Source of the DNA: Bryobacteraceae bacterium
GTDB taxonomy: Bacteria; Acidobacteriota; Terriglobia; Bryobacterales; Bryobacteraceae
Direction: 5' to 3'
NCBI GenBank assembly: GCA_025980665.1
Contig: JAICXC010000002.1
Location: 26,057 to 90,056, forward strand
DNA length: 64,000 nucleotides
Shown: positions 1 through 64,000 of the stretch, piece by piece
How positions within the stretch are numbered: position 1 is the stretch's first letter
Layout: every line of letters starts with the position of its first letter
Notes under the pieces: generated by a model
The model's database searches: none
What the model was told of the DNA's origin: nothing
What the model saw: only the letters and a program-made list of their open reading frames with translations
Position numbers and translations under genes: made by a program

Positions 1-1
1 C

Positions 2-1075
2 CAGAACGCCACCATTCTCGCGCCCGGCACGCTGGTAACTTTTCTCGGGCAGAATATCGCTGACGCGGTGGCTTCCGCCGATCTGAGCCAGGACAATTTG
101 CCGCTTAGCTTGGGCGGCGTGCAGCTGTATTGCGACGGCAATCCATCTCCGTTACTCTATGTATCGCCCACACAGGTGAACGGACAGATTCCCTTCGAAT
201 TTCTGGATGCCAACAGTATTAGTTGCTATCTGCGCATCCAGCATTCCGATGGAAGCGTTGTCGCCAGCACCGCCATCGCGGTCCCGCTGGATCAGCAGAA
301 TCCCGGAATCTTCGCCAACGATGGCGAAGAGCCGCGCGCCGCGATTGCGTTTCATAATTCGAGTTTCGCCACTGGCACCATTACAGTGGATGGCAGTATC
401 GAGGCGGGAGACACGGGCACTATCACCATCGGTGACCGATCGTACACCTACACCGTGCAGGCTGGTGACACACTCGCATCGGTACGGGACGCCTTCGTGG
501 CCCTCATTAACGCGAATACCGAGGAAGAAGTGGTGGCGATTCCGGAGCCGGCCTTTCACCGCATTCAACTGCGCGCCAAAGTTCCGGGGCCGGAAGGCAA
601 TGGAATCACTTTCGCCGCGACCACGGATATGGGCGACAACGCCAATCTGTTCCTGATCCTGACCAACTTGAGCAATACATTATGCTGCGCCAACCGCGCC
701 GGCGCTCCCGTGACACAGGCCAATCCCGCGGTGCCCGGTGAGACCATCCTGGTATACGCCACCGGTTTGGGAACCATCGAACCCGCCGAGGCGACGCAGG
801 CGGAGAGTACCGGCCGCAAGTACACCGGTCCGGCCCTGAACGACCCAAGGGCTTTCGTTTCGTCCCTGGCCGGCGGATCGACGGCGAACGTGATCTCGGC
901 GAATCTGGCTCCCGGAATGGTCGGAGTCTACGAAGTTCGCTTGGAGCTCGGATTAGGAACTCCTCCCAGCCCATTGGCGCAGCTCACCATCTCGCAGGAC
1001 ATTTATACCAGTAATATCGTCACCATCCCGGTCGTCGATCCTAACGTTCAGACGCCCGTGGTGCCGTCGCCGTGA
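2..1075 (+). CDS. C-terminal part of a secreted protein with TIGR03437 (Solibacter-type) domain; truncated by window start
   Basis: Frame is open from base 2 (QNATILAPGTLVTFLGQNIADAV...), continuing the 68-1075 ORF. Motifs APGTLVTFLGQNIAD, YVSPTQVNGQIPFE and ILVYATGLG are typical of this family. Confidence 0.8.
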   Translation, partial: QNATILAPGTLVTFLGQNIADAVASADLSQDNLPLSLGGVQLYCDGNPSPLLYVSPTQVNGQIPFEFLDANSISCYLRIQHSDGSVVASTAIAVPLDQQNPGIFANDGEEPRAAIAFHNSSFATGTITVDGSIEAGDTGTITIGDRSYTYTVQAGDTLASVRDAFVALINANTEEEVVAIPEPAFHRIQLRAKVPGPEGNGITFAATTDMGDNANLFLILTNLSNTLCCANRAGAPVTQANPAVPGETILVYATGLGTIEPAEATQAESTGRKYTGPALNDPRAFVSSLAGGSTANVISANLAPGMVGVYEVRLELGLGTPPSPLAQLTISQDIYTSNIVTIPVVDPNVQTPVVPSP

Positions 1076-1123
1076 CCAAACGATTACATTTCCGACAGAC
1101 CGGCTAAAATCGATTTTCTAAAG

Positions 1124-1612
1124 ATGGACCGCGTTAAGAATCGCCCGGCAGATGTCCGCCTCTGGAGAGTTCCGCGGCTTTTAGCGATGCTTGTGATCGC
1201 CTTCGGCGTGTATACGTTCTTTATGCCCATGCTGATTCTAACGACGCCTGTTTTGGGCAGGGCCGAATGGTCATCTTTCCACATGGCGCTAGAAGTTCAC
1301 TCCGGACGATTACCGGCGAACCGCCCTTGGATCGAGCTTACGGCCGTGGAAGATGCATTTGTTTACCTGCTGATGGTCACGGCCCTGGCGCTATCGCTGT
1401 TTCCCTGGGGCCAGAATGCTCTTTATCACGTCAGTCTCGTCGGATCGATTGTCAGCGCGCTCGCGACGCGCAACGCCACCCACCACCTTGCGGAGTTCGT
1501 GACCGGGTCGCCGGACGTCCGAGCCAAGTTCGGTCCTGCGATGTACCTGCTCCCCTTGACGATGCTGGCATTTCTACTGACCCGCAGCCATCGGATTGCA
1601 GATCGTTCTTAG
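1124..1612 (+). CDS. hypothetical membrane protein
   Basis: 162-aa ORF with several hydrophobic segments. Confidence 0.55.
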   Translation: MDRVKNRPADVRLWRVPRLLAMLVIAFGVYTFFMPMLILTTPVLGRAEWSSFHMALEVHSGRLPANRPWIELTAVEDAFVYLLMVTALALSLFPWGQNALYHVSLVGSIVSALATRNATHHLAEFVTGSPDVRAKFGPAMYLLPLTMLAFLLTRSHRIADRS

Positions 1613-1633
1613 TCGCTCATCATCGGGAATTCC

Positions 1634-1894
1634 CTACGCCGGACTATACGGCCGGAACCCGTTCCGGCTCAAGGCATCCTTCGCGGCGTCTTCATCGGGC
1701 GGCGCGACGTAGAAAAATGCTCCCACCCGTTCCGACTGAAAGATAAGGCCGCCGGAGTACTTGTCGGGCTCGACCAGATAATCGAGCCCAGATTCGGTCA
1801 GCAGGTTTTCCAACCGCAGAGCTTCGGTGAGGCGTTTGGCGATGTAGATTAGCGTGAGTTCCTGATCGCCGAAGTGCTCCGGTCCGCGCTGCAT
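1634..1894 (-). CDS. small DUF2007-like putative signal-transducing protein
   Basis: 86-aa ORF, LTLIYIAKRLTEALRLENLLTESGLDYLVEPDKY. Confidence 0.5.
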   Translation of the reverse strand: MQRGPEHFGDQELTLIYIAKRLTEALRLENLLTESGLDYLVEPDKYSGGLIFQSERVGAFFYVAPPDEDAAKDALSRNGFRPYSPA

Positions 1895-1903
1895 CCGGCC
1901 GCT

Positions 1904-2335
1904 CTAGCCTACGCGCGCTGTGAAAGCCTTGTACGCTTCTTCACCGCTGGTTTTGGACACCCATTCGGCGCAGGCTTTTCCGGCCTTTTCGAGATTGCCG
2001 AGATAATGCGGGTCCTTGAAAGCGGCGCGGACTTCGCCAAGGATCGGTTTCACCCGTTCCCACACGAAAAGAACCTCGCGGGTGTTGGCGAAGAATAGGT
2101 CGGGGTTCATCACGCCCGAATTGACGAACGAACCGGCCATATCCCAATAGCTGGCAACTTGTCGGAAGTAGGCGTTGGGTTCGGATCCGGGAGGGCAGAG
2201 CTGGCCAAACTCGGCCATGGTCTTGCATTTGAAGTTTCCAAAGAACCAATTGCGGGCATCGCGCATCTTTGGTTCCCGGCGCAGTTCGTAGAGCTTCAGC
2301 AGCAGGTTGGCATCGTCGTAAGTGGGTTGGGACAT
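1904..2335 (-). CDS. conserved hypothetical protein
   Basis: Internal ATG (MSQPTYDDANLLLKLYELRREPKMR) preferred over the 2641 start, which runs into dprA. Confidence 0.6.
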   Translation of the reverse strand: MSQPTYDDANLLLKLYELRREPKMRDARNWFFGNFKCKTMAEFGQLCPPGSEPNAYFRQVASYWDMAGSFVNSGVMNPDLFFANTREVLFVWERVKPILGEVRAAFKDPHYLGNLEKAGKACAEWVSKTSGEEAYKAFTARVG

Positions 2336-2414
2336 AACCTTCAGCGTACCCGATCCGCCGGGACGGGTGAGAATTCGCGGCTGGCCGGGACACAAATCTA
2401 CCAGCGACAAATAC

Positions 2415-3593
2415 ATGACTGCACCGATGCCCGTTTTTCTGCCCCGCGAGAGCGAGCTGCATTGGCTTGCCCTGCGCATGACCCCGGGGCTGGGGACGCG
2501 CACGGCGGTCCAGTTGATCGAGACATTTAAAACCCCCGAAGCGGTGTTCCGTGCTTCGCGCTCGGAGCTGGAGGCATCGGGCGTTTCGTCCGGAGTGGCG
2601 CAAAGCGTTGCCAGCGGCTGTGCCTTTGACGATGCCGTCACCCAGCAGCAGAAACTGGCCGAGACTGGGGCGATGGTGATCCCGCTGACCGATCCGCGTT
2701 ATCCTGCCCGGCTCAAGGAGATTTTCGATCCGCCGCCCCTGCTGTTCGCTCGCGGCCGCGTGGAGATCATGGAAGAGCTGATGCTGGGTATCGTCGGCAC
2801 CCGCCGGCCCACAGCCTACGGAACGGCCGCCGCAGCCCGCCTCGCCAAAGATCTGACCGGCGCAGGCCTGACTATCGTCAGCGGCATGGCGCGAGGCATC
2901 GATACGGCCGCGCACCGGGCGGCACTCGAGGCCGGAGGGAGCACCATAGCTGTGTTCGGATGCGGCGTTGACGAGGTTTATCCCGCGGAAAACCGCAAGC
3001 TGGCCGAGCGGCTTTCCAAAGACGGGTTGGTGGTTTCCGAGTTTCCCATGGCCACTCCACCGTATCCGCAGAACTTTCCCATCCGCAACCGGATTATCGC
3101 TGGGCTAAGCGTCGGCGTGCTGGTGGTTGAAGGCGGGGAGTACTCGGGTTCGGCCATCACCGCCAAACTTGCCGCAGAGCAGAACCGCGAGGTCTTCGCG
3201 GTGCCTGGAAACATTACGTCGAAGATGAGTTGGGGACCCAACCTGCTGATCAAACAGGGCGCAAAGCTGGTCCAGGAGTGGAACGATGTGGTGGTGGAAC
3301 TCAAACCGGAAGACCGCCGGCGGCTTGCGGACCGGTGCCGTAACCGATTGAATCTGAAGGACGGTGAATCGAACGATACAGCGCAATCATCCTTAAGCTT
3401 TGGAATGGATGCCACCGGGCGGGCGATCCTGAATCATCTCAAACCAGACGCTCCGGTCGCCCTGGACTATCTGGTAGAAACTCTGGCGGGGACCTCTCCC
3501 GCCGATATCATTGCCGCGTTGTTTGAACTGGAATTGGCAGGCCTGGTGCGGCAGCTTCCCGGCAAAAGCTTCATAAAGGTCTGGTTTGATTGA
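2415..3593 (+). CDS. dprA: DNA-processing protein DprA
   Basis: Rossmann-like DprA core: GIVGTRRPTAYG, VSGMARGIDTAAHRAAL, GCGVDEVYPAENRKL, FPIRNRIIAGLS; C-terminal winged-helix. Confidence 0.95.
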   Translation: MTAPMPVFLPRESELHWLALRMTPGLGTRTAVQLIETFKTPEAVFRASRSELEASGVSSGVAQSVASGCAFDDAVTQQQKLAETGAMVIPLTDPRYPARLKEIFDPPPLLFARGRVEIMEELMLGIVGTRRPTAYGTAAAARLAKDLTGAGLTIVSGMARGIDTAAHRAALEAGGSTIAVFGCGVDEVYPAENRKLAERLSKDGLVVSEFPMATPPYPQNFPIRNRIIAGLSVGVLVVEGGEYSGSAITAKLAAEQNREVFAVPGNITSKMSWGPNLLIKQGAKLVQEWNDVVVELKPEDRRRLADRCRNRLNLKDGESNDTAQSSLSFGMDATGRAILNHLKPDAPVALDYLVETLAGTSPADIIAALFELELAGLVRQLPGKSFIKVWFD

Positions 3594-3719
3594 AGTTGCG
3601 GGAACACGTCATGGTCTTCCGCCGTGTCATGGTAAGATTTCGGTTGTTTGCGTCCGACTTGTGTATTACGGACCCGCACGGGCAGTTCGTCCTAAAGTAA
3701 AGAAAGCTGACGTCATCTT

Positions 3720-6158
3720 ATGGCAAAAAACCTCGTCATCGTCGAATCACCGGCGAAGGCGAAAACCATCGGCAAGTATCTGGGCAAGGATTTCCTGGTC
3801 AAGGCCTCCCTGGGCCACGTCAAGGACCTGCCCAAGAAGAACCTGTCGGTGGATGTGGACAACGACTTCACGCCAGTCTACGAAGTCATTGAAGGCAAGA
3901 AGAAGCTGATCGCGGAGCTCAAGACGGCGGCCAAGAGCAGTGACAACATCTATCTGGCCGCTGACCCTGACCGCGAAGGGGAGGCCATCTGCTATCACCT
4001 CCAGGAAGAGCTCAAGGACAGCAAGAACGGCAAGAAGAGTCCCAAGATTTTCCGGGTGATGTTTAACGAAATCACCAAGAACGCGATTCAGAAGGCGTTC
4101 GAGAAGCCCATGGCTGTGAATCTCCACTTAGTGGACGCGCAGCAGGCCCGGCGCGTACTCGACCGCATTGTGGGCTACAAGATTTCTCCGCTTCTGTGGG
4201 ATAAGGTTCGCCGGGGTCTCTCCGCGGGCCGCGTCCAGACCGTCGCCTTGCGCCTCATCGTGGATCGGGAGCGCGAGATCAAGGCGTTCCAAACCAGGGA
4301 ATACTGGAGCATCGACGTCAACCTCGCCGCTAAGAAGCCGCCGCAGCTCACGGCGCATCTGGCCAAGAAGAATGACGAAAATGTAGAGATTGCGAATGAA
4401 GCCTCGGCTAAGGCGATCGTTTCGGCGGTAGACGGAGTCGACTACATTGTCCGCTCGGTTGTTAATAAGGAAAAGCGCCGCAATCCGGTGCCGCCGTTCA
4501 TCACCTCGACCATCCAGCAGGAAGCCGCGCGGAAACTTCGTTTCAGCGTAAAGCGCACCATGATGCTGGCGCAGAAGCTGTATGAAGGCGTAGAGCTGAG
4601 TAAAGAGGAAGGCGCCACGGGTCTGATCACCTACATGCGTACTGACTCGGTCCGCGTGTCGAACGATGCCGTGGACGAAGTCCGCGCCATGATTACCGAC
4701 CGCTGGGGCGCTGAGTATCGCCCCGCGGCGCCGAATGTTTACAAGGGCAAGAAAGATGCGCAGGATGCCCACGAGGCCATCCGTCCTACTTCGGCGATGC
4801 GCAGCCCGGAGAGCGTCGAGAAATTCCTGGCCGAAGACGAGATGAAACTGTACCGGCTGATCTGGATGCGCTTCGTGGCCTCGCAAATGACGCCCGCGGT
4901 GTTCGATCAGACCACCATCGATGTCGACGCCAAAGGCAAGGACGGCGCGGCGTACTTGTTCCGCGCCACCGGCAGCGTCCCCAAATTTGACGGTTTCCTC
5001 AAGGTTTATCAGGAAGGCAAGGACGAAAAAGACGAGGAAGATGACGAGCTTAAGAATAAACTACCCGCCGTCACCGCGGGCGAGGTCTTAAAGTTCAAAG
5101 CGATCCTGCCCGAGCAGCATTTCACCGAACCGCCTCCGCGTTTCACGGAAGCGACGCTGGTCAAAGAGCTCGAAGCCAAGGGCGTGGGACGCCCGTCGAC
5201 GTACGCGTCGATCTTATCCACCATCCAGGAGCGCGAATACGTCCGCAAGGACGGCGGCAAGTTCACGCCCACCGAGCTCGGCATGGTGGTGACGGATCTG
5301 CTGCTTGAAAGCTTCGACGATCTGTTCGATGTCACCTACACGGCTCGCATGGAAGGCGAGCTGGACGATATCGAAGAAGGCAAGCTCGACTGGCGTGTGG
5401 CCATGAGCGAGTTCTACGAGCGGTTTCAGAAAGACCTGAAACACGCCGAGCGCCACATGACCGATATCAAGCGCATGGAGGAGCCCACCGACCAGATTTG
5501 CGAGAAGTGCGGCAAACCCATGGTCATCAAGTGGGGCCGCCACGGCAAGTTTATCGCCTGCACGGGCTATCCGGAATGCACCAACACGCGCGAGATCGCG
5601 CAGGAAGGCGTGACGGAGCAGGACGAGGCAGAATACTGCGACAACTGCGGTCGTCCCCTGGTACTCAAGAAGGGCCGCTTCGGACAATTTCTGGCGTGCT
5701 CGGGCTATCCCGATTGCAAGACCACCAAGCAGCTCGGCGCGGGTCAAAAACCGCAGGATGTTCCCCTGGACGAATCCTGCCCGCAGTGCGGGAACAAACT
5801 GGTCAAGAAGTTCGGCCGCTTCGGTGAGTTCGTCGCCTGCAGCAACTACCCCACCTGCAAATACGTCAAGCAGAAAACTATTGGAGTGAAGTGTCCCAAT
5901 TGCTCGGAAGGTGAAATCATCGAGCGGCGCTCCAAGCGCGGCAAGACTTTCTACGGCTGCAACCGATATCCCGAGTGCGATTTCGTGGCCTGGGGCAAAC
6001 CGCTTCCCGAGAAATGCCCGGAGTGCGGCGGCAGCTACCTGATCGAGAAATTCCTGAAGTCCGGTGCCTTCGCCCAGTGCCCCAACGGCGAGTGCAAGTT
6101 CAAGAAGCCCCTGCCTCCCCAGGCTCCTGTCGAGACACCCGTGGAGGTGCAGGCGTAG
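3720..6158 (+). CDS. topA: DNA topoisomerase I with five C-terminal C4 zinc ribbons
   Basis: MAKNLVIVESPAKAKTIGKYLG start, TOPRIM DPDREGEAI, active-site region GLITYMRTDS, five CxxC...C zinc-ribbon units. Confidence 0.97.
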   Translation: MAKNLVIVESPAKAKTIGKYLGKDFLVKASLGHVKDLPKKNLSVDVDNDFTPVYEVIEGKKKLIAELKTAAKSSDNIYLAADPDREGEAICYHLQEELKDSKNGKKSPKIFRVMFNEITKNAIQKAFEKPMAVNLHLVDAQQARRVLDRIVGYKISPLLWDKVRRGLSAGRVQTVALRLIVDREREIKAFQTREYWSIDVNLAAKKPPQLTAHLAKKNDENVEIANEASAKAIVSAVDGVDYIVRSVVNKEKRRNPVPPFITSTIQQEAARKLRFSVKRTMMLAQKLYEGVELSKEEGATGLITYMRTDSVRVSNDAVDEVRAMITDRWGAEYRPAAPNVYKGKKDAQDAHEAIRPTSAMRSPESVEKFLAEDEMKLYRLIWMRFVASQMTPAVFDQTTIDVDAKGKDGAAYLFRATGSVPKFDGFLKVYQEGKDEKDEEDDELKNKLPAVTAGEVLKFKAILPEQHFTEPPPRFTEATLVKELEAKGVGRPSTYASILSTIQEREYVRKDGGKFTPTELGMVVTDLLLESFDDLFDVTYTARMEGELDDIEEGKLDWRVAMSEFYERFQKDLKHAERHMTDIKRMEEPTDQICEKCGKPMVIKWGRHGKFIACTGYPECTNTREIAQEGVTEQDEAEYCDNCGRPLVLKKGRFGQFLACSGYPDCKTTKQLGAGQKPQDVPLDESCPQCGNKLVKKFGRFGEFVACSNYPTCKYVKQKTIGVKCPNCSEGEIIERRSKRGKTFYGCNRYPECDFVAWGKPLPEKCPECGGSYLIEKFLKSGAFAQCPNGECKFKKPLPPQAPVETPVEVQA

Positions 6159-6908
6159 GTGGCGGCTGCGGCGGCAACGGCGAACGGATCTCCCGATTAC
6201 GGCTTAGACGCTCCGCGCGTTGTCCGCAGCATGTTCAGCCGGGCTGCGTGGATCATCGCGATCGCTCTGGTGCTGTACGTCGTGAATCATTCCGAGTATC
6301 CCGGACCAGCCGCACGCATGTGCGGCGTACTAGCGCTGATCGGCCTGATTTTCTTGGGCATCGGGGCTGTAATGGTGTGGTCTAGCCGGGTTGCGAAACT
6401 GCGGCTGCGCGATCAGTTGCTCGATTCGCTGGCGCTGCGCGGCGACGAGCGCGTGTTGGACGTGGGCTGCGGGCGCGGTTTGCTGGCGATCGGTGCGGCC
6501 AAGCGGCTGAAGAACGGCAAAGTCATCGGCATCGACGTGTGGAACCCCTTCGATCTTTCCGGCAATACTCCCGACGCCGCGAAAGCCAACGTCAAGTTGG
6601 AAGGCGTCGCCGACAAGGTCCGTATCGAGAATGGCGACGCGCAGAAACTGGTGTATCCGGACAACCATTACGACGTGGTGGTCTCTAGCCTGGCTCTTCA
6701 TAACATTCCGGAGCATCCCGCTCGATCCCAGGCGGTTCGCGAAATGCTTCGCGTGCTGAAGCCGGGTGGGAAGCTTGCTATATTCGACCTTTTCCGCACC
6801 GGCGAGTACGCGGACGTGCTGCGAGCTTTGGGCGCGAACGACATCGAGCTTTCGAAGACCCGATTTCTCTGGTGCGTGCCAGGCCGGGTCCTGACCGCGC
6901 GGAAGTGA
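6159..6908 (+). CDS. class I SAM-dependent methyltransferase with N-terminal membrane segments
   Basis: VLDVGCGRGLLAIGAAKRL, VSSLALHNIPEH, MLRVLKPGGKLAIFD; GTG start directly abutting the topA stop. Confidence 0.85.
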   Translation: MAAAAATANGSPDYGLDAPRVVRSMFSRAAWIIAIALVLYVVNHSEYPGPAARMCGVLALIGLIFLGIGAVMVWSSRVAKLRLRDQLLDSLALRGDERVLDVGCGRGLLAIGAAKRLKNGKVIGIDVWNPFDLSGNTPDAAKANVKLEGVADKVRIENGDAQKLVYPDNHYDVVVSSLALHNIPEHPARSQAVREMLRVLKPGGKLAIFDLFRTGEYADVLRALGANDIELSKTRFLWCVPGRVLTARK

Positions 6909-6918
6909 CTCTTTCCTT

Positions 6919-7515
6919 TTGGACATTGTCGGCATTACCAAAGTCCTGACGTCGGCAGACGTCGAATCCGGCTACCGCGCCGGGATCTTTTCGATGGCCG
7001 ACCCACAGGGCGGCGTCATCACATGGCACCGGCCGAAGCGCCGCGCCATTCTTCCACTGGACACGTTTCATATCTCGCGGTCGCTAAGCACGTTGCTGCG
7101 GCGGCGCCCGTTCAAGGTCACCTTTGACCGCGCGTTCTCCGATGTCGTGGATGCCTGTGCAGACCGCCCCAGTACATGGATCAGCACTGAGTTCAAAAAG
7201 ATTTACGGCGAGCTGCACGCTCAAGACAAAGCGCACTCGGTCGAGGTTTGGGTGGACGGCGAACTGGCGGGCGGACTTTACGGAGTTCATCTGGGCGGCG
7301 CGTTTTTCGCCGAATCCATGTTTCACCGGCGCACGAATATGTCCAAGGTTGCGCTGGCGGAACTGGTGTCGCGGCTTCGGGCGCAGGGGTTTGCCCTCCT
7401 AGAAGTCCAGTACCTGACCGAGCACTTGGCGCAGTTTGGCGTGATCGAGATTTCGGACCGGAAGTATCGGGCTCGCCTGAAAGAGGCGCTCCAGTTCTCG
7501 TGCAGCTTTGGATGA
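6919..7515 (+). CDS. aat: leucyl/phenylalanyl-tRNA--protein transferase
   Basis: GYRAGIFSMADPQGGVITWHRPKRRAILPLDTFHISRSL; VEVWVDGELAGGLYGVHLGGAFFAESMFHR; TTG start. Confidence 0.93.
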   Translation: MDIVGITKVLTSADVESGYRAGIFSMADPQGGVITWHRPKRRAILPLDTFHISRSLSTLLRRRPFKVTFDRAFSDVVDACADRPSTWISTEFKKIYGELHAQDKAHSVEVWVDGELAGGLYGVHLGGAFFAESMFHRRTNMSKVALAELVSRLRAQGFALLEVQYLTEHLAQFGVIEISDRKYRARLKEALQFSCSFG

Positions 7516-7537
7516 GCGCATCGGGCGAGGCATGCTG

Positions 7538-7585
7538 TTATTGCCAGGACATCCCTGACACATTATTGCCAGGACATGCCTGACA
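7538..7585. repeat. two tandem 23-bp near-identical repeats (TTATTGCCAGGACATcCCTGACA / TTATTGCCAGGACATgCCTGACA), 25-bp period
   Basis: Direct reading of 7538-7560 and 7563-7585, one mismatch; each copy is an imperfect palindrome. Confidence 0.9.
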
Positions 7586-7640
7586 GGAGCAGGGTACGGA
7601 ATCGTGGTCTCGGGAGCGGTGGGAATGCGGGAATAACAGG

Positions 7641-8594
7641 CTAATTCGGACCCGGCTTGGATCGCCTCCGCACCTCGACATTCTCACCGACAAAAATCGT
7701 TGTCAAATCGTCGGCGTTCTCGATCGGTCCAGAGTAGTTCTTTCGGGCCCCTTCAATCGCTCCCCGGCCTAAGGCGTGCGCGTACACGGCGAGCCGCGGC
7801 TTAGTGCGGCTGAACACGACCCCGGTTTCCGCTGCGCTCGTGTGATGACTAATGATGTTTTCCGCCTGTTCGCGGGTCGTCCCGCCCGCCATCAAGGCTT
7901 GCACTGTTAGGGTGCTGACCTCGTGAATCAACACATCGACGCCAGTCGCGTATTTGATCAGGTTTTCCGAGAATCTGGTGTCACCGGAGATGGCGACCGA
8001 ATGGCCTCCTGCGTCGACCCGATAACCGAATGCTGGTTGCACTGGCCCATGATCGACCAGAAATGCCGTCACCTTCACGCCGTTGTGCTCGTAAACAACC
8101 CCCTGCTGAATGTCGGTGGCCGAAACCATGATTCCCTCTTTCGAGAACTTTTCATCCACGTCGCGCCGCATGTGGATATCGAAATCGAAAGCTTTGAGCA
8201 TGTTGTCCATCATTTCTTTGGTGCCGGATGGACCCCAGACCCGGAGCGGCGTCTTGCGCCCGCTGGTCCAGCCAGTCAGGAGGATATCCGGCACCGACAG
8301 AATGTGATCCGAGTGCAGGTGAGTAAGAAAAATCTTATCGATCTGCTGCTGCCGAACACCGGCTTCGGCCAGCCGGATGACGGCGGCTCGTCCGCAGTCG
8401 AACAACAACTTCTCCCCGTCAGCCTCAACCAGGATGGATGGACCATATCTTTGGGTGTCGGCGGGTGGACCTCCTCCCGAGCCCAGAACCACAATTTTCA
8501 AGGCGGCGTCTGGCGCCGATGGCGGTGATGTTTGTCCGGCAACGGGAAAAGAAATGACAAGCAGGACCAATAACGCGCCAATGTGTTCCTTCAT
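7641..8594 (-). CDS. secreted MBL-fold metallo-hydrolase (RNase Z/arylsulfatase-like)
   Basis: Signal peptide plus FLTHLHSDHILSVPDILLTGW, AISGDTRFSENLIKY, SHHTSAAETG. Confidence 0.85.
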   Translation of the reverse strand: MKEHIGALLVLLVISFPVAGQTSPPSAPDAALKIVVLGSGGGPPADTQRYGPSILVEADGEKLLFDCGRAAVIRLAEAGVRQQQIDKIFLTHLHSDHILSVPDILLTGWTSGRKTPLRVWGPSGTKEMMDNMLKAFDFDIHMRRDVDEKFSKEGIMVSATDIQQGVVYEHNGVKVTAFLVDHGPVQPAFGYRVDAGGHSVAISGDTRFSENLIKYATGVDVLIHEVSTLTVQALMAGGTTREQAENIISHHTSAAETGVVFSRTKPRLAVYAHALGRGAIEGARKNYSGPIENADDLTTIFVGENVEVRRRSKPGPN

Positions 8595-8778
8595 GATGTT
8601 GGATCAGTATAGCGAAGCTTAGCCCAGTTTCTTTGGGGCAGCTGGCAGTTCCTCGATCCACACGCGGCGGTAGCTGGAGTCCCCCAGCCGACGAGAAGCG
8701 CCAGCCAGGCAATCGAGCAGCGACAAGCTGAGAAAACCTTCCAAGCGCTCTCCTCATTAGTTCGCTGGGAAACGCTCT

Positions 8779-9096
8779 CTACGACGCCAACAGGTTTTGT
8801 AGGGGTCGGGCAGGCCCGACCCGCCAACGATTAGCCGTGCTGCCTTCCAGCATGCACCGCCGCAGCCCTTCACGACCTTCCACCCGCACGGAACCCCTGC
8901 GCGGCGACACGCGATACCCCGTCCTCGCCCCCCGGTCGAGCATCAGGGAATCGAGCGGCCAGTCCGAATCGGCGCATAGCTGGATTCCGCCGTCACGGCT
9001 GATCAAGACCGTCATTTCCTGGCAGCTTTCCCCCCGCTCGAGCGCGGCCAGGGCGGCATCCATCAGACTCTGGGCTTGTTCGGCGAACCGCTGCAC
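8779..9096 (-). CDS. small conserved hypothetical protein
   Basis: 105-aa ORF, AEQAQSLMDAALAALERGESCQEMTVLISRDGGIQL. Confidence 0.5.
   Translation of the reverse strand: MQRFAEQAQSLMDAALAALERGESCQEMTVLISRDGGIQLCADSDWPLDSLMLDRGARTGYRVSPRRGSVRVEGREGLRRCMLEGSTANRWRVGPARPLQNLLAS
8803..8822. repeat. perfect 9-bp hairpin, 2-nt loop (GGGTCGGGC-AG-GCCCGACCC), REP-like
   Basis: Direct reading. Confidence 0.75.
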
Positions 9097-9207
9097 CCAC
9101 TACTTATCGCGATCCCGGACCGACGTTTCACTGTATTTGAGAACTAGTACTTTACTCCATCCCCGGTCTAAGGGTGCATGGTATTCTGTTACTTCCGATA
9201 GGCTACA

Positions 9208-10299
9208 GTGCTTTCCCGCAGGATATTTCTGCAAAGCGGGGCGTGTGTGCTCGGCGCGCCCTTCATCAACCGTGGGCGCTTCTCTCTATTTGCCGGGACT
9301 ATAGACGAGTACTCGTCGCTCGCCGTGGATCTGGTGCGCGAATCCACCGTGATCGACATGCTGGGCCTGCTCACCCTGGATTTCAAGAAACTGGACATTT
9401 GGCGAACCCGCCCCGCCAGTTTCCGTCTGGCGGATTTCCAGCGCCTCAAGGATTCCGGCATCACCGTCTTCCATCCCGCGGTTGGCTACGTTGAGGGAAA
9501 CATCTATGCCCAATCGACGGCGGATATCACTGGTTGGGATGCCTTCATCGATGCGCATCCGGAATACTTCATTCGTGTGTGCGGTCCCGCCGACGTTCCC
9601 CGCGCCAAGGCCGAAGGGAAACTCGGGATCATCGTCGGTGAGCAGAATTCGAATCACTTTCGGACCGTAGATGATGTCGACGCGTTCTACAAACTGGGGC
9701 AGCGGGTGTCTCAGCTCACCTATCGCGACAATGCTTTAGGGGGCGGTTCCACCGACCCCGCGGAGCAGGGCCTGACCGAGTACGGCGAGCAGGTCGTGGC
9801 GCGGATGAACCGGCTGGGCATGGCGGTCGATATCTCGCACTGCGGCGACCGCACCACGCTCGATGTGATCGAGACTTCCACGAAGCCGGTTCTCATCACG
9901 CATTCGAATTGCCGGGCGCTCATGCCCCATAGCGCCCGCTGCAAGACGGACGAAGCGATTCGCAAGCTAGCGGCCAAGGGCGGTGTGGTGGGCGTTACCA
10001 TGGAGCGATTATTCGTGGGGACCGGACGAACGGTAACTATCGAGAATGTCCTCGATCACGTGGATCACGTGGCGAAAGTCGCCGGTGTGGAGCATGTCGG
10101 CCTGGGGAGTGACGTCGACTTGGACGGCCGCGATGGCGCGCTTGCGTCTAAGAAGAACGATCTGGACGGCCTCCAGTACGCGCGTAAAGTCTTCGAACTG
10201 GCCGAAGGATTGGTCCGTAGGAAGTACTCGAATACCGATATCCAACTCATCCTGGGAAGCAATTTCCAACGAGCACTGACGGACATCTGGCAAGGCTGA
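9208..10299 (+). CDS. membrane dipeptidase (peptidase M19)
   Basis: VIDMLGLLT, QLTYRDNALGGGSTDPAEQGLTEYGEQVVARMNRLGMAVDISHCG, VGLGSDVDLDG. Confidence 0.9.
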   Translation: MLSRRIFLQSGACVLGAPFINRGRFSLFAGTIDEYSSLAVDLVRESTVIDMLGLLTLDFKKLDIWRTRPASFRLADFQRLKDSGITVFHPAVGYVEGNIYAQSTADITGWDAFIDAHPEYFIRVCGPADVPRAKAEGKLGIIVGEQNSNHFRTVDDVDAFYKLGQRVSQLTYRDNALGGGSTDPAEQGLTEYGEQVVARMNRLGMAVDISHCGDRTTLDVIETSTKPVLITHSNCRALMPHSARCKTDEAIRKLAAKGGVVGVTMERLFVGTGRTVTIENVLDHVDHVAKVAGVEHVGLGSDVDLDGRDGALASKKNDLDGLQYARKVFELAEGLVRRKYSNTDIQLILGSNFQRALTDIWQG

Positions 10300-10355
10300 A
10301 TGAGTCAGCCTCATTCAAAGATGGTGTGATAGAATCGCGGGCGAGGTCCCACTCC

Positions 10356-11342
10356 ATGAAGAGCTTCGGTATTTGCCTGGTTTTAGCGCTCCCCCTAGCC
10401 GCCGGCTCGGTTCGCGTCATCCAGACCAACGCTGCGGGTGACACCGCGCTGTTCATCGATCCCGCCACCAATAAAGTCGTCCTCACGGTGAAGGATCTGG
10501 AGGCCCCCCACGGAGTTACCTCCTCGCCCGATGGCACCCGCGCGTATTTCACGGTGGAATCCGACAGCACCGTAGTCGCGGTCGACACTAGGACCGGCAA
10601 GCATATCGGCAAGGTGGCTTTGAGCGGACATCCGAACAACATCGCCGTGTCCAAGGATGGGAAGCTGATTTTCGCTGGTATCGCCGTAGCGCCCGGCGCG
10701 ATAGACGTGATCGATGCCGCCACCATGAAGAACATCAAGAGCATCAAGGTCAAGGGCGCCGTGCATAACGTCTACGTGACGCCGGACGGAAAATGGGTGG
10801 TCTCGGGATCGGTCGGGAGCCGCGTCCTTACTGTGATAGACCTGGCCAAGCTGGAAGTAGCCTGGGATCATACCTTCGATAAAGGCGTACGCTGCATGAC
10901 CTTCGACACGGCGCCCGATGGCTCCGCCGCTCACGTTTACCTGCAGCTTTCCGATGTGCACGGATTTGCCGTCCTGGATCTCAAGACGCATGAAGAAGTT
11001 GCGCGAATCATGCTGCCTAACGAACCCAAGGTCGGCGAAGTTCACAGCGGCGCGCCTTCGCACGGGATCGGAATAACACCCGATAAGAAGACCCTGGCGG
11101 TGGATAGTTCCGTCGCGAATGGCGTATTCTTCTACTCGATGCCGGATCTCAAAGTCATTGGATTTGTACCTACCGGGCCGACGCCGGATTGGTTGACGTT
11201 CACTCCCGACAGCAAGATGGTCTACGTCGCAAATGCTGGGGCTAATAACGTGTCTGCCGTGGACATCCAGGCGCGCAAAGTTGTCGCCGTTATTCCGGTG
11301 GGCGAAGTTCCCAAGCGGAACGCCACCGTAGTGATTCCCTAA
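10356..11342 (+). CDS. secreted YncE-like beta-propeller protein
   Basis: Signal peptide MKSFGICLVLALPLAAG; repeated SPDGTRAYFT / VSKDGKLIFAG / TPDGKWVVSGS / TPDSKMVYVAN blades. Confidence 0.85.
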   Translation: MKSFGICLVLALPLAAGSVRVIQTNAAGDTALFIDPATNKVVLTVKDLEAPHGVTSSPDGTRAYFTVESDSTVVAVDTRTGKHIGKVALSGHPNNIAVSKDGKLIFAGIAVAPGAIDVIDAATMKNIKSIKVKGAVHNVYVTPDGKWVVSGSVGSRVLTVIDLAKLEVAWDHTFDKGVRCMTFDTAPDGSAAHVYLQLSDVHGFAVLDLKTHEEVARIMLPNEPKVGEVHSGAPSHGIGITPDKKTLAVDSSVANGVFFYSMPDLKVIGFVPTGPTPDWLTFTPDSKMVYVANAGANNVSAVDIQARKVVAVIPVGEVPKRNATVVIP

Positions 11343-12685
11343 GGAATCACTTTCCGTTGCTTGATCCAGTCGATCAGTACGTCGCGCAGCAGCACGCCCT
11401 GATCGTGGCGTGGAAACACCTTGCCTTTGTCAGCCCAGCTCTGCGCAACGAAATCTGTAGTGTCCAGACGATACACCCGCTTGGGATCCAGCGACGCCGT
11501 CACGACCGGGTCCGTGCCGCCGGAAGGGTCCTTCAAGGCGGCCAGTTGATCGCCTGGAATTTCAAGTGTCACCACCGCATTTGCAAAAGGCATCACGTTC
11601 CCGACGTGGCGCGCCAGCAACTCGCCTTTATGCAGTGCGTCGCGAACGCTCCCCCGGTTGGTAAACGCAAAGTCCGCGGGCATCCCGTCGAGCATGGCTC
11701 GCTCCATCAGGGTTTTTACCTCTGCTCGCGGGATCTCGCGTGTTGCGCGGCCAATGGGAACGTCGACCAGCGCCGAGACTCTCGCTTCCCACTTCTCGAC
11801 CTGGGCCTCGACCGTAGGATCGGCCGGGTACTCGCTGTCGTCCACGGGAATTCCGGTCCATTCGTGTGAGACGATGCGGCGGGTCGCGGTGTCATAGCGC
11901 AGAACCATGCGGCCTACCTGGCGTCCGTAGCCTTCCGCGTGGATCACGAACTTTCCGTCAATCTCGACGGGTTCTTTCCACGGCCTGTGGTCGTGCCCGA
12001 TCACTACCACGCTGACGTCCGGCAGATTGTGCAGGATGGATTCCCCCTCGGCCTTCTCAATGTGCCCCAGGACCACCACCATGTCGGCCTGTTCTTTTGC
12101 TCGCGCAACAATCGGCCGGAGAGTCTCGACGATCGGCGCGGCGCCATAGGGACCCACTTTGTCTCGAGTCGTACTGCCTAGAAGGTTTTCGAGCAGCGCA
12201 CCGACCACCGCGACCCGTATACCTCCAACGTCGCGAACCACATAGGGGGGATTCACCAGCCGGTTCCCTGAAGCGTCCACCGTATTCGCGCTGACCGTGG
12301 GGAAACTCGCGATCTGCATGTAATCGCGAATCTTCATCCAGCCATAGTCAAATTCGTGGTTGCCCAGACAGTTGACATCGATGCCCAGTTTGTTAGCGAT
12401 CTCGTAATCCGGTGCGCCTTGAAACACAGTGCTGACCGGAGTACCCTCTACCAGATCGCCCGCGTTGAGCGTCAGTGATGCGCTAGCCGCGGCTCGTTCG
12501 CGATTGAGCAATGTGGCTAGGTGGGCCACACCTCCGATGCCATCAGGATCCGGAAGCAGGCGGTCGTGGAAATCGTTGAAGTGCAGGATGGTGAGCTCGT
12601 GGACATTGCTCTGCCGGCAGCCCGCCAATACCCCGGCCCACAGGAGAACAAAAGAGGTAAGAAGTGTTCGGCGGCGAAGGACCAA
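11339..12685 (-). CDS. 5'-nucleotidase/2',3'-cyclic phosphodiesterase-like metallophosphatase, putative lipoprotein
   Basis: Lipobox-like LLWAGVLAGCRQ; ILHFNDFHDRLLPD, LNAGDLVEGTPVS, LGNHEFDYG, VIGHDHRPW. Confidence 0.88.
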   Translation of the reverse strand: MVLRRRTLLTSFVLLWAGVLAGCRQSNVHELTILHFNDFHDRLLPDPDGIGGVAHLATLLNRERAAASASLTLNAGDLVEGTPVSTVFQGAPDYEIANKLGIDVNCLGNHEFDYGWMKIRDYMQIASFPTVSANTVDASGNRLVNPPYVVRDVGGIRVAVVGALLENLLGSTTRDKVGPYGAAPIVETLRPIVARAKEQADMVVVLGHIEKAEGESILHNLPDVSVVVIGHDHRPWKEPVEIDGKFVIHAEGYGRQVGRMVLRYDTATRRIVSHEWTGIPVDDSEYPADPTVEAQVEKWEARVSALVDVPIGRATREIPRAEVKTLMERAMLDGMPADFAFTNRGSVRDALHKGELLARHVGNVMPFANAVVTLEIPGDQLAALKDPSGGTDPVVTASLDPKRVYRLDTTDFVAQSWADKGKVFPRHDQGVLLRDVLIDWIKQRKVIP

Positions 12686-12704
12686 ATTAAATTATCGCCC
12701 GCCG

Positions 12705-13118
12705 TTACTTCGACTGGGAGCCGCGAGCCCAGTCGGCGATGGTCTTCCAGTCGGGATCGTTTTTCGACTGGAATTGGCGGCCCCCGCTATGAAAATCGTC
12801 GCCGCCAGCGGTCCCCGCCAAGGGATGTTTCAGGATCGGGCTGGAAAGCAGATTTGCCGAGTTCACCAACCTGGAGACGGCTTCGAAGTTCTTCCGCGAC
12901 TCCTCTTCGGTCCAGTTGGTTGCGCCAGGATCCAGCGGTTGCAGGCGGAACGCATTGCCTGCGCCAGCGTGACACACCACGCAGCGGGCGTGGCCCTCCC
13001 GCTTCTTAAGGAAAATGGGCTCCACTTTCGCGCGATACGTCGCGAAATCGAGCGACTGTGCCGCAGCAAACGACGCTGCGATTGCTATCACGATGGCGAG
13101 CCGGGCTGGGGTAGTCAT
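12705..13118 (-). CDS. secreted c-type cytochrome-like protein
   Basis: Signal peptide (MTTPARLAIVIAIAASFAAAQ); CVVCH heme motif. Confidence 0.75.
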   Translation of the reverse strand: MTTPARLAIVIAIAASFAAAQSLDFATYRAKVEPIFLKKREGHARCVVCHAGAGNAFRLQPLDPGATNWTEEESRKNFEAVSRLVNSANLLSSPILKHPLAGTAGGDDFHSGGRQFQSKNDPDWKTIADWARGSQSK

Positions 13119-13381
13119 ATGTCTTTCGCTAATGTTCGCGCGCGGCCCATAATACCACATGGGATTCGCGTTGTGGATCGACGCCAAAGATGGCCTTGCG
13201 TGGGCGCAAGGTACGCATGAATACCGTCCCATGGGCAGCGCCGTAATCGCATCCACCGACCAGTTCCGGCAGCGCGATTTTCGAAAGACGCGGCGTCCAC
13301 CCGCCCATTTGCGCCGATCTTTCGTGGGATTTTTCGGATCGCTCGAGGAGGTCAACGTGAGGTTAAGGCTGCAGGGCAAGT

Positions 13382-13411
13382 GGAGGCGCCGGGCTACCCC
13401 GGCCCACCTCC
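13382..13411. repeat. GC-rich hairpin (GGAGG..CCGGG..CCCGG..CCTCC) in intergenic DNA
   Basis: Direct reading. Confidence 0.6.
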
Positions 13412-13447
13412 TTTAAACCCGCTCTCGCGGTATACTTTACAGTTTGC

Positions 13448-14434
13448 ATGCAAAACGAACCCATCACGGACATCGCCCACCTGGGCCACCTGGAGCTTTT
13501 CACTCCTAAACCCGACGAAAGCGTGCGTTTCTTCGTCGACATCATGGGGATGACTGAAAGTGGCCGGGAAGGCGACTCGGTCTACCTGCGCGCCTGGGAC
13601 GACTACGAGCGCCATACCCTCAAGCTCACCGCCGCCAAACAAGCTGGAATGGGCCATATGGGACTTCGCGCACGTAGCCCGCAGGCGCTGGAACGTCGCG
13701 TAGCCGCTCTCAAGGGCACCGAATTCGCCATCGGCTGGGATAAGGGCGATTTGTGCCACGGGCCCGCGTTTGTGTGCCAGGATCCGGACGGCCACAAGAT
13801 CCAGCTGTATTACGAAACTCAATGGTATGACGCGCCTGCGAACTTGAAACCAGCGCTCAAGAACCAGGCGCAGCGGTTTCCGGCGCGAGGCTGCAACGTT
13901 CGCCGCCTGGATCATTGGAACGGCCTGGCGGTCGACATCAAGGCGAATCGCGAGTTCTTCGAAAACTACCTGGGATTCCGACTCACCGAGCAGATCGTCC
14001 TCGATACCGGCGTCGAGGCCGCGATGTGGATGACCTGCACCAACAAGAGCTACGATTTCGCTTACACCAAGGACGCGACCGGCACCAAGGGCCGATTCCA
14101 TCACGTAACTTATGCGGTCAATAGCCGCGAGGAAGTTTTGCTGGCCGCCGATATTTTCCTGGAACACGGCGTCAAGATTGAAACTGGTCCGCATAAACAC
14201 GCGATCCAGCAGACGTTTTTCCTGTATGTTTACGAACCCGGAGGGAACCGCGTCGAGATCGCCAACGCGGGGGCGCGTCTGATCCTGGCGCCCGACTGGA
14301 AGCCCATCCGCTGGACCGAGACCGAGCGGAAAAAGGGCCAGGCCTGGGGTCTGAAGACCATCGAATCTTTCCATATTTACGGCACCCCGGCGGTTCCAGG
14401 CCATCCCGGTAGCGGACCTGAATCCGGGTCGTAA
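13448..14434 (+). CDS. extradiol ring-cleavage dioxygenase (catechol 2,3-dioxygenase-like)
   Basis: Two VOC modules; IAHLGHLELFTPKPDESVRFF, FHHVTYAVNSREEVLLAADIFLEHG, FFLYVYEPGGNRVEI. Confidence 0.88.
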   Translation: MQNEPITDIAHLGHLELFTPKPDESVRFFVDIMGMTESGREGDSVYLRAWDDYERHTLKLTAAKQAGMGHMGLRARSPQALERRVAALKGTEFAIGWDKGDLCHGPAFVCQDPDGHKIQLYYETQWYDAPANLKPALKNQAQRFPARGCNVRRLDHWNGLAVDIKANREFFENYLGFRLTEQIVLDTGVEAAMWMTCTNKSYDFAYTKDATGTKGRFHHVTYAVNSREEVLLAADIFLEHGVKIETGPHKHAIQQTFFLYVYEPGGNRVEIANAGARLILAPDWKPIRWTETERKKGQAWGLKTIESFHIYGTPAVPGHPGSGPESGS

Positions 14435-14451
14435 ATTTACACAAGTGTTAA

Positions 14452-15900
<1,449 letters not shown>

Positions 15901-15930
15901 ACTATTTCCGGCGGTTGCTTAAGGCGTACG

Positions 15931-15960
15931 AAGGGGGCAGATTCATCTGTCCCCTTTTTT
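15931..15960 (+). terminator. Rho-independent terminator after the LigM-like gene
   Basis: AAGGGGgCAGATtcATCTGtCCCCTTTTTT stem-loop followed by T-run. Confidence 0.85.
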
Positions 15961-16027
15961 GTTTCTCCCATTGTGGCGAGGAATGCTTTGATCAAGCCGC
16001 ATTCCAATGTGATAAGTTTGAGTTGGA

Positions 16028-16153
16028 ATGAGGAACGCTGTTCTTCTTGTTATCGCAATCCCTGTTGGCTACTTCTTGATGGCAATGCAGTTCTCCGGAA
16101 CCAAATCGTGCCCTAAATGGCTTCGGGAGTTTCTGAATCGTCATAGTCGTTGA
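16028..16153 (+). CDS. putative 41-aa small membrane protein (below ORF-track cutoff)
   Basis: ATG...TGA: MRNAVLLVIAIPVGYFLMAMQFSGTKSCPKWLREFLNRHSR; single TM segment. Confidence 0.3.
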   Translation: MRNAVLLVIAIPVGYFLMAMQFSGTKSCPKWLREFLNRHSR

Positions 16154-16182
16154 GCCGCCTCCAGCACCGTCCTTCTGTGTGA

Positions 16183-17187
16183 TTGTGCCATAGTGAAAAC
16201 ATCTTGACGGGTCCCGTTCTGGTCGCCGGCGGCGCGGGCTACATTGGTAGTCACACTTGTAAATTGCTCGCTAAGGCGGGGCGCGAGCCTATCGTTCTCG
16301 ACAATCTCAGTACCGGGCATCGCTGGGCAGCCAAGTTCGGTCCGTTTTATGAAGGCGATATCGAAGACGGCGAGCTGGTGCAGAAGATTGTTCGCCAGCA
16401 CGGCATCACGGACGTAATCGATTTCGCTGCGAAAGCTTATGTTGGTGAATCGTACACCGATCCCGGTAAGTACTTTCGCGAGAACGTCGGCAAGACGATT
16501 CACTTTCTGGATGCCCTGATCGCGTCCGGTGCGAAGAACATTGTGTTCTCTTCCACCTGCGCCGTGTATGGGGATCCCGAGACCATCCCGATCACCGAAT
16601 CGGAGACGAAGAAGCCGGTGAACCCGTATGGCGATACTAAACTATTCGTCGAACGCATGCTGCATTGGCACGGGATCGCGCATGGCCTGAAGTGGGTTGC
16701 GCCCCGATATTTCAATGCCGCTGGCGCCGATCCTGAAGGCGAGCTGGGGGAACTGCACGAGCCGGAAACGCATCTGATTCCCGCCGCGTTCGAGGCGGTT
16801 CAGGGAAAAAGACCGCAGCTCGAAGTTTATGGCACAGATTATCCCACTCCGGACGGAACCGCTGTCCGCGATTACATTCACGTGTTCGATCTCGGCCGCG
16901 CCCATATTCTCGCGCTGGATTACTTGCGCCAGGGCGGGGAATCGATATCGGTCAATCTGGGTACCGGCGTCGGCCAATCTGTCCTGGACGTGGTGCGCGC
17001 GGTCGCTTCGGCTAGTGGTCATGACGTCCCGCACGTGCTTCGGCCGCGGCGCGCGGGCGATCCGCCGGAACTGGTAGCCGATCCTTCGCTAGCTAGGAAG
17101 GTGCTGGGCTGGACCGCCGAATACCGGGACATCAAACGGATCGTCGAGACCGCTTGGGCCTGGCACCAGCGTCACGTAACTTCTTAA
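16183..17187 (+). CDS. galE: UDP-glucose 4-epimerase
   Basis: VAGGAGYIGSHTCKLLAKAGREPIVLDNLSTGHRWA, SSTCAVYGDP, NPYGDTKLFVE, RDYIHVFDLGRAH; true start may be TTG at 16204. Confidence 0.93.
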   Translation: MCHSENILTGPVLVAGGAGYIGSHTCKLLAKAGREPIVLDNLSTGHRWAAKFGPFYEGDIEDGELVQKIVRQHGITDVIDFAAKAYVGESYTDPGKYFRENVGKTIHFLDALIASGAKNIVFSSTCAVYGDPETIPITESETKKPVNPYGDTKLFVERMLHWHGIAHGLKWVAPRYFNAAGADPEGELGELHEPETHLIPAAFEAVQGKRPQLEVYGTDYPTPDGTAVRDYIHVFDLGRAHILALDYLRQGGESISVNLGTGVGQSVLDVVRAVASASGHDVPHVLRPRRAGDPPELVADPSLARKVLGWTAEYRDIKRIVETAWAWHQRHVTS

Positions 17188-17245
17188 TCCTACCGCGGGG
17201 TTGTGATATAGTGGCTCGACTCACTTCCCAAGTCGGAGGCAATGC

Positions 17246-18295
17246 ATGAAACAGCCCGCACTCGGAATTGTCGCTACCGTCCTGATCGTGGCGGTCTCTC
17301 TGGGCGTCATTTCCCTGTTCGATTTTCCGACGTTCGGCAGCTGGGTGATCTTCGTTATGGCGGCCATAATTCCGATGGAAATCGTCATCGGCGTAACGTG
17401 GGGTGCCAATCCTGGTTTCGTCAGCTCTCACTCCCAGCCTTTGAAGGGAATTCTGCTGGTGCTGGTGAATATCGCGGTAGGTGTGGTCGTGGGTGGTATC
17501 TGCCATGTGGTCGTGGGGGGCGGCATTGCTCCGCCTACTCCGATTTTGGTCTTGTTCGGCATCGTTTCCGTCGTGGTCATGTTCTGGATGGCCATCATGT
17601 TTGGAGGATGGCCGTTCACCAGTTTGATCAAGAGTCCGGTGGGAGCCGGCTTGGCGATGCTGGCGGCGGTCTACATCATTAACTACCTGCTATTCCGCTT
17701 GTTTTTCGATTTCAGCTTTATGGCTGGAGCTCCGTGGTATCGCGCCAGTCTCGATCCGCATGGAATGTTCAACGGCGTCAATGCGCAGGTGTTCTACGTA
17801 ACTGCGCTCACTTTCCTGTTTGTAATGCTGCACTTCGATCTGTGGCCGTTTACATTGGCGCCGGCCGTGATGAAGCAGCCTGCACTCGGTATTGTATGGA
17901 CGCTGCTGGCGCTGGTGCTGGGCGCTGTTGCGTACTACATCGGTGTTAACACGATGGGCATGGATCCGATGATATTCCTCATATCCGGGCCGATCCCGTT
18001 CATCTTTGGAACCATCGTGGTGCTGAATATGCTGCACAACTCGCTATTCGCCAGGTTCACCCAGCCCGTGAAGGGGGTCTTGAACTGCGTGGCAGCCTTG
18101 GTCATCGGAGTCCTGCTGGCGAAGATGTATGGGGCGCTCGCGTCCACGGTGACCGGCGTACTTAAGCCGGGCCCGCCCACCAACGATTTCGAGATCTGGT
18201 TGGCGACGGCGCTGCTCGGTATAACCTTCCCATTCCTGATCTTCTTCGCCGAATTCTTTAAGATGTGGCCGCTCCGGAAGAGCAAACCGGAATAG
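17246..18295 (+). CDS. multi-pass membrane protein with internal repeats
   Basis: Highly hydrophobic; MKQPALGIV occurs at the N-terminus and again mid-protein; related QPLKGILLV / QPVKGVLNC modules. Confidence 0.75.
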   Translation: MKQPALGIVATVLIVAVSLGVISLFDFPTFGSWVIFVMAAIIPMEIVIGVTWGANPGFVSSHSQPLKGILLVLVNIAVGVVVGGICHVVVGGGIAPPTPILVLFGIVSVVVMFWMAIMFGGWPFTSLIKSPVGAGLAMLAAVYIINYLLFRLFFDFSFMAGAPWYRASLDPHGMFNGVNAQVFYVTALTFLFVMLHFDLWPFTLAPAVMKQPALGIVWTLLALVLGAVAYYIGVNTMGMDPMIFLISGPIPFIFGTIVVLNMLHNSLFARFTQPVKGVLNCVAALVIGVLLAKMYGALASTVTGVLKPGPPTNDFEIWLATALLGITFPFLIFFAEFFKMWPLRKSKPE

Positions 18296-18324
18296 ACTAG
18301 TTGGAGACGAGGTAATCAATACAT

Positions 18325-19239
18325 ATGCTACGCGCGATTGACGAAAACACCATTACCGACGCCGCGATTGAGCAGATGGCGGCAACGCCGAATCCGCGGC
18401 TGAAGCAGATCATGGAGCCGTTAGTGAGGCATCTGCACGCCTGGGCACGCGAGGCGGATCTTACTCCCGAAGAATGGCTCGAGGGGATCAAGTTCCTGAC
18501 TGCCGTGGGACAAAAGTGCACCGCGTTCCGGCAGGAGTTCATTTTACTTTCCGATACGCTGGGCATGAGTTCCTTGATCAACTCCCTTCACGATAAACGC
18601 GCAGCGGAGGCCGGCACCAAGAGCAGTCTGGTTGGTCCGTTCTATCGCCAGGATTCTCCGCCGATGAAGCTGGGCGATACCATCGTTACCAAGCCGACCA
18701 ACGGGCTCGAAGTCGTGCTTTACGGACGCGTGACTGACAGGGCAGGGAAGGGCGTTCCGAATGCTTCGATCGAGGTGTGGCAGCCGGATGAAACCGGCAA
18801 CTACGATTTGCAGAAACACGATCCATCTGAGATGGACTTGCGCGGCCATTTCCATACCGATAGCGATGGACGTTACTACCTGCGTACAGTAGCGCCCCTC
18901 GGATACATGATCCCTATGGACGGACCGGTGGGCGACATGATTCGTGCGCAGAAGCGCCATGGCTATCGTCCCGCGCACATTCACTTTATTGTCGGCGCAC
19001 CGGGCTATCGCGAGGTGGTAACGGCGCTCTATCTCGCGGGCGATCCGCACGTCGATTCCGATACCGTGTTTGGCGTGACAGAATCGCTAGTGACGAAGGT
19101 CAACGAGAAAGATCCTGGCTCGCCGATTCCTACTCTGCCCAGCATCAAATTCGACTTCCAGCTCGCCGCGGCAACGGCCAAGGATATGACCGGACGCGTC
19201 GGCGCGGATCCATCGCAGATCGTTAAGGTGGGAGCGTAG
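18325..19239 (+). CDS. intradiol ring-cleavage dioxygenase (hydroxyquinol/catechol 1,2-dioxygenase-like)
   Basis: N-terminal helical domain plus GPFYRQDSPP, ASIEVWQPDETGNYDLQ, LRGHFHTDSDGRYYLRTV, HGYRPAHIHFIV. Confidence 0.9.
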   Translation: MLRAIDENTITDAAIEQMAATPNPRLKQIMEPLVRHLHAWAREADLTPEEWLEGIKFLTAVGQKCTAFRQEFILLSDTLGMSSLINSLHDKRAAEAGTKSSLVGPFYRQDSPPMKLGDTIVTKPTNGLEVVLYGRVTDRAGKGVPNASIEVWQPDETGNYDLQKHDPSEMDLRGHFHTDSDGRYYLRTVAPLGYMIPMDGPVGDMIRAQKRHGYRPAHIHFIVGAPGYREVVTALYLAGDPHVDSDTVFGVTESLVTKVNEKDPGSPIPTLPSIKFDFQLAAATAKDMTGRVGADPSQIVKVGA

Positions 19240-19256
19240 CGGTACAATAGCGTTTC

Positions 19257-20777
19257 GTGAAGTTTGAGGCTCTCTACTACCAAGACCGCCTGAAGATCGT
19301 CAATCCAGAAGGCGACGTCGCCATTACGACGCTCTGGTCGAAAGTAGAATCCGCCTATCAAATCATGGAAGAAGCGGGCGTGGACCTGTCACCCGCAACC
19401 TCGCGCATCGGACCCATTGCCAACTTGTACGGAAATGGTCTTCCGCAGATGTTGCGGAACCTGTTGTGGAACCCGCATATCCGTTACATCGTGATTGTCG
19501 GCAAGAACCTTTCCGGGTCGCGCGAGTGGATCTTGAACTTCTTCGAGCATGGTCTGGAAGAAGTGGAATTTCTGGGCGCGAAGGCGTTTCGCATTCGCAA
19601 TACGACACGCACGATCGATGGCTGCGTACAGCCGCAGAATTTTTTGAATGCTCCTGGCTTTACCGTGCTCGGAGATGTGGGTGACCCGGCGACCAAAGCG
19701 GGATTGAAGTCTTTTTTCGACGGCCTCCCTCCGGCGGAGTCTTGCGATCTTGTGCGCGTTGAACCCCCGCCTATCCCAGAACCTGCGGTGACACGATTTC
19801 CAACCGAGCCGCGCAGCCACACTATCGTGCGCGACACACCAATGGAGGCGTGGTCGGAGATCATCTTCCGTTTGTTCCGCTTCGGCCATCGCAACATGGT
19901 GGCGAAGAAGAGCGGGCCCGAAGGCCGCGTCGAGCTGCAAAACATCAAGGCTATTATCGAGAACCCGTGCGAAGGGCCGGATGAAATTCTCCAGCAGTAT
20001 GGGTTCAGTCTCGCGAAGTTCCAGGGCTATCAGCAGCGCATCCTGGATCCGGAGAAGCCGCCGGATCTTGGCTATACGTATGGCAATCGACTGCGCGCGT
20101 ATTTTCGACGTCCTGATGGGACATTGATCGATTCCCTGGAAATCGCCGCGCGGAGGCTCAGAGAGAAACCCGAATCGCGGCACGCCTACATTGCGCTGTG
20201 GGACAACACTCGCGACCTGCCCGAAGGCACCGATACTCCCTGCTTCGTTTCCGCATTCTTCAGAAAATTCGACGGCAAGCTGACGCTGACTGCTACCTTT
20301 CGATCGCATAACGCCATGGAAGCCTGGCCGGAAAATGTCTACGGGCTGATCGCCATCCAGCGATTTGTCGCGGAGAAGGCCGGCATGGAGCCCGGCCCGC
20401 TCACCGTGTTCAGCCACTCCATCAGCATCGACGTTTCCTCACTCGAAAAAGCCCGCAAGATTGCCGCCAGCAAGGAGTCTGACGAGGTGTACGATCCGGC
20501 CACGGGCAAGCATGGACCGCGCATGGACCCAAACGGTGCCTTCACGACTACGTTTGACGCGGCCACGTGGGAACTGGTGGTCGAACATTCTTACAACGGA
20601 ATGAAGCTCAATGAATATCGCGGCAAAAGTGCGGAAGAAATCGAGCGGCAACTGGGACGGGATGTGGCGCTGTCGGAGATCTCGCACGCTCTGTACTTGG
20701 GGCGGGAAATCGCGCGCAAAGAGTTCGAGATGAAAGCCGCACGTTCCAAAGAAGGTCCACGCGCGAAATCAGAATGA
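19257..20777 (+). CDS. thymidylate synthase-fold protein with N-terminal MtrA-like domain
   Basis: C-terminal half carries TS-like DTPCFVSAFFRKFDGKLTLTATFRSHNAMEAWPENVYGL; N-terminal VAITTLWS...NPHIRYIVIVGKNLSGS resembles the MtrA cobamide-binding subunit. Confidence 0.75.
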   Translation: MKFEALYYQDRLKIVNPEGDVAITTLWSKVESAYQIMEEAGVDLSPATSRIGPIANLYGNGLPQMLRNLLWNPHIRYIVIVGKNLSGSREWILNFFEHGLEEVEFLGAKAFRIRNTTRTIDGCVQPQNFLNAPGFTVLGDVGDPATKAGLKSFFDGLPPAESCDLVRVEPPPIPEPAVTRFPTEPRSHTIVRDTPMEAWSEIIFRLFRFGHRNMVAKKSGPEGRVELQNIKAIIENPCEGPDEILQQYGFSLAKFQGYQQRILDPEKPPDLGYTYGNRLRAYFRRPDGTLIDSLEIAARRLREKPESRHAYIALWDNTRDLPEGTDTPCFVSAFFRKFDGKLTLTATFRSHNAMEAWPENVYGLIAIQRFVAEKAGMEPGPLTVFSHSISIDVSSLEKARKIAASKESDEVYDPATGKHGPRMDPNGAFTTTFDAATWELVVEHSYNGMKLNEYRGKSAEEIERQLGRDVALSEISHALYLGREIARKEFEMKAARSKEGPRAKSE

Positions 20778-21454
20778 TCGTCTTCTTCGACATCGGCTCG
20801 ACTCTGATCGACGGACCGCCGTTTGGCCCGGCGAGACGCCTCTCGGAAACACTTGGCCTCGGACCGGAGGCGGTGAAAGAATTGGAGCGCATCTTATTCC
20901 GTTCGCCCGCGAGCGATCCCCAGCAACTCGCGAATACCGTCGTAAATCGGTTGCGCGTCGATCGCAATAAGGCCTTGGAGGCTTGCACCGCGCTATGGAA
21001 TGCCCAACTTGAGGAAGCTTACGTGCTGCCCGGCGCGCGCGAGCTGATCGAGAAACTCAAATCCGCGGGAATTCCCAGAGCGTATCTTTCGAACATCTGG
21101 CCCCCGTTTTACGAACACTTTCAGCAGGAGTTCGCGGAAGAGGCTGAGAATCAACCGCAGTTTCTCTCCTTCCAGACGGGTCTACTGAAGCCCGATCCCG
21201 CGTTCTTCCAACTGGCCCTGCGCGCGGTGGAAGCTCGCGCGGAAGACGCGGTCATGGTGGGCGACACATACAAGAACGATATCCGCCCGGCGATCGAGCT
21301 GGGCATGCGCACCGTGTGGGTCCTGCATCGCCTCGAAAAAGAGAAGGCCGATTTGATCGACGTGATGAACGGCGACGCCCCGCCGCCCGACCTAACGCTC
21401 GCATCGATCGCCGATCTGGAACCGTCCAAACTACTAAGTCATGCAAATTATTAA
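20774..21454 (+). CDS. HAD-superfamily hydrolase
   Basis: FFDIGSTLIDGP, YLSNIWPPF, GLLKPDPAFFQLAL, VMVGDTYKNDIRPAIELGM; overlaps the upstream gene by 4 bp. Confidence 0.85.
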   Translation: MIVFFDIGSTLIDGPPFGPARRLSETLGLGPEAVKELERILFRSPASDPQQLANTVVNRLRVDRNKALEACTALWNAQLEEAYVLPGARELIEKLKSAGIPRAYLSNIWPPFYEHFQQEFAEEAENQPQFLSFQTGLLKPDPAFFQLALRAVEARAEDAVMVGDTYKNDIRPAIELGMRTVWVLHRLEKEKADLIDVMNGDAPPPDLTLASIADLEPSKLLSHANY

Positions 21455-22076
21455 GTACGACCTTCTGACCGAAGCCGACCTGTTGAGCCGCCTGAAATGC
21501 ACTCGGTTGCGCGGTTTCGACCGCGCCGAAGTCTACCGCGATGCGACGCTCGAAATCCTGGAAGCAGATCCTGCAACGCTCTCGCCGGCACAGCGCTACG
21601 TGCTGCAAGAAGGCGTGCAGGCAATCCTCGAAGTGGCGGACGCGTTCGAGCTTCTAGGTGTCGATATTTTCGGTTTAAGAGGCGCGCTGCTTTTCTGGCC
21701 CGAAGGAAGCGATCCCGAAAGCGATGCGCCCATCCCGTTTCTCCCGCCGGTAATTGAGGAATCGATAGAGCGCGACGGCACGAAGGTCCTGCTGATCAAC
21801 GATGGCATTCATCGCGTGTATGCCGCCCGCAAACGCGGCAAAAAGATCAACGTGGTGCTGGCCCGTAATGTCCCGCCGGAATATCCGTATTACGCGTATG
21901 CGCTGCCGCAAGGTTGGGCTCAGGTGGACGAACTACAGGAACTGCAGGAAGGCTACCAGAAGAAGGAATATCGCAATCCGGAGAATTACAAGGCGCTGTT
22001 CCGCGACTTCAATGAAATCTTTGAAGGCGTACAAAAACAGCGCCCGCGAAGTAATCCCGCCCACTTAAAGGCGTGA
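21441..22076 (+). CDS. ParB/sulfiredoxin-fold-like protein
   Basis: KVLLINDGIHRVYAARKRGKKINVV (DGxHRxxAA-type motif); overlaps the HAD gene by 14 bp. Confidence 0.6.
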   Translation: MQIIKYDLLTEADLLSRLKCTRLRGFDRAEVYRDATLEILEADPATLSPAQRYVLQEGVQAILEVADAFELLGVDIFGLRGALLFWPEGSDPESDAPIPFLPPVIEESIERDGTKVLLINDGIHRVYAARKRGKKINVVLARNVPPEYPYYAYALPQGWAQVDELQELQEGYQKKEYRNPENYKALFRDFNEIFEGVQKQRPRSNPAHLKA

Positions 22077-22084
22077 AACAGAGT

Positions 22085-22504
22085 TTATTGCTGCTTGCCG
22101 CCGTCTTCGGCCGATCCGCTGAAGACTCTCTTGCCGCTAGGCAGTGTGACGTTCCGGGCATTGCCTACATAGGCGCCCTCGGCGTTCACAGGATCTTTGG
22201 CGCGGATGCCCTCAACGGTGACCATATCACCCTCTTTCAGGGCTTCCTTGGTCCATCCGTTCCTTCGGAGCGAGTTCGGAGGGCCACCTTCGAACTGCCA
22301 CTTGGTGATCTTGCCACTTTCATCCTTCACGCTCAGATATACCCAGATGTGAGGATTCATCCAATCCAGTTTGGTGACGGTTCCGGTCACTGTCACCGGT
22401 TTGGTCGTGTCAAATTCGGCCGCGATCGAATGGTGCGCCAGCATCGGCACGGCAGCGGCAACCAACAGAGTCGCGGCAATCAGAACGCCTGTGTTCGCTT
22501 TCAT
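22085..22504 (-). CDS. secreted DUF6152-like protein
   Basis: Signal peptide; AHHSIAAEFDTTKPVTVTGTVTKLDWMNPHIWVYLSV. Confidence 0.75.
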   Translation of the reverse strand: MKANTGVLIAATLLVAAAVPMLAHHSIAAEFDTTKPVTVTGTVTKLDWMNPHIWVYLSVKDESGKITKWQFEGGPPNSLRRNGWTKEALKEGDMVTVEGIRAKDPVNAEGAYVGNARNVTLPSGKRVFSGSAEDGGKQQ

Positions 22505-22568
22505 AATAAAAAATACCTCCAAGACTTCGAACTAGAGTACTATCAATAGCTTGACCGTGTCAACGGGG

Positions 22569-22850
22569 TCATTTCCCCGCAACCTTAGGCGGAAAGGCCT
22601 TGGCCAGATAATCGACGATCTGGTCTCTTTCCTGTTGTGTAATGTCCGGATCTTCCTGCAGCATTTCCAACACTTTATCTTGCCACTCAGCCTTGGTGGC
22701 GCGTTTCGCAACCACGCGCTCCAACGTATGACAGGCCGTACAGACAGCCTCCACCAACTCTTTCCCGGGCCCCTCAGGTAGAGCCGGAGGGGGCGATTGA
22801 CCCACTCCCGTGGCGGCGAGAATGACCACTGCCAGCGATTTCAGGCCCAC
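22569..22850 (-). CDS. c-type cytochrome
   Basis: VEAVCTACHTLERV heme motif. Confidence 0.75.
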   Translation of the reverse strand: MGLKSLAVVILAATGVGQSPPPALPEGPGKELVEAVCTACHTLERVVAKRATKAEWQDKVLEMLQEDPDITQQERDQIVDYLAKAFPPKVAGK

Positions 22851-24304
22851 AGTTTCTGGATCAGGTTCCCACCGGTGACCGTCGGCCGTTCCGCGCGCCC
22901 GTTATGCATATAAGTGGTCTTCAGATGATCGAGACCCAATAGATAGAGGATTGAAGCATGGATATCCCACACGTGATGCGGTTCGTCCACCGCGCGCAGA
23001 CCGATTTCGTCAGTGGTACCGATGGTTTGGCCGCCCTTGACGCCGCCGCCCGCCATCCACATAGTGAAGCCCCAGGGATTGTGGTCGCGGCCGTACTTTT
23101 CGGGAGTCTGGCCGGCCGAGACTTGCGCGAACGGCGTGCGCCCAAATTCGCCGCCCCAAACGACCAGCGTGTCTTCCAACATGCCGCGCGCTTTCAGATC
23201 CGCCAACAAGCCGGCTACCGGTTTGTCCGAAGCCTTACACCACTTGGTGTGATTGTTGTTGACGTCCTGATGCGCGTCCCAGCCTGAGCCAGATCCACTA
23301 TAAACTTCAACAAATCGTACCCCGCGCTCGACCAAGCGGCGAGCCATCAGGCAATTCGCACCGTATACCGCGGTCTCTTTCTCATCCATGCCGTACAGTG
23401 CTTTTGTAGCGTCGCTTTCTTTGCTAAGGTCGACCGCTTCGGGAGCGGACGATTGCATCTGATACGCGAGCTCATACGAGCGCGTGCGCGCGTCGAGCTC
23501 GGTATCTTCCTGCTTGTTGCGCCCGTAGAGTTCGTTCAGCTTCTGCAACAGGTCGATTTTGCTGCGCTGCTGTTCGTCGGTGGTTCCCGCGGGCGGCTTC
23601 AGGTTGAGGATAGGCGTATCGCCTTGGCGGAAGAGCGTGCCTTGATACGTCGCCGGCAGGAAGCCCGAGCCGTAGTTCTGCACCGAGCCCAGGATTTCTT
23701 TATCGTCCTGCATGACTACGAACGTCGGCAGATTCCGCTGCGCGCTGCCCAGGCCGTAGGTCAGCCACGCTCCTAGCGAGGGACGACCCGCCAGGATCGA
23801 GCCAGTGTTCATCTGGCACACACCGCCGACGTGATTCACGGCGTCAGATTGGCATGATCGGATGACCGCGATATCGTCGACGTGTTCGGCAATGTGTGGG
23901 AGCCAGTCTGAGACCCACAGGCCGCTCTGCCCGTATTGCTTAAACGGCCGCCGCGAGGGAAAGAGTCCATCGCTGGGCTTGGCCCCTTGGGCAGTTAGAA
24001 GTGTTTCCGGATGAAATGACGGAGGCACTGGCTGTAACGCAAGTTTTTCAAGCAGCGGCTTAGGATCGAAAAGATCCACCTGGCTCGGCCCGCCTTCCAT
24101 GAAGCACCAGATCACGTTCTTGGCGCGTGGCGTTACCTGCGGCTTCTTGGGCGCCAGAGGATCGATACCCGCGGCGTAGCCATCCTCGGACATCATGGCG
24201 GCTAGTGCGATTCCGGCGAGTCCGCTACCGGCCTGCGTAAAGAACTCACGCCGGCTGGAGACGTTCCAGTGATGCTTCAGCTTCTTGAGAATCGGATCAG
24301 CCAT
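22841..24304 (-). CDS. DUF1501 domain-containing protein
   Basis: SRREFFTQAGSGLAGIALAAMM signal; VIWCFMEGGPSQVDLFDPKP, VVWGGEFGRTPFAQ, GRDHNPWGFTMWMAGGGVKGG. Confidence 0.92.
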   Translation of the reverse strand: MADPILKKLKHHWNVSSRREFFTQAGSGLAGIALAAMMSEDGYAAGIDPLAPKKPQVTPRAKNVIWCFMEGGPSQVDLFDPKPLLEKLALQPVPPSFHPETLLTAQGAKPSDGLFPSRRPFKQYGQSGLWVSDWLPHIAEHVDDIAVIRSCQSDAVNHVGGVCQMNTGSILAGRPSLGAWLTYGLGSAQRNLPTFVVMQDDKEILGSVQNYGSGFLPATYQGTLFRQGDTPILNLKPPAGTTDEQQRSKIDLLQKLNELYGRNKQEDTELDARTRSYELAYQMQSSAPEAVDLSKESDATKALYGMDEKETAVYGANCLMARRLVERGVRFVEVYSGSGSGWDAHQDVNNNHTKWCKASDKPVAGLLADLKARGMLEDTLVVWGGEFGRTPFAQVSAGQTPEKYGRDHNPWGFTMWMAGGGVKGGQTIGTTDEIGLRAVDEPHHVWDIHASILYLLGLDHLKTTYMHNGRAERPTVTGGNLIQKLWA

Positions 24305-24313
24305 GGCGTCCTC

Positions 24314-26619
24314 CTAATTTATGTACAGGAACTCGTTCGAATCCAGCAGCATTTGCGATAGATCGACCAATGCAGCTGCACGCGCCGGATCGATACCGGC
24401 GGGCATATTCGCGGGCATTGGCGGCTTGGCTTTCGCATCCGCAGCCAGGCGCTGCGTCATGATCGGAATCTGCTTCGCCAAGAAATCCGCCGCGATCTTC
24501 TGCTCTTCAGCGGAGGGCGAACGTCCGTAAGTCAACTTGAATGCCCGGTCGATCTGCGCATCCGGCGTCAGCCCGCTGTCATTCAACACGCGTCCGGCCA
24601 GCGATTGCGCCCATTGCAGGATTAGATCGTTATTCAGCAGATCCAGAGATTGCGAGGGCGTCACAGTGTTCTTGCGGAAATCGCAGCTCTCGAAAGTGTT
24701 GGCGGAATCGAACTCCTGCAGCATCGGGTAACGCAGATTGCGCCGCACGAAAATGTACACGCTGCGGCGATTGTTCTGCGCCGGGTCCTTCTCGGTCTTC
24801 CAGCCGCCCGCGGCAGCCGTCGCCGAAAGGTCGGAAAGCGTGCCGGCCGGGACAGGCGGGAACACGCCTGGGCCCCCCATCTTCGTGTTCAACAGGCCGC
24901 TGGTGAATAACATTGAATCGCGAATGGCTTCGGCTTCCAGACGGCGGCGTGGCCAGTGGGATAGCAGCTTGTTGTCGGGATCTTCCTCGGCAGCCTTCGG
25001 TTGCGGATCCGCCGATTGCTGATAGGTATTCGACAGCAGGATCTGGCGTTGGATTTTCTTGATGCTCCAGCCATTCTCGACGAACGTTGCACTTAGATAG
25101 TCCAGAAGTTCTGGATGTGACGGCGCGAGCCCATGCGGCCGAAGTCACCAGGCGTCGCGACAATGCCCTTGCCGAAGTTGTAGTGCCAGATGCGATTCAC
25201 CATCACTCGCGCGACCAGCGGATTCTTGGGATCGGTGAGCCATGCGGCCAGAGCCGTGCGACGGCCGGTGGAATTGGGAAGCGGGGTCACCTTTGCATCC
25301 GTGGGATCCAGGATCGAGAGGAAACCCGGTTGGACTTCGTCGCCCTTCATGTCGAAGTTGCCGCCCCGGAGCACATGTGTGGACGGCGCGACCGGGCCGA
25401 TATCGATCATGAACTGCCCTTGCGGCAGCGGCGGTGGCTTCAGGGAATCGAACGCCGCCAGTTGCTTTTTCAGATCGGCATAGCGAGCGGCGGATTCACC
25501 TTTGAGGCTGCGCAGGGTGCGGGCATCCGGCTCTTCGTCAAACGTGACCCGGGGCTCAGCTGTGTGGTACATCATCGCCTGGAACGGATCGCGCTTAGCA
25601 GGATCCATCATGATCGCGGCTTTCACCTCTTCTTCGAAGGTGTGGGCTCCGCTCTCGAGTTTGGCGGTGCGCAGCGGTTCCAGAATCTTGTTCATCTCGC
25701 TGCGGATGTCCTTGGTCTTTTCTTCCCACGCGGCTTTCTGCGCATCATACTTTTGGCGCTGGGCGGGATCCTTCAACGGCAGCGGACCGTCGCCAAAGCT
25801 GGTGTTGGCGAAGAACGCTTGCAACCGATAATAGTCCTTCTGCAGAATCGGATCGAACTTGTGATTGTGGCAGCGCGCGCAGCCGAATGTGAGGCCCAGG
25901 AAAGCCTCGCCAGTCGCGGTGGTCATGTCATCCAGCGTTTCCTGGCGGCGGGTGAACAGAGCCGCGGCATTGGTCTCGTCGATCCAGTGGCGATTGAAGC
26001 CCATCGCAACCAGCGCATCGGGATCGCCCGGATACAATTCGTCGCCCGCGATCTGCTCCTTGATGAACCGGTCGTAGGGTTTATCGGTATTGAAAGCATC
26101 GATCACATAATCGCGATAGCGCCAGATGTTGGGGCGTGTTTCGTCAGCCTTGAAGCCGTTGCTGTCGGCGTAGCGCGCGACGTCCAGCCAGTGGCGCGCC
26201 CAGCGCTCGCCATAGGCCGGCGACGCGAGCAGACGGTCCACCACTTTCTCCCAGGCATTGGGCGACTTGTCGCTCAAGAACTGTTGGATTTCTTCCTGCG
26301 TAGGCGGCAGCCCGGTCATGTCGATGGTCGCACGCCGCAGCAGCGTCAGCCGGTCGGCGGGCGGGTTGGGCTGGAGGCCGGCCTCTTCTAGTTTCGCCAG
26401 CACGAACGAATCGATGGGAGTCCTGACCCATTGCTGGTCCTTGACGGCGGGAACCGGTGTCTCTTTGACTTGCTGCAATGACCAAAAGCTGCGCTGGGAG
26501 GGCGTGAAGGTATCGGTTTCGGCAGTGTAGACGATGCCTGCCGTGAGGGCTAATCCAACAAGCGCGGTCGTGACCCGGTGTGTCACGAGACGTGTCACGG
26601 GGCGCATTGCGTGGCGCAT
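24314..26619 (-). pseudogene. DUF1549/DUF1553 (Planctomycete-type) protein gene interrupted by a -1 frameshift near 25121-25126 (real or sequencing error)
   Basis: ORF 25093-26619 ends VATPGDFGRMGSRRHIQNFWTI*; shifting one frame gives [37 protein letters not shown], continuing into ORF 24314-24913. Confidence 0.85.
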
Positions 26620-27020
26620 GAGGTCTCCTAATTTACCGGCCAGAAGTATATCACTTCGGTGCGTGCAAGTATATGAGGGATCTAGCCTTTCCCATGTTGC
26701 TGGCTTCGATCTGTGAAGCAGATAATCGCGCCGCATGTCAGGGCTACGAACATTCCAACGAAGGCGGCGGCATCCAAGGCAGTCAGTAGAAGGCCCTGGT
26801 TCGGCTGAAAGGGCGTAGGTCGACCGGAAAGCCAACTGTAGAGCGCGTCAACCAAACAACAAACCGTAACATCCGACTGCGAAGCGGGCCAGCCTTGGAC
26901 GATGTGGCGCGAGCCGAGGAATGGCTCGATAGAGTGCAACTAGCGCGAACGACCATATCAAGAGTCCCTTCCACCACATGGTATTGAACGTACCTTAAAA
27001 GGGCTCAGACGACATTAATC

Positions 27021-29765
27021 TTACGATGCCGTCAACACGCCTTTATCGATGCCGCCCGGAGCCTTTGGATCGACCACCGGCAGCAACAGTTCGAAGGAGA
27101 ACGTGGAACCTTGTCCGGGGATACTTTTCACGCCCAGATCGCCCCCCATCAGCGTCACTAATTCCTTGCTGATCGCGAGCCCCAGACCGGTACCACCGAA
27201 TCGACGGGTAATCGACGCGTCGGCCTGCGTGAACTTCTGAAACAGCTGCTGCTGTACTTCCTCGGAGATGCCGATGCCGGTATCTTCCACCTCAAACCGG
27301 ATACGAGCTTTCCCGGCGCCCGATTCAGGACAATGTACCGCTAGCGTGACTTTACCCTGCGATGTGAACTTCACCGCGTTGCCCGCCAGATTGAGCAGCA
27401 CCTGCCGAAGCCGGCCCTCGTCGCCCACCAGAACCCTGGGATTCAGGGGCGACCAGCGGAGGGCCAGCTCAATGCCCTTTTCCGCCGCCTGCGGCTTTAA
27501 CAGATCGATCACATTGGTCGCGATGGTTCCCAGGTCGAAGGGACGCGACTCAATCCCCATCCGTCCCGCTTCGAGTTTAGAGAAATCCAGAACGTCATTG
27601 AGGACACGTAATAGAGACTCGGCCGAACTATGGGCTGTGTCGGCGAACTCGCGCTGCTCCTCGTCCAAATCGCCGTCCATAAGCAGACTGATCATCCCCA
27701 GGACCCCGTTCATGGGCGTCCGGATTTCGTGGCTCATGTTCGCCAGGAATTCAGACTTGGACCGGTTGGCGGCATCAGCGGCGTGCAGGGCCTTGGCCAA
27801 GTCCCGCGTGCGCTCCTCCGCCAACGCCGAGGCGCGTTGTCCCGTGGATTGCAGGTTCACCACTAATCCCGCCAGGAGCAGCGACAAAAGCGCGGTACAT
27901 CCTGCGGCCCATGCCGATGGGGTTTTGCTCAGGTAGGGGAACTTCGGTGTGCGTGTCCAGCCGAGCTTCCAGGTACTTCCCGCCAGCTCCAACGTCGTGG
28001 TGCGCTCAAATTTCGGATCGCCTCCAGCGGTGTTGTCTGATGCGAACATCAGTTGGCCTGGCGTCGTGCCATTGTCATAGACCCGCAACTTGGCAAGATC
28101 CTGGACCTGATCCAGGGCGGATCGGAAGAACGCCTCGCCAGTGAACGCCAACGCGGTCCACCCGATAAATTCGCCGCGGTGTTCGGCAGCCGAGGGGTCC
28201 TCAAGGTAAACCGGCACGAACAGCATGAGACCGTTCATCGGATTCCGCCGCGCACGGAAGGCGATAGCTCTAGTCAAGCTGGCCATGCCCGTGTCGCGCG
28301 CCCGTTCCGCCGCGCCCCGGCGAAGAGGTTCCGTGGCGACGTCCACTCCCAGAATCATGGCGGCGAAGCGGGGCGGCTCGGCGTACGTTGTGATAAAGTG
28401 CTGCCCGTTCGGAGCCTGAGATTGCGGTGCGCCAAGCATGGGCCGTACCTGAAAATTGGGTGCGCCCTGACGGCGGCGCTGAGCGATAAAGCTTTCCAGT
28501 TGCGCTTCCGGGATCCACCGGATGAATTCGACGGCGGTTACTCCGGGATAGCGAGTGAGCAATCCCAGGCGATCTACATAGCTATGCCAATTCTTTGGAT
28601 CGGGACCACCCGAGGCGGCGATGAAACCAGCCGCGCCGCGCAGCACGTCCTCGTAGTTCGCCAGGCGGCCATGCATCTGGCTTTCTACCGCGCTCACCAC
28701 TTTGTCGAAACGAGCCTCGTCGTACTCCACTCGGTCCCGATCGAGTGAGGAGTACAGCAATCCGCTCAACATCCATCCCGCCACTAGGACCGTACCGGGC
28801 AGCAAAAGGCTGCCGGAGGACCGGAACGCACCCACGGCCAGGCCGGTCAGCGATACCGCGGCCAGAAACAAATTCAGGTTCTGAAGGTTTTCATGGACCG
28901 TGCCGCCCGCAAATACTCCCACGCCGATGTGCGTGGCCCAAACCGCTGCGGAGGCGATCGCCAGCGCGCTTAGGCGTGCGGCTGGAGGCCCTACCCACGC
29001 GGCTGAAAACAAGATCAAAAGGAACACGGAGAAAAGAAAGGAAGACGCGCCGGGGAGGAAGAAAACGAGGTAGCACACGGCTGCTACCGCGCCGCTGAGC
29101 AGGATGATCTTGAGAAGCCCTTCGCGATCGCAGAAGGGAACGCGGCCGGCGACGCATTTGCCAATCGCCAGCAAAACGGGCGTCAGGATGAGGATGCCAA
29201 GCGCATCTCCTATGAACCAGCGGCTGGAAACCAGCTGCCATTGACTGGCTTTGAAAGTGCCACCCAGAATCAGGATGATGGTGCCCACAACCGTCGACGC
29301 CAACGGGGAGAGGATTGCGGTTCCTGTAATGGCTGCGACTTCTTCGAAATGTCCCAGGGCTTTCCTTTTGGCAATCGTATGGAACAGCCACACGCCGATT
29401 AGCGGACGCAAGGAATTCGCGAAGGCCATTCCCACTGCCGGTGCCCACGCGACAGCTCTCCCCGAGATAGTCGTGATGTACGCAGCGAACAGAACAGGCC
29501 AGAAGCGAGGTCCGAACACCAGTAGCGCTACCAGGTCGAGTCCCGCGGCAGGCCACACAGGTGTCAGGGTAGCGCCGGAAAGCAAGGACCAGCCCAGCTG
29601 GGATAAGGCGAAATGCACGAAAAATAACGGAACCGCGACGGTGGCGTAGGGCAGGTTTCGAATGGCGGAGCCGCTAAAGAGTCCGCCTTCGTCATGCAGG
29701 ACGAGACGGACCAACGGGTTTCGCTCGCGGGCTGTTGAAGATTCGCTCTGAGGCGACGTGGCCAT
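27021..29765 (-). CDS. membrane sensor histidine kinase (MASE1-CHASE-HisKA-HATPase)
   Basis: N-terminal multi-TM, CHASE region, [48 protein letters not shown]. Confidence 0.92.
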
Positions 29766-29882
29766 TATTCAAACCTGCAATGGTCATAAATCGGCCGTCG
29801 ACTGCACGCAAACAATGAGTTATTGTGCTTACATACCTTTTTTGTTCGGTACCAAAGCTAAGAGCTTCGCCCTATGTCCTGC

Positions 29883-30863
29883 CTACGCCATCGGGGGCGG
29901 CTGTGGTGGCGGTTGCTGGGGCGTACGATTCGGAGCGGGCTGCGGATGTCCCGAGCGTATGACGTTCATCGCCGCCCCAATCATGCTGGCGACGTCGGTC
30001 AAGTTAGCCGGAACAATCAGGGTGTTTCCCTGCTTGGCCAGATTGCCGAACTGATTGATGTACTGCTCGGCAACACGGAGCTGCACGGCTTCAAAGCCGC
30101 CCGGAGCCAGGATGGCGGCGGCCACTTCGCGGATGCCCGATCCCGTGGCGTTGGCGACCGTCATAATGGCCGACCCCTGTCCTTCGGCCTCGTTGATCTG
30201 CTGTTGCTTGCGAGCTTCGGAAGCCTTGATCACCTGCTGTTTTTCGCCTTCCGCCTTGTTGATGGCGGCGTCGCGGACGCCTTCCGAGGTCAGAACGATG
30301 GCGCGCTTTTCGCGTTCCGCGCGCATCTGTTTCTCCATCGCGGCCAAAATGTCTTGCGGCGGAGTAATGTTCTTGATTTCGTAGCGGAGAACCTTGACGC
30401 CCCAGGCTTCCGAAGCCTTGTCGACCTCGTTTACAACTTGTGTGTTAATGGTAGCCCGCTCCTCGAAAGTCTTATCCAGATCGATCTTGCCGATTTCGCT
30501 GCGTAATGTCGTCTGGCATAGCTGGACAATCGCGAAACGGTAATCCGTGATTCCATAGGACGCCCGTTCCGGATTCAGCACCTTCAGATAAAGGACTCCG
30601 TCCACGCCCACCTGAACGTTGTCGCGCGTGATGCAGACCTGCTCGGGGATATCGTAGGTCTGCTCCTTGAGGGAGTGCCGGTAGCGGATCACATCGACGA
30701 ACGGAGTTAGTACGTGGAATCCCGCGCCTAGCGTTCCGCTGTAGGTTCCCAGGCGCTCCACAACGAAGGCGTTCTGTTGAGGAACCACGACCGCCGTCTT
30801 TACCAGGACGATGATGATTAATAAAGCCAGAAACGCGACGACAAGAATCAGAGGATCCATCAA
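29883..30863 (-). CDS. SPFH/band 7 (stomatin/QmcA-like) protein
   Basis: VVVPQQNAFVVERLGTYSGTLGAGFHVLTPFVDVIRYRHSLKEQ. Confidence 0.92.
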   Translation of the reverse strand: MMDPLILVVAFLALLIIIVLVKTAVVVPQQNAFVVERLGTYSGTLGAGFHVLTPFVDVIRYRHSLKEQTYDIPEQVCITRDNVQVGVDGVLYLKVLNPERASYGITDYRFAIVQLCQTTLRSEIGKIDLDKTFEERATINTQVVNEVDKASEAWGVKVLRYEIKNITPPQDILAAMEKQMRAEREKRAIVLTSEGVRDAAINKAEGEKQQVIKASEARKQQQINEAEGQGSAIMTVANATGSGIREVAAAILAPGGFEAVQLRVAEQYINQFGNLAKQGNTLIVPANLTDVASMIGAAMNVIRSGHPQPAPNRTPQQPPPQPPPMA

Positions 30864-30870
30864 TTCTCCC

Positions 30871-31308
30871 TTAGGTGCCTTTTATGTACAGCGTCAGCCC
30901 TTCCACGCGTTCGACTTTAGGACGCCCGGCACGGCGGATCGCTTGCGGCCCGGCATTGCATGCCGTCCAGGAAGCTCCCCGCAGTTCCACTTTGCCGATC
31001 GCTCCCGGGGCAATGTCCTCCAGGGCAAGCGCGGTTTCGCCGATCAGCGAATCCACTTTATATCCGTGTTTCCCGCTCAATTTGAATTTTTCCATCAGGG
31101 GCTTGCGGAAAAACGCCAGTGAAATAGCCGAGAAAAATGAAAACAGCAGCCACGGCGCCCAGCCCGGCAAATCGGGAGCGATCCAGAACACCAGCCCCGT
31201 CACCAGTCCGGAGATGCCCAGGAACATAAAGAAAAAGGTGCCGGGCGTGATCATTTCGCATGCCAGCAGCACCAGCCCGACGATCATCCACATCCACCAG
31301 GTAAGCAC
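30871..31308 (-). CDS. NfeD family protein
   Basis: N-terminal TM segments, C-terminal OB-like SLIGETALALEDIAPGAIGKVELRGASWTA; adjacent to SPFH gene. Confidence 0.88.
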   Translation of the reverse strand: MLTWWMWMIVGLVLLACEMITPGTFFFMFLGISGLVTGLVFWIAPDLPGWAPWLLFSFFSAISLAFFRKPLMEKFKLSGKHGYKVDSLIGETALALEDIAPGAIGKVELRGASWTACNAGPQAIRRAGRPKVERVEGLTLYIKGT

Positions 31309-31357
31309 GGAGCTATTGTGTCATAACCTATGGCACCGTATAGAATAACTTAGAACT

Positions 31358-31639
31358 ATGCAAGATTGGGGATTCGCACAAGCTCATCCGGCCGAGCAAT
31401 TGGCACGTATCCATTATTTTTCGATGTGCAAAATCGAAGAAGGCCCCGAGATCGAGATGACCATTACTGTCAAGGAATTTTTCACGCCCAAAGATCCTGC
31501 CCTTGTGTTTTTCGCACAGGCGGATAAGCAGACCAATCAGAAGATCGCGGCGTACACTCCTTGCGGCTGGGGCCGGACCCTGCTCGAAGCCTTGGAAGAA
31601 TGCGTCCGGGCGGTCAACCGATTCCCGTATCAGGGGTAA
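31358..31639 (+). CDS. small hypothetical protein
   Basis: 93-aa ORF with plausible composition. Confidence 0.5.
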   Translation: MQDWGFAQAHPAEQLARIHYFSMCKIEEGPEIEMTITVKEFFTPKDPALVFFAQADKQTNQKIAAYTPCGWGRTLLEALEECVRAVNRFPYQG

Positions 31640-31779
31640 CGTACTGAGCCAGTTGACATGCTAGCGAGGGTGCCTGCACAACGGCGTTTCTCAGGAGTAA
31701 ACCTCATCTATACCCACGCGGGCCAACTTCCTAGAACCGGACTTCGGGACCACTCTGGGCTCTCAGGGGTCCGACCCAA

Positions 31780-32358
31780 TCAGCAGGCGCAGTCCTTATC
31801 CAGCATCGGCTGGAGCCGAAGCATAATGGAGCGCTGTAGCAGCACCGGGTAGAGATGAACGACTACACCCGGCAACAGCATCCACAGTGCGGCGCTCCGC
31901 GGGTGCCTGCTGAAAAGTGCGAGGACGGCCAATAATACGTGGATGGCAAAGCACGTTCCGTGAGCGCTGACATTGCCTCGGATACCCTGTTCCAGGGAGG
32001 GTAGGCCAGCCCTTTTGCCCGAGAATCCCCGCATAGGTTTGGTCACAAGACGATTCCATCCAGAGACATCAAGCAGCCAACCGAAAATTCCGACGCCGAG
32101 GATGCGGTGGAGCACGCGCTCCCCCGTAGGCACGCGGAACCATTCGCGAGGCACACGTCGCATAACGGGTGCGGCCACTGCGGGCCCGAGGCTGAAGGTT
32201 ACCCCGACTACCCCCACCGCATACCACGGATTGCTCGGCCCGAGCACGAACCAAAACACAGTCAGATACACGGCAAAGAATAGCAATATGAGCCGGTACC
32301 AGACGCTCTGAAAGACGACGTCCATGGGATTTGGTTTCGGTGACGGTTCAGCGCTCAC
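31780..32358 (-). CDS. membrane protein, glycosyl-4,4'-diaponeurosporenoate acyltransferase-like
   Basis: RGNVSAHGTCFAIHVLLAVLALF ... LWMLLPGVVVHLYPVLLQRSIMLRLQPML. Confidence 0.5.
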   Translation of the reverse strand: MSAEPSPKPNPMDVVFQSVWYRLILLFFAVYLTVFWFVLGPSNPWYAVGVVGVTFSLGPAVAAPVMRRVPREWFRVPTGERVLHRILGVGIFGWLLDVSGWNRLVTKPMRGFSGKRAGLPSLEQGIRGNVSAHGTCFAIHVLLAVLALFSRHPRSAALWMLLPGVVVHLYPVLLQRSIMLRLQPMLDKDCAC

Positions 32359-32511
32359 AAGAGTTCCTCTGACCGAACTTATAGTTAGGCTGGTCTGATT
32401 AGACTGGACAACAACCGATCCTGGTCGACTGCTAGCCTGTCAACCAAACCTATACGGTATAACGCACAAACTTGTTCCCCAAGGCGTAAAAGCCGTAGTA
32501 TCCTGAGGCAA

Positions 32512-32976
32512 ATGCCCAAAGCTGCCGCAACTACACGCGAGACACTGATCAAAGCGCTGAACGAGGATCTTTCGCGCGAGTATCAGGCGATTATCTCCTA
32601 CGTCAACTATTCGCAGGTGCTCAAGGGTGCCGCTTACATGAACATCGCGGCCGAACTCGAGATTCATGCCAAACAAGAGTTGGACCACGCTCTTCAGGTC
32701 GCGAATCACGTGGATTACCTGGGCGGGATGCCTTCCGTAACTCCCAAGCCCGTCAAGACTTCGGAGAAGGCGGAAGACATGCTCAAGTTCGATCTGGCGA
32801 ATGAGCAAGAGACGATCCGCAACTATCGCCGGCGGGTGAAACAGGCCGATGAACTGAACGAGTTTGCCATCGCGGAAAGTTTGCGCGGCATTCTCGTACA
32901 GGAACAGGATCACCTGATTGCGTTAGCGACTGCCCTGGGCATCGATGCCCCTGATCCCGGAATCGCCGAAGAGTAA
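32512..32976 (+). CDS. ferritin-like/bacterioferritin-type protein
   Basis: Four-helix pattern: LNEDLSREYQAIISYVNYS, ELEIHAKQELDHALQVANHVDYLGG, LVQEQDHLIALATAL. Confidence 0.85.
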   Translation: MPKAAATTRETLIKALNEDLSREYQAIISYVNYSQVLKGAAYMNIAAELEIHAKQELDHALQVANHVDYLGGMPSVTPKPVKTSEKAEDMLKFDLANEQETIRNYRRRVKQADELNEFAIAESLRGILVQEQDHLIALATALGIDAPDPGIAEE

Positions 32977-33031
32977 ACCGCTTTGAATCGCCGATAGCCT
33001 GCCCACACAACGGTAGAATCAAGTTGACGGG

Positions 33032-34348
33032 ATGGCGTCCACCATAGAGTGGGGCGGCACCTTGCGCGCCCTGCGATCTCGCAATTACCGGTTGTTCTTC
33101 GCGGGCCAGAGTGTTTCTCTCATCGGCACGTGGATGACCCGTCTGGCCATGAGTTGGCTCGTCTACCAACTCACCGATTCCGCCTTTCTGCTGGGACTCA
33201 CCACCTTCGTCGGACAGATACCAGCCTTTTTCGTGGCGCCCATCGCCGGCGTGTGGCTTGACCGCTGGAATCGCCATCGCGTACTGGTAATCACGCAGGT
33301 TCTGGCGATGATCCAGTCGCTGGCCCTCGCGGCCCTCGCGTTCACCCATTACATCAATCTGTCGTGGGTTATCGGACTGGCGCTGTTCCAGGGACTGATC
33401 AATGCGTTCGACATGCCCGCGCGGCAGGCGTTCGTGGTCGAGATGATTGAAGATCGGGGCGACCTCGGGAACGCCATTGCCCTAAATTCCTCCATGGTGA
33501 ACGGCGCGAAACTGGTGGGTCCCGCCATCGCTGGGGTGCTGGTCGCGGCTGCCGGTGTCGGCGTCTGTTTTCTGCTGGATGGGATCAGCTACATCGCCGT
33601 GATCTATTCGCTCGCGGCTATGAGGGTCGCGCCGGCACAGCCACGAGTGGCCCAGAAAAGCGCCCTGCAAGAGCTGTCGGAAGGATGGAAATATGTGGTG
33701 GAATCGCCCGCCATCCGCTCGATCCTGCTGTTGCTCGCGCTGGTGAGCGTCATCGGAATGCCCTACACCGTCCTGATGCCTTTGATCGCTGCCGATGTCC
33801 TTCACGGGGGAGCGCACACGCTGGGATTCCTGATGGCGATGTCGGGCGTTGGCGCGCTTGCCAGCGCCATCGGGCTGGCGATGCGAAGAACCGTGCTGGG
33901 CCTGGGGAAGCGGATCGCCATCAGCGCCGCGCTCTTCGGAGGCGGCCTGGTCTTGCTGGGTCTTTCACGATCCCTGGCGGTTTCACTTCTTCTGATGGCC
34001 CTCACCGGCTTCGGTATGATGCAGCAAATGGCCGGCAGTAACACGATTCTGCAAACCATCGCGGCCGACGATAAGCGCGGACGCGTGATGTCCTTTTATA
34101 CGCTTGCGATTCTGGGAATGAATCCCATAGGGAGTCTTCTCGCCGGATCGGTGGCTGCGAAGCTCGGCGTGCCGGCGACCATGGTTGGGGCAGGTGGGAT
34201 CTGCCTGGCCGCGTCCGTATGGTTCTACTGGAAGCTTCCCGAAATTCGCCGGGTGATCCGGCCGATCTATCGGGAGCTCGGAATACTACCGGAGATCGCG
34301 GAAGGAATCGAAAGCGCCACGATACTGCAGACGCCACCCGAGAATTGA
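33032..34348 (+). CDS. MFS transporter
   Basis: 12-TM pattern, LRSRNYRLFFAGQSVSLIGTWMTRLAMSWLVYQLT, AGVWLDRWNRHRVL. Confidence 0.92.
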   Translation: MASTIEWGGTLRALRSRNYRLFFAGQSVSLIGTWMTRLAMSWLVYQLTDSAFLLGLTTFVGQIPAFFVAPIAGVWLDRWNRHRVLVITQVLAMIQSLALAALAFTHYINLSWVIGLALFQGLINAFDMPARQAFVVEMIEDRGDLGNAIALNSSMVNGAKLVGPAIAGVLVAAAGVGVCFLLDGISYIAVIYSLAAMRVAPAQPRVAQKSALQELSEGWKYVVESPAIRSILLLLALVSVIGMPYTVLMPLIAADVLHGGAHTLGFLMAMSGVGALASAIGLAMRRTVLGLGKRIAISAALFGGGLVLLGLSRSLAVSLLLMALTGFGMMQQMAGSNTILQTIAADDKRGRVMSFYTLAILGMNPIGSLLAGSVAAKLGVPATMVGAGGICLAASVWFYWKLPEIRRVIRPIYRELGILPEIAEGIESATILQTPPEN

Positions 34349-34349
34349 G

Positions 34350-34520
34350 CTATGCCGTTCCTTCGAGCGGCGCCCGCCATTTGAAGAGAAAGAAGTGGCG
34401 CCCGCACAGGGAACAGCGGTACGGCGAGAGCAGCCATGACAGGGCCCTCTCAATGGCGTTTCGGACGCCTACGCCCCGAAACTCGACCGATCTGCAATTC
34501 GGGCAATGCGCGGAGGCCAT
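34350..34520 (-). CDS. 56-aa putative zinc-ribbon protein (missed by ORF track)
   Basis: Reverse strand ATG-TAG: MASAHCPNCRSVEFRGVGVRNAIERALSWLLSPYRCSLCGRHFFLFKWRAPLEGTA; paired CPNC / CSLC. Confidence 0.6.
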   Translation of the reverse strand: MASAHCPNCRSVEFRGVGVRNAIERALSWLLSPYRCSLCGRHFFLFKWRAPLEGTA

Positions 34521-34539
34521 AATTCTTTTACTCGATTCT

Positions 34540-34770
34540 TCAGTCTGAAGCGGTTTTCGCCGAAGAGCCTGTTCCCGTAACCGCTCGATTTCGGAAAGAG
34601 GCCGCGGACCCTTGCGCGCTGGGTCCTTGGCCGGGGCCTTGTGTGGCGCGGCTCGCGTCCCGGGCGGCCTTAATCTCTTCCGGGGTTCTCAAGTCGGGCT
34701 CGGAAAGCTTTACGTTTTCCTTCGCCCGCGCTACTTGACGTTTATGTCGTTTCAACAGTCTTTTGTTCAT
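34540..34770 (-). CDS. small hypothetical protein
   Basis: MNKRLLKRHKRQVARAKENVKLSEPDLRTPEEIKAARDAS. Confidence 0.45.
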   Translation of the reverse strand: MNKRLLKRHKRQVARAKENVKLSEPDLRTPEEIKAARDASRATQGPGQGPSAQGSAASFRNRAVTGTGSSAKTASD

Positions 34771-35155
34771 GCGTACCTCGCGGTCCATCCGGAACCCGCG
34801 CCGCTTGAGTCGGCTGGTGGCCGCGCCAAGCCGCTCCCACATTCTCGCTGGGCGTCCGGCGTGGCGGTTTTCTGCGTTGGGCGGCCGCCTCTTTGGCGGA
34901 AGCCCGATCCTTCGCGTGCAGGCTCATATCATCTTCGCTGAAAGTCAGCGTGTGCGTCTCTGCACCATTATCGCTCCGCTCCAGAAGATTCCGGCACAAT
35001 AACGGCAGCTCTTGCATCTGGATGCCGTATCTTCGAACCAGCGCAAGATCGGCCCTCACCACCATCTTCGTCCGCACGCGATCCGTCCCCATGCGCTCGA
35101 ATGCGAAAACGCGGAACGCCAGGTCTTGAGTGAATCCAGTGAGCATGAACTGCAT
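34742..35155 (-). CDS. hypothetical protein
   Basis: MQFMLTGFTQDLAFRVFAFERMGTDRVRTKMVVRADLALVRRYGIQMQELPLLCRNLLE. Confidence 0.5.
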   Translation of the reverse strand: MQFMLTGFTQDLAFRVFAFERMGTDRVRTKMVVRADLALVRRYGIQMQELPLLCRNLLERSDNGAETHTLTFSEDDMSLHAKDRASAKEAAAQRRKPPRRTPSENVGAAWRGHQPTQAARVPDGPRGTHEQKTVETT

Positions 35156-35208
35156 AGTTGCACTCCTCTTTAAACTATCTTTCCCGATCTTCTGAGTGGC
35201 GGGGGCCG

Positions 35209-35511
35209 TCATGAGTGTTGCGTCGCCAGCCGATTACAGGAGGGCCCGTATTCGATCACCAGCCGGTCCTGGCGGGCTGCCCGGCGAGCCTGATCGCAAA
35301 CCTCGAAAACAAACCCTGTGGGCTCATGTTTCTTAAGCGGACTATTGATCTCATGCAAGTGATTCAGCAGCGAGCCTTGGATGTTGTCGCTCTCGCCGAT
35401 ATAGATCCACTCGCGTGCGTTAGAAATGCCATAGACACCCGACATAACAGGCGCATACGTCTGGACCGCATCGGCGGTGAAGTTGCGCGGCGTGAACTGG
35501 TTAAATGGCAT
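35209..35511 (-). CDS. small GIY-YIG-like protein
   Basis: SGVYGISNAREWIYIGESDNIQGSLLNHLHE resembles GIY-YIG core GVY...YIG. Confidence 0.45.
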   Translation of the reverse strand: MPFNQFTPRNFTADAVQTYAPVMSGVYGISNAREWIYIGESDNIQGSLLNHLHEINSPLKKHEPTGFVFEVCDQARRAARQDRLVIEYGPSCNRLATQHS

Positions 35512-35728
35512 GCGATCCGTTTCTTTTTGACGGAGGGACCTTCTTCACCCGATCTGCTGTCAGGCGCATTCGTTCGATAAGCTTCTTGCCCAGATTCAAA
35601 TCATCCGGGTTCGACCGGAAGCCCGGCAGCCTCGAATCGATGAACTCTCTGCGGAAAAGCTGATCCGAAGCCAGACTGCTCAAGAGCTCGATTTCGTGGG
35701 TCGTGAATTTTACGCTGATCTGGACCAT
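35501..35728 (-). CDS. small hypothetical protein
   Basis: 75-aa ORF overlapping start of the preceding gene. Confidence 0.4.
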   Translation of the reverse strand: MVQISVKFTTHEIELLSSLASDQLFRREFIDSRLPGFRSNPDDLNLGKKLIERMRLTADRVKKVPPSKRNGSHAI

Positions 35729-35739
35729 CTACAGTACTC

Positions 35740-36423
35740 TTACGGCCGGAAGTTCGGCTTATTCACAGCGCGGGCCTTGTCCAGAGCCAGCCGATCGTCA
35801 TCGTCCCGCTTTTTTTGCTTGTCCAACTCCCGCTGCGGCGCATCTTCTGCATCCAGCCGTGCAGATTCGACCGCGGCTGCCTCCGCCAGAGTTTCCAGCC
35901 GTTTCGAATACAGCACCATGGCGAAGCTGGCTCGATCACCGGTGCGAACAAGATCGTATGAATATTGGGAGTCTTGCCATCGCGCGAGCACGGGTGCCGC
36001 TTCGGCGTAATTGGAGTGGTAGGCAATCTCGGCCGTGGGCTTAGTGGCTGTTCCATAAGTCGCAGAGATGGCTTGGATCATGTCATCGACACTCATTCCT
36101 TCGACTTTGTAGCGATCGTAGGTGACGATGATTCGAAACAGCTCCCCATTGACGAAGCCCAGCAATCCGTCTTTCACCGGATCCGGCTTGGTTGTACCAG
36201 TCTGGACGGGGGAGCGAATCTCCCAGTTCAATTCCTGTATCAAGGCCGGTCGCTGATGAAGGACTCTCGCTTCACTGGATTTCGATCCCACCTGTTTCGA
36301 TACGGCGGCGAGACTCGCGCCCAGCTTTAATCCACGATAGGTCGACAAATCCGCGGCCGAGAGCATAGATGTTCCCAGCGCGCCGCACAAAAGCGCCATG
36401 ATCCCGCTACGGACGCGGATCAT
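35740..36423 (-). CDS. secreted hypothetical protein
   Basis: Signal peptide MIRVRSGIMALLCGALGTSMLSAADLSTYRGLKLGASLAAVSKQ. Confidence 0.6.
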   Translation of the reverse strand: MIRVRSGIMALLCGALGTSMLSAADLSTYRGLKLGASLAAVSKQVGSKSSEARVLHQRPALIQELNWEIRSPVQTGTTKPDPVKDGLLGFVNGELFRIIVTYDRYKVEGMSVDDMIQAISATYGTATKPTAEIAYHSNYAEAAPVLARWQDSQYSYDLVRTGDRASFAMVLYSKRLETLAEAAAVESARLDAEDAPQRELDKQKKRDDDDRLALDKARAVNKPNFRP

Positions 36424-36656
36424 TTCGCGACTCTTTTTGTCGCGATCGACGGCATGAAGAGTTGCGATGATTTCTTCCAACTGAAAAATGCCCACCCGGC
36501 GCACAGCGTGCTAAACGCGACGGCGAGAGAGATCGCTCCGTAGCCAAACGGGCGCGAGATGAACAATATAGCCGGACTGAACACGAGGGCCACGGCAAGT
36601 AACGCGACGGTCGGCGTGTAACCGGTGCCCGTGGATTTTTGGTAGGACTCAAGCAT
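36420..36656 (-). CDS. small membrane protein
   Basis: Two TM segments; 4-bp overlap with downstream gene. Confidence 0.5.
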   Translation of the reverse strand: MLESYQKSTGTGYTPTVALLAVALVFSPAILFISRPFGYGAISLAVAFSTLCAGWAFFSWKKSSQLFMPSIATKRVAK

Positions 36657-36674
36657 AAGAATCTCCTGTTTACA

Positions 36675-36692
36675 TTAACCAGTATAGGTTAA
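36675..36692. promoter_or_regulatory. perfect inverted repeat TTAACC-N6-GGTTAA in divergent intergenic region
   Basis: Direct reading. Confidence 0.7.
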
Positions 36693-36698
36693 TTTAAC

Positions 36699-36727
36699 TT
36701 GCCAGTCAATTGCAGCGCTGGCATAAT
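36699..36727 (+). promoter_or_regulatory. candidate sigma70 promoter TTGCCA-N17-CATAAT for the XRE gene
   Basis: Direct reading. Confidence 0.5.
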
Positions 36728-36730
36728 AGC

Positions 36731-36758
36731 CAGTGATAGTTCACTGTTGCCGGTGAAC
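36731..36758. promoter_or_regulatory. nested operators: CAGTGA-N4-TCACTG overlapping GTTCAC-N8-GTGAAC
   Basis: Direct reading; lies between predicted -10 and the ATG. Confidence 0.7.
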
Positions 36759-36769
36759 CAAAGAGGCCT

Positions 36770-37636
36770 TTGATGGATGTTTCGCTATTGATTCGGCACC
36801 GCTTAAACGAACTGGAACTCGACCAGAAGGATCTCGCTGCAGCCGCTCAGGTCACCGAATCCTACATTTCTCAGCTCCTGACCAGAAAGAAAGTGCCTCC
36901 CGCGCCAGGACGCACGGACCTCTATGACCGGATGAGCGAGTTCTTAAGATTGCCTGCGGGAGAGCTTTCGAAACTCGCAGACATACAACGGCAGGAGGAT
37001 CTCAAGAAGCGAGTGACGGAGCCGCCGCAGCCTCTGTTTAAGGAGACTCGCGATCTGGTGCTTCGCAAGTGCGATCCGGAAAAGCGGCGCGAGGTACGAC
37101 GCATTTTCGAAAAGGAACCCTTTGGGGAATTTGAGCGGCTGATCACGCAGAAGCTTCTCGACGTGGCTCAGGGGATCGCCAAAGAGGAATTGCGAAGCGA
37201 AGAATGGCTTCGTCTCATGGCCCAACTTAGCGGCCGCACCTATGAGCAGATGCGAGTCGCGATCCTGGACTTCCTCGACACCGACGTCTTTCATGTTTCG
37301 CTTGAAAACTGCGTGTCCTTCCTCGATCCGATGATCGACTCTTGGGACATCGACGTAAAGACGTTTGGCATGGAAGTGGTTCTGAACCGCCGCCTGACAC
37401 CCGGACGTTTGAAACGGTTCGAGTTTACGGAGCGTGAAGCTCAACCGGTTTTTGCGCTGGAACCGGGCTTCGAACAATTCCTGCGCGACAAATCCCTAAG
37501 CGGCGACGCAACCGAAGACGAAATCGAGTTCCTGAGAGCGCTGAAGTTCAAAGGAAGACGACCGGCTCCCCTGTACTACTACCGGGAATTGCAGAACTTG
37601 AGGGACCCGCTTCACTTCACGCCGGGACGGGCGTGA
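36770..37636 (+). CDS. XRE-family HTH regulator
   Basis: RLNELELDQKDLAAAAQVTESYISQLLTRKKVPPAP helix-turn-helix plus large C-terminal domain. Confidence 0.8.
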   Translation: MMDVSLLIRHRLNELELDQKDLAAAAQVTESYISQLLTRKKVPPAPGRTDLYDRMSEFLRLPAGELSKLADIQRQEDLKKRVTEPPQPLFKETRDLVLRKCDPEKRREVRRIFEKEPFGEFERLITQKLLDVAQGIAKEELRSEEWLRLMAQLSGRTYEQMRVAILDFLDTDVFHVSLENCVSFLDPMIDSWDIDVKTFGMEVVLNRRLTPGRLKRFEFTEREAQPVFALEPGFEQFLRDKSLSGDATEDEIEFLRALKFKGRRPAPLYYYRELQNLRDPLHFTPGRA

Positions 37637-37660
37637 AATGGCGCGTTCATTCGAAGGATA

Positions 37661-37912
37661 TCAGCGAGTGGTGCCGTTACCCTGGGCCACGGTTGCCTTG
37701 CCTTTATGCGTGTGGGCCGGATAGTGATCGAAAAGCCATTTCTCGATCTTCTCTTTTTGAGTGGCCAGTACGACGCGTTGCCATTTTACGATACCGGTAC
37801 GCTCACTGTACTCGGCCATGACGTAAGAACCCTCGTTGAGCACCTCGATAAGGCCGTCCGTCTTGGCCCGCTTGAAGTGATAGGAAGAAAGTGTGGGATG
37901 GCGATCTTGCAT
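37661..37912 (-). CDS. small hypothetical protein
   Basis: 83-aa ORF, SERTGIVKWQRVVLATQKEKIEKWLFDHYP. Confidence 0.5.
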   Translation of the reverse strand: MQDRHPTLSSYHFKRAKTDGLIEVLNEGSYVMAEYSERTGIVKWQRVVLATQKEKIEKWLFDHYPAHTHKGKATVAQGNGTTR

Positions 37913-37957
37913 CTGAAACTATGATAGCATATAACCCGAAATTTAGCCTTCCAGCCG

Positions 37958-37987
37958 GAAAATGCCTGAAAATGCTGGACAATGCTA
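37958..37987. repeat. three 10-bp direct repeats GAAAATGCCT/GAAAATGCTG/GACAATGCTA adjoining TGc-TATACT
   Basis: Direct reading. Confidence 0.75.
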
Positions 37988-38076
37988 TACTGGGGACGTA
38001 CCGGAAGTCATACCGCGCCCGTCCGTTGGTTTAAGTTCCTGCCTGGCTCGCTGATTCCCGCTTCTAAACACACTTA

Positions 38077-39315
38077 ATGAACACTTTTTCCGATCTCCCT
38101 CTATCGACTGCCCTGCAGACCAATCTGACGCGGAATGGATTCGTCCAGCCCACGCCGGTGCAAGCCAAGGCTATCCCCCAACAACTCGCCGGCCACGACC
38201 TCGTGATCACGGCGCAAACCGGCACGGGCAAGACGCTTGCCTTTGTCCTGCCTCTTCTGGAGAAGCTGGCTGCCCAAGGCAGCGTGCCGGGCGTCACTGC
38301 TCTGATCCTGACTCCAACCCGTGAGCTGGCCATTCAGATCAGCGAAGCCTTTGCTCTGCTGGCGGCCGGCACGGGCATCCGCGCTGCGGTCGTCGTCGGC
38401 GGCTTGAATGAGCAAACGCAATTGAATGCGATTCGCAGGGGCGCGCAGGTGGTCGTCGCCACTCCTGGGCGGCTCGCCGATTTCCTCGAGCGCAACCTCG
38501 TAAAGCTGGGCTCGGTGCACACTCTGATCCTGGATGAAGCCGACCGGATGCTCGACATGGGTTTCCTCCCGACCATCAAGAGGATCATGGCGCTGGTGCC
38601 CGCTGCGCGTCAGACCATATTTTGTTCTGCGACCATTGAGTCCTCGGTGGCGCCTCTCATAAAGAGCTACTTGAAGAACCCGATCCGAATCGAAGTGGGT
38701 TCCACCACCAAGCCAGCCGCGGAAATCGACCTGCACGTGTACGAGGTCGAACAGGATCGCAAGCTTGGCCTGCTTGAAAAAATGCTTCAGGACGAGCGCG
38801 GTTCGTTCCTGGTATTTGCCCGAACGAAACACGGGGCGGATCGGCTCGCCAAGAAGCTCGCGCGCAGCGGATCGAAAGCCGCCGCCATTCATGGCGACCG
38901 CACGCAATCGCAGCGCAATATGGCCCTGCGCGGGTTCCAGGAAGGCAGCTATCGCGTCCTGGTGGCCACCGATGTCGCCGCTCGCGGAGTTCACGTGGAA
39001 GGGATCGCGCATGTGGTCAATTACGATCTCCCGCAGGTTCCCGAGGACTTCATTCACCGCGTGGGCCGCACGGGCCGCGCAGGGCTGCGTGGTACGGCTT
39101 CGACCTTCAGCACGCGGAGCGAGCGCGGAGAGATCCGCAAGATCGAGCAGTTGCTGCAACTCCAGTTAACGCGCCGCCCGGTGCCTTCCGGACTGGAACA
39201 GGAAGTACGGAGCGCGGGGCAGGGAGCTCCCACTTCGTTTCGAGAGCGCGAACCTCGTGCTCACGCGGTTCGGAGCTTTTCCCCTCGAGCGAAGTTCTCC
39301 CGCCGAAAAGGCTGA
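38077..39315 (+). CDS. DEAD-box RNA helicase (RhlE-like)
   Basis: AQTGTGKTLAF, TPTRELA, DEAD, SAT, HRVGRTGRAG. Confidence 0.95.
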   Translation: MNTFSDLPLSTALQTNLTRNGFVQPTPVQAKAIPQQLAGHDLVITAQTGTGKTLAFVLPLLEKLAAQGSVPGVTALILTPTRELAIQISEAFALLAAGTGIRAAVVVGGLNEQTQLNAIRRGAQVVVATPGRLADFLERNLVKLGSVHTLILDEADRMLDMGFLPTIKRIMALVPAARQTIFCSATIESSVAPLIKSYLKNPIRIEVGSTTKPAAEIDLHVYEVEQDRKLGLLEKMLQDERGSFLVFARTKHGADRLAKKLARSGSKAAAIHGDRTQSQRNMALRGFQEGSYRVLVATDVAARGVHVEGIAHVVNYDLPQVPEDFIHRVGRTGRAGLRGTASTFSTRSERGEIRKIEQLLQLQLTRRPVPSGLEQEVRSAGQGAPTSFREREPRAHAVRSFSPRAKFSRRKG

Positions 39316-39351
39316 TCGCGTTGGGTGGAAATACAAGTGGGACAATGAACT

Positions 39352-39591
39352 ATGGACAACGCAACATTTGAAACGCAGGATCTTCGAATTCGCATCGAAG
39401 ACAACGTCGCTCGCATCGACCAGCGTAGCCTGAGTGGCGAGCCCTGGCGCGAGATCGATCACAGCGAGTTGCCCGTTACACCGCAGTGGCGGGACAGTAA
39501 CATTCGGACGTCGCCGCTCAGAGTGGCTTTGGTGGCCTTCGAGCGCGAGAATCCCGGTAATACGACCCTGCGCACCGCGCTAGGCGCATAG
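39352..39591 (+). CDS. small hypothetical protein
   Basis: 79-aa ORF followed by a hairpin terminator. Confidence 0.4.
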   Translation: MDNATFETQDLRIRIEDNVARIDQRSLSGEPWREIDHSELPVTPQWRDSNIRTSPLRVALVAFERENPGNTTLRTALGA

Positions 39592-39603
39592 ACACCAAAC
39601 AAA

Positions 39604-39638
39604 AAAGGCGCCGCGGCAACTTGCCGTCCGGCGCCTTT
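39604..39638. terminator. bidirectional terminator between convergent genes
   Basis: Perfect 10-bp outer stem AAAGGCGCCG/CGGCGCCTTT with A-run upstream and T-run downstream. Confidence 0.8.
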
Positions 39639-39654
39639 CCTCTGGACTAAATTC

Positions 39655-39954
39655 TTACCAGCGATTGTTGCGACGCTGGCCGCCACCGCCGCCGCCAGCC
39701 GCGCGATCCGTTTTCGGACGGGCTTCGTTCACGTTCAGCGCCCGACCGTCGAGGTCCCTGCCATTGAGTTCGTTGATGGCGCGATCCGCTTCGGTGTTGT
39801 TGCTCATCTCCACGAATCCAAACCCTCTCGCCTGGCCCGTATCCCGGTCCGTAACGATGCTCACGCGATCCACGGCTCCATATGCCTCAAACAGGGATCG
39901 AACCGAACTTTCGGTTGCACCGAAACTCAGGTTTCCTACAAAAATATTCTTCAT
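39655..39954 (-). CDS. RRM-type RNA-binding protein
   Basis: IFVGNLSFGATE (RNP2), RGFGFVEM (RNP1), Gly-rich tail. Confidence 0.93.
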   Translation of the reverse strand: MKNIFVGNLSFGATESSVRSLFEAYGAVDRVSIVTDRDTGQARGFGFVEMSNNTEADRAINELNGRDLDGRALNVNEARPKTDRAAGGGGGGQRRNNRW

Positions 39955-40068
39955 CTTGGTCCTTTAATCGTTGGTTGGTGAATCGGGGCAGGATCGGACA
40001 AGGGCGGCGGACCGGACTAATGCGACGATGCCAGAGTTGCTACCACTACTCTAGCACGGGAAAGACCA

Positions 40069-40371
40069 TTACTCCGTTGTCTTCCCCGGCCATCCCATAT
40101 CATCCGTAAGCCGGTCCCGTGAATCGCGGTAGGCTGCCTCAGCAACCGCGGCGCGCGTTGCCGCTTCGTTTGCGTCGTCACCTGCAGCGGCTGCCTGCAG
40201 ACGACCTATCTGCAAAGCCCAGTCGTCGAAGGCTTCCTTGTAGTCTTTTCGAAGCTTTCCAGAGTCCGTGTCTTCTTCCGTGGTCCCAGTGGTCACGTTA
40301 TCTAGACGTTTCTCGATCGAGTAAAGTTCGCCTAACGGCACATTTCTTTTGTATCCCCTATATGCCGGCAT
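40069..40371 (-). CDS. hypothetical protein
   Basis: 100-aa ORF. Confidence 0.45.
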   Translation of the reverse strand: MPAYRGYKRNVPLGELYSIEKRLDNVTTGTTEEDTDSGKLRKDYKEAFDDWALQIGRLQAAAAGDDANEAATRAAVAEAAYRDSRDRLTDDMGWPGKTTE

Positions 40372-40502
40372 GACCTAAGAAAGTAAGGGTCTAGTACCGA
40401 GGTTCGGTTCGTGCGAGAAATTGGTACCAGGCCGATTTGGTGCCGTTTACCTATTCGCGCAAACTCATCTTCTCCCTATCATTGGTTCGTCAGGGAGATG
40501 TT

Positions 40503-40751
40503 ATGGAACCAGCTCAGCTTCAGTTAGCGCTCAACGTCGTTACCATCACCGCAGTGGCTAGCCTGTCGGGCTACTGCTATCTGCTTAAGAAGGAGAACCG
40601 CAAGCTAGCGGCTAACAGGGACGCGCCTAGACCGGAGGCCGTCCTGCCCGCTGAGGCGGCCCTGGATATCGCGGAGCTTGATGTGCGCACCTTCGCTTCC
40701 GCCCGACGGGCGCGATGGGTGAAGGGCCTCGCATCGTCGATTTCGCAATAG
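40503..40751 (+). CDS. small hypothetical membrane-anchored protein
   Basis: MEPAQLQLALNVVTITAVASLSGYCYLLKKENRKL. Confidence 0.45.
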   Translation: MEPAQLQLALNVVTITAVASLSGYCYLLKKENRKLAANRDAPRPEAVLPAEAALDIAELDVRTFASARRARWVKGLASSISQ

Positions 40752-41080
40752 ACTCGGCAGGCCGTTCAGGCTTCGTTTCGATTCGCATCTGCTTCAGGGC
40801 TTCTGTCTGATCTAGCTCAGCTTTGCCCGGCGCAAACGCGCGGACACTGGAACATGTAGGCCAGGTTACTTCCAGCTTGTATTCGGGGCGAGTACGTCTT
40901 GAAGCGCCAGGCGACTTGGAGTTGGTTGAAATTGCCGGCATTGATCTGATCGGGGGCGAATACTTGGTGCCCTTCAGATCAGCGGTCTCGTAGGGCCATT
41001 AGCCATTCTTTGTGGAAGGCTGCTGTGCCCAGGGGGTGACGCACAACAAAGCAACAAGGTTTGCTTGTGCACGTGCCTCC

Positions 41081-41926
41081 TTACTTTTTGATGGAGACTT
41101 TAACCTGCGCGTTCGACCAGCAGCATTGGAACCCGCGACCCCCGTCGCCTGTCCAGTCGTTGGCAAGAACGTTCAACACGTATTCTCCCGGTTCGCTGAA
41201 AGTGGCAGTAGTGGATGACTTGCCGCTGAACACAGGATTCGGCGCGCCTTGCACCTGCGCGTCGTCAATGGAAGGATGTTCCTTGGCGAAGGTAACATTG
41301 CCGGGCCCTCGAAATTTGGTCCATGTCAGGGTGACGGCGGGTATTTTAGGTCGAGTCGCGCCAGGGATCACGCTCGCGTCATCGGCGACCCAGACGGTCA
41401 AGGGAACGGGATTCTGCACCGTTCCGGAAAGTGCCTGCGACTGACCACGCGGCCCATTCACAAACGGACCGGCCTGCGTGAAACCGATGGAGGGCGGGGT
41501 ATTGCCGGTAGCATCCTTGAAGGGATTCAGTTCCCACAGCGGATCGAGCCCCACGGGAACTTGCGCCGTCTTGCCATTGGCGACCAGGGTCCAGGTGAGC
41601 TTCTTGCCGCCGAAATCCTTCGGGACTGTTATTGTAAAAACCCCCCAGCGCCGTCGGGTCAAGAAATGGGTCGGCTGTCCCTGATCGGGACCGCCCGGAT
41701 CGATGTGATTGTCGGGGCCGATGGGAATCTCCAGTTCCTGCTTTAGATTCCGGTTGTAGTATCCAAACAGGAGGCTGAAGCTTCCATCCGAATTCGAGAA
41801 CCAGCCTTCGTACGCGGGGGTGACGCCTTGCCCGGAGTCATGCGGCGGTTCGATATAGACCTTCTGCTGAGCGCATAGAAACGCCGCGCCCGCTGCAAGG
41901 ATTGCCACACTGGCGAACCGGTACAT
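41081..41926 (-). CDS. secreted hypothetical protein
   Basis: Signal peptide; YEGWFSNSDGSFSLLFGYYNRN; 1-bp overlap with upstream gene. Confidence 0.7.
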   Translation of the reverse strand: MYRFASVAILAAGAAFLCAQQKVYIEPPHDSGQGVTPAYEGWFSNSDGSFSLLFGYYNRNLKQELEIPIGPDNHIDPGGPDQGQPTHFLTRRRWGVFTITVPKDFGGKKLTWTLVANGKTAQVPVGLDPLWELNPFKDATGNTPPSIGFTQAGPFVNGPRGQSQALSGTVQNPVPLTVWVADDASVIPGATRPKIPAVTLTWTKFRGPGNVTFAKEHPSIDDAQVQGAPNPVFSGKSSTTATFSEPGEYVLNVLANDWTGDGGRGFQCCWSNAQVKVSIKK

Positions 41927-43230
41927 TATCGTTGGGCGACGGACGGAGCCGGCCGATGTTTAGCCAGGTACTCCTGATAGTCCTCTTCGGAAATATACGT
42001 CACGTTGACCCAGGCGTGCGCCATTTCGTCCACGGTGCGATCGCCCCAGCCCACCCACTGATTCGGATCCGGATTGTTCTTGTTATTCGGAGTGTTGTCG
42101 TGCTCGGCAACTACGTGGATCAGCGTGCCCTTGGGCAAGACCGGAGCGTCGTCGTCCGCATAGATGTAGTTGACCATCCAATTGAAGTTAAAATGATCCA
42201 CGTAGCTCAGCGTGCGCTTGGTACCGTCCGGAAGGATTGCTTCAAGCAGCATGGACTTGCCGCGCAGGTGCATGTGGGGTTGGAAATTCTCGAGGCGTGC
42301 AGGGTTTTTCAGCAACTGGTAGCCTTCCGTCTGTGCGATGGTGTTGGGCGGAATGTCGAGCTGATTTCCAGGTGCGGCGTTGAACAGCGTGAGCACAGTT
42401 CGATACTTGGGTTCCTGTCCCTTGGGATAGAAGTAGACCGCTAACTCCACGTGGTCCCGAATCTCCTCACCGACAGCATGGAGATGCTCTTCCCACCAGA
42501 TGCGGGCTCCGGGCAATAAAAGCTTTCCGGTGTTGGGACGATAGATATCGTAACTTTTGTTGACCGCCCACTCCATCAGCAGCCCCTGCGTTGCATTTCC
42601 AGGGGCCTCATTATTCACTCCCGGCTCCTCCTGCTGGAGATAGGCGAGAGCGTGATGGGTGATCCGGCGGCCTGCTGGAGTTGACGGCCGCATCTCGACA
42701 GCGCGGACCCAGCGCGGCTCAGTTAGCGGGATCTGCGTGAGCGGCTTGAACCACACGTCTTGTCCGTGTGCCGGCATCGTATAGGGCTCCGACTTGATGA
42801 TCAAGTCCGGCGCTCCGAATTGTTTCGAGAGCTGCCAGCCGTCGTCCTTCGGCCATTGTTTCGGAGCCGGCATGTCCTTCGGGTCGCCTGGAGGCGCGCC
42901 CGCGTCCACCCATCGGGCGATCAGACCGATCTGCGCATCGCTGAGCGAGATGTCATTCTGAAAATGCTGGATGCCCACGGTTTTATCGAGATGCCATGGC
43001 GGCATGTTGCGCGTCACTACGCGCTGCTTGATGTCCTTGACCCAGGGCCGCGTTTCTTCATAGGTCACCAGCGACATCGGCGCCATCGATCCGGCGCGAT
43101 GGCAGGCCTGACACTTTTCCTGAAGAATGGGAGCGATGTCCTTGGCGAAGGTCGGTACTTTAGTATTGAGATCCGCGGCCATCGAAAGAGCAGGAAGGAT
43201 GACAGCGATCAACATTGATCTATGCGTCAT
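41926..43230 (-). CDS. secreted cytochrome c / ascorbate-dependent monooxygenase-like protein
   Basis: KDIAPILQEKCQACHRAGSMAPMSLVTYEETRPW; HMHLRGKSMLLEAILPDG. Confidence 0.8.
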   Translation of the reverse strand: MTHRSMLIAVILPALSMAADLNTKVPTFAKDIAPILQEKCQACHRAGSMAPMSLVTYEETRPWVKDIKQRVVTRNMPPWHLDKTVGIQHFQNDISLSDAQIGLIARWVDAGAPPGDPKDMPAPKQWPKDDGWQLSKQFGAPDLIIKSEPYTMPAHGQDVWFKPLTQIPLTEPRWVRAVEMRPSTPAGRRITHHALAYLQQEEPGVNNEAPGNATQGLLMEWAVNKSYDIYRPNTGKLLLPGARIWWEEHLHAVGEEIRDHVELAVYFYPKGQEPKYRTVLTLFNAAPGNQLDIPPNTIAQTEGYQLLKNPARLENFQPHMHLRGKSMLLEAILPDGTKRTLSYVDHFNFNWMVNYIYADDDAPVLPKGTLIHVVAEHDNTPNNKNNPDPNQWVGWGDRTVDEMAHAWVNVTYISEEDYQEYLAKHRPAPSVAQR

Positions 43231-43270
43231 GTAAACTCCTCGTAGGAAACCGTCGACCGGTAGGTATTCT

Positions 43271-43494
43271 ATCACTAAGATCTACGTCACGCATCCGTAC
43301 CCGGATCATGTATTTGAACTGGCGTTGCTGCACCAGGCATTCCCGAATGCCGAGATCGTCGCGCTGGCGGCCACCATCAACGGCGCGCGATCGCCTTTAT
43401 GAAGAAATACATCGCCGACTGGGACGCAGATCTCGCGAAATCGAAAACACCGGCGGAGATGGCGTTCTTTCCGGACGCCAATAAGGGGAAGTAA
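43271..43494 (+). pseudogene. remnant of an MBL-fold hydrolase gene
   Basis: KIYVTHPYPDHVFELALLHQAFPNAEIVALAATIN... then frame break and MKKYIADWDADLAKSKTPAEMAFFPDANKGK*. Confidence 0.45.
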
Positions 43495-43516
43495 AAGAAA
43501 AGTCGTCTGTCCCCTC

Positions 43517-43804
43517 TTAGGGGCGCGGCGACCAATGATAGCCGTCTTCAAATTCGATTCCTAAAATGAAGCCGGAAAGTCCCGACTTGCAGTGCCTCAC
43601 TTTGCCTACCAGTTGCTGCTTCTGGTAGTCGAGAGCAAGTATGGTCCCGACTTTCACGGGATACTGCACTCGTGCCGAAGCGCCCGAGCGCGAGATATCC
43701 TCCAAGTCCGCGGGAACGTACTGTTCTTGGCCGGCCTGATCTCTCCAGGACAGATTTACAGCGTTCTCCGTGGGCATCCGGAGATCAAAACGCCTGTCGT
43801 TCAT
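43517..43804 (-). CDS. PilZ-domain protein
   Basis: DRRFDLRMPTENAVNLSWRD ... DLEDISRSGASARVQYPVKVG. Confidence 0.85.
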   Translation of the reverse strand: MNDRRFDLRMPTENAVNLSWRDQAGQEQYVPADLEDISRSGASARVQYPVKVGTILALDYQKQQLVGKVRHCKSGLSGFILGIEFEDGYHWSPRP

Positions 43805-43854
43805 GATAAACATCTTATCGGCGGGGGAACGCTGAAAATTTAGGCGGCCTTACC

Positions 43855-44155
43855 TGGTTCCTTTGGCGCGAGTTTGCTTGCGCAAGATAATTCCAAGCCT
43901 AATCCGTATCGGACCATTGAGAACTGGGCCGGCTGGATCGAAATGCAGGATCGGATCGTCCGCGCCGCAGCGCTCCGCGAGATTGGCCAGGCGGTGAACG
44001 GCACAGGATGGAAAGCTCGTCCTGAAATGGGGGAAGCACCGGATGCCTCGCTTCCGTCCTTGGTTGTATTAGTAGCCTTCTTTGTCCGTCGACTCCGAAT
44101 CGGTAACGCTACCTGCGCGGCGGAAGGAATCGCGGTGGATGCGGAGGGCGTATGA
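43855..44155 (+). pseudogene. possible remnant of a secreted NHL/SMP-30-like beta-propeller gene
   Basis: LLAQDNSKPNPYRTIENWA at the start and AAEGIAVDAEGV at the end look like family termini; intervening sequence does not. Confidence 0.35.
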
Positions 44156-44319
44156 GGAAAAGCACTCGAGCAACCCGCCGACCTGCCGCGATGAGAGCGG
44201 TCCGCCACGTCCGCGCGTTGGTCTTTTGTCTTGCGTAGTGAAATCGGGCGGCACGGGAGTTTAGAATCTACCACCGGAATAGCGGCGGCCTGCAAAACAG
44301 TCTATGCTAAAAATGTTTT

Positions 44320-44790
44320 GTGAGCACTTCCCGGACCATGCCCGGCGGATTTGCCGATCGAGCAACCCTCAGGAAAGGGGAGAATGGCCGTGGCCTGTGT
44401 CGCTGGTGCGATCTCGAAGTCCCTGCGGGCCGCTTCACGTTCTGCTCGGATTGGTGTGTTCATGAATGGCGGCTGCGCACGGATGCTGGCTATTTGCGTG
44501 AGCAGGTATTGTCCCGCGACAAGGGCATCTGCGCGATTTGCGCGGTGGATTGCCGTGCCGCTTATTTCGACCTGAAGCGGGCTCGCGGGCTGCATCGGCA
44601 AAAGCTGTTGGCGCGTTGGGGACTAAAGCGGATTAGCCGCAAGACACTGTGGGACGCGGATCACATTGTGCCGGTGGTAGAAGGCGGAGGTGAATGCGAC
44701 CTGGAAAACATCCGCTCCTTGTGCCTGCTCTGCCACCGGCGAGAAACTTCTGCGCTGCGCGTTCGGCTCGCTAGAGCGCAGTCTGGCTAG
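44320..44790 (+). CDS. HNH endonuclease
   Basis: CRWCDLEVPAGRFTFCSDWCVHEW; DADHIVPVVEGGGECDLENIRSLCLLCHRRET. Confidence 0.88.
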   Translation: MSTSRTMPGGFADRATLRKGENGRGLCRWCDLEVPAGRFTFCSDWCVHEWRLRTDAGYLREQVLSRDKGICAICAVDCRAAYFDLKRARGLHRQKLLARWGLKRISRKTLWDADHIVPVVEGGGECDLENIRSLCLLCHRRETSALRVRLARAQSG

Positions 44791-45293
44791 TAGGGATAGT
44801 AGTAGGGATCATAGTAGGGATCATAGGTGCAAGTCGGGATCCAGTTGCCCCATTGATCGTAGTAGCCGCTGTTGCAGTAATTCCCATAGTAAGACGGTCC
44901 GTAGTAGCCGCCGCCGTAATAATACGGAGTACTGTAGTATCCGTAAACACCGCCGCGATAGCCATACCTGCCACGATTGCCTTCCCGGCGTTCGCCGCGG
45001 TCGCGGTCGCCTCCGCGGTATTCGCGCCCAGAAGATCCGCGTTGTCCGCCGGAGTATCCGCGTTGGCCACCAGAGTATCCCCGCTGTCCGCCGGAGAACG
45101 ATCGCGTCCCACCTCCACTTCCACGCGATCCACTTCCACGTGATCCAGAGAAGCTTTGCCCACCCGACGAACCGCGACTTCCACTCGAGTGGTTCCCACC
45201 GCCGCCGCCGCGATGCTGGGCAAATGTAGCGTTCGGTGCAACCAGCATAAGAGCGCCGGCCAGCAAGGTCACAGGTACAAGACTGAGCTTCAT
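44787..45293 (-). CDS. secreted Gly/Arg/Tyr-rich low-complexity protein
   Basis: Signal peptide [46 protein letters not shown] repeats; Tyr-rich tail. Confidence 0.7.
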   Translation of the reverse strand: MKLSLVPVTLLAGALMLVAPNATFAQHRGGGGGNHSSGSRGSSGGQSFSGSRGSGSRGSGGGTRSFSGGQRGYSGGQRGYSGGQRGSSGREYRGGDRDRGERREGNRGRYGYRGGVYGYYSTPYYYGGGYYGPSYYGNYCNSGYYDQWGNWIPTCTYDPYYDPYYYPY

Positions 45294-45446
45294 AACAACC
45301 TCCACTTCCGACTCTGCAAGAGCAACCGAATTGCCAAAGCCAAGTCGCTGAAAAAGCAGGCCTATTCTGTTCGCGCGCTGGCTGATAACCACCACGGCTC
45401 GGCTCGCATGAGCCAGAGGGCTTGACGCGCTCTGCTAGCTTGGGAG

Positions 45447-47084
45447 TTGATCTCCTTTTCCAATATTCACAAGCAGTACGGCAAACAGTTAATCTTCGTC
45501 GACGCATCCTTTCAGCTGAACCCTGGAGAGAAGGTGGGTCTGGTGGGTCCCAACGGCGCAGGCAAGACAACTCTCTTCCGCATGGTAGTCGGCGAGGAAT
45601 CTCCCGATGAAGGCGAGGTCTCGGTTCCAAAGAAGCTGACCATCGGCTATTTCCGCCAGGACGTGGAGGAGATGAAAGGCCGGTCAGTCCTGGATGAAGC
45701 CATCGCGGGCAGCGGACGAGCGGGCGATTTGCATCATGAATTGGAGGATCTCCAGCGAGCGATGGAGGATCCGGCGCGTTCCCATGAGATGGACAAGATC
45801 CTCGATCGCTTCGGCCACGTGCAGGAAGAATACGACCATCTCGGCGGCTATGCGCTGGAGGCGCAAGCCCGCGAGGTACTGCACGGCTTGGGTTTCCAGG
45901 ATGACCAGATCGACGGCGATGTGGGTGCGCTTTCGGGCGGATGGAAAATGCGGGTCGCGCTCGCGCGCGTGCTGCTCGGACGGCCCGATGTGCTGCTCAT
46001 GGACGAGCCCACCAATCATCTGGATATCGAGTCGATCGTCTGGCTGGAGCAATTCCTCAAATCCTTCGCGGGTGCGGTTCTAATGACCTCGCACGACCGC
46101 GAGTTCATGAACCGCATCGTTTCGAAGATTGCGGAGATCGATGCGGGAGAAATCATCGCTTACTCGGGCGACTACGACTTCTATGAGCGCGAGCGCGCTA
46201 TTCGCGAAACCAATCAGCAGGCGTCTTTTGCGCGTCAGCAGTCCATGCTGGCGAAGGAACAACGCTTTATCGATCGCTTCCGCACGCATGCGGCCAAGGC
46301 GGCCCAGGTGCAGAGCCGCATCAAGGCACTGGATAAGATCGAAAAGATCGAGCTACCGAAGAAGCGCCAGGTGGTGAAGTTCGAGTTTCGCGTTCCTCCG
46401 CGCTCTGGCGACCAGGTGGCCGTAATCGAGAATCTGCATAAGAGTTATGGCAAGCGCGTGATCTATGACGGATTCAATCTCACGGTTCGCCGCGGTGAGC
46501 GTTGGGCTGTGATGGGGCGGAACGGCGCAGGCAAGACGACGCTGCTCAAAATGATCGCTGGAGCGAGTACTGCCGATTCCGGAACTGTTCGGCTGGGAGC
46601 TAGTCTCACCATGGGATACTTCGCGCAGCAATCGCTGGACGTGCTGAATCCCGATCTTACGGTGATCGAACAGCTTATCGGCGATTTTCCGCAGGACGGA
46701 CTCGGTTCGCTTCGCACTCTGGCGGGAGCGTTCCAGTTTTCAGGCGACGACGTGGACAAAAAGATTCGTTCGCTATCGGGCGGCGAGAAATCGCGTCTGG
46801 CGATGGCTCGTATGCTCTACAACCCGCCTAATTTTCTGGTGCTCGACGAGCCGACCAATCACCTGGATCTGGCCACCAAGGAGATGCTGGTGGAAGCGCT
46901 CAAGGATTTCGAAGGCACCATGATTTTCGTATCGCACGACCGGATGTTTCTGCGAGGCCTGGGATCTCGAGTGCTGGAATTGGGCGGCGAGAGCGGCACC
47001 GATCGCACTCCCGTAGTGTATCCGGGGTCCTACATTGAATACGTCCAGGCGATCGGCCATGAGGCGCCTGGAATTATTGCCTGA
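45447..47084 (+). CDS. ABC-F family ATP-binding protein
   Basis: Two Walker A (GPNGAGKTTL, GRNGAGKTTL), two signature motifs (LSGGWKMR, LSGGEKSR), LLMDEPTNHLD; TTG start. Confidence 0.95.
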   Translation: MISFSNIHKQYGKQLIFVDASFQLNPGEKVGLVGPNGAGKTTLFRMVVGEESPDEGEVSVPKKLTIGYFRQDVEEMKGRSVLDEAIAGSGRAGDLHHELEDLQRAMEDPARSHEMDKILDRFGHVQEEYDHLGGYALEAQAREVLHGLGFQDDQIDGDVGALSGGWKMRVALARVLLGRPDVLLMDEPTNHLDIESIVWLEQFLKSFAGAVLMTSHDREFMNRIVSKIAEIDAGEIIAYSGDYDFYERERAIRETNQQASFARQQSMLAKEQRFIDRFRTHAAKAAQVQSRIKALDKIEKIELPKKRQVVKFEFRVPPRSGDQVAVIENLHKSYGKRVIYDGFNLTVRRGERWAVMGRNGAGKTTLLKMIAGASTADSGTVRLGASLTMGYFAQQSLDVLNPDLTVIEQLIGDFPQDGLGSLRTLAGAFQFSGDDVDKKIRSLSGGEKSRLAMARMLYNPPNFLVLDEPTNHLDLATKEMLVEALKDFEGTMIFVSHDRMFLRGLGSRVLELGGESGTDRTPVVYPGSYIEYVQAIGHEAPGIIA

Positions 47085-47086
47085 CG

Positions 47087-47917
47087 TTATTTCGGCCCGA
47101 TCTTCGGTGTCAGGCGATCGAGTTCGCTGAGATACAGCGGATTGTCGGGAAATCGATTGTGCAATCCGGTTAACAGCTCCCGGGCCAAGCTTCGATTCTT
47201 GTCGCGCAGAGCCGCGACTGCCAGCAGCAGCTTCGCGAACGGCTCCAGATAATGACCATACTGGGCCGTCTTGCGGAGGTTTTCGAGGCCCTTCTCACGA
47301 TCCACTTGCGATCCCGTCACCCAAAGCAGAGCGCGCAAGGGTGCCGGCTTGAGGCTCAACAAATAGTTCTCGATGCCCACACCGAGATAAGCGTCGTAGG
47401 CGTTCGGATTGATCGCAGTCAACTTGTCGGTGAAGGCGCGACCTTGCTTGGTATACCTGAGAGCCGCGAAATCCTGTTTCTCGATTAAGGAGGCGAAATC
47501 CGCGCGCAGTCCGAAAGTCAACGACTTGGCAAAGAGCGCATTGGCGTCGGCGGGAGCCGTCTGAAGCGCCGCATCGGCGAGATGTTCCGTTTGTTCGATC
47601 TCGCGGTCGAAGCGCGGCCTTAGCTGCGGGTCCGGGCGAGGCTTCGCGCGATTTTGGAATTTTGCGTCGTCGGTGAACAGTTCGGATTCAAGTATCCCCA
47701 GCCGGGCTAGCTCCGAGAAAAGATATGCGGCGGCATCCGACGCTGGGCCGAGCGCATCGGCCGGATGGCTCTGCTTCCACTCGCCAAAAATTTGATGCGC
47801 ATCATCGAACCTAAGATCGTACATCTTGAGCCAACCTGCATACAGGTCCCTGGATGGGACATTCAGGTCGGCGCCAAACGCGGAAGCAGCCAGGAATACC
47901 AGGACAACCAAGCGCAT
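47087..47917 (-). CDS. secreted TPR-like hypothetical protein
   Basis: Signal peptide MRLVVLVFLAASAFGAD; helical-repeat character. Confidence 0.65.
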   Translation of the reverse strand: MRLVVLVFLAASAFGADLNVPSRDLYAGWLKMYDLRFDDAHQIFGEWKQSHPADALGPASDAAAYLFSELARLGILESELFTDDAKFQNRAKPRPDPQLRPRFDREIEQTEHLADAALQTAPADANALFAKSLTFGLRADFASLIEKQDFAALRYTKQGRAFTDKLTAINPNAYDAYLGVGIENYLLSLKPAPLRALLWVTGSQVDREKGLENLRKTAQYGHYLEPFAKLLLAVAALRDKNRSLARELLTGLHNRFPDNPLYLSELDRLTPKIGPK

Positions 47918-47920
47918 AAG

Positions 47921-47956
47921 CTCACGGGCGGCCAAGCCCTGCCTACATTGTCCCTC
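47921..47956. repeat. REP-like GGGC/GCCC element, reads TGTAGGCAGGGCTTGGCCGCCCG on the minus strand
   Basis: Shares TGTAGG..GGGC..GCCC layout with the 8798-8825 hairpin. Confidence 0.4.
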
Positions 47957-48004
47957 ACCCCGGAAACCGGGCGGCAATGGCCTGCGGATTGCTCGGCTGG
48001 TCCC

Positions 48005-48628
48005 GTGAGCTTGTCGATTCGCCATTTACTTGCCTTTTTTCTGCAACTTGGTGCGCTCGGTATCCTGCTGGTGTCTATCGCGGACGATTCCTTTCTATTC
48101 CTGCCGATAGGCAGTGACCTGCTGACGGTGGTGTTGGTCGCCCGGGACCATGCGCGGCTTCCGCTCTACGTACTGGCCGGAGCCGTGGGATCCACCATCG
48201 GCGTTTTCATGCTCGATTTGGTCTGCCGCAAGGGCGGCGAAGCGGGTCTCAAGCGGTTGGTGAAACCAAGGCTTCTAGGCTACTTGAAACAACGGATGGA
48301 GAAGCACGCGGCAATGGTCGTGATCGTCACCTGTCTGGCGCCCCCACCATTTCCATTCGGTGCTGCCATTGCGGTGGCCAGTGCATTGCAATATTCGAGG
48401 CCGCGGCTGCTGACTCTGGTGCTGGCTACCCGCGTGGTCCGATTCTCGCTGCTCGGCTGGGCGGCGATTTATTTCGGACGCCGCATCCTGCGGATTGCGA
48501 ACTCGACGGAGTTCCTGTGGTTCATGAGCGGATTCATTGCGTTCTGTTTGATCGGGAGTGTCATCTCGATCATTCAGTGGGTGCGCGTCGGTAAGTCAAA
48601 GGTGGAAGCGCCGGAAGCAGCGTCCTAA
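48005..48628 (+). CDS. DedA/VTT-type membrane protein
   Basis: GILLVSIADDSFLFLPIGSDLLTVVLVAR ... CLAPPPFPFGAAIAVASAL; GTG start. Confidence 0.75.
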   Translation: MSLSIRHLLAFFLQLGALGILLVSIADDSFLFLPIGSDLLTVVLVARDHARLPLYVLAGAVGSTIGVFMLDLVCRKGGEAGLKRLVKPRLLGYLKQRMEKHAAMVVIVTCLAPPPFPFGAAIAVASALQYSRPRLLTLVLATRVVRFSLLGWAAIYFGRRILRIANSTEFLWFMSGFIAFCLIGSVISIIQWVRVGKSKVEAPEAAS

Positions 48629-49821
48629 ACGCCGGCCGGCGCAGCTACTTCTCTGACTGATTCTGTCAGAAACTCGAGCGCCGCGGCGACGCCACCCCTG
48701 CGATGCGGAATGCCGGCGAGGTCCAAACCCATTTCCACGCCACCCAAGGTTCCGGCCAGCATGAGATCGTTGAAGTCGCCCAGATGGCCGATACGGAATA
48801 CCTTATCCGCCAGCTTGCCCAGTCCGCTGCCCAGCGCCATGTTAAACCGTTCGAGAACGATTTTACGAAATCCGTCCGCAGAGTGGCCAGCAGGAGTGTA
48901 AACGGCGGTCACCGAGTTGCTGTATTCCTTGGGATCCAGGGCCACGTTGTCCAGGCCCCAAGCGCGGACCGCCCGCCTCGTTGCCTCGCCATGACGTTCA
49001 TGCCGCTTGAAGACGTTCTGTAGCCCTTCCTCGCGCAGCATGTTCAGCGATTCGCGCAGCGCGAAGAGCATATTAGTGGCCGGCGTATACGGGAAATACC
49101 CGTTGATGTTTTGGGCCAGCATCATCTGCCAGTCCCAGTACGACCGCGGAAGCTTGGCTGATTTCGACGCAGCCAGGGCTTTGTCGCTGATCGCGTTAAA
49201 ACCCAAACCGGGCGGCAGCATCATGCCTTTCTGCGAGCCGCCGATGGATACGTCGACTTCCCATTCGTCGTGCCGGTAGTCTATGGATGCGAGGGATGAG
49301 ATGACGTCCACCAGCAAGAGCGCCGGATGCTGAGCGCGCGTCATCGCTTTGCGAACCGCGCTTACCGAGCTGGTCACACCAGAAGAGGTCTCATTGTGCA
49401 CCACGCCGACAGCCTTGATCTTATGCTCGCGATCTTCGCGGAGCTTGGCTTCGACCACCTGCGCATCGACGCCGTGGCGCCAGTCGGTTTGCACCACGTC
49501 GACATCCAGGCCTAGTTTTGCGGCCACCTGAATCCACAAAGCGGCGAACTGGCCTACTTCGAACATCAGTATCTTGTCGCCGGGCGACAAGGTGTTGGTC
49601 AGGGCGCCTTCCCAGGCTCCGGATCCGGAGGAAGGGAAGATAATTACTTTCCCGGAGGTCTGGAAAATTCCTTTCATCCCCTCAAGGACTTCCAGGCCCA
49701 GGAGCCCGCACTCCGGGCCCCGATGGTCGATAGTCGGGCGCGACATAGCGCGCAGCACACGTTCGGGCACATTGGTGGGCCCGGGGAGTTGAACAAATTG
49801 ACGGCCGCTAGAGTAAGACAT
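48625..49821 (-). CDS. class V aminotransferase (serine/alanine-glyoxylate aminotransferase-like)
   Basis: LPGPTNVPERVLRAM, VVHNETSSGVTS, LLVDVISSLASIDYRHDEWEVDVSIGGSQKGMMLPPGLGF. Confidence 0.92.
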   Translation of the reverse strand: MSYSSGRQFVQLPGPTNVPERVLRAMSRPTIDHRGPECGLLGLEVLEGMKGIFQTSGKVIIFPSSGSGAWEGALTNTLSPGDKILMFEVGQFAALWIQVAAKLGLDVDVVQTDWRHGVDAQVVEAKLREDREHKIKAVGVVHNETSSGVTSSVSAVRKAMTRAQHPALLLVDVISSLASIDYRHDEWEVDVSIGGSQKGMMLPPGLGFNAISDKALAASKSAKLPRSYWDWQMMLAQNINGYFPYTPATNMLFALRESLNMLREEGLQNVFKRHERHGEATRRAVRAWGLDNVALDPKEYSNSVTAVYTPAGHSADGFRKIVLERFNMALGSGLGKLADKVFRIGHLGDFNDLMLAGTLGGVEMGLDLAGIPHRRGGVAAALEFLTESVREVAAPAGV

Positions 49822-49906
49822 TCATTAGATCCAATCGCTTATTGTAACTCGCGGGGGTAACGCTAGTCACGGTGTCAGACTCTTCCACAGTGGAGGGTTA
49901 AGACAT

Positions 49907-50431
49907 ATGTCGCCGCAAAGAATGGTGCTCTTAGCCTTCAGTGGCTGCTTGCTGTTGTTTCAAAATAACTTGAGCCGCGCTCAGAATCCGAGCGGCGGCG
50001 CCGGGGCGGTTTCCGCGGCGGACCGCAAATTTCTGTTAGATGCAGCGCAGCATGGGCTGCACGAAGTAAAGATGGGCATGTTGGGCGTTGAGCGGGGCAC
50101 TAACAGCGATTTGAAAGTCTACGCTCAGCACATACTCGACGACCATGCGTTATCCAACGCTGAGATACAGGCTCTGGCTAGGCTGAAAGGCATAGCCCTC
50201 CCGGACCCCGCTAAAATCGATGACCCGGCAGAACGGCTATCCGGTTTGACCGGTATCGAGTTCGATCAGGCGTTTGTGCGGGAGGAAATCGACGGGCATC
50301 TAAAGGCCATCGCGGAGTTCGAGAAGGAAGATCAGTCCGCCACCACAGACTCGGACATCAAAGGCTTTGCGCACAGCGCGCTTCCGAAAATGCATGCCCA
50401 TCTCGATCAGGCTAAAGCTCTGAAATTATAA
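49907..50431 (+). CDS. secreted DUF4142 protein
   Basis: DRKFLLDAAQHGLHEVKMGMLGVERGTNSDLKVYAQHILDDH. Confidence 0.85.
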   Translation: MSPQRMVLLAFSGCLLLFQNNLSRAQNPSGGAGAVSAADRKFLLDAAQHGLHEVKMGMLGVERGTNSDLKVYAQHILDDHALSNAEIQALARLKGIALPDPAKIDDPAERLSGLTGIEFDQAFVREEIDGHLKAIAEFEKEDQSATTDSDIKGFAHSALPKMHAHLDQAKALKL

Positions 50432-50540
50432 AGTTCGGTAAAATCTGCGTTCCGGAGGCACATGCAGGCGTCAAGCCTTTCTTTGCCAATGAGATTTACT
50501 CTGGCGTGAGAATTGCTTTCTTCCGGGCAGGAGAAAAATC

Positions 50541-50822
50541 ATGCCTCGTTTTTTGAATGCGATCGTACTTGGCGCCGTTTTGCTGGCTCCTACGGCTCCG
50601 GTAGTCTTTGGTGCCCAGAATCATTCCAGAACTTATCACGATAAAGAACACAACGATGATCACACGTGGAACAGCCGTGAGGATAAGGCTTACCGCATGT
50701 GGGCGAAAGAAAATCATCGCAAATACCGTGACTTTGCCAAACTGAAAGAAGAGGACCAACAGGCCTATTGGGGTTGGCGCCATAATCATTCAGACGCGGA
50801 GTTGAAGATTAATATTCGCTAA
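50541..50822 (+). CDS. small secreted hypothetical protein
   Basis: Signal peptide plus charged HNDDHTWNSREDKAYRMWAKENHRKYRDF. Confidence 0.6.
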   Translation: MPRFLNAIVLGAVLLAPTAPVVFGAQNHSRTYHDKEHNDDHTWNSREDKAYRMWAKENHRKYRDFAKLKEEDQQAYWGWRHNHSDAELKINIR

Positions 50823-50920
50823 CGCCGTTTAGCGCCCCTTTCCGCTCTGCACCGTTTGTAATTTTGGGCGGGATGACAGCCTGGATATCATCCTGCCCTG
50901 CACGTTAAGCTATTGGGGAA

Positions 50921-53446
50921 ATGTCCAGGCGCGCCTCTCGACTGACTCCGCGCCCCGCCGTCGAAACCAATCCGGTTGAGAGCCAGACAAGAACAACACC
51001 AGCCGAAAATCCTTATCTGCTGCCGTTACTCCTGCTATTTGCCGGAAGCGGGTGTGCGGCGCTCATCTACGAGATCGTCTGGTTCCAACTACTTCAATTT
51101 GTAATTGGTTCGTCCGCTGTATCCTTGGGTCTGCTATTGGCCGCCTACATGGGCGGCTTATGTCTCGGTAGCCTCGCTCTGCCCAGGCTGATTTCTGGGC
51201 AAATGCACCCCATGCGCGTATACGCCCTGCTGGAATTGGGGATTGGCGCGTTTGGAATCGTCGCCCTGTTTGGCGTTCCTCTGATCGGACGGATCTATCT
51301 TGCTGGCCCGACCACTGGAATATGGGGAATGGTGTTGCGAGGCGTGATTGCTACCGCGTGCCTATTGCCGCCGACAGTTCTGATGGGCGCGTCACTGCCT
51401 GCCATTTCGCGCTGCATAGAGACCACACCTGCCGGAATTTTGCGCTTAGGCCTGTTGTACAGCGCCAATATCGCAGGAGCCGTAATCGGCTGCCTGGCGG
51501 CGGGCTTCTATTTGCTTCGCGTCTACGATATGGCGGTTACCACGTATATCGCCGCCGTCATCAATGTAGCCGTGGCCCTGTTCGCGTGGGTCTGGGCCGC
51601 GACCGCGGAGCACAGGCCTGCCATTGAGCCAGAGATCCGTCAGACGGTAGAGAGAGCGCGAGGCGCGCGGCTCATCTATGTGACGATCGCACTCTCGGGA
51701 CTGACCGCCCTGGGGGCGGAAGTAGTGTGGACGCGGCTGCTCTCACTGTTACTGGGCGCGACGGTCTACACCTTCTCGATCATTCTCGCCGTATTTTTGT
51801 TCGGTCTGTGGACCGGAAGTGGAGCAGGTTCGCTGCTGGCTCGCAGGCTCAAACAATCGTCCGCCGAGCCGCAGTTGGCGCTCGCCGCTTGCCAGATCCT
51901 GCTCGCCGCGGGCATCGCCTGGACCGCCTTCACGCTAGCCTACATCCTGCCTTATTGGCCTGTCGATCCATGGCTCGCGACTAGCCCCTGGTTTACGTTC
52001 GATCTCGATATCGCGCGCTGTCTGCGGGCCATTTTCCCCGCGACGCTATTGTGGGGCGCCAGCTTCCCGTTGGCACTGGCCGCGGCGGCTGCGGAAGGAG
52101 AAGATCCTGCCCGGCTCGCAGGAGAGGTTTACGCAGCCAATACCGCAGGTTCTATCGCGGGCGCGCTGGCGTTCAGCCTTTTACTGATTCCCGCCATCGG
52201 AACCGGGGGCTCGCAGCGGGTGCTGGTTTGGCTGGCGGCGGCTGGGGCGCTGGTCGCGCTCGGTGCGGCGGCTCTAACGGTACGGAAACATCTCCGCGCA
52301 CCGATTGCCATCACGGCACTGGCCGGCATCGCTTTGGCATGGGGGTTGTCCTCGACCGTCGCCGGTGTTCCCTGGCAGGTGATCGCTTACGGGCATCGCG
52401 TAGCACCCATTCTGCGAGGCTTGGCCGTCGCCTTGGATGCGCAAGCACAGACGCTGTTCGTGGGCGAGGGAATGAACTCCTCCGTGGTGATCACCAAACG
52501 CGGAGATCAGCGCTTTTTTTACGTAAGCGGCAAGTCCGAGGCTTCCTCCGTCCCGGTCGATATGCGCCTCCAGCGCATGATGGGGCACCTTCCGGCGCTG
52601 GTTCAGCCCGCGCCGCACTCGGTTCTAGTGGTTGGATTCGGCGCCGGAGTGACGGCTGGATCTTTCACTCTTTACCCGGAGGTGCGGCGCATCGTCGTAT
52701 GTGAATTGGAACGCTTGATTCCGCCCGCCTCCGATGAGTTTTTTGGCAAGCAAAATTACAATGTGCTGCGCGACCCGCGCACGCAGGTCATTTACGATGA
52801 TGCCCGGCATTACATTTTTACAGCTCCGGAGAAGTTCGATATCATCACCACCGACCCGATCCATCCTTGGGTAAAAGGAACTTCCACGTTGTACTCGAAG
52901 GAGTACTACGAGTTGGTCAAAGGCCGCCTCAATCCGGGAGGTGTGGTGGCGCAGTGGCTGCCGCTTTACGACAGCGATGAAGAGACCGTCAAGACCGAGC
53001 TGGCAACGTTCTTCAGCGTCTTTCCCAACGGAACCGTTTGGAGTAACTTCTCTAATGGCGACGGTTTCGACATGGTTCTGTTGGGCCGCTCGGACGACTC
53101 CCCCATCAACATTGATGCGTTCGAGCGCCGCCTCAGTCAGCCCGGTTACGCCGGTGTGTCAGCTTCTCTCGCCGAAACCGAATTTCATTCCGGCCTGGAT
53201 TTGCTGGCAACCTATGCAGGCAGCGCCTCGGATTTGGCGCCGATGCTGGCAGGCGTCCGGATAAACGAGGATCTCAATCTGCACTTGCAGTACATGGCGG
53301 GACTGGGGCTAAACTTGATCGCCTCGCCGCAGATTTATCGCGACATTCTGTCCTACCGCAAGTTTCCCGATGGTCTTCTGGCCGGAGGTGACGAACGGAT
53401 GAACGCCTTGCGCGCCGCGTTAGGCAAGCCGGCCCGTACGTTTTGA
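50921..53446 (+). CDS. fused membrane (MFS-like)/spermidine synthase-like protein
   Basis: N-terminal ~12 TM; C-terminal SVLVVGFGAGVTAGSFTLYP, DPRTQVIYDDARHYIFTAPEKFDIITTDPIHPWVKGTSTLYSKEYYELVK. Confidence 0.9.
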   Translation: MSRRASRLTPRPAVETNPVESQTRTTPAENPYLLPLLLLFAGSGCAALIYEIVWFQLLQFVIGSSAVSLGLLLAAYMGGLCLGSLALPRLISGQMHPMRVYALLELGIGAFGIVALFGVPLIGRIYLAGPTTGIWGMVLRGVIATACLLPPTVLMGASLPAISRCIETTPAGILRLGLLYSANIAGAVIGCLAAGFYLLRVYDMAVTTYIAAVINVAVALFAWVWAATAEHRPAIEPEIRQTVERARGARLIYVTIALSGLTALGAEVVWTRLLSLLLGATVYTFSIILAVFLFGLWTGSGAGSLLARRLKQSSAEPQLALAACQILLAAGIAWTAFTLAYILPYWPVDPWLATSPWFTFDLDIARCLRAIFPATLLWGASFPLALAAAAAEGEDPARLAGEVYAANTAGSIAGALAFSLLLIPAIGTGGSQRVLVWLAAAGALVALGAAALTVRKHLRAPIAITALAGIALAWGLSSTVAGVPWQVIAYGHRVAPILRGLAVALDAQAQTLFVGEGMNSSVVITKRGDQRFFYVSGKSEASSVPVDMRLQRMMGHLPALVQPAPHSVLVVGFGAGVTAGSFTLYPEVRRIVVCELERLIPPASDEFFGKQNYNVLRDPRTQVIYDDARHYIFTAPEKFDIITTDPIHPWVKGTSTLYSKEYYELVKGRLNPGGVVAQWLPLYDSDEETVKTELATFFSVFPNGTVWSNFSNGDGFDMVLLGRSDDSPINIDAFERRLSQPGYAGVSASLAETEFHSGLDLLATYAGSASDLAPMLAGVRINEDLNLHLQYMAGLGLNLIASPQIYRDILSYRKFPDGLLAGGDERMNALRAALGKPARTF

Positions 53447-53469
53447 CTGGGGTAATCTGAAGAATCCGG

Positions 53470-54075
53470 ATGAAAGCACGTAATCGAGGCACATGGTTAT
53501 TGGCAGCGGCGCTCCTGATGCCCTTGAAAGCGGAAATCCTATGCGCGCTAGGGCGTGACGTCTCCTCCTATAAACCGGCGTCGGATCAGCGCCCCAGCAG
53601 TGATGCCTTGCAACTGGCGAGCAGTGTCAACGCAGCTGTGAAAACGATTTGTGGCACCCAGTGTCCCACCATGGCCTTATTTCGAAACTCCACGGCGCAG
53701 AATGCTATGTTGATCGCCGATGCCGGCCAAGCGAAACTCCTGTATTCCCCGCAGTTCTTAGCGGCCGCCTACGACGCATTCGGCGATAGCGGAATCGTGG
53801 CGATTATCGCTCATGAGGTCGGCCATGCCATGGATGCAACCATGGGAGCCGCCTTTATTAAGACAGGCTGGACACCGGAGTTGCGGGCCGATGCATGGGC
53901 GGGATGCATCCTGGCAAGGCTGAATCCAGGTTTGAGCAGCCTGCAGCCAAGTCTCTCCGCGCTTGCGAAATATCCTTCGCCTTCTCATCCGGGCTGGAAT
54001 CTGCGCCTCCCGGCTATCCGTGCAGGGTACACGCAGTGCGGCGGAGCTGGCGCCAAATTCGACGCACGGAAGTGA
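53470..54075 (+). CDS. secreted HExxH metalloprotease-like protein
   Basis: VAIIAHEVGHAMDATMGAAF. Confidence 0.6.
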   Translation: MKARNRGTWLLAAALLMPLKAEILCALGRDVSSYKPASDQRPSSDALQLASSVNAAVKTICGTQCPTMALFRNSTAQNAMLIADAGQAKLLYSPQFLAAAYDAFGDSGIVAIIAHEVGHAMDATMGAAFIKTGWTPELRADAWAGCILARLNPGLSSLQPSLSALAKYPSPSHPGWNLRLPAIRAGYTQCGGAGAKFDARK

Positions 54076-54094
54076 TCGACCGGAGGGCGATCCT

Positions 54095-55495
54095 ATGATT
54101 CTCAAACAGTACTACCTGGGCTGTCTCGCCCACGCTTCGTATCTGCTTGGAGACGAGGCTAGCGCGACCGCCCTCGTCGTCGATCCGCAACGCGATATCC
54201 AGCAGTACCTGGACGACGCCGAGAAGTTCGGCCTCCACATCCGCCACGTCTTCCTGACTCACTTCCACGCTGACTTCGTTGCCGGGCATCTGGAACTGCG
54301 CGACCGTTGCGGCGCGACCATTTATCTCGGCTCGCGGGCCCAAGCGGAATACGCTTTTGTGGCGATGAAGGACGGCGATACGCTGGAGTTCCCCGGGCTG
54401 CAACTCGAGATTCTCGAAACTCCCGGCCACACCATCGAGTCCATTTCGATCCTGGTCTTCGATCTCCAGAAGGACCCAGCAAAGCCGTACGCCATGCTCA
54501 CTGGAGACACTCTGTTTATCGGCGACGTTGGCCGTCCCGACCTGCGGGCTTCACTCGGCTGGACCGCCAACGACCTGGGCGCGCACCTTTACGACTCCCT
54601 GCACAACAAACTTCTGCCGCTTCCCGACGAAACCCTCGTCTATCCGGCCCATGGCGCCGGCTCCTTATGTGGGAAGCAGCTTTCCTCCGATACCGTTTCG
54701 TCTTTGGGAGATCAACGGCGTTTGAATTACGCCCTGCAACCCATGTCGAAAGAGGAGTTCATTCGTCTGGTAACGGCCGATCAGCCCGACGCTCCGGCTT
54801 ATTTCACCTACGATGCGATTCTCAATACTCGCGAGCGCACCACGCTCGACAAGAATCTGGAGGCGGTTCTTCATCCCATCCATCTTGACGAGGTGCTTCA
54901 GATGGGGGACGCGGGCGCTCAGATCCTGGATGTGCGCGACGCCGCCGATTATGCCAAGGGTCATCTGGCGGGCAGCCTCAACATTGGACTCGGCGGGCAA
55001 TATGCCACTTGGGCGGGCACGATACTCGATCGCGCCAAGCCCATCGTGATCATTGCCGAGCCCGGCCGTGAGCAGGAAGCCGCCTTACGGCTGGGCCGTA
55101 TCGGATTCGATCACGTCAAAGGATACCTGCGGGCAGGGATGGAAGCGCTTGCCGGCCGTCCCGACCTGGTGTGGCCGACTGAGCGTCTCAGTGCCCCAAT
55201 GGTGGCGGAGGAGCTGACAGGCGCGGACCCGCCGCTGGTCCTGGACATCAGGAATCCGCGGGAGTGGGTTACCAAGCACATCGATGGCAGTGTGAATATT
55301 CCGCTGAATCATCTGCAAGAGCGCATAGCCGAAGTCCCCCGTGACCGGCGCATTGCCGTCCATTGCGCGGGCGGCTACCGATCTTCGATTGCCGCTAGCA
55401 TTCTGCATCAATATGGCATTACGCGTCTGACCGAGATGGCTGGCGGATTGGCTGCGTGGGAGGCTGCGAAATTTCCGCTAGTTTCGCAAGCGTAA
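54095..55495 (+). CDS. MBL-fold/rhodanese persulfide dioxygenase-like protein
   Basis: THFHADFVAGHLELRDRCGATIYLG, ETPGHTIESISILVFD, MLTGDTLFIGDVGRPDL; two rhodanese units, VHCAGGYRSSIAASIL. Confidence 0.92.
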   Translation: MILKQYYLGCLAHASYLLGDEASATALVVDPQRDIQQYLDDAEKFGLHIRHVFLTHFHADFVAGHLELRDRCGATIYLGSRAQAEYAFVAMKDGDTLEFPGLQLEILETPGHTIESISILVFDLQKDPAKPYAMLTGDTLFIGDVGRPDLRASLGWTANDLGAHLYDSLHNKLLPLPDETLVYPAHGAGSLCGKQLSSDTVSSLGDQRRLNYALQPMSKEEFIRLVTADQPDAPAYFTYDAILNTRERTTLDKNLEAVLHPIHLDEVLQMGDAGAQILDVRDAADYAKGHLAGSLNIGLGGQYATWAGTILDRAKPIVIIAEPGREQEAALRLGRIGFDHVKGYLRAGMEALAGRPDLVWPTERLSAPMVAEELTGADPPLVLDIRNPREWVTKHIDGSVNIPLNHLQERIAEVPRDRRIAVHCAGGYRSSIAASILHQYGITRLTEMAGGLAAWEAAKFPLVSQA

Positions 55496-55508
55496 CTCCG
55501 TCGCGAAT

Positions 55509-56588
55509 TCAGTTTCTGGCGCCCTCGGACTGCAGTAGCTTTGCTTTTCGCTCGACGCCCCAGCGATAACCGGAAAGCGAACCATCTGTCCGTACCACGC
55601 GGTGACACGGAATCGCCACGGCCAAGGTATTCGCGGCGCAGGCTCCGGCGACAGCCCGCGTGGCATTCGGCAGGCCGAGCTTTCGCGCCAGTTCCGAATA
55701 TGTGCAAGTCGTGCCGCAGGGGATTTCGCACAGTGCTTTCCAGACCCGCTGTTGAAACGCCGTACCTTGGATGTGCAGCGGCAGTTCCAATCCGACCAAC
55801 GGGTTCTCGACGAAGGCCACCACCCGGGCCACCGTGCGTTCGAACTGCTTATCGCCGCCGATCAGCTCCGCATTGCGGAAACGGTCCTGGAGTTCCCTGA
55901 GCAACGCATCGGGATCATTGCCTAGGGCGATCGAGCAGATGCCCAAATCAGAAGCAGCTACCAGAATCGATCCGAGCGAGCATTCTCCGACGGCGAATCG
56001 GATGATCGCTCCATCGCCGCCGGCTTTGAACTCTGAGGGCGTCATGCCGAGTCGCTTGTTGGATTCGGCGTAAAAGCGCCCGTTGGAATTGAATCCCGAA
56101 TTGTAGATTGCCGATGTCACGGTTCCATCGCGCGACAGTTCCTCGTGCATGCGTTGGGCGCGGCGGGCGGTCGCATACGCCTTAGGCGTTAGGCCGGTCA
56201 TGGACTTAAATACGCGGTGAAAGTGCCACGGGCTCATCCCGACGGCCCCGGCCAGAGCATCCAACGACAGCGGCTCTTCGGCCTCGATCATCAGTTTGCA
56301 CGCCTTGGCTATGATGGCCGCTTGTTCGCCAGGAGCGCAGGGATCGTTTGGTTTGCAGCGCTTGCATGCACGAAATCCCGCTTGCTCGGCGTCCTTTGGC
56401 CATCGGTGAAATGCCACGTTTTCGCGGAGCGCAAGGCGTGCCGGGCACGACGGACGGCAGTAGACGCCGGTGGTCTTCACGGAATAGACGAACGCATGGT
56501 CGGCATCTTTGTCCCGATGGATTACCGCCTGCCAGCATTCCGTGTCGGTTCGATAGGACTTGTCAGTCTTGGCTTGTGCGGTTGGCAT
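55509..56588 (-). CDS. ada: bifunctional Ada regulator / O6-methylguanine-DNA methyltransferase
   Basis: VKTTGVYCRPSCPARLALRENVAF, CKRCKPN, AraC HTH, IPCHRVVRTDGSLSGYRWGVERKAKLL. Confidence 0.96.
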   Translation of the reverse strand: MPTAQAKTDKSYRTDTECWQAVIHRDKDADHAFVYSVKTTGVYCRPSCPARLALRENVAFHRWPKDAEQAGFRACKRCKPNDPCAPGEQAAIIAKACKLMIEAEEPLSLDALAGAVGMSPWHFHRVFKSMTGLTPKAYATARRAQRMHEELSRDGTVTSAIYNSGFNSNGRFYAESNKRLGMTPSEFKAGGDGAIIRFAVGECSLGSILVAASDLGICSIALGNDPDALLRELQDRFRNAELIGGDKQFERTVARVVAFVENPLVGLELPLHIQGTAFQQRVWKALCEIPCGTTCTYSELARKLGLPNATRAVAGACAANTLAVAIPCHRVVRTDGSLSGYRWGVERKAKLLQSEGARN

Positions 56589-56626
56589 GACAGAAGAGTA
56601 GCCGATCCCTTAGTTCATCACACCCT

Positions 56627-56667
56627 GTTTCTTGCTTTCAAATTCGGTCAGATTCAAAGCAAGAAAC
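56627..56667. promoter_or_regulatory. perfect 12-bp palindrome GTTTCTTGCTTT-N17-AAAGCAAGAAAC, putative Ada operator
   Basis: Direct reading in the ada/oxygenase divergent region; TATATT at 56685-56690 lies 17 nt after the right arm. Confidence 0.75.
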
Positions 56668-56706
56668 GGAGTGGTTCCCGCAGCTATATTCCCCTAGACT
56701 CGCGAC

Positions 56707-57444
56707 ATGATCAACATAACCCAAATCAAACTGCCACTCAGCATCGCCCAGCGCATCGACTCACTCCATTGGGACCCCATCGAGCTTGAACTCGATGCCC
56801 ACGGAGCCGCAGTCATTGGGCCTGTGCTTTCGCCGGTCCAGTGCAAAACGCTAATACAGGCCTATGATGAGGAGAAACTCTACCGTTCGCGTGTGGTAAT
56901 GGCCAGTCATGGCTTCGGTCGCGGCGAATATCAGTACTTCGCGTATCCGCTCCCGTCAATCATCGTCGAGTTACGTGAGAGCCTTTACCCCCACCTGGCG
57001 GAGATCGCCAATCGCTGGAATGAGGGGATCGGTATCGACATCCGCTATCCTCCCAGGCATGAGGCGTTCCAGAGCCGCTGCCACGAAGCGGGCCAGACCA
57101 AGCCGACGCCTCTGATTCTCAAGTACGGACCAGGTGACTATAACTGCCTGCACCAGGATATTTACGGCGAGCGCATCTTCCCGCTTCAAATCGCGTTCCT
57201 GCTGTCGAAGCCCGGCGAAGATTTTACGGGCGGCGAGTTCGCGCTTACCGAACAACGGCCACGCATGCAATCACGCGTGGAGGTTGTGCCGATTGAGCAA
57301 GGAATGGGCGTGATCTTCCCAGTCCGTCAGCGACCTATGAAGCGTGCATGTGGAACGTATCGTGTGAACATGCGCCATGGCCTCAGCCGCGTTCGCTCGG
57401 GCCTACGGTTCATGCTAGGAGTGATCTTCCACGACGCACTGTAG
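56707..57444 (+). CDS. 2OG-Fe(II) oxygenase (Oxygenase-NA/DUF2086-like)
   Basis: LILKYGPGDYNCLHQDIYGERIFPLQIAFLLSKPGEDFTGGEFALTEQRPRMQSR; divergent from ada. Confidence 0.85.
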   Translation: MINITQIKLPLSIAQRIDSLHWDPIELELDAHGAAVIGPVLSPVQCKTLIQAYDEEKLYRSRVVMASHGFGRGEYQYFAYPLPSIIVELRESLYPHLAEIANRWNEGIGIDIRYPPRHEAFQSRCHEAGQTKPTPLILKYGPGDYNCLHQDIYGERIFPLQIAFLLSKPGEDFTGGEFALTEQRPRMQSRVEVVPIEQGMGVIFPVRQRPMKRACGTYRVNMRHGLSRVRSGLRFMLGVIFHDAL

Positions 57445-57464
57445 ATTATTCGTCGTGAAGCCGG

Positions 57465-57728
57465 TCAGGATGCCTTCACTTCGTCCCCGGAAAACTCGTG
57501 AATGCGCACCTGCTTCTTGGCGCTGACCAGATCGGCGGCCAGCCCGAACTCATTCAGCCAGACCTTCATTCGCCGCTCGCTTTCCAGCCGGGACACGTCC
57601 ACAACGTCGGCCCGGGTCAGCAAATGAGCCGCAACCCGGCGTAGGAATTGAGGCGAGTGCCAGGCGCATATACCGAGGCAGACTTCGGCGACCAAGATCA
57701 ACAAAAGAACCGGATTCAAATATTCCAT
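57465..57728 (-). CDS. small hypothetical membrane protein
   Basis: 87-aa ORF, MEYLNPVLLLILVAEVCLGICAWHSPQFL. Confidence 0.5.
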   Translation of the reverse strand: MEYLNPVLLLILVAEVCLGICAWHSPQFLRRVAAHLLTRADVVDVSRLESERRMKVWLNEFGLAADLVSAKKQVRIHEFSGDEVKAS

Positions 57729-57920
57729 GGTGGAACCTCTTCTATTAACAGGTACTTACTAACCTGTCGTGAGTCTACCCTCTCTCCGCAGGGAAGGGAA
57801 TCCTACGGAAGTCCCAAGGCGAATCGGCGAAAGTTACAGTACTACCGATCCCAACCAGCACGTCTTTGTTTTCTCCGGTTTACCCTATTTGCGCACGGTA
57901 GTACGACCGATTACGTCCCC

Positions 57921-58079
57921 ATGGAAGACTTCGACCTGCGCACGTTTGGCCGGAAACTCCTACTATTTGTGGCGATTCTGTCTGCGCTGGTGATAGGGGA
58001 GATGATTCTTGTTTCGGCGGAAGAACCTCCAGCCTCCGGTCAACAGCAAGCCGTCTACAAGGCGCCTCGGCAAGACTAG
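57921..58079 (+). CDS. small hypothetical membrane protein
   Basis: MEDFDLRTFGRKLLLFVAILSALVIGEMILVSAEE. Confidence 0.35.
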   Translation: MEDFDLRTFGRKLLLFVAILSALVIGEMILVSAEEPPASGQQQAVYKAPRQD

Positions 58080-58088
58080 CGGATCCGT

Positions 58089-59861
58089 TTATTCGCTGTA
58101 CTCCTGGGTCGTCGTTGGCCGGCCAACGCCATACGCCTCCAGTACATCCTCCAATACAACAATTCCCAGCAGTTGCCGCACATTCGCCCGGCTCACGACC
58201 GGCAGAACGTGAAGCTTGGTTGTTCCCATCCTCTCTAAGGCCAAGCTTAAGGCGTGATCCGGGTGGACGTGAGGAAAGTCTTTCGCCTCGGGCTGATGAT
58301 GCCGGAACCCTGAGTCGCCAATCTCGGCTAAGGTTTTGGTCGCCTCCCCATTGGCAGCGGCCTGTTTGAGTTGCGAAACCTGAATCATGCCGAGGAGCTC
58401 GGGCCCATCTGCTACGGGCCATGCATCCAACGGCAAATCCTTGACAAGATCCATCGCCGAGTTCACACTCGTCTCGGCTGCCAGCAATACCGGGGCGTCG
58501 CGCATCACTTGGGAGATCCGAACCCGGCCACGATCGGAGCGCGATTCAGCCGTCGGAAGGTGTACCCCATCCTGGTGCGCTAGAGCTTCATAGATCGGTT
58601 CTCTCTGCAGCCGCTGCGAGATAAAGAATGCAATGAGGTTCGAGATCATGAGCGGCACGATGATGCTGTAGTCTCGGGTCATTTCGAAAATCATGATAAC
58701 CGAGGTCATCGGCGTCCGGACGATACCGGCGAAGGCCGTCCCCATGCCGACGAGTGCATAGGCGCCTGGCCCCGCCGTATAGCCGGGCAGAAAGTGGTGA
58801 GCGACGCTGCCCACGGCCGCCCCCATCATCGCTCCTATGAACAGGCTGGGGCCAAAGATGCCCCCTGCGTTCCCGGATGAGTAACAGATCGCAGTGGCCA
58901 CTATTTTCAAAATCGCCAGCAAAACCACAACCTGGAGTAACATGTCGCCGTTGAGCACTTTCTCGACATAGTTATACCCAACGCCCATAACTTCAGGTAC
59001 GAAGTAGCCCATCACGCCCACGGCCAAGCCACCGACCGCTGGCTGCAACCAAACGCTCCACTTGGGCAGACGCATGAACCATGCTCGAAGGCTTAGCAAC
59101 AGTTTCACGAAACAAACCGATCCCAGGCCACCAACCACGCCAAGCACCGCGTAGATGCCCAATTCCGAGGGATGGACCAGTTGATAACCGGAGACGTGGA
59201 ATAGAGGATCGTCGCCTAGCACCAGATGCAAGATCATCCAGGACGTGGCCGAACTCAAGACCGCGGTGCCCAAGACCGAGGCGTGCAGATCCCCCATTAC
59301 CTCTTCCAGTGCGAACAAAACGCCCGCAATGGGCGTGTTAAACGCTGCCGCAAGAGCAGCCGAGCAGCCCACCGGGACAAGCGCTTTCACACGCTCCGGG
59401 CTGAGACCTAAATTGCGGGCAATTACCGAAGCGAGTCCGGCCCCTATGTGAGCCGATGGACCTTCGCGTCCCAATGCGATACCGCTCGCCAGTGAGGCTG
59501 AACAGCAGAAAAACTTTCCGAAGACGGTGCGAAATGAGATACGACCTTCGTTCACAAAGAGGGCAAACTTGGTTTGTGGAATACCGCTGCCGCGCGCGAG
59601 CGGGAAATAGCGCCACAAGAGATATCCGGTGGCCAGCGAGCCCAGGGTAGGTATTAGAACCCGATGCCAGCCGGCTCCTCCCGGAGGATACATGCGGGCT
59701 GCCAGGCGGCCCGTTAGCACAATAAATGCCACGACCACTAAGCCCACCAGAGCACCGATCAGAAGGCTGAGGACAATGGTGAGCTGACTCTCGTTTTGTC
59801 GTAGTCTTTCCAGCACTCGGTTGAACTTGGAAAGGAAAGCTGCTTTAGGGGGAGGAGGCAT
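58089..59861 (-). CDS. CLC-type chloride channel/antiporter with CBS domains
   Basis: GSGIPQTKFALF, GREGPSAHIGAG, SAALAAAFNTPIAGVLFALEE, GNAGGIFGPSLFIGAMMG. Confidence 0.95.
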   Translation of the reverse strand: MPPPPKAAFLSKFNRVLERLRQNESQLTIVLSLLIGALVGLVVVAFIVLTGRLAARMYPPGGAGWHRVLIPTLGSLATGYLLWRYFPLARGSGIPQTKFALFVNEGRISFRTVFGKFFCCSASLASGIALGREGPSAHIGAGLASVIARNLGLSPERVKALVPVGCSAALAAAFNTPIAGVLFALEEVMGDLHASVLGTAVLSSATSWMILHLVLGDDPLFHVSGYQLVHPSELGIYAVLGVVGGLGSVCFVKLLLSLRAWFMRLPKWSVWLQPAVGGLAVGVMGYFVPEVMGVGYNYVEKVLNGDMLLQVVVLLAILKIVATAICYSSGNAGGIFGPSLFIGAMMGAAVGSVAHHFLPGYTAGPGAYALVGMGTAFAGIVRTPMTSVIMIFEMTRDYSIIVPLMISNLIAFFISQRLQREPIYEALAHQDGVHLPTAESRSDRGRVRISQVMRDAPVLLAAETSVNSAMDLVKDLPLDAWPVADGPELLGMIQVSQLKQAAANGEATKTLAEIGDSGFRHHQPEAKDFPHVHPDHALSLALERMGTTKLHVLPVVSRANVRQLLGIVVLEDVLEAYGVGRPTTTQEYSE

Positions 59862-60161
59862 CTCTTCTACGGCCGCATCGGCGATCTGCCGCCTGATTCT
59901 ATTATCGCGGTGGCCACCCCACGGGTAGTGCTAGTAAACTTCGTCCGAGCTAAATCCGAAATCCGGTCGTAATCGTGGATTATCTTGCTCAGCCGCTTGC
60001 CAGCCATGCGATAGCGCGCGTGTCAAAAAACTCGTAACGGAAGTTTTCGCAAAGCATCAACTGGTCAGAGGGCAGGACAGAGATAACTCGGACGAGAAAA
60101 ATAGCGAAAGCTGGACGTTTTATTCGAGAAGTTAAACTCCTGCCCTTCACTTGATTCCCCT

Positions 60162-60192
60162 TATTCCGCCCGCGGGAGCACGAGGCGGAATA
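60162..60192. repeat. inverted repeat TATTCCGCC...GGCGGAATA
   Basis: Direct reading, 9-bp perfect arms, 13-nt loop. Confidence 0.7.
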
Positions 60193-60194
60193 GC

Positions 60195-60222
60195 GTGATT
60201 ATTACCTTCTAACGATAATCAC
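60195..60222. repeat. inverted repeat GTGATTAT...ATAATCAC
   Basis: Direct reading, 8-bp perfect arms, 12-nt loop. Confidence 0.65.
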
Positions 60223-60350
60223 CGGTTTCATGCACCGCCATCCGGAACCCCCGTTTGACGGAATCCCAATTGCACACCTGTTAGCAGAGGCGTAGCAAAT
60301 GAAATCCTCTATACGGTCATATTTAGGGTGGGGAATCGGTTCTAGCTATA

Positions 60351-60367
60351 GTAACCGTAGCGGTTAC
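60351..60367. repeat. inverted repeat GTAACCG-TAG-CGGTTAC
   Basis: Direct reading, 7-bp perfect arms. Confidence 0.65.
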
Positions 60368-60416
60368 GGGGAGTGGACCTTCCCAACTACGAAAACAGAC
60401 TCTCGCGCCGCAGGAA

Positions 60417-60848
60417 TTGAACGCCAGCGACGGGCCTCCGCCGATCATCAGGAAACCCCCTGCCTTGCCCAAGGGAAACATTAATTACGAATCGGCCGAG
60501 GAGCCGCGTCTGCGTATTGTGGTCCTTGCTAAGGGTTTGCAACAGCCTTGGTCGATGGCGTTTCTTCCAGACGGGGCGATCCTTGTGACGGAACGTATCG
60601 GTCGTCTCGGCATCGTCCGCAATGGAAACCTGGTATCTTCCCCCGTGGCCGGAGTTCCGGCTGTGAAGCCCGGAGGTCCCAGAGGACTTCAGGGGCTGAT
60701 GGATGTCGTCTTACACCCACATTTCAGCGAGAACAAATGGGTGTATCTTAAGCAGCGTATTCGCGATGTGCGCCAGGGGCCGGACGGTCTCCTCTATGTG
60801 CTGACGGCAGAAGAAGACGGTGCTCTGCTGAGAATTGAACCGCGTTAA
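60417..60848 (+). pseudogene. PQQ-dependent sugar dehydrogenase-like gene with a central in-frame deletion
   Basis: LAKGLQQPWSMAFLPDGAILVTERIGRLGIVRNG ... DVVLHPHFSENKWVYL joins directly to RIRDVRQGPDGLLYVLTAEEDGALLRIEPR*. Confidence 0.7.
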
Positions 60849-60860
60849 CTACGCAGCGGG

Positions 60861-61298
60861 TTACGGTGCCGGGGTAAGGCCGTGGCGCCGCATCACTTCC
60901 ACGATTGATTTGGGGTCGGGAGGGCCGCCGGCAGCAGCCTTGACGACGGATGCCACTTCGCGGAAGTAGTCCGGACCGAGTATGCCGGGGCTGACGATCG
61001 CGAGCATCTTCGCGTCGGCGCTATGACCGTTATCGAAGCGGTGAATCGCTCCGCGCTGTATGCATAGCACCTCGCCTTGGCCCACATCGATCTGGCGTCC
61101 GTCAACGGTCCAGGTCAGCACGCCCTCGAGTCCATAAATCGTCTCTTCGTAAGCGTCATGGCTGTGCGCAATCGGCACCTTCGCTCCGGCCGGGACGTCA
61201 AATTCGAAGACGGCGACCGAACCCCCCGACGCCTTGCCCTCCAGCAGGAATCGAATCGCCAACTGCCCGATTTTGATTTCTTCGCGTGTACTCGTCAC
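60861..61298 (-). CDS. cupin-domain protein
   Basis: VPIAHSHDAYEETIYGLEGVLTWTVDGRQIDVGQGEVLCIQRGAIHRFDN; GTG start preceded by AAAGGAG. Confidence 0.85.
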   Translation of the reverse strand: MTSTREEIKIGQLAIRFLLEGKASGGSVAVFEFDVPAGAKVPIAHSHDAYEETIYGLEGVLTWTVDGRQIDVGQGEVLCIQRGAIHRFDNGHSADAKMLAIVSPGILGPDYFREVASVVKAAAGGPPDPKSIVEVMRRHGLTPAP

Positions 61299-61405
61299 AT
61301 TAGTTACTCCTTTGATGATGGTAAGCCCCAGCCTTCCGTCATTATATTTGACGAGCTCGTCCCACACTTCGGTAAGCTACAGAATGTAAGCGAGCGCGAA
61401 TCCAT

Positions 61406-62722
61406 ATGGCAAAGCTGATTACATTCCTCCTGGTGATTGTGGTGATCCTGGCTGGCGCGGCCGTGGCACTGTTCGCGATGTCCTCGCACTCCAGTTTGGC
61501 GTTCGATCCTGTACCCGCCACCATTGGAGCAGCGACTCCGATCGGTGTGCGAATCGCCAATCCGCATGGTGTTCGCGCCATTACCGCACGAATCGAACAG
61601 GAAGGCAATAGCACTATCATCGATCAGGATACGAAGCCAGCCACGCGATTTAACTTCTGGCGAACTCACGCAGGGCCCGAGATCATCCACTTCATCGTTG
61701 GAAAGGATCGCGCGTCCCATTTGAAAGAAGGAAAGGCGCGCGTGATCGTCGCGGTCCAATCGAATGATCTGCGCGCGGTGACCGACACCATCGCCATCGA
61801 TACCGACGTGGTTCTTCGCCCGCCCTCCGTAACCACGGATGGATTTCAACACTACATCAATCAAGGCGGTTCGGAGTTGGCAATCCTCACTCCGGAAGGT
61901 TCCTGGCAAGAGGCTGGCGTTCGAGTAGGAACGGCTACGTTTCGCAGCTTCCCTGAGCCTGGGCAAACCCAACAACGAGTTTCCCTATTCGCCTATAGTT
62001 GGGACACTCCACCCGACACGGCTCCAGTGGTCTTTGCCAGGAACAGTGCGGGGACGGAAGCGACGGCGCGCTTCTGGTTCAAGGTTTTCCCCAAGAAGTT
62101 TCGTTCGCGGGATCTATCGATTGATGACGCCTTTCTGGAAAAAGTGGACAATCAAATCGATCCCGGAGGATCTGGCGATCTTGTTACACGTTTCTTAAAG
62201 ATCAACGGAGAAGTGCGGCGCGCCAACAACAAAGCGCTTTCCGATCTGCGATTGAAAACCGAGGGACACTTTTTGTGGACACAATCGTTCCTTCAACTCG
62301 CCGGCTCGCAGGTTGAGTCTGCGTTCGCCGACCTGCGGACCTACGTCTACAAAGGCAAGAAGATCGACCAGCAGGTGCACTTGGGATTCGATCTTGCGAC
62401 TACCCAACACGGTCCCGTGCTGGCGGCCAACGATGGAAAGGTGATTTGGGCCGCGCCGTTGGGAATTTATGGCAATTGCATTGTCTTGGACCATGGATTG
62501 GGATTGCAGTCCATCTATGGTCACCTGAGCGAGATCACCGTTAAGGAAGGCGATATGGTGAGTCGTGGTCAACAGATGGGGAAAAGCGGATCCACCGGCC
62601 TCGCCGGTGGGGACCATCTTCACTACTCGATGCAGGTCGACGGCGTCCAGGTAAATCCCGTCGAGTGGTGGGACGACCACTGGATCAACGATCACATCCG
62701 CAGCCGCCTGAAAGGTCCGTAG
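61406..62722 (+). CDS. M23-family metallopeptidase
   Basis: HLGFDLATTQHGPVLAANDGKVIWAAPLGIYGNCIVLDHGLGLQSIYGHLSEI, GLAGGDHLHYSM. Confidence 0.92.
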   Translation: MAKLITFLLVIVVILAGAAVALFAMSSHSSLAFDPVPATIGAATPIGVRIANPHGVRAITARIEQEGNSTIIDQDTKPATRFNFWRTHAGPEIIHFIVGKDRASHLKEGKARVIVAVQSNDLRAVTDTIAIDTDVVLRPPSVTTDGFQHYINQGGSELAILTPEGSWQEAGVRVGTATFRSFPEPGQTQQRVSLFAYSWDTPPDTAPVVFARNSAGTEATARFWFKVFPKKFRSRDLSIDDAFLEKVDNQIDPGGSGDLVTRFLKINGEVRRANNKALSDLRLKTEGHFLWTQSFLQLAGSQVESAFADLRTYVYKGKKIDQQVHLGFDLATTQHGPVLAANDGKVIWAAPLGIYGNCIVLDHGLGLQSIYGHLSEITVKEGDMVSRGQQMGKSGSTGLAGGDHLHYSMQVDGVQVNPVEWWDDHWINDHIRSRLKGP

Positions 62723-62756
62723 TCACGCGTCCTTAGGAACGAGCGGGGATACTGAA

Positions 62757-63875
62757 ATGATGGAGACCTTGCAAGGACAGCAAACCGTTGGGGCTCGCTC
62801 TGCTTCAGGTTCGAGCCTCTTCGCGCCTTTGAAAATCCGCGACATCACGTTTCGAAACCGGATTGCTGTTTCTCCAATGTGCGAGTACTCCAGCGACGAC
62901 GGATTCGCGAACGATTGGCATCTGGTGCATCTCGGCAGCAGGGCTGTTGGCGGTGCCGGTCTGGTGATCGCGGAAGCGACGGCGGTCGAAGCTCGCGGCC
63001 GCATCACTCCCGGCGATCTAGGCATTTGGAAGGATGAGCATATCGAGAGTCTGGCGCGGATAGCCGCTTTCGTGAAGCAACAAGGCGCCGCACCCGGCAT
63101 CCAGATTGCGCATGCGGGCCGCAAAGGCAGTTGCCATGTTCCTTGGGATGGTGGCGATCCAATTCTGGAGCATGCCGGCGGATGGCAAACCGTCGCGCCG
63201 AGTCCAGTTCCGTTCCGCAAAACCGATCCTGTGCCGAGCGAACTCGATACGAACGATATTCATGCGATTGTTGGCGCGTTTGCCACGGCGGCCGGTCGGG
63301 CGCTAGCGGCTGGATTCGAGATCGTCGAGATTCACAGCGCACATGGATATCTCCTTCACGAATTTCTATCCCCGCTGTCCAATCTGCGCACTGACGAATA
63401 TGGCGGCCCGCTCGAAAACCGAATTCGTCTCTTGCTGGAGGTTACGGACGCGGTGCGTGTCGTATGGCCGGAGCGCCTTCCCTTGTTTGTGCGAATTTCA
63501 GCCACGGACTGGAAAGAAGGCGGCTGGACCATAGACGACTCGGTCATGCTCGCAACTCGCCTCCGGAGCAAGGGTGTGGATCTGATCGATTGTTCTTCGG
63601 GCGGCCTGGCTGTTGACGCCAAGGTTCCGGCGGTCCCGGCTTACCAAACGCCTTTCGCGGAACGCATCCGGCGTGAAGCGGACATTCTCACCGGAGCGGT
63701 CGGCCTCATCACTGAGCCGCTGCAAGCAGATGGGATTATCCGATCCGGACAGGCGGACATGATCCTTCTTGCACGCGAATTCTTGCGCGATCCTTATTGG
63801 CCTTTGCATGCGTCACGAGTTCTCGGCGTGGCCATGGAACCGCCCGTGCAATATTCGCGCGCATTCCCTAAGTGA
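62757..63875 (+). CDS. NADH:flavin oxidoreductase / Old Yellow Enzyme (YqjM-like)
   Basis: LFAPLKIRDITFRNRIAVSPMCEYSSDDG, QIAHAGRKGS, IHSAHGYLLHEFLSPLSN. Confidence 0.94.
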   Translation: MMETLQGQQTVGARSASGSSLFAPLKIRDITFRNRIAVSPMCEYSSDDGFANDWHLVHLGSRAVGGAGLVIAEATAVEARGRITPGDLGIWKDEHIESLARIAAFVKQQGAAPGIQIAHAGRKGSCHVPWDGGDPILEHAGGWQTVAPSPVPFRKTDPVPSELDTNDIHAIVGAFATAAGRALAAGFEIVEIHSAHGYLLHEFLSPLSNLRTDEYGGPLENRIRLLLEVTDAVRVVWPERLPLFVRISATDWKEGGWTIDDSVMLATRLRSKGVDLIDCSSGGLAVDAKVPAVPAYQTPFAERIRREADILTGAVGLITEPLQADGIIRSGQADMILLAREFLRDPYWPLHASRVLGVAMEPPVQYSRAFPK

Positions 63876-63888
63876 ACATAACTCTCCT

Positions 63889-64000
63889 ATGCCTACCAAC
63901 CGTTTCGCCGCGATCACGGCCATCGCCCTGACATGCGCCCTGACCGCTTTTCCGCAGCGCGGTCCCGTTTCCCGAGAAGCTTTGCCGCGCACCGCCGATG
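63889..64000 (+). CDS. partial CDS running off the window, likely secreted
   Basis: MPTNRFAAITAIALTCALTAFPQRGPVSREALPRTAD..., open to window end. Confidence 0.5.
   Translation, partial: MPTNRFAAITAIALTCALTAFPQRGPVSREALPRTAD

Follow-up and report, generated by a model that had tools for sequence, protein, structure and literature searches.

A thymidylate synthase domain fused to MtrA-like and DUF4346 domains as probable replacement of ThyX in some Bryobacterales-like Acidobacteriota

The stretch of DNA analysed here, called the window (64,000 nucleotides), comes from a 5.04-Mb draft genome of 89% completeness, whose named relatives are mainly Bryobacterales and Terriglobia MAGs. It contains three consecutive open reading frames (Table 1), of which the first two overlap by 4 bp (20774–20777) and the last two by 14 bp (21441–21454), exactly as described in a first-pass annotation of the same DNA. 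In those pairs of close copies in which dN/dS could be computed, the values for the three genes were between 0.02 and 0.14. They are thus under strong purifying selection and therefore not chance open reading frames.

Table 1. Genes, domains and motifs of the three-gene cassette (positions are those of the window)
Feature	Position	Strand	Remarks
Gene 1, MtrA-like/thymidylate synthase/PterinBD-DUF4346 fusion	19257–20777	+	506 aa, GTG start
MtrA-like domain, N-terminal, aa 1–190	19257–19826	+	Weak Pfam MtrA match at aa 13–108; phmmer matches to 8q3v and 5laa
Methanogen-type thymidylate synthase domain, aa 196–391 (TIGR03283)	19842–20430	+	TIGR03283, alignment with ThyA, Foldseek matches to thymidylate synthase structures
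PterinBD-DUF4346 domain, aa 423–494	20523–20738	+	Motif HALYLGREIARKE; Pfam, E = 1.6e-13
Gene 2, HAD-superfamily protein	20774–21454	+	226 aa; +2 Asp missing from motif I (DIGST)
Gene 3, Parb-CE domain protein	21441–22076	+	211 aa; DGIHRVYAARK motif; Pfam PF24392

Residues 196–398 of the gene 1 product form, by Pfam and NCBIfam, a thymidylate synthase (TS) domain. The match to Thymidylat_synt (PF00303) has an E value of 6.5e-12 (45.6 bits, above the gathering cut-off of 24.3), and the best family match across the domain is to the methanogen TS TIGR03283 (E = 2.5e-33), although with 115.3 bits the protein stays under the equivalog cut-off of 174.55 bits. Like the methanogen-type enzymes it has a short TS core from which the canonical N-terminal half is missing; it differs from them in its two outer domains. 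The C-terminal one matches PterinBD-DUF4346 (PF14251) in Pfam with 51.6 bits (cut-off 29.6); a PDB search with this part yielded only designed proteins and chance matches. The N-terminal likeness to MtrA (PF04208) is weak (E = 0.0018; 18.4 bits, under the cut-off of 25) and lies in the first 110 residues; phmmer matches two MtrA structures. In the open literature we found no paper on DUF4346 or on MtrA together with TS, in agreement with the initial suggestion that the system is undescribed.

An alignment with E. coli ThyA showed that the fusion protein has kept the equivalents of Cys146, Arg166, Asn177, Arg126 and Tyr94. Cys329, Arg349 and Asn360, which correspond to the catalytic Cys, Arg166 and Asn177, are invariant in the aligned members, including a phage homologue (see below). 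By contrast, the protein is changed at the folate contacts: the equivalents of Trp80 and Trp83 are not kept, and in place of Asp169 there is Asn352 in every fusion examined, that of the phage included, whereas the TIGR03283-like proteins aligned (e.g. those at loci L004 and L037) have retained the Asp. Also Arg127 is exchanged, for His. In ThyA Asp169 contacts the pterin of the folate. According to the title of PDB entry 1bjg, one of the structures matched by the model of the fusion, the D221(169)N mutant fails to promote imidazolidine ring opening in the cofactor, and since the fusion has the same exchange its ordinary chemistry with CH2-THF may be impaired. The AlphaFold2 model of the fusion is of moderate confidence (pLDDT 65.7) and matches TS structures in Foldseek (E = 3e-10).

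Other Acidobacteriota have MtrA-DUF4346 proteins without TS (NF002128-like; L086, 1488–2606, and L087, 1874–3016), which is why the fusion looks like a TS inserted between two parts of such a protein. Both outer domains are present there in the same order, but in addition these proteins have a Cys-rich N-terminus and the corrinoid-ligand His. The neighbours of the gene at L087 look like molybdenum-cofactor genes. In MtrA His84 ligates cobalt, Glu54 being its partner (PMC4915002). The fusion has Ser88 and Tyr58 in these positions, both invariant across the family, and has lost the GAIPF segment of MtrA. In L086 and L087 the His is kept. With the ligand residues exchanged, corrinoid binding in the manner of MtrA would not be expected of the fusion.

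Gene 2 matches HAD in Pfam (E = 6.9e-14), and the nucleophile Asp6 as well as Ser106, Lys139 and Asp164 are present. It is thus like HAD subfamily IA (CTE7, DREG-2, YjjG-like) with respect to the nucleophile of motif I and to motifs II, III and IV, but scores under all equivalog cut-offs listed, and its motif I reads DIG instead of DxD, with Gly8 invariant in 8/8 aligned members. As all eight lack the second Asp of motif I, phosphatase activity appears doubtful, which weakens the early reading of the protein as a nucleotide phosphatase. Gene 3 was found to belong to Parb-CE (PF24392; E = 1.4e-32; 113.1 bits, cut-off 23), whereas with ParBc there was no Pfam match at E ≤ 1. The MtrA-like N-terminus, the TS fold, the HAD protein and a ParB/Srx-like motif, all named in the first-pass annotation, were found again. 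A DGxHR motif, as in ParB/Srx-fold proteins, is the sole likeness of gene 3 to small-molecule kinases of the SerK/SbnI type; the sequence has no solved relative, a PDB search with it returned nothing credible and the predicted structure (pLDDT 40) is unusable. Within the phylum Parb-CE is seldom met: of 396 genomes three have it, and two of these also carry the cassette. None was found on phages or plasmids. In genome G626 (L103, 1360–2601) the domain has another setting, behind a membrane and PLD-like region.

The order TS-HAD-Parb-CE is complete at eight loci, seven of them in one genus and one in another, confirming the expectation that the three genes would be neighbours in related genomes; at a ninth locus (G487) TS-HAD is kept and the contig ends inside the HAD gene. 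The flanks of the cassette differ between loci, and there is no obvious biosynthetic cluster. A catechol 1,2-dioxygenase-like gene (18325–19239 in the window) is located directly upstream at four loci and absent near the others. The cassette of genus genome G187 is also found on contig CALQCC020000007.1 (L036), which is titled Bordetella parapertussis and is likely to be a mislabelled MAG. A defence system was rejected, PADLOC giving no match, and so was spread by plasmids, on which there was no full-length match to the fusion. A count of DNA patterns over the loci added nothing.

Profile searches of the source genome revealed a single PF00303 match, which is gene 1, and no ThyX. Of 257 genomes of the order, nine had the fusion: 7 of the 23 of the genus, and G412 and G487 from two other genera. 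Within the genus ThyX is absent from 7/7 genomes with the fusion and present in 16/16 without it (Fisher 4e-6), and among the high-quality genomes of a sample of the order ThyX is absent from 6/6 with the fusion and from 4/124 without it (Fisher 3.5e-8), both values being a guide only, since the genomes of the genus are related and independence is overstated. That no more than 4 of 124 high-quality non-fusion genomes lack ThyX makes incomplete assembly a poor explanation of its absence. ThyX was also not found in G412 and G487, the latter genome being 62% complete. Two genomes with PF00303 proteins that are not fusions (G416 and G425) have kept ThyX, and four high-quality genomes (G404, G442, G317 and G325) have neither ThyX nor a PF00303 match. 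The ThyX of the order (L047–L050, L058–L060, L097–L098) shows two tandem Thy1 matches in one open reading frame of about 480–500 aa or more. Fusion and ThyX (PF02511), which are unrelated in fold and sequence, thus occupy the same genomic niche, with exactly one of the two in each genome of the genus.

A full-length homologue of the fusion is encoded on the 81-kb IMG/VR contig IMGVR_UViG_3300035670_000127 (L082), with 50% identity in the tblastn match and 52% in the alignment. Open reading frames resembling those for capsid, portal and tape-measure proteins, named by reading the sequences without profiles, identify the contig by its gene content as that of a tailed phage. The fusion gene is followed by a 103-aa open reading frame of unknown family, an adenosylcobalamin-dependent ribonucleotide reductase (TIGR02505, E = 4.5e-98, slightly under the cut-off) and a cobalamin adenosyltransferase; this region is a dNTP-synthesis block. 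The nucleotide block (5001–10405) also includes a DNA methylase, and upstream, on the other strand, there is a gene for a DnaN-like clamp. Neither Parb-CE nor ThyX was found in this record, which may be a fragment, and there is no HAD gene beside the TS gene. Viral scans with other alignments led only to the same contig.

Most likely, the fusion represents a thymidylate synthase with a new combination of domains and has displaced ThyX. That it has the predicted activity and serves this bacterium, like a subset of Bryobacterales-like Acidobacteriota, as thymidylate synthase, we regard as probable, with dUMP as substrate, dTMP as product and a pterin as donor, as we infer. Judged from the residues shared with ThyA, Cys329 would attack C6 of dUMP, Asn360 would select uracil and Arg349/Arg308 would bind the phosphate. 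The MtrA-like and DUF4346 domains would make up a module with the probable task of binding or delivering the reduced pterin C1 donor, and this module may substitute for the folate contacts lost from the TS domain. In this respect the early proposal of an unusual C1-transfer protein was borne out. The HAD and Parb-CE proteins would be accessory, being always inherited with the bacterial gene and not found beside the phage homologue. For them we lean towards a regulator that binds nucleotides and a hydrolase whose substrates would be TS by-products or the C1 donor, roles which the evidence does not separate from that of passengers.

Indeed, there is a substantial chance, somewhat short of even, that the HAD and Parb-CE proteins have their function outside thymidylate synthesis, either as passengers or as a regulatory or protective pair travelling with the TS gene. 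The phage record, with its fusion gene unaccompanied by Parb-CE or an adjoining HAD gene, is consistent with this, and so is genome G322, whose TS gene is only 77% like the window copy, as compared to 91% for HAD and 89% for Parb-CE. This difference suggests that in G322 the TS gene may have been replaced alone and could be exchanged separately from the other two. (The gene in question, at L051, 9327–10901, has neighbours 89–96% like those in the window, and upstream of it some 700 bp of DNA have been added.) Mere passengers, however, are not easily reconciled with the finding that HAD and Parb-CE orthologues adjoin the fusion in 7/7 of its genomes in the genus and are absent from the other 16, where there are distant HAD matches only, nor with an order of genes that is the same across three unrelated neighbourhoods.

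Thymidylate synthases of two types have been described, ThyA, which is coupled to FolA, and ThyX, which often occurs without FolA, the absence of FolA being normal for ThyX users (PMC9931769). In the genus a dihydrofolate reductase of the FolA type (PF00186) was detected in none of the 23 genomes, by a search whose control worked. Since the ThyA-type reaction yields dihydrofolate, this absence is unexpected for a ThyA-type enzyme. For the fusion two routes are conceivable, ordinary chemistry together with a reductase other than FolA or a chemistry yielding no dihydrofolate. We lean, not decisively, towards the second because the Asp is changed and domains are added. The first, in which the fusion is an ordinary ThyA-type enzyme converting CH2-THF to dihydrofolate, which is then reduced by a short-chain dehydrogenase of the FolM/PTR1 type or by a RibD/DmrA-like protein, is a sub-case of the same reading and has a fair-sized minority share of the probability: the catalytic Cys and the nucleotide-binding residues are kept, and dihydropterin reductases other than FolA do exist, such as DmrA (PMC6193120); FolM is treated in PMC1971073. 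Against it speak the exchange of Asp169 for Asn, the loss of the Trp80, Trp83 and Arg127 equivalents, and domains that have no counterpart in ThyA. More speculative, and on present evidence rather unlikely, is the reading of the fusion as a working thymidylate synthase of a third type, with the fold of ThyA and no need of dihydrofolate reductase, differing from both ThyA and ThyX in the delivery of hydride or of the C1 unit. In such an enzyme the fused MtrA-like and DUF4346 domains would hold the pterin, and ThyX would become replaceable in cells without FolA.

The first-pass annotation had favoured a modified-nucleotide pathway "rather than plain dTMP synthesis". By this account the product of the cassette would be a pyrimidine with a hydroxymethyl or other substituent at position 5, destined for a secondary pathway, and the cell would have another source of dTMP. 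The CMP hydroxymethylase MilA is among the best structural matches of the model, the Asp169 equivalent is changed and two accessory genes always accompany the fusion. TS-fold enzymes that use cytosine have Asp in the position of Asn177. The fusion has Asn360 there and hence lacks the residue typical of dCMP and CMP hydroxymethylases. Moreover, no other TS was found in any genome with the fusion, which in the source genome is the only one and in the genus perfectly exclusive with ThyX, the flanks are variable, with no sign of a biosynthetic cluster, and the phage copy lies near a ribonucleotide reductase. We therefore consider this pathway unlikely, at roughly the level of an outside chance. 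Transfer of a methyl group to the nucleotide by a corrinoid still bound to the MtrA-like domain, for which the weak MtrA homology and the B12-dependent reductase and adenosyltransferase near the phage copy might speak, was rejected as very improbable, the ligand residues and the GAIPF segment being gone from the fusion though the His is there in L086 and L087, and the reductase sufficing to account for its B12-related neighbour.

The fusion that most likely displaced ThyX is thus a protein of the ThyA fold which, with the key folate Asp changed, is found instead of ThyX in genomes that have no detectable FolA. Unless these organisms possess an unrecognised dihydrofolate reductase, the enzyme must work by a new mechanism. 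For the DUF4346 domain a role in the use of pterins is suggested, and the nucleotide metabolism of phages would gain a further type of thymidylate synthase.
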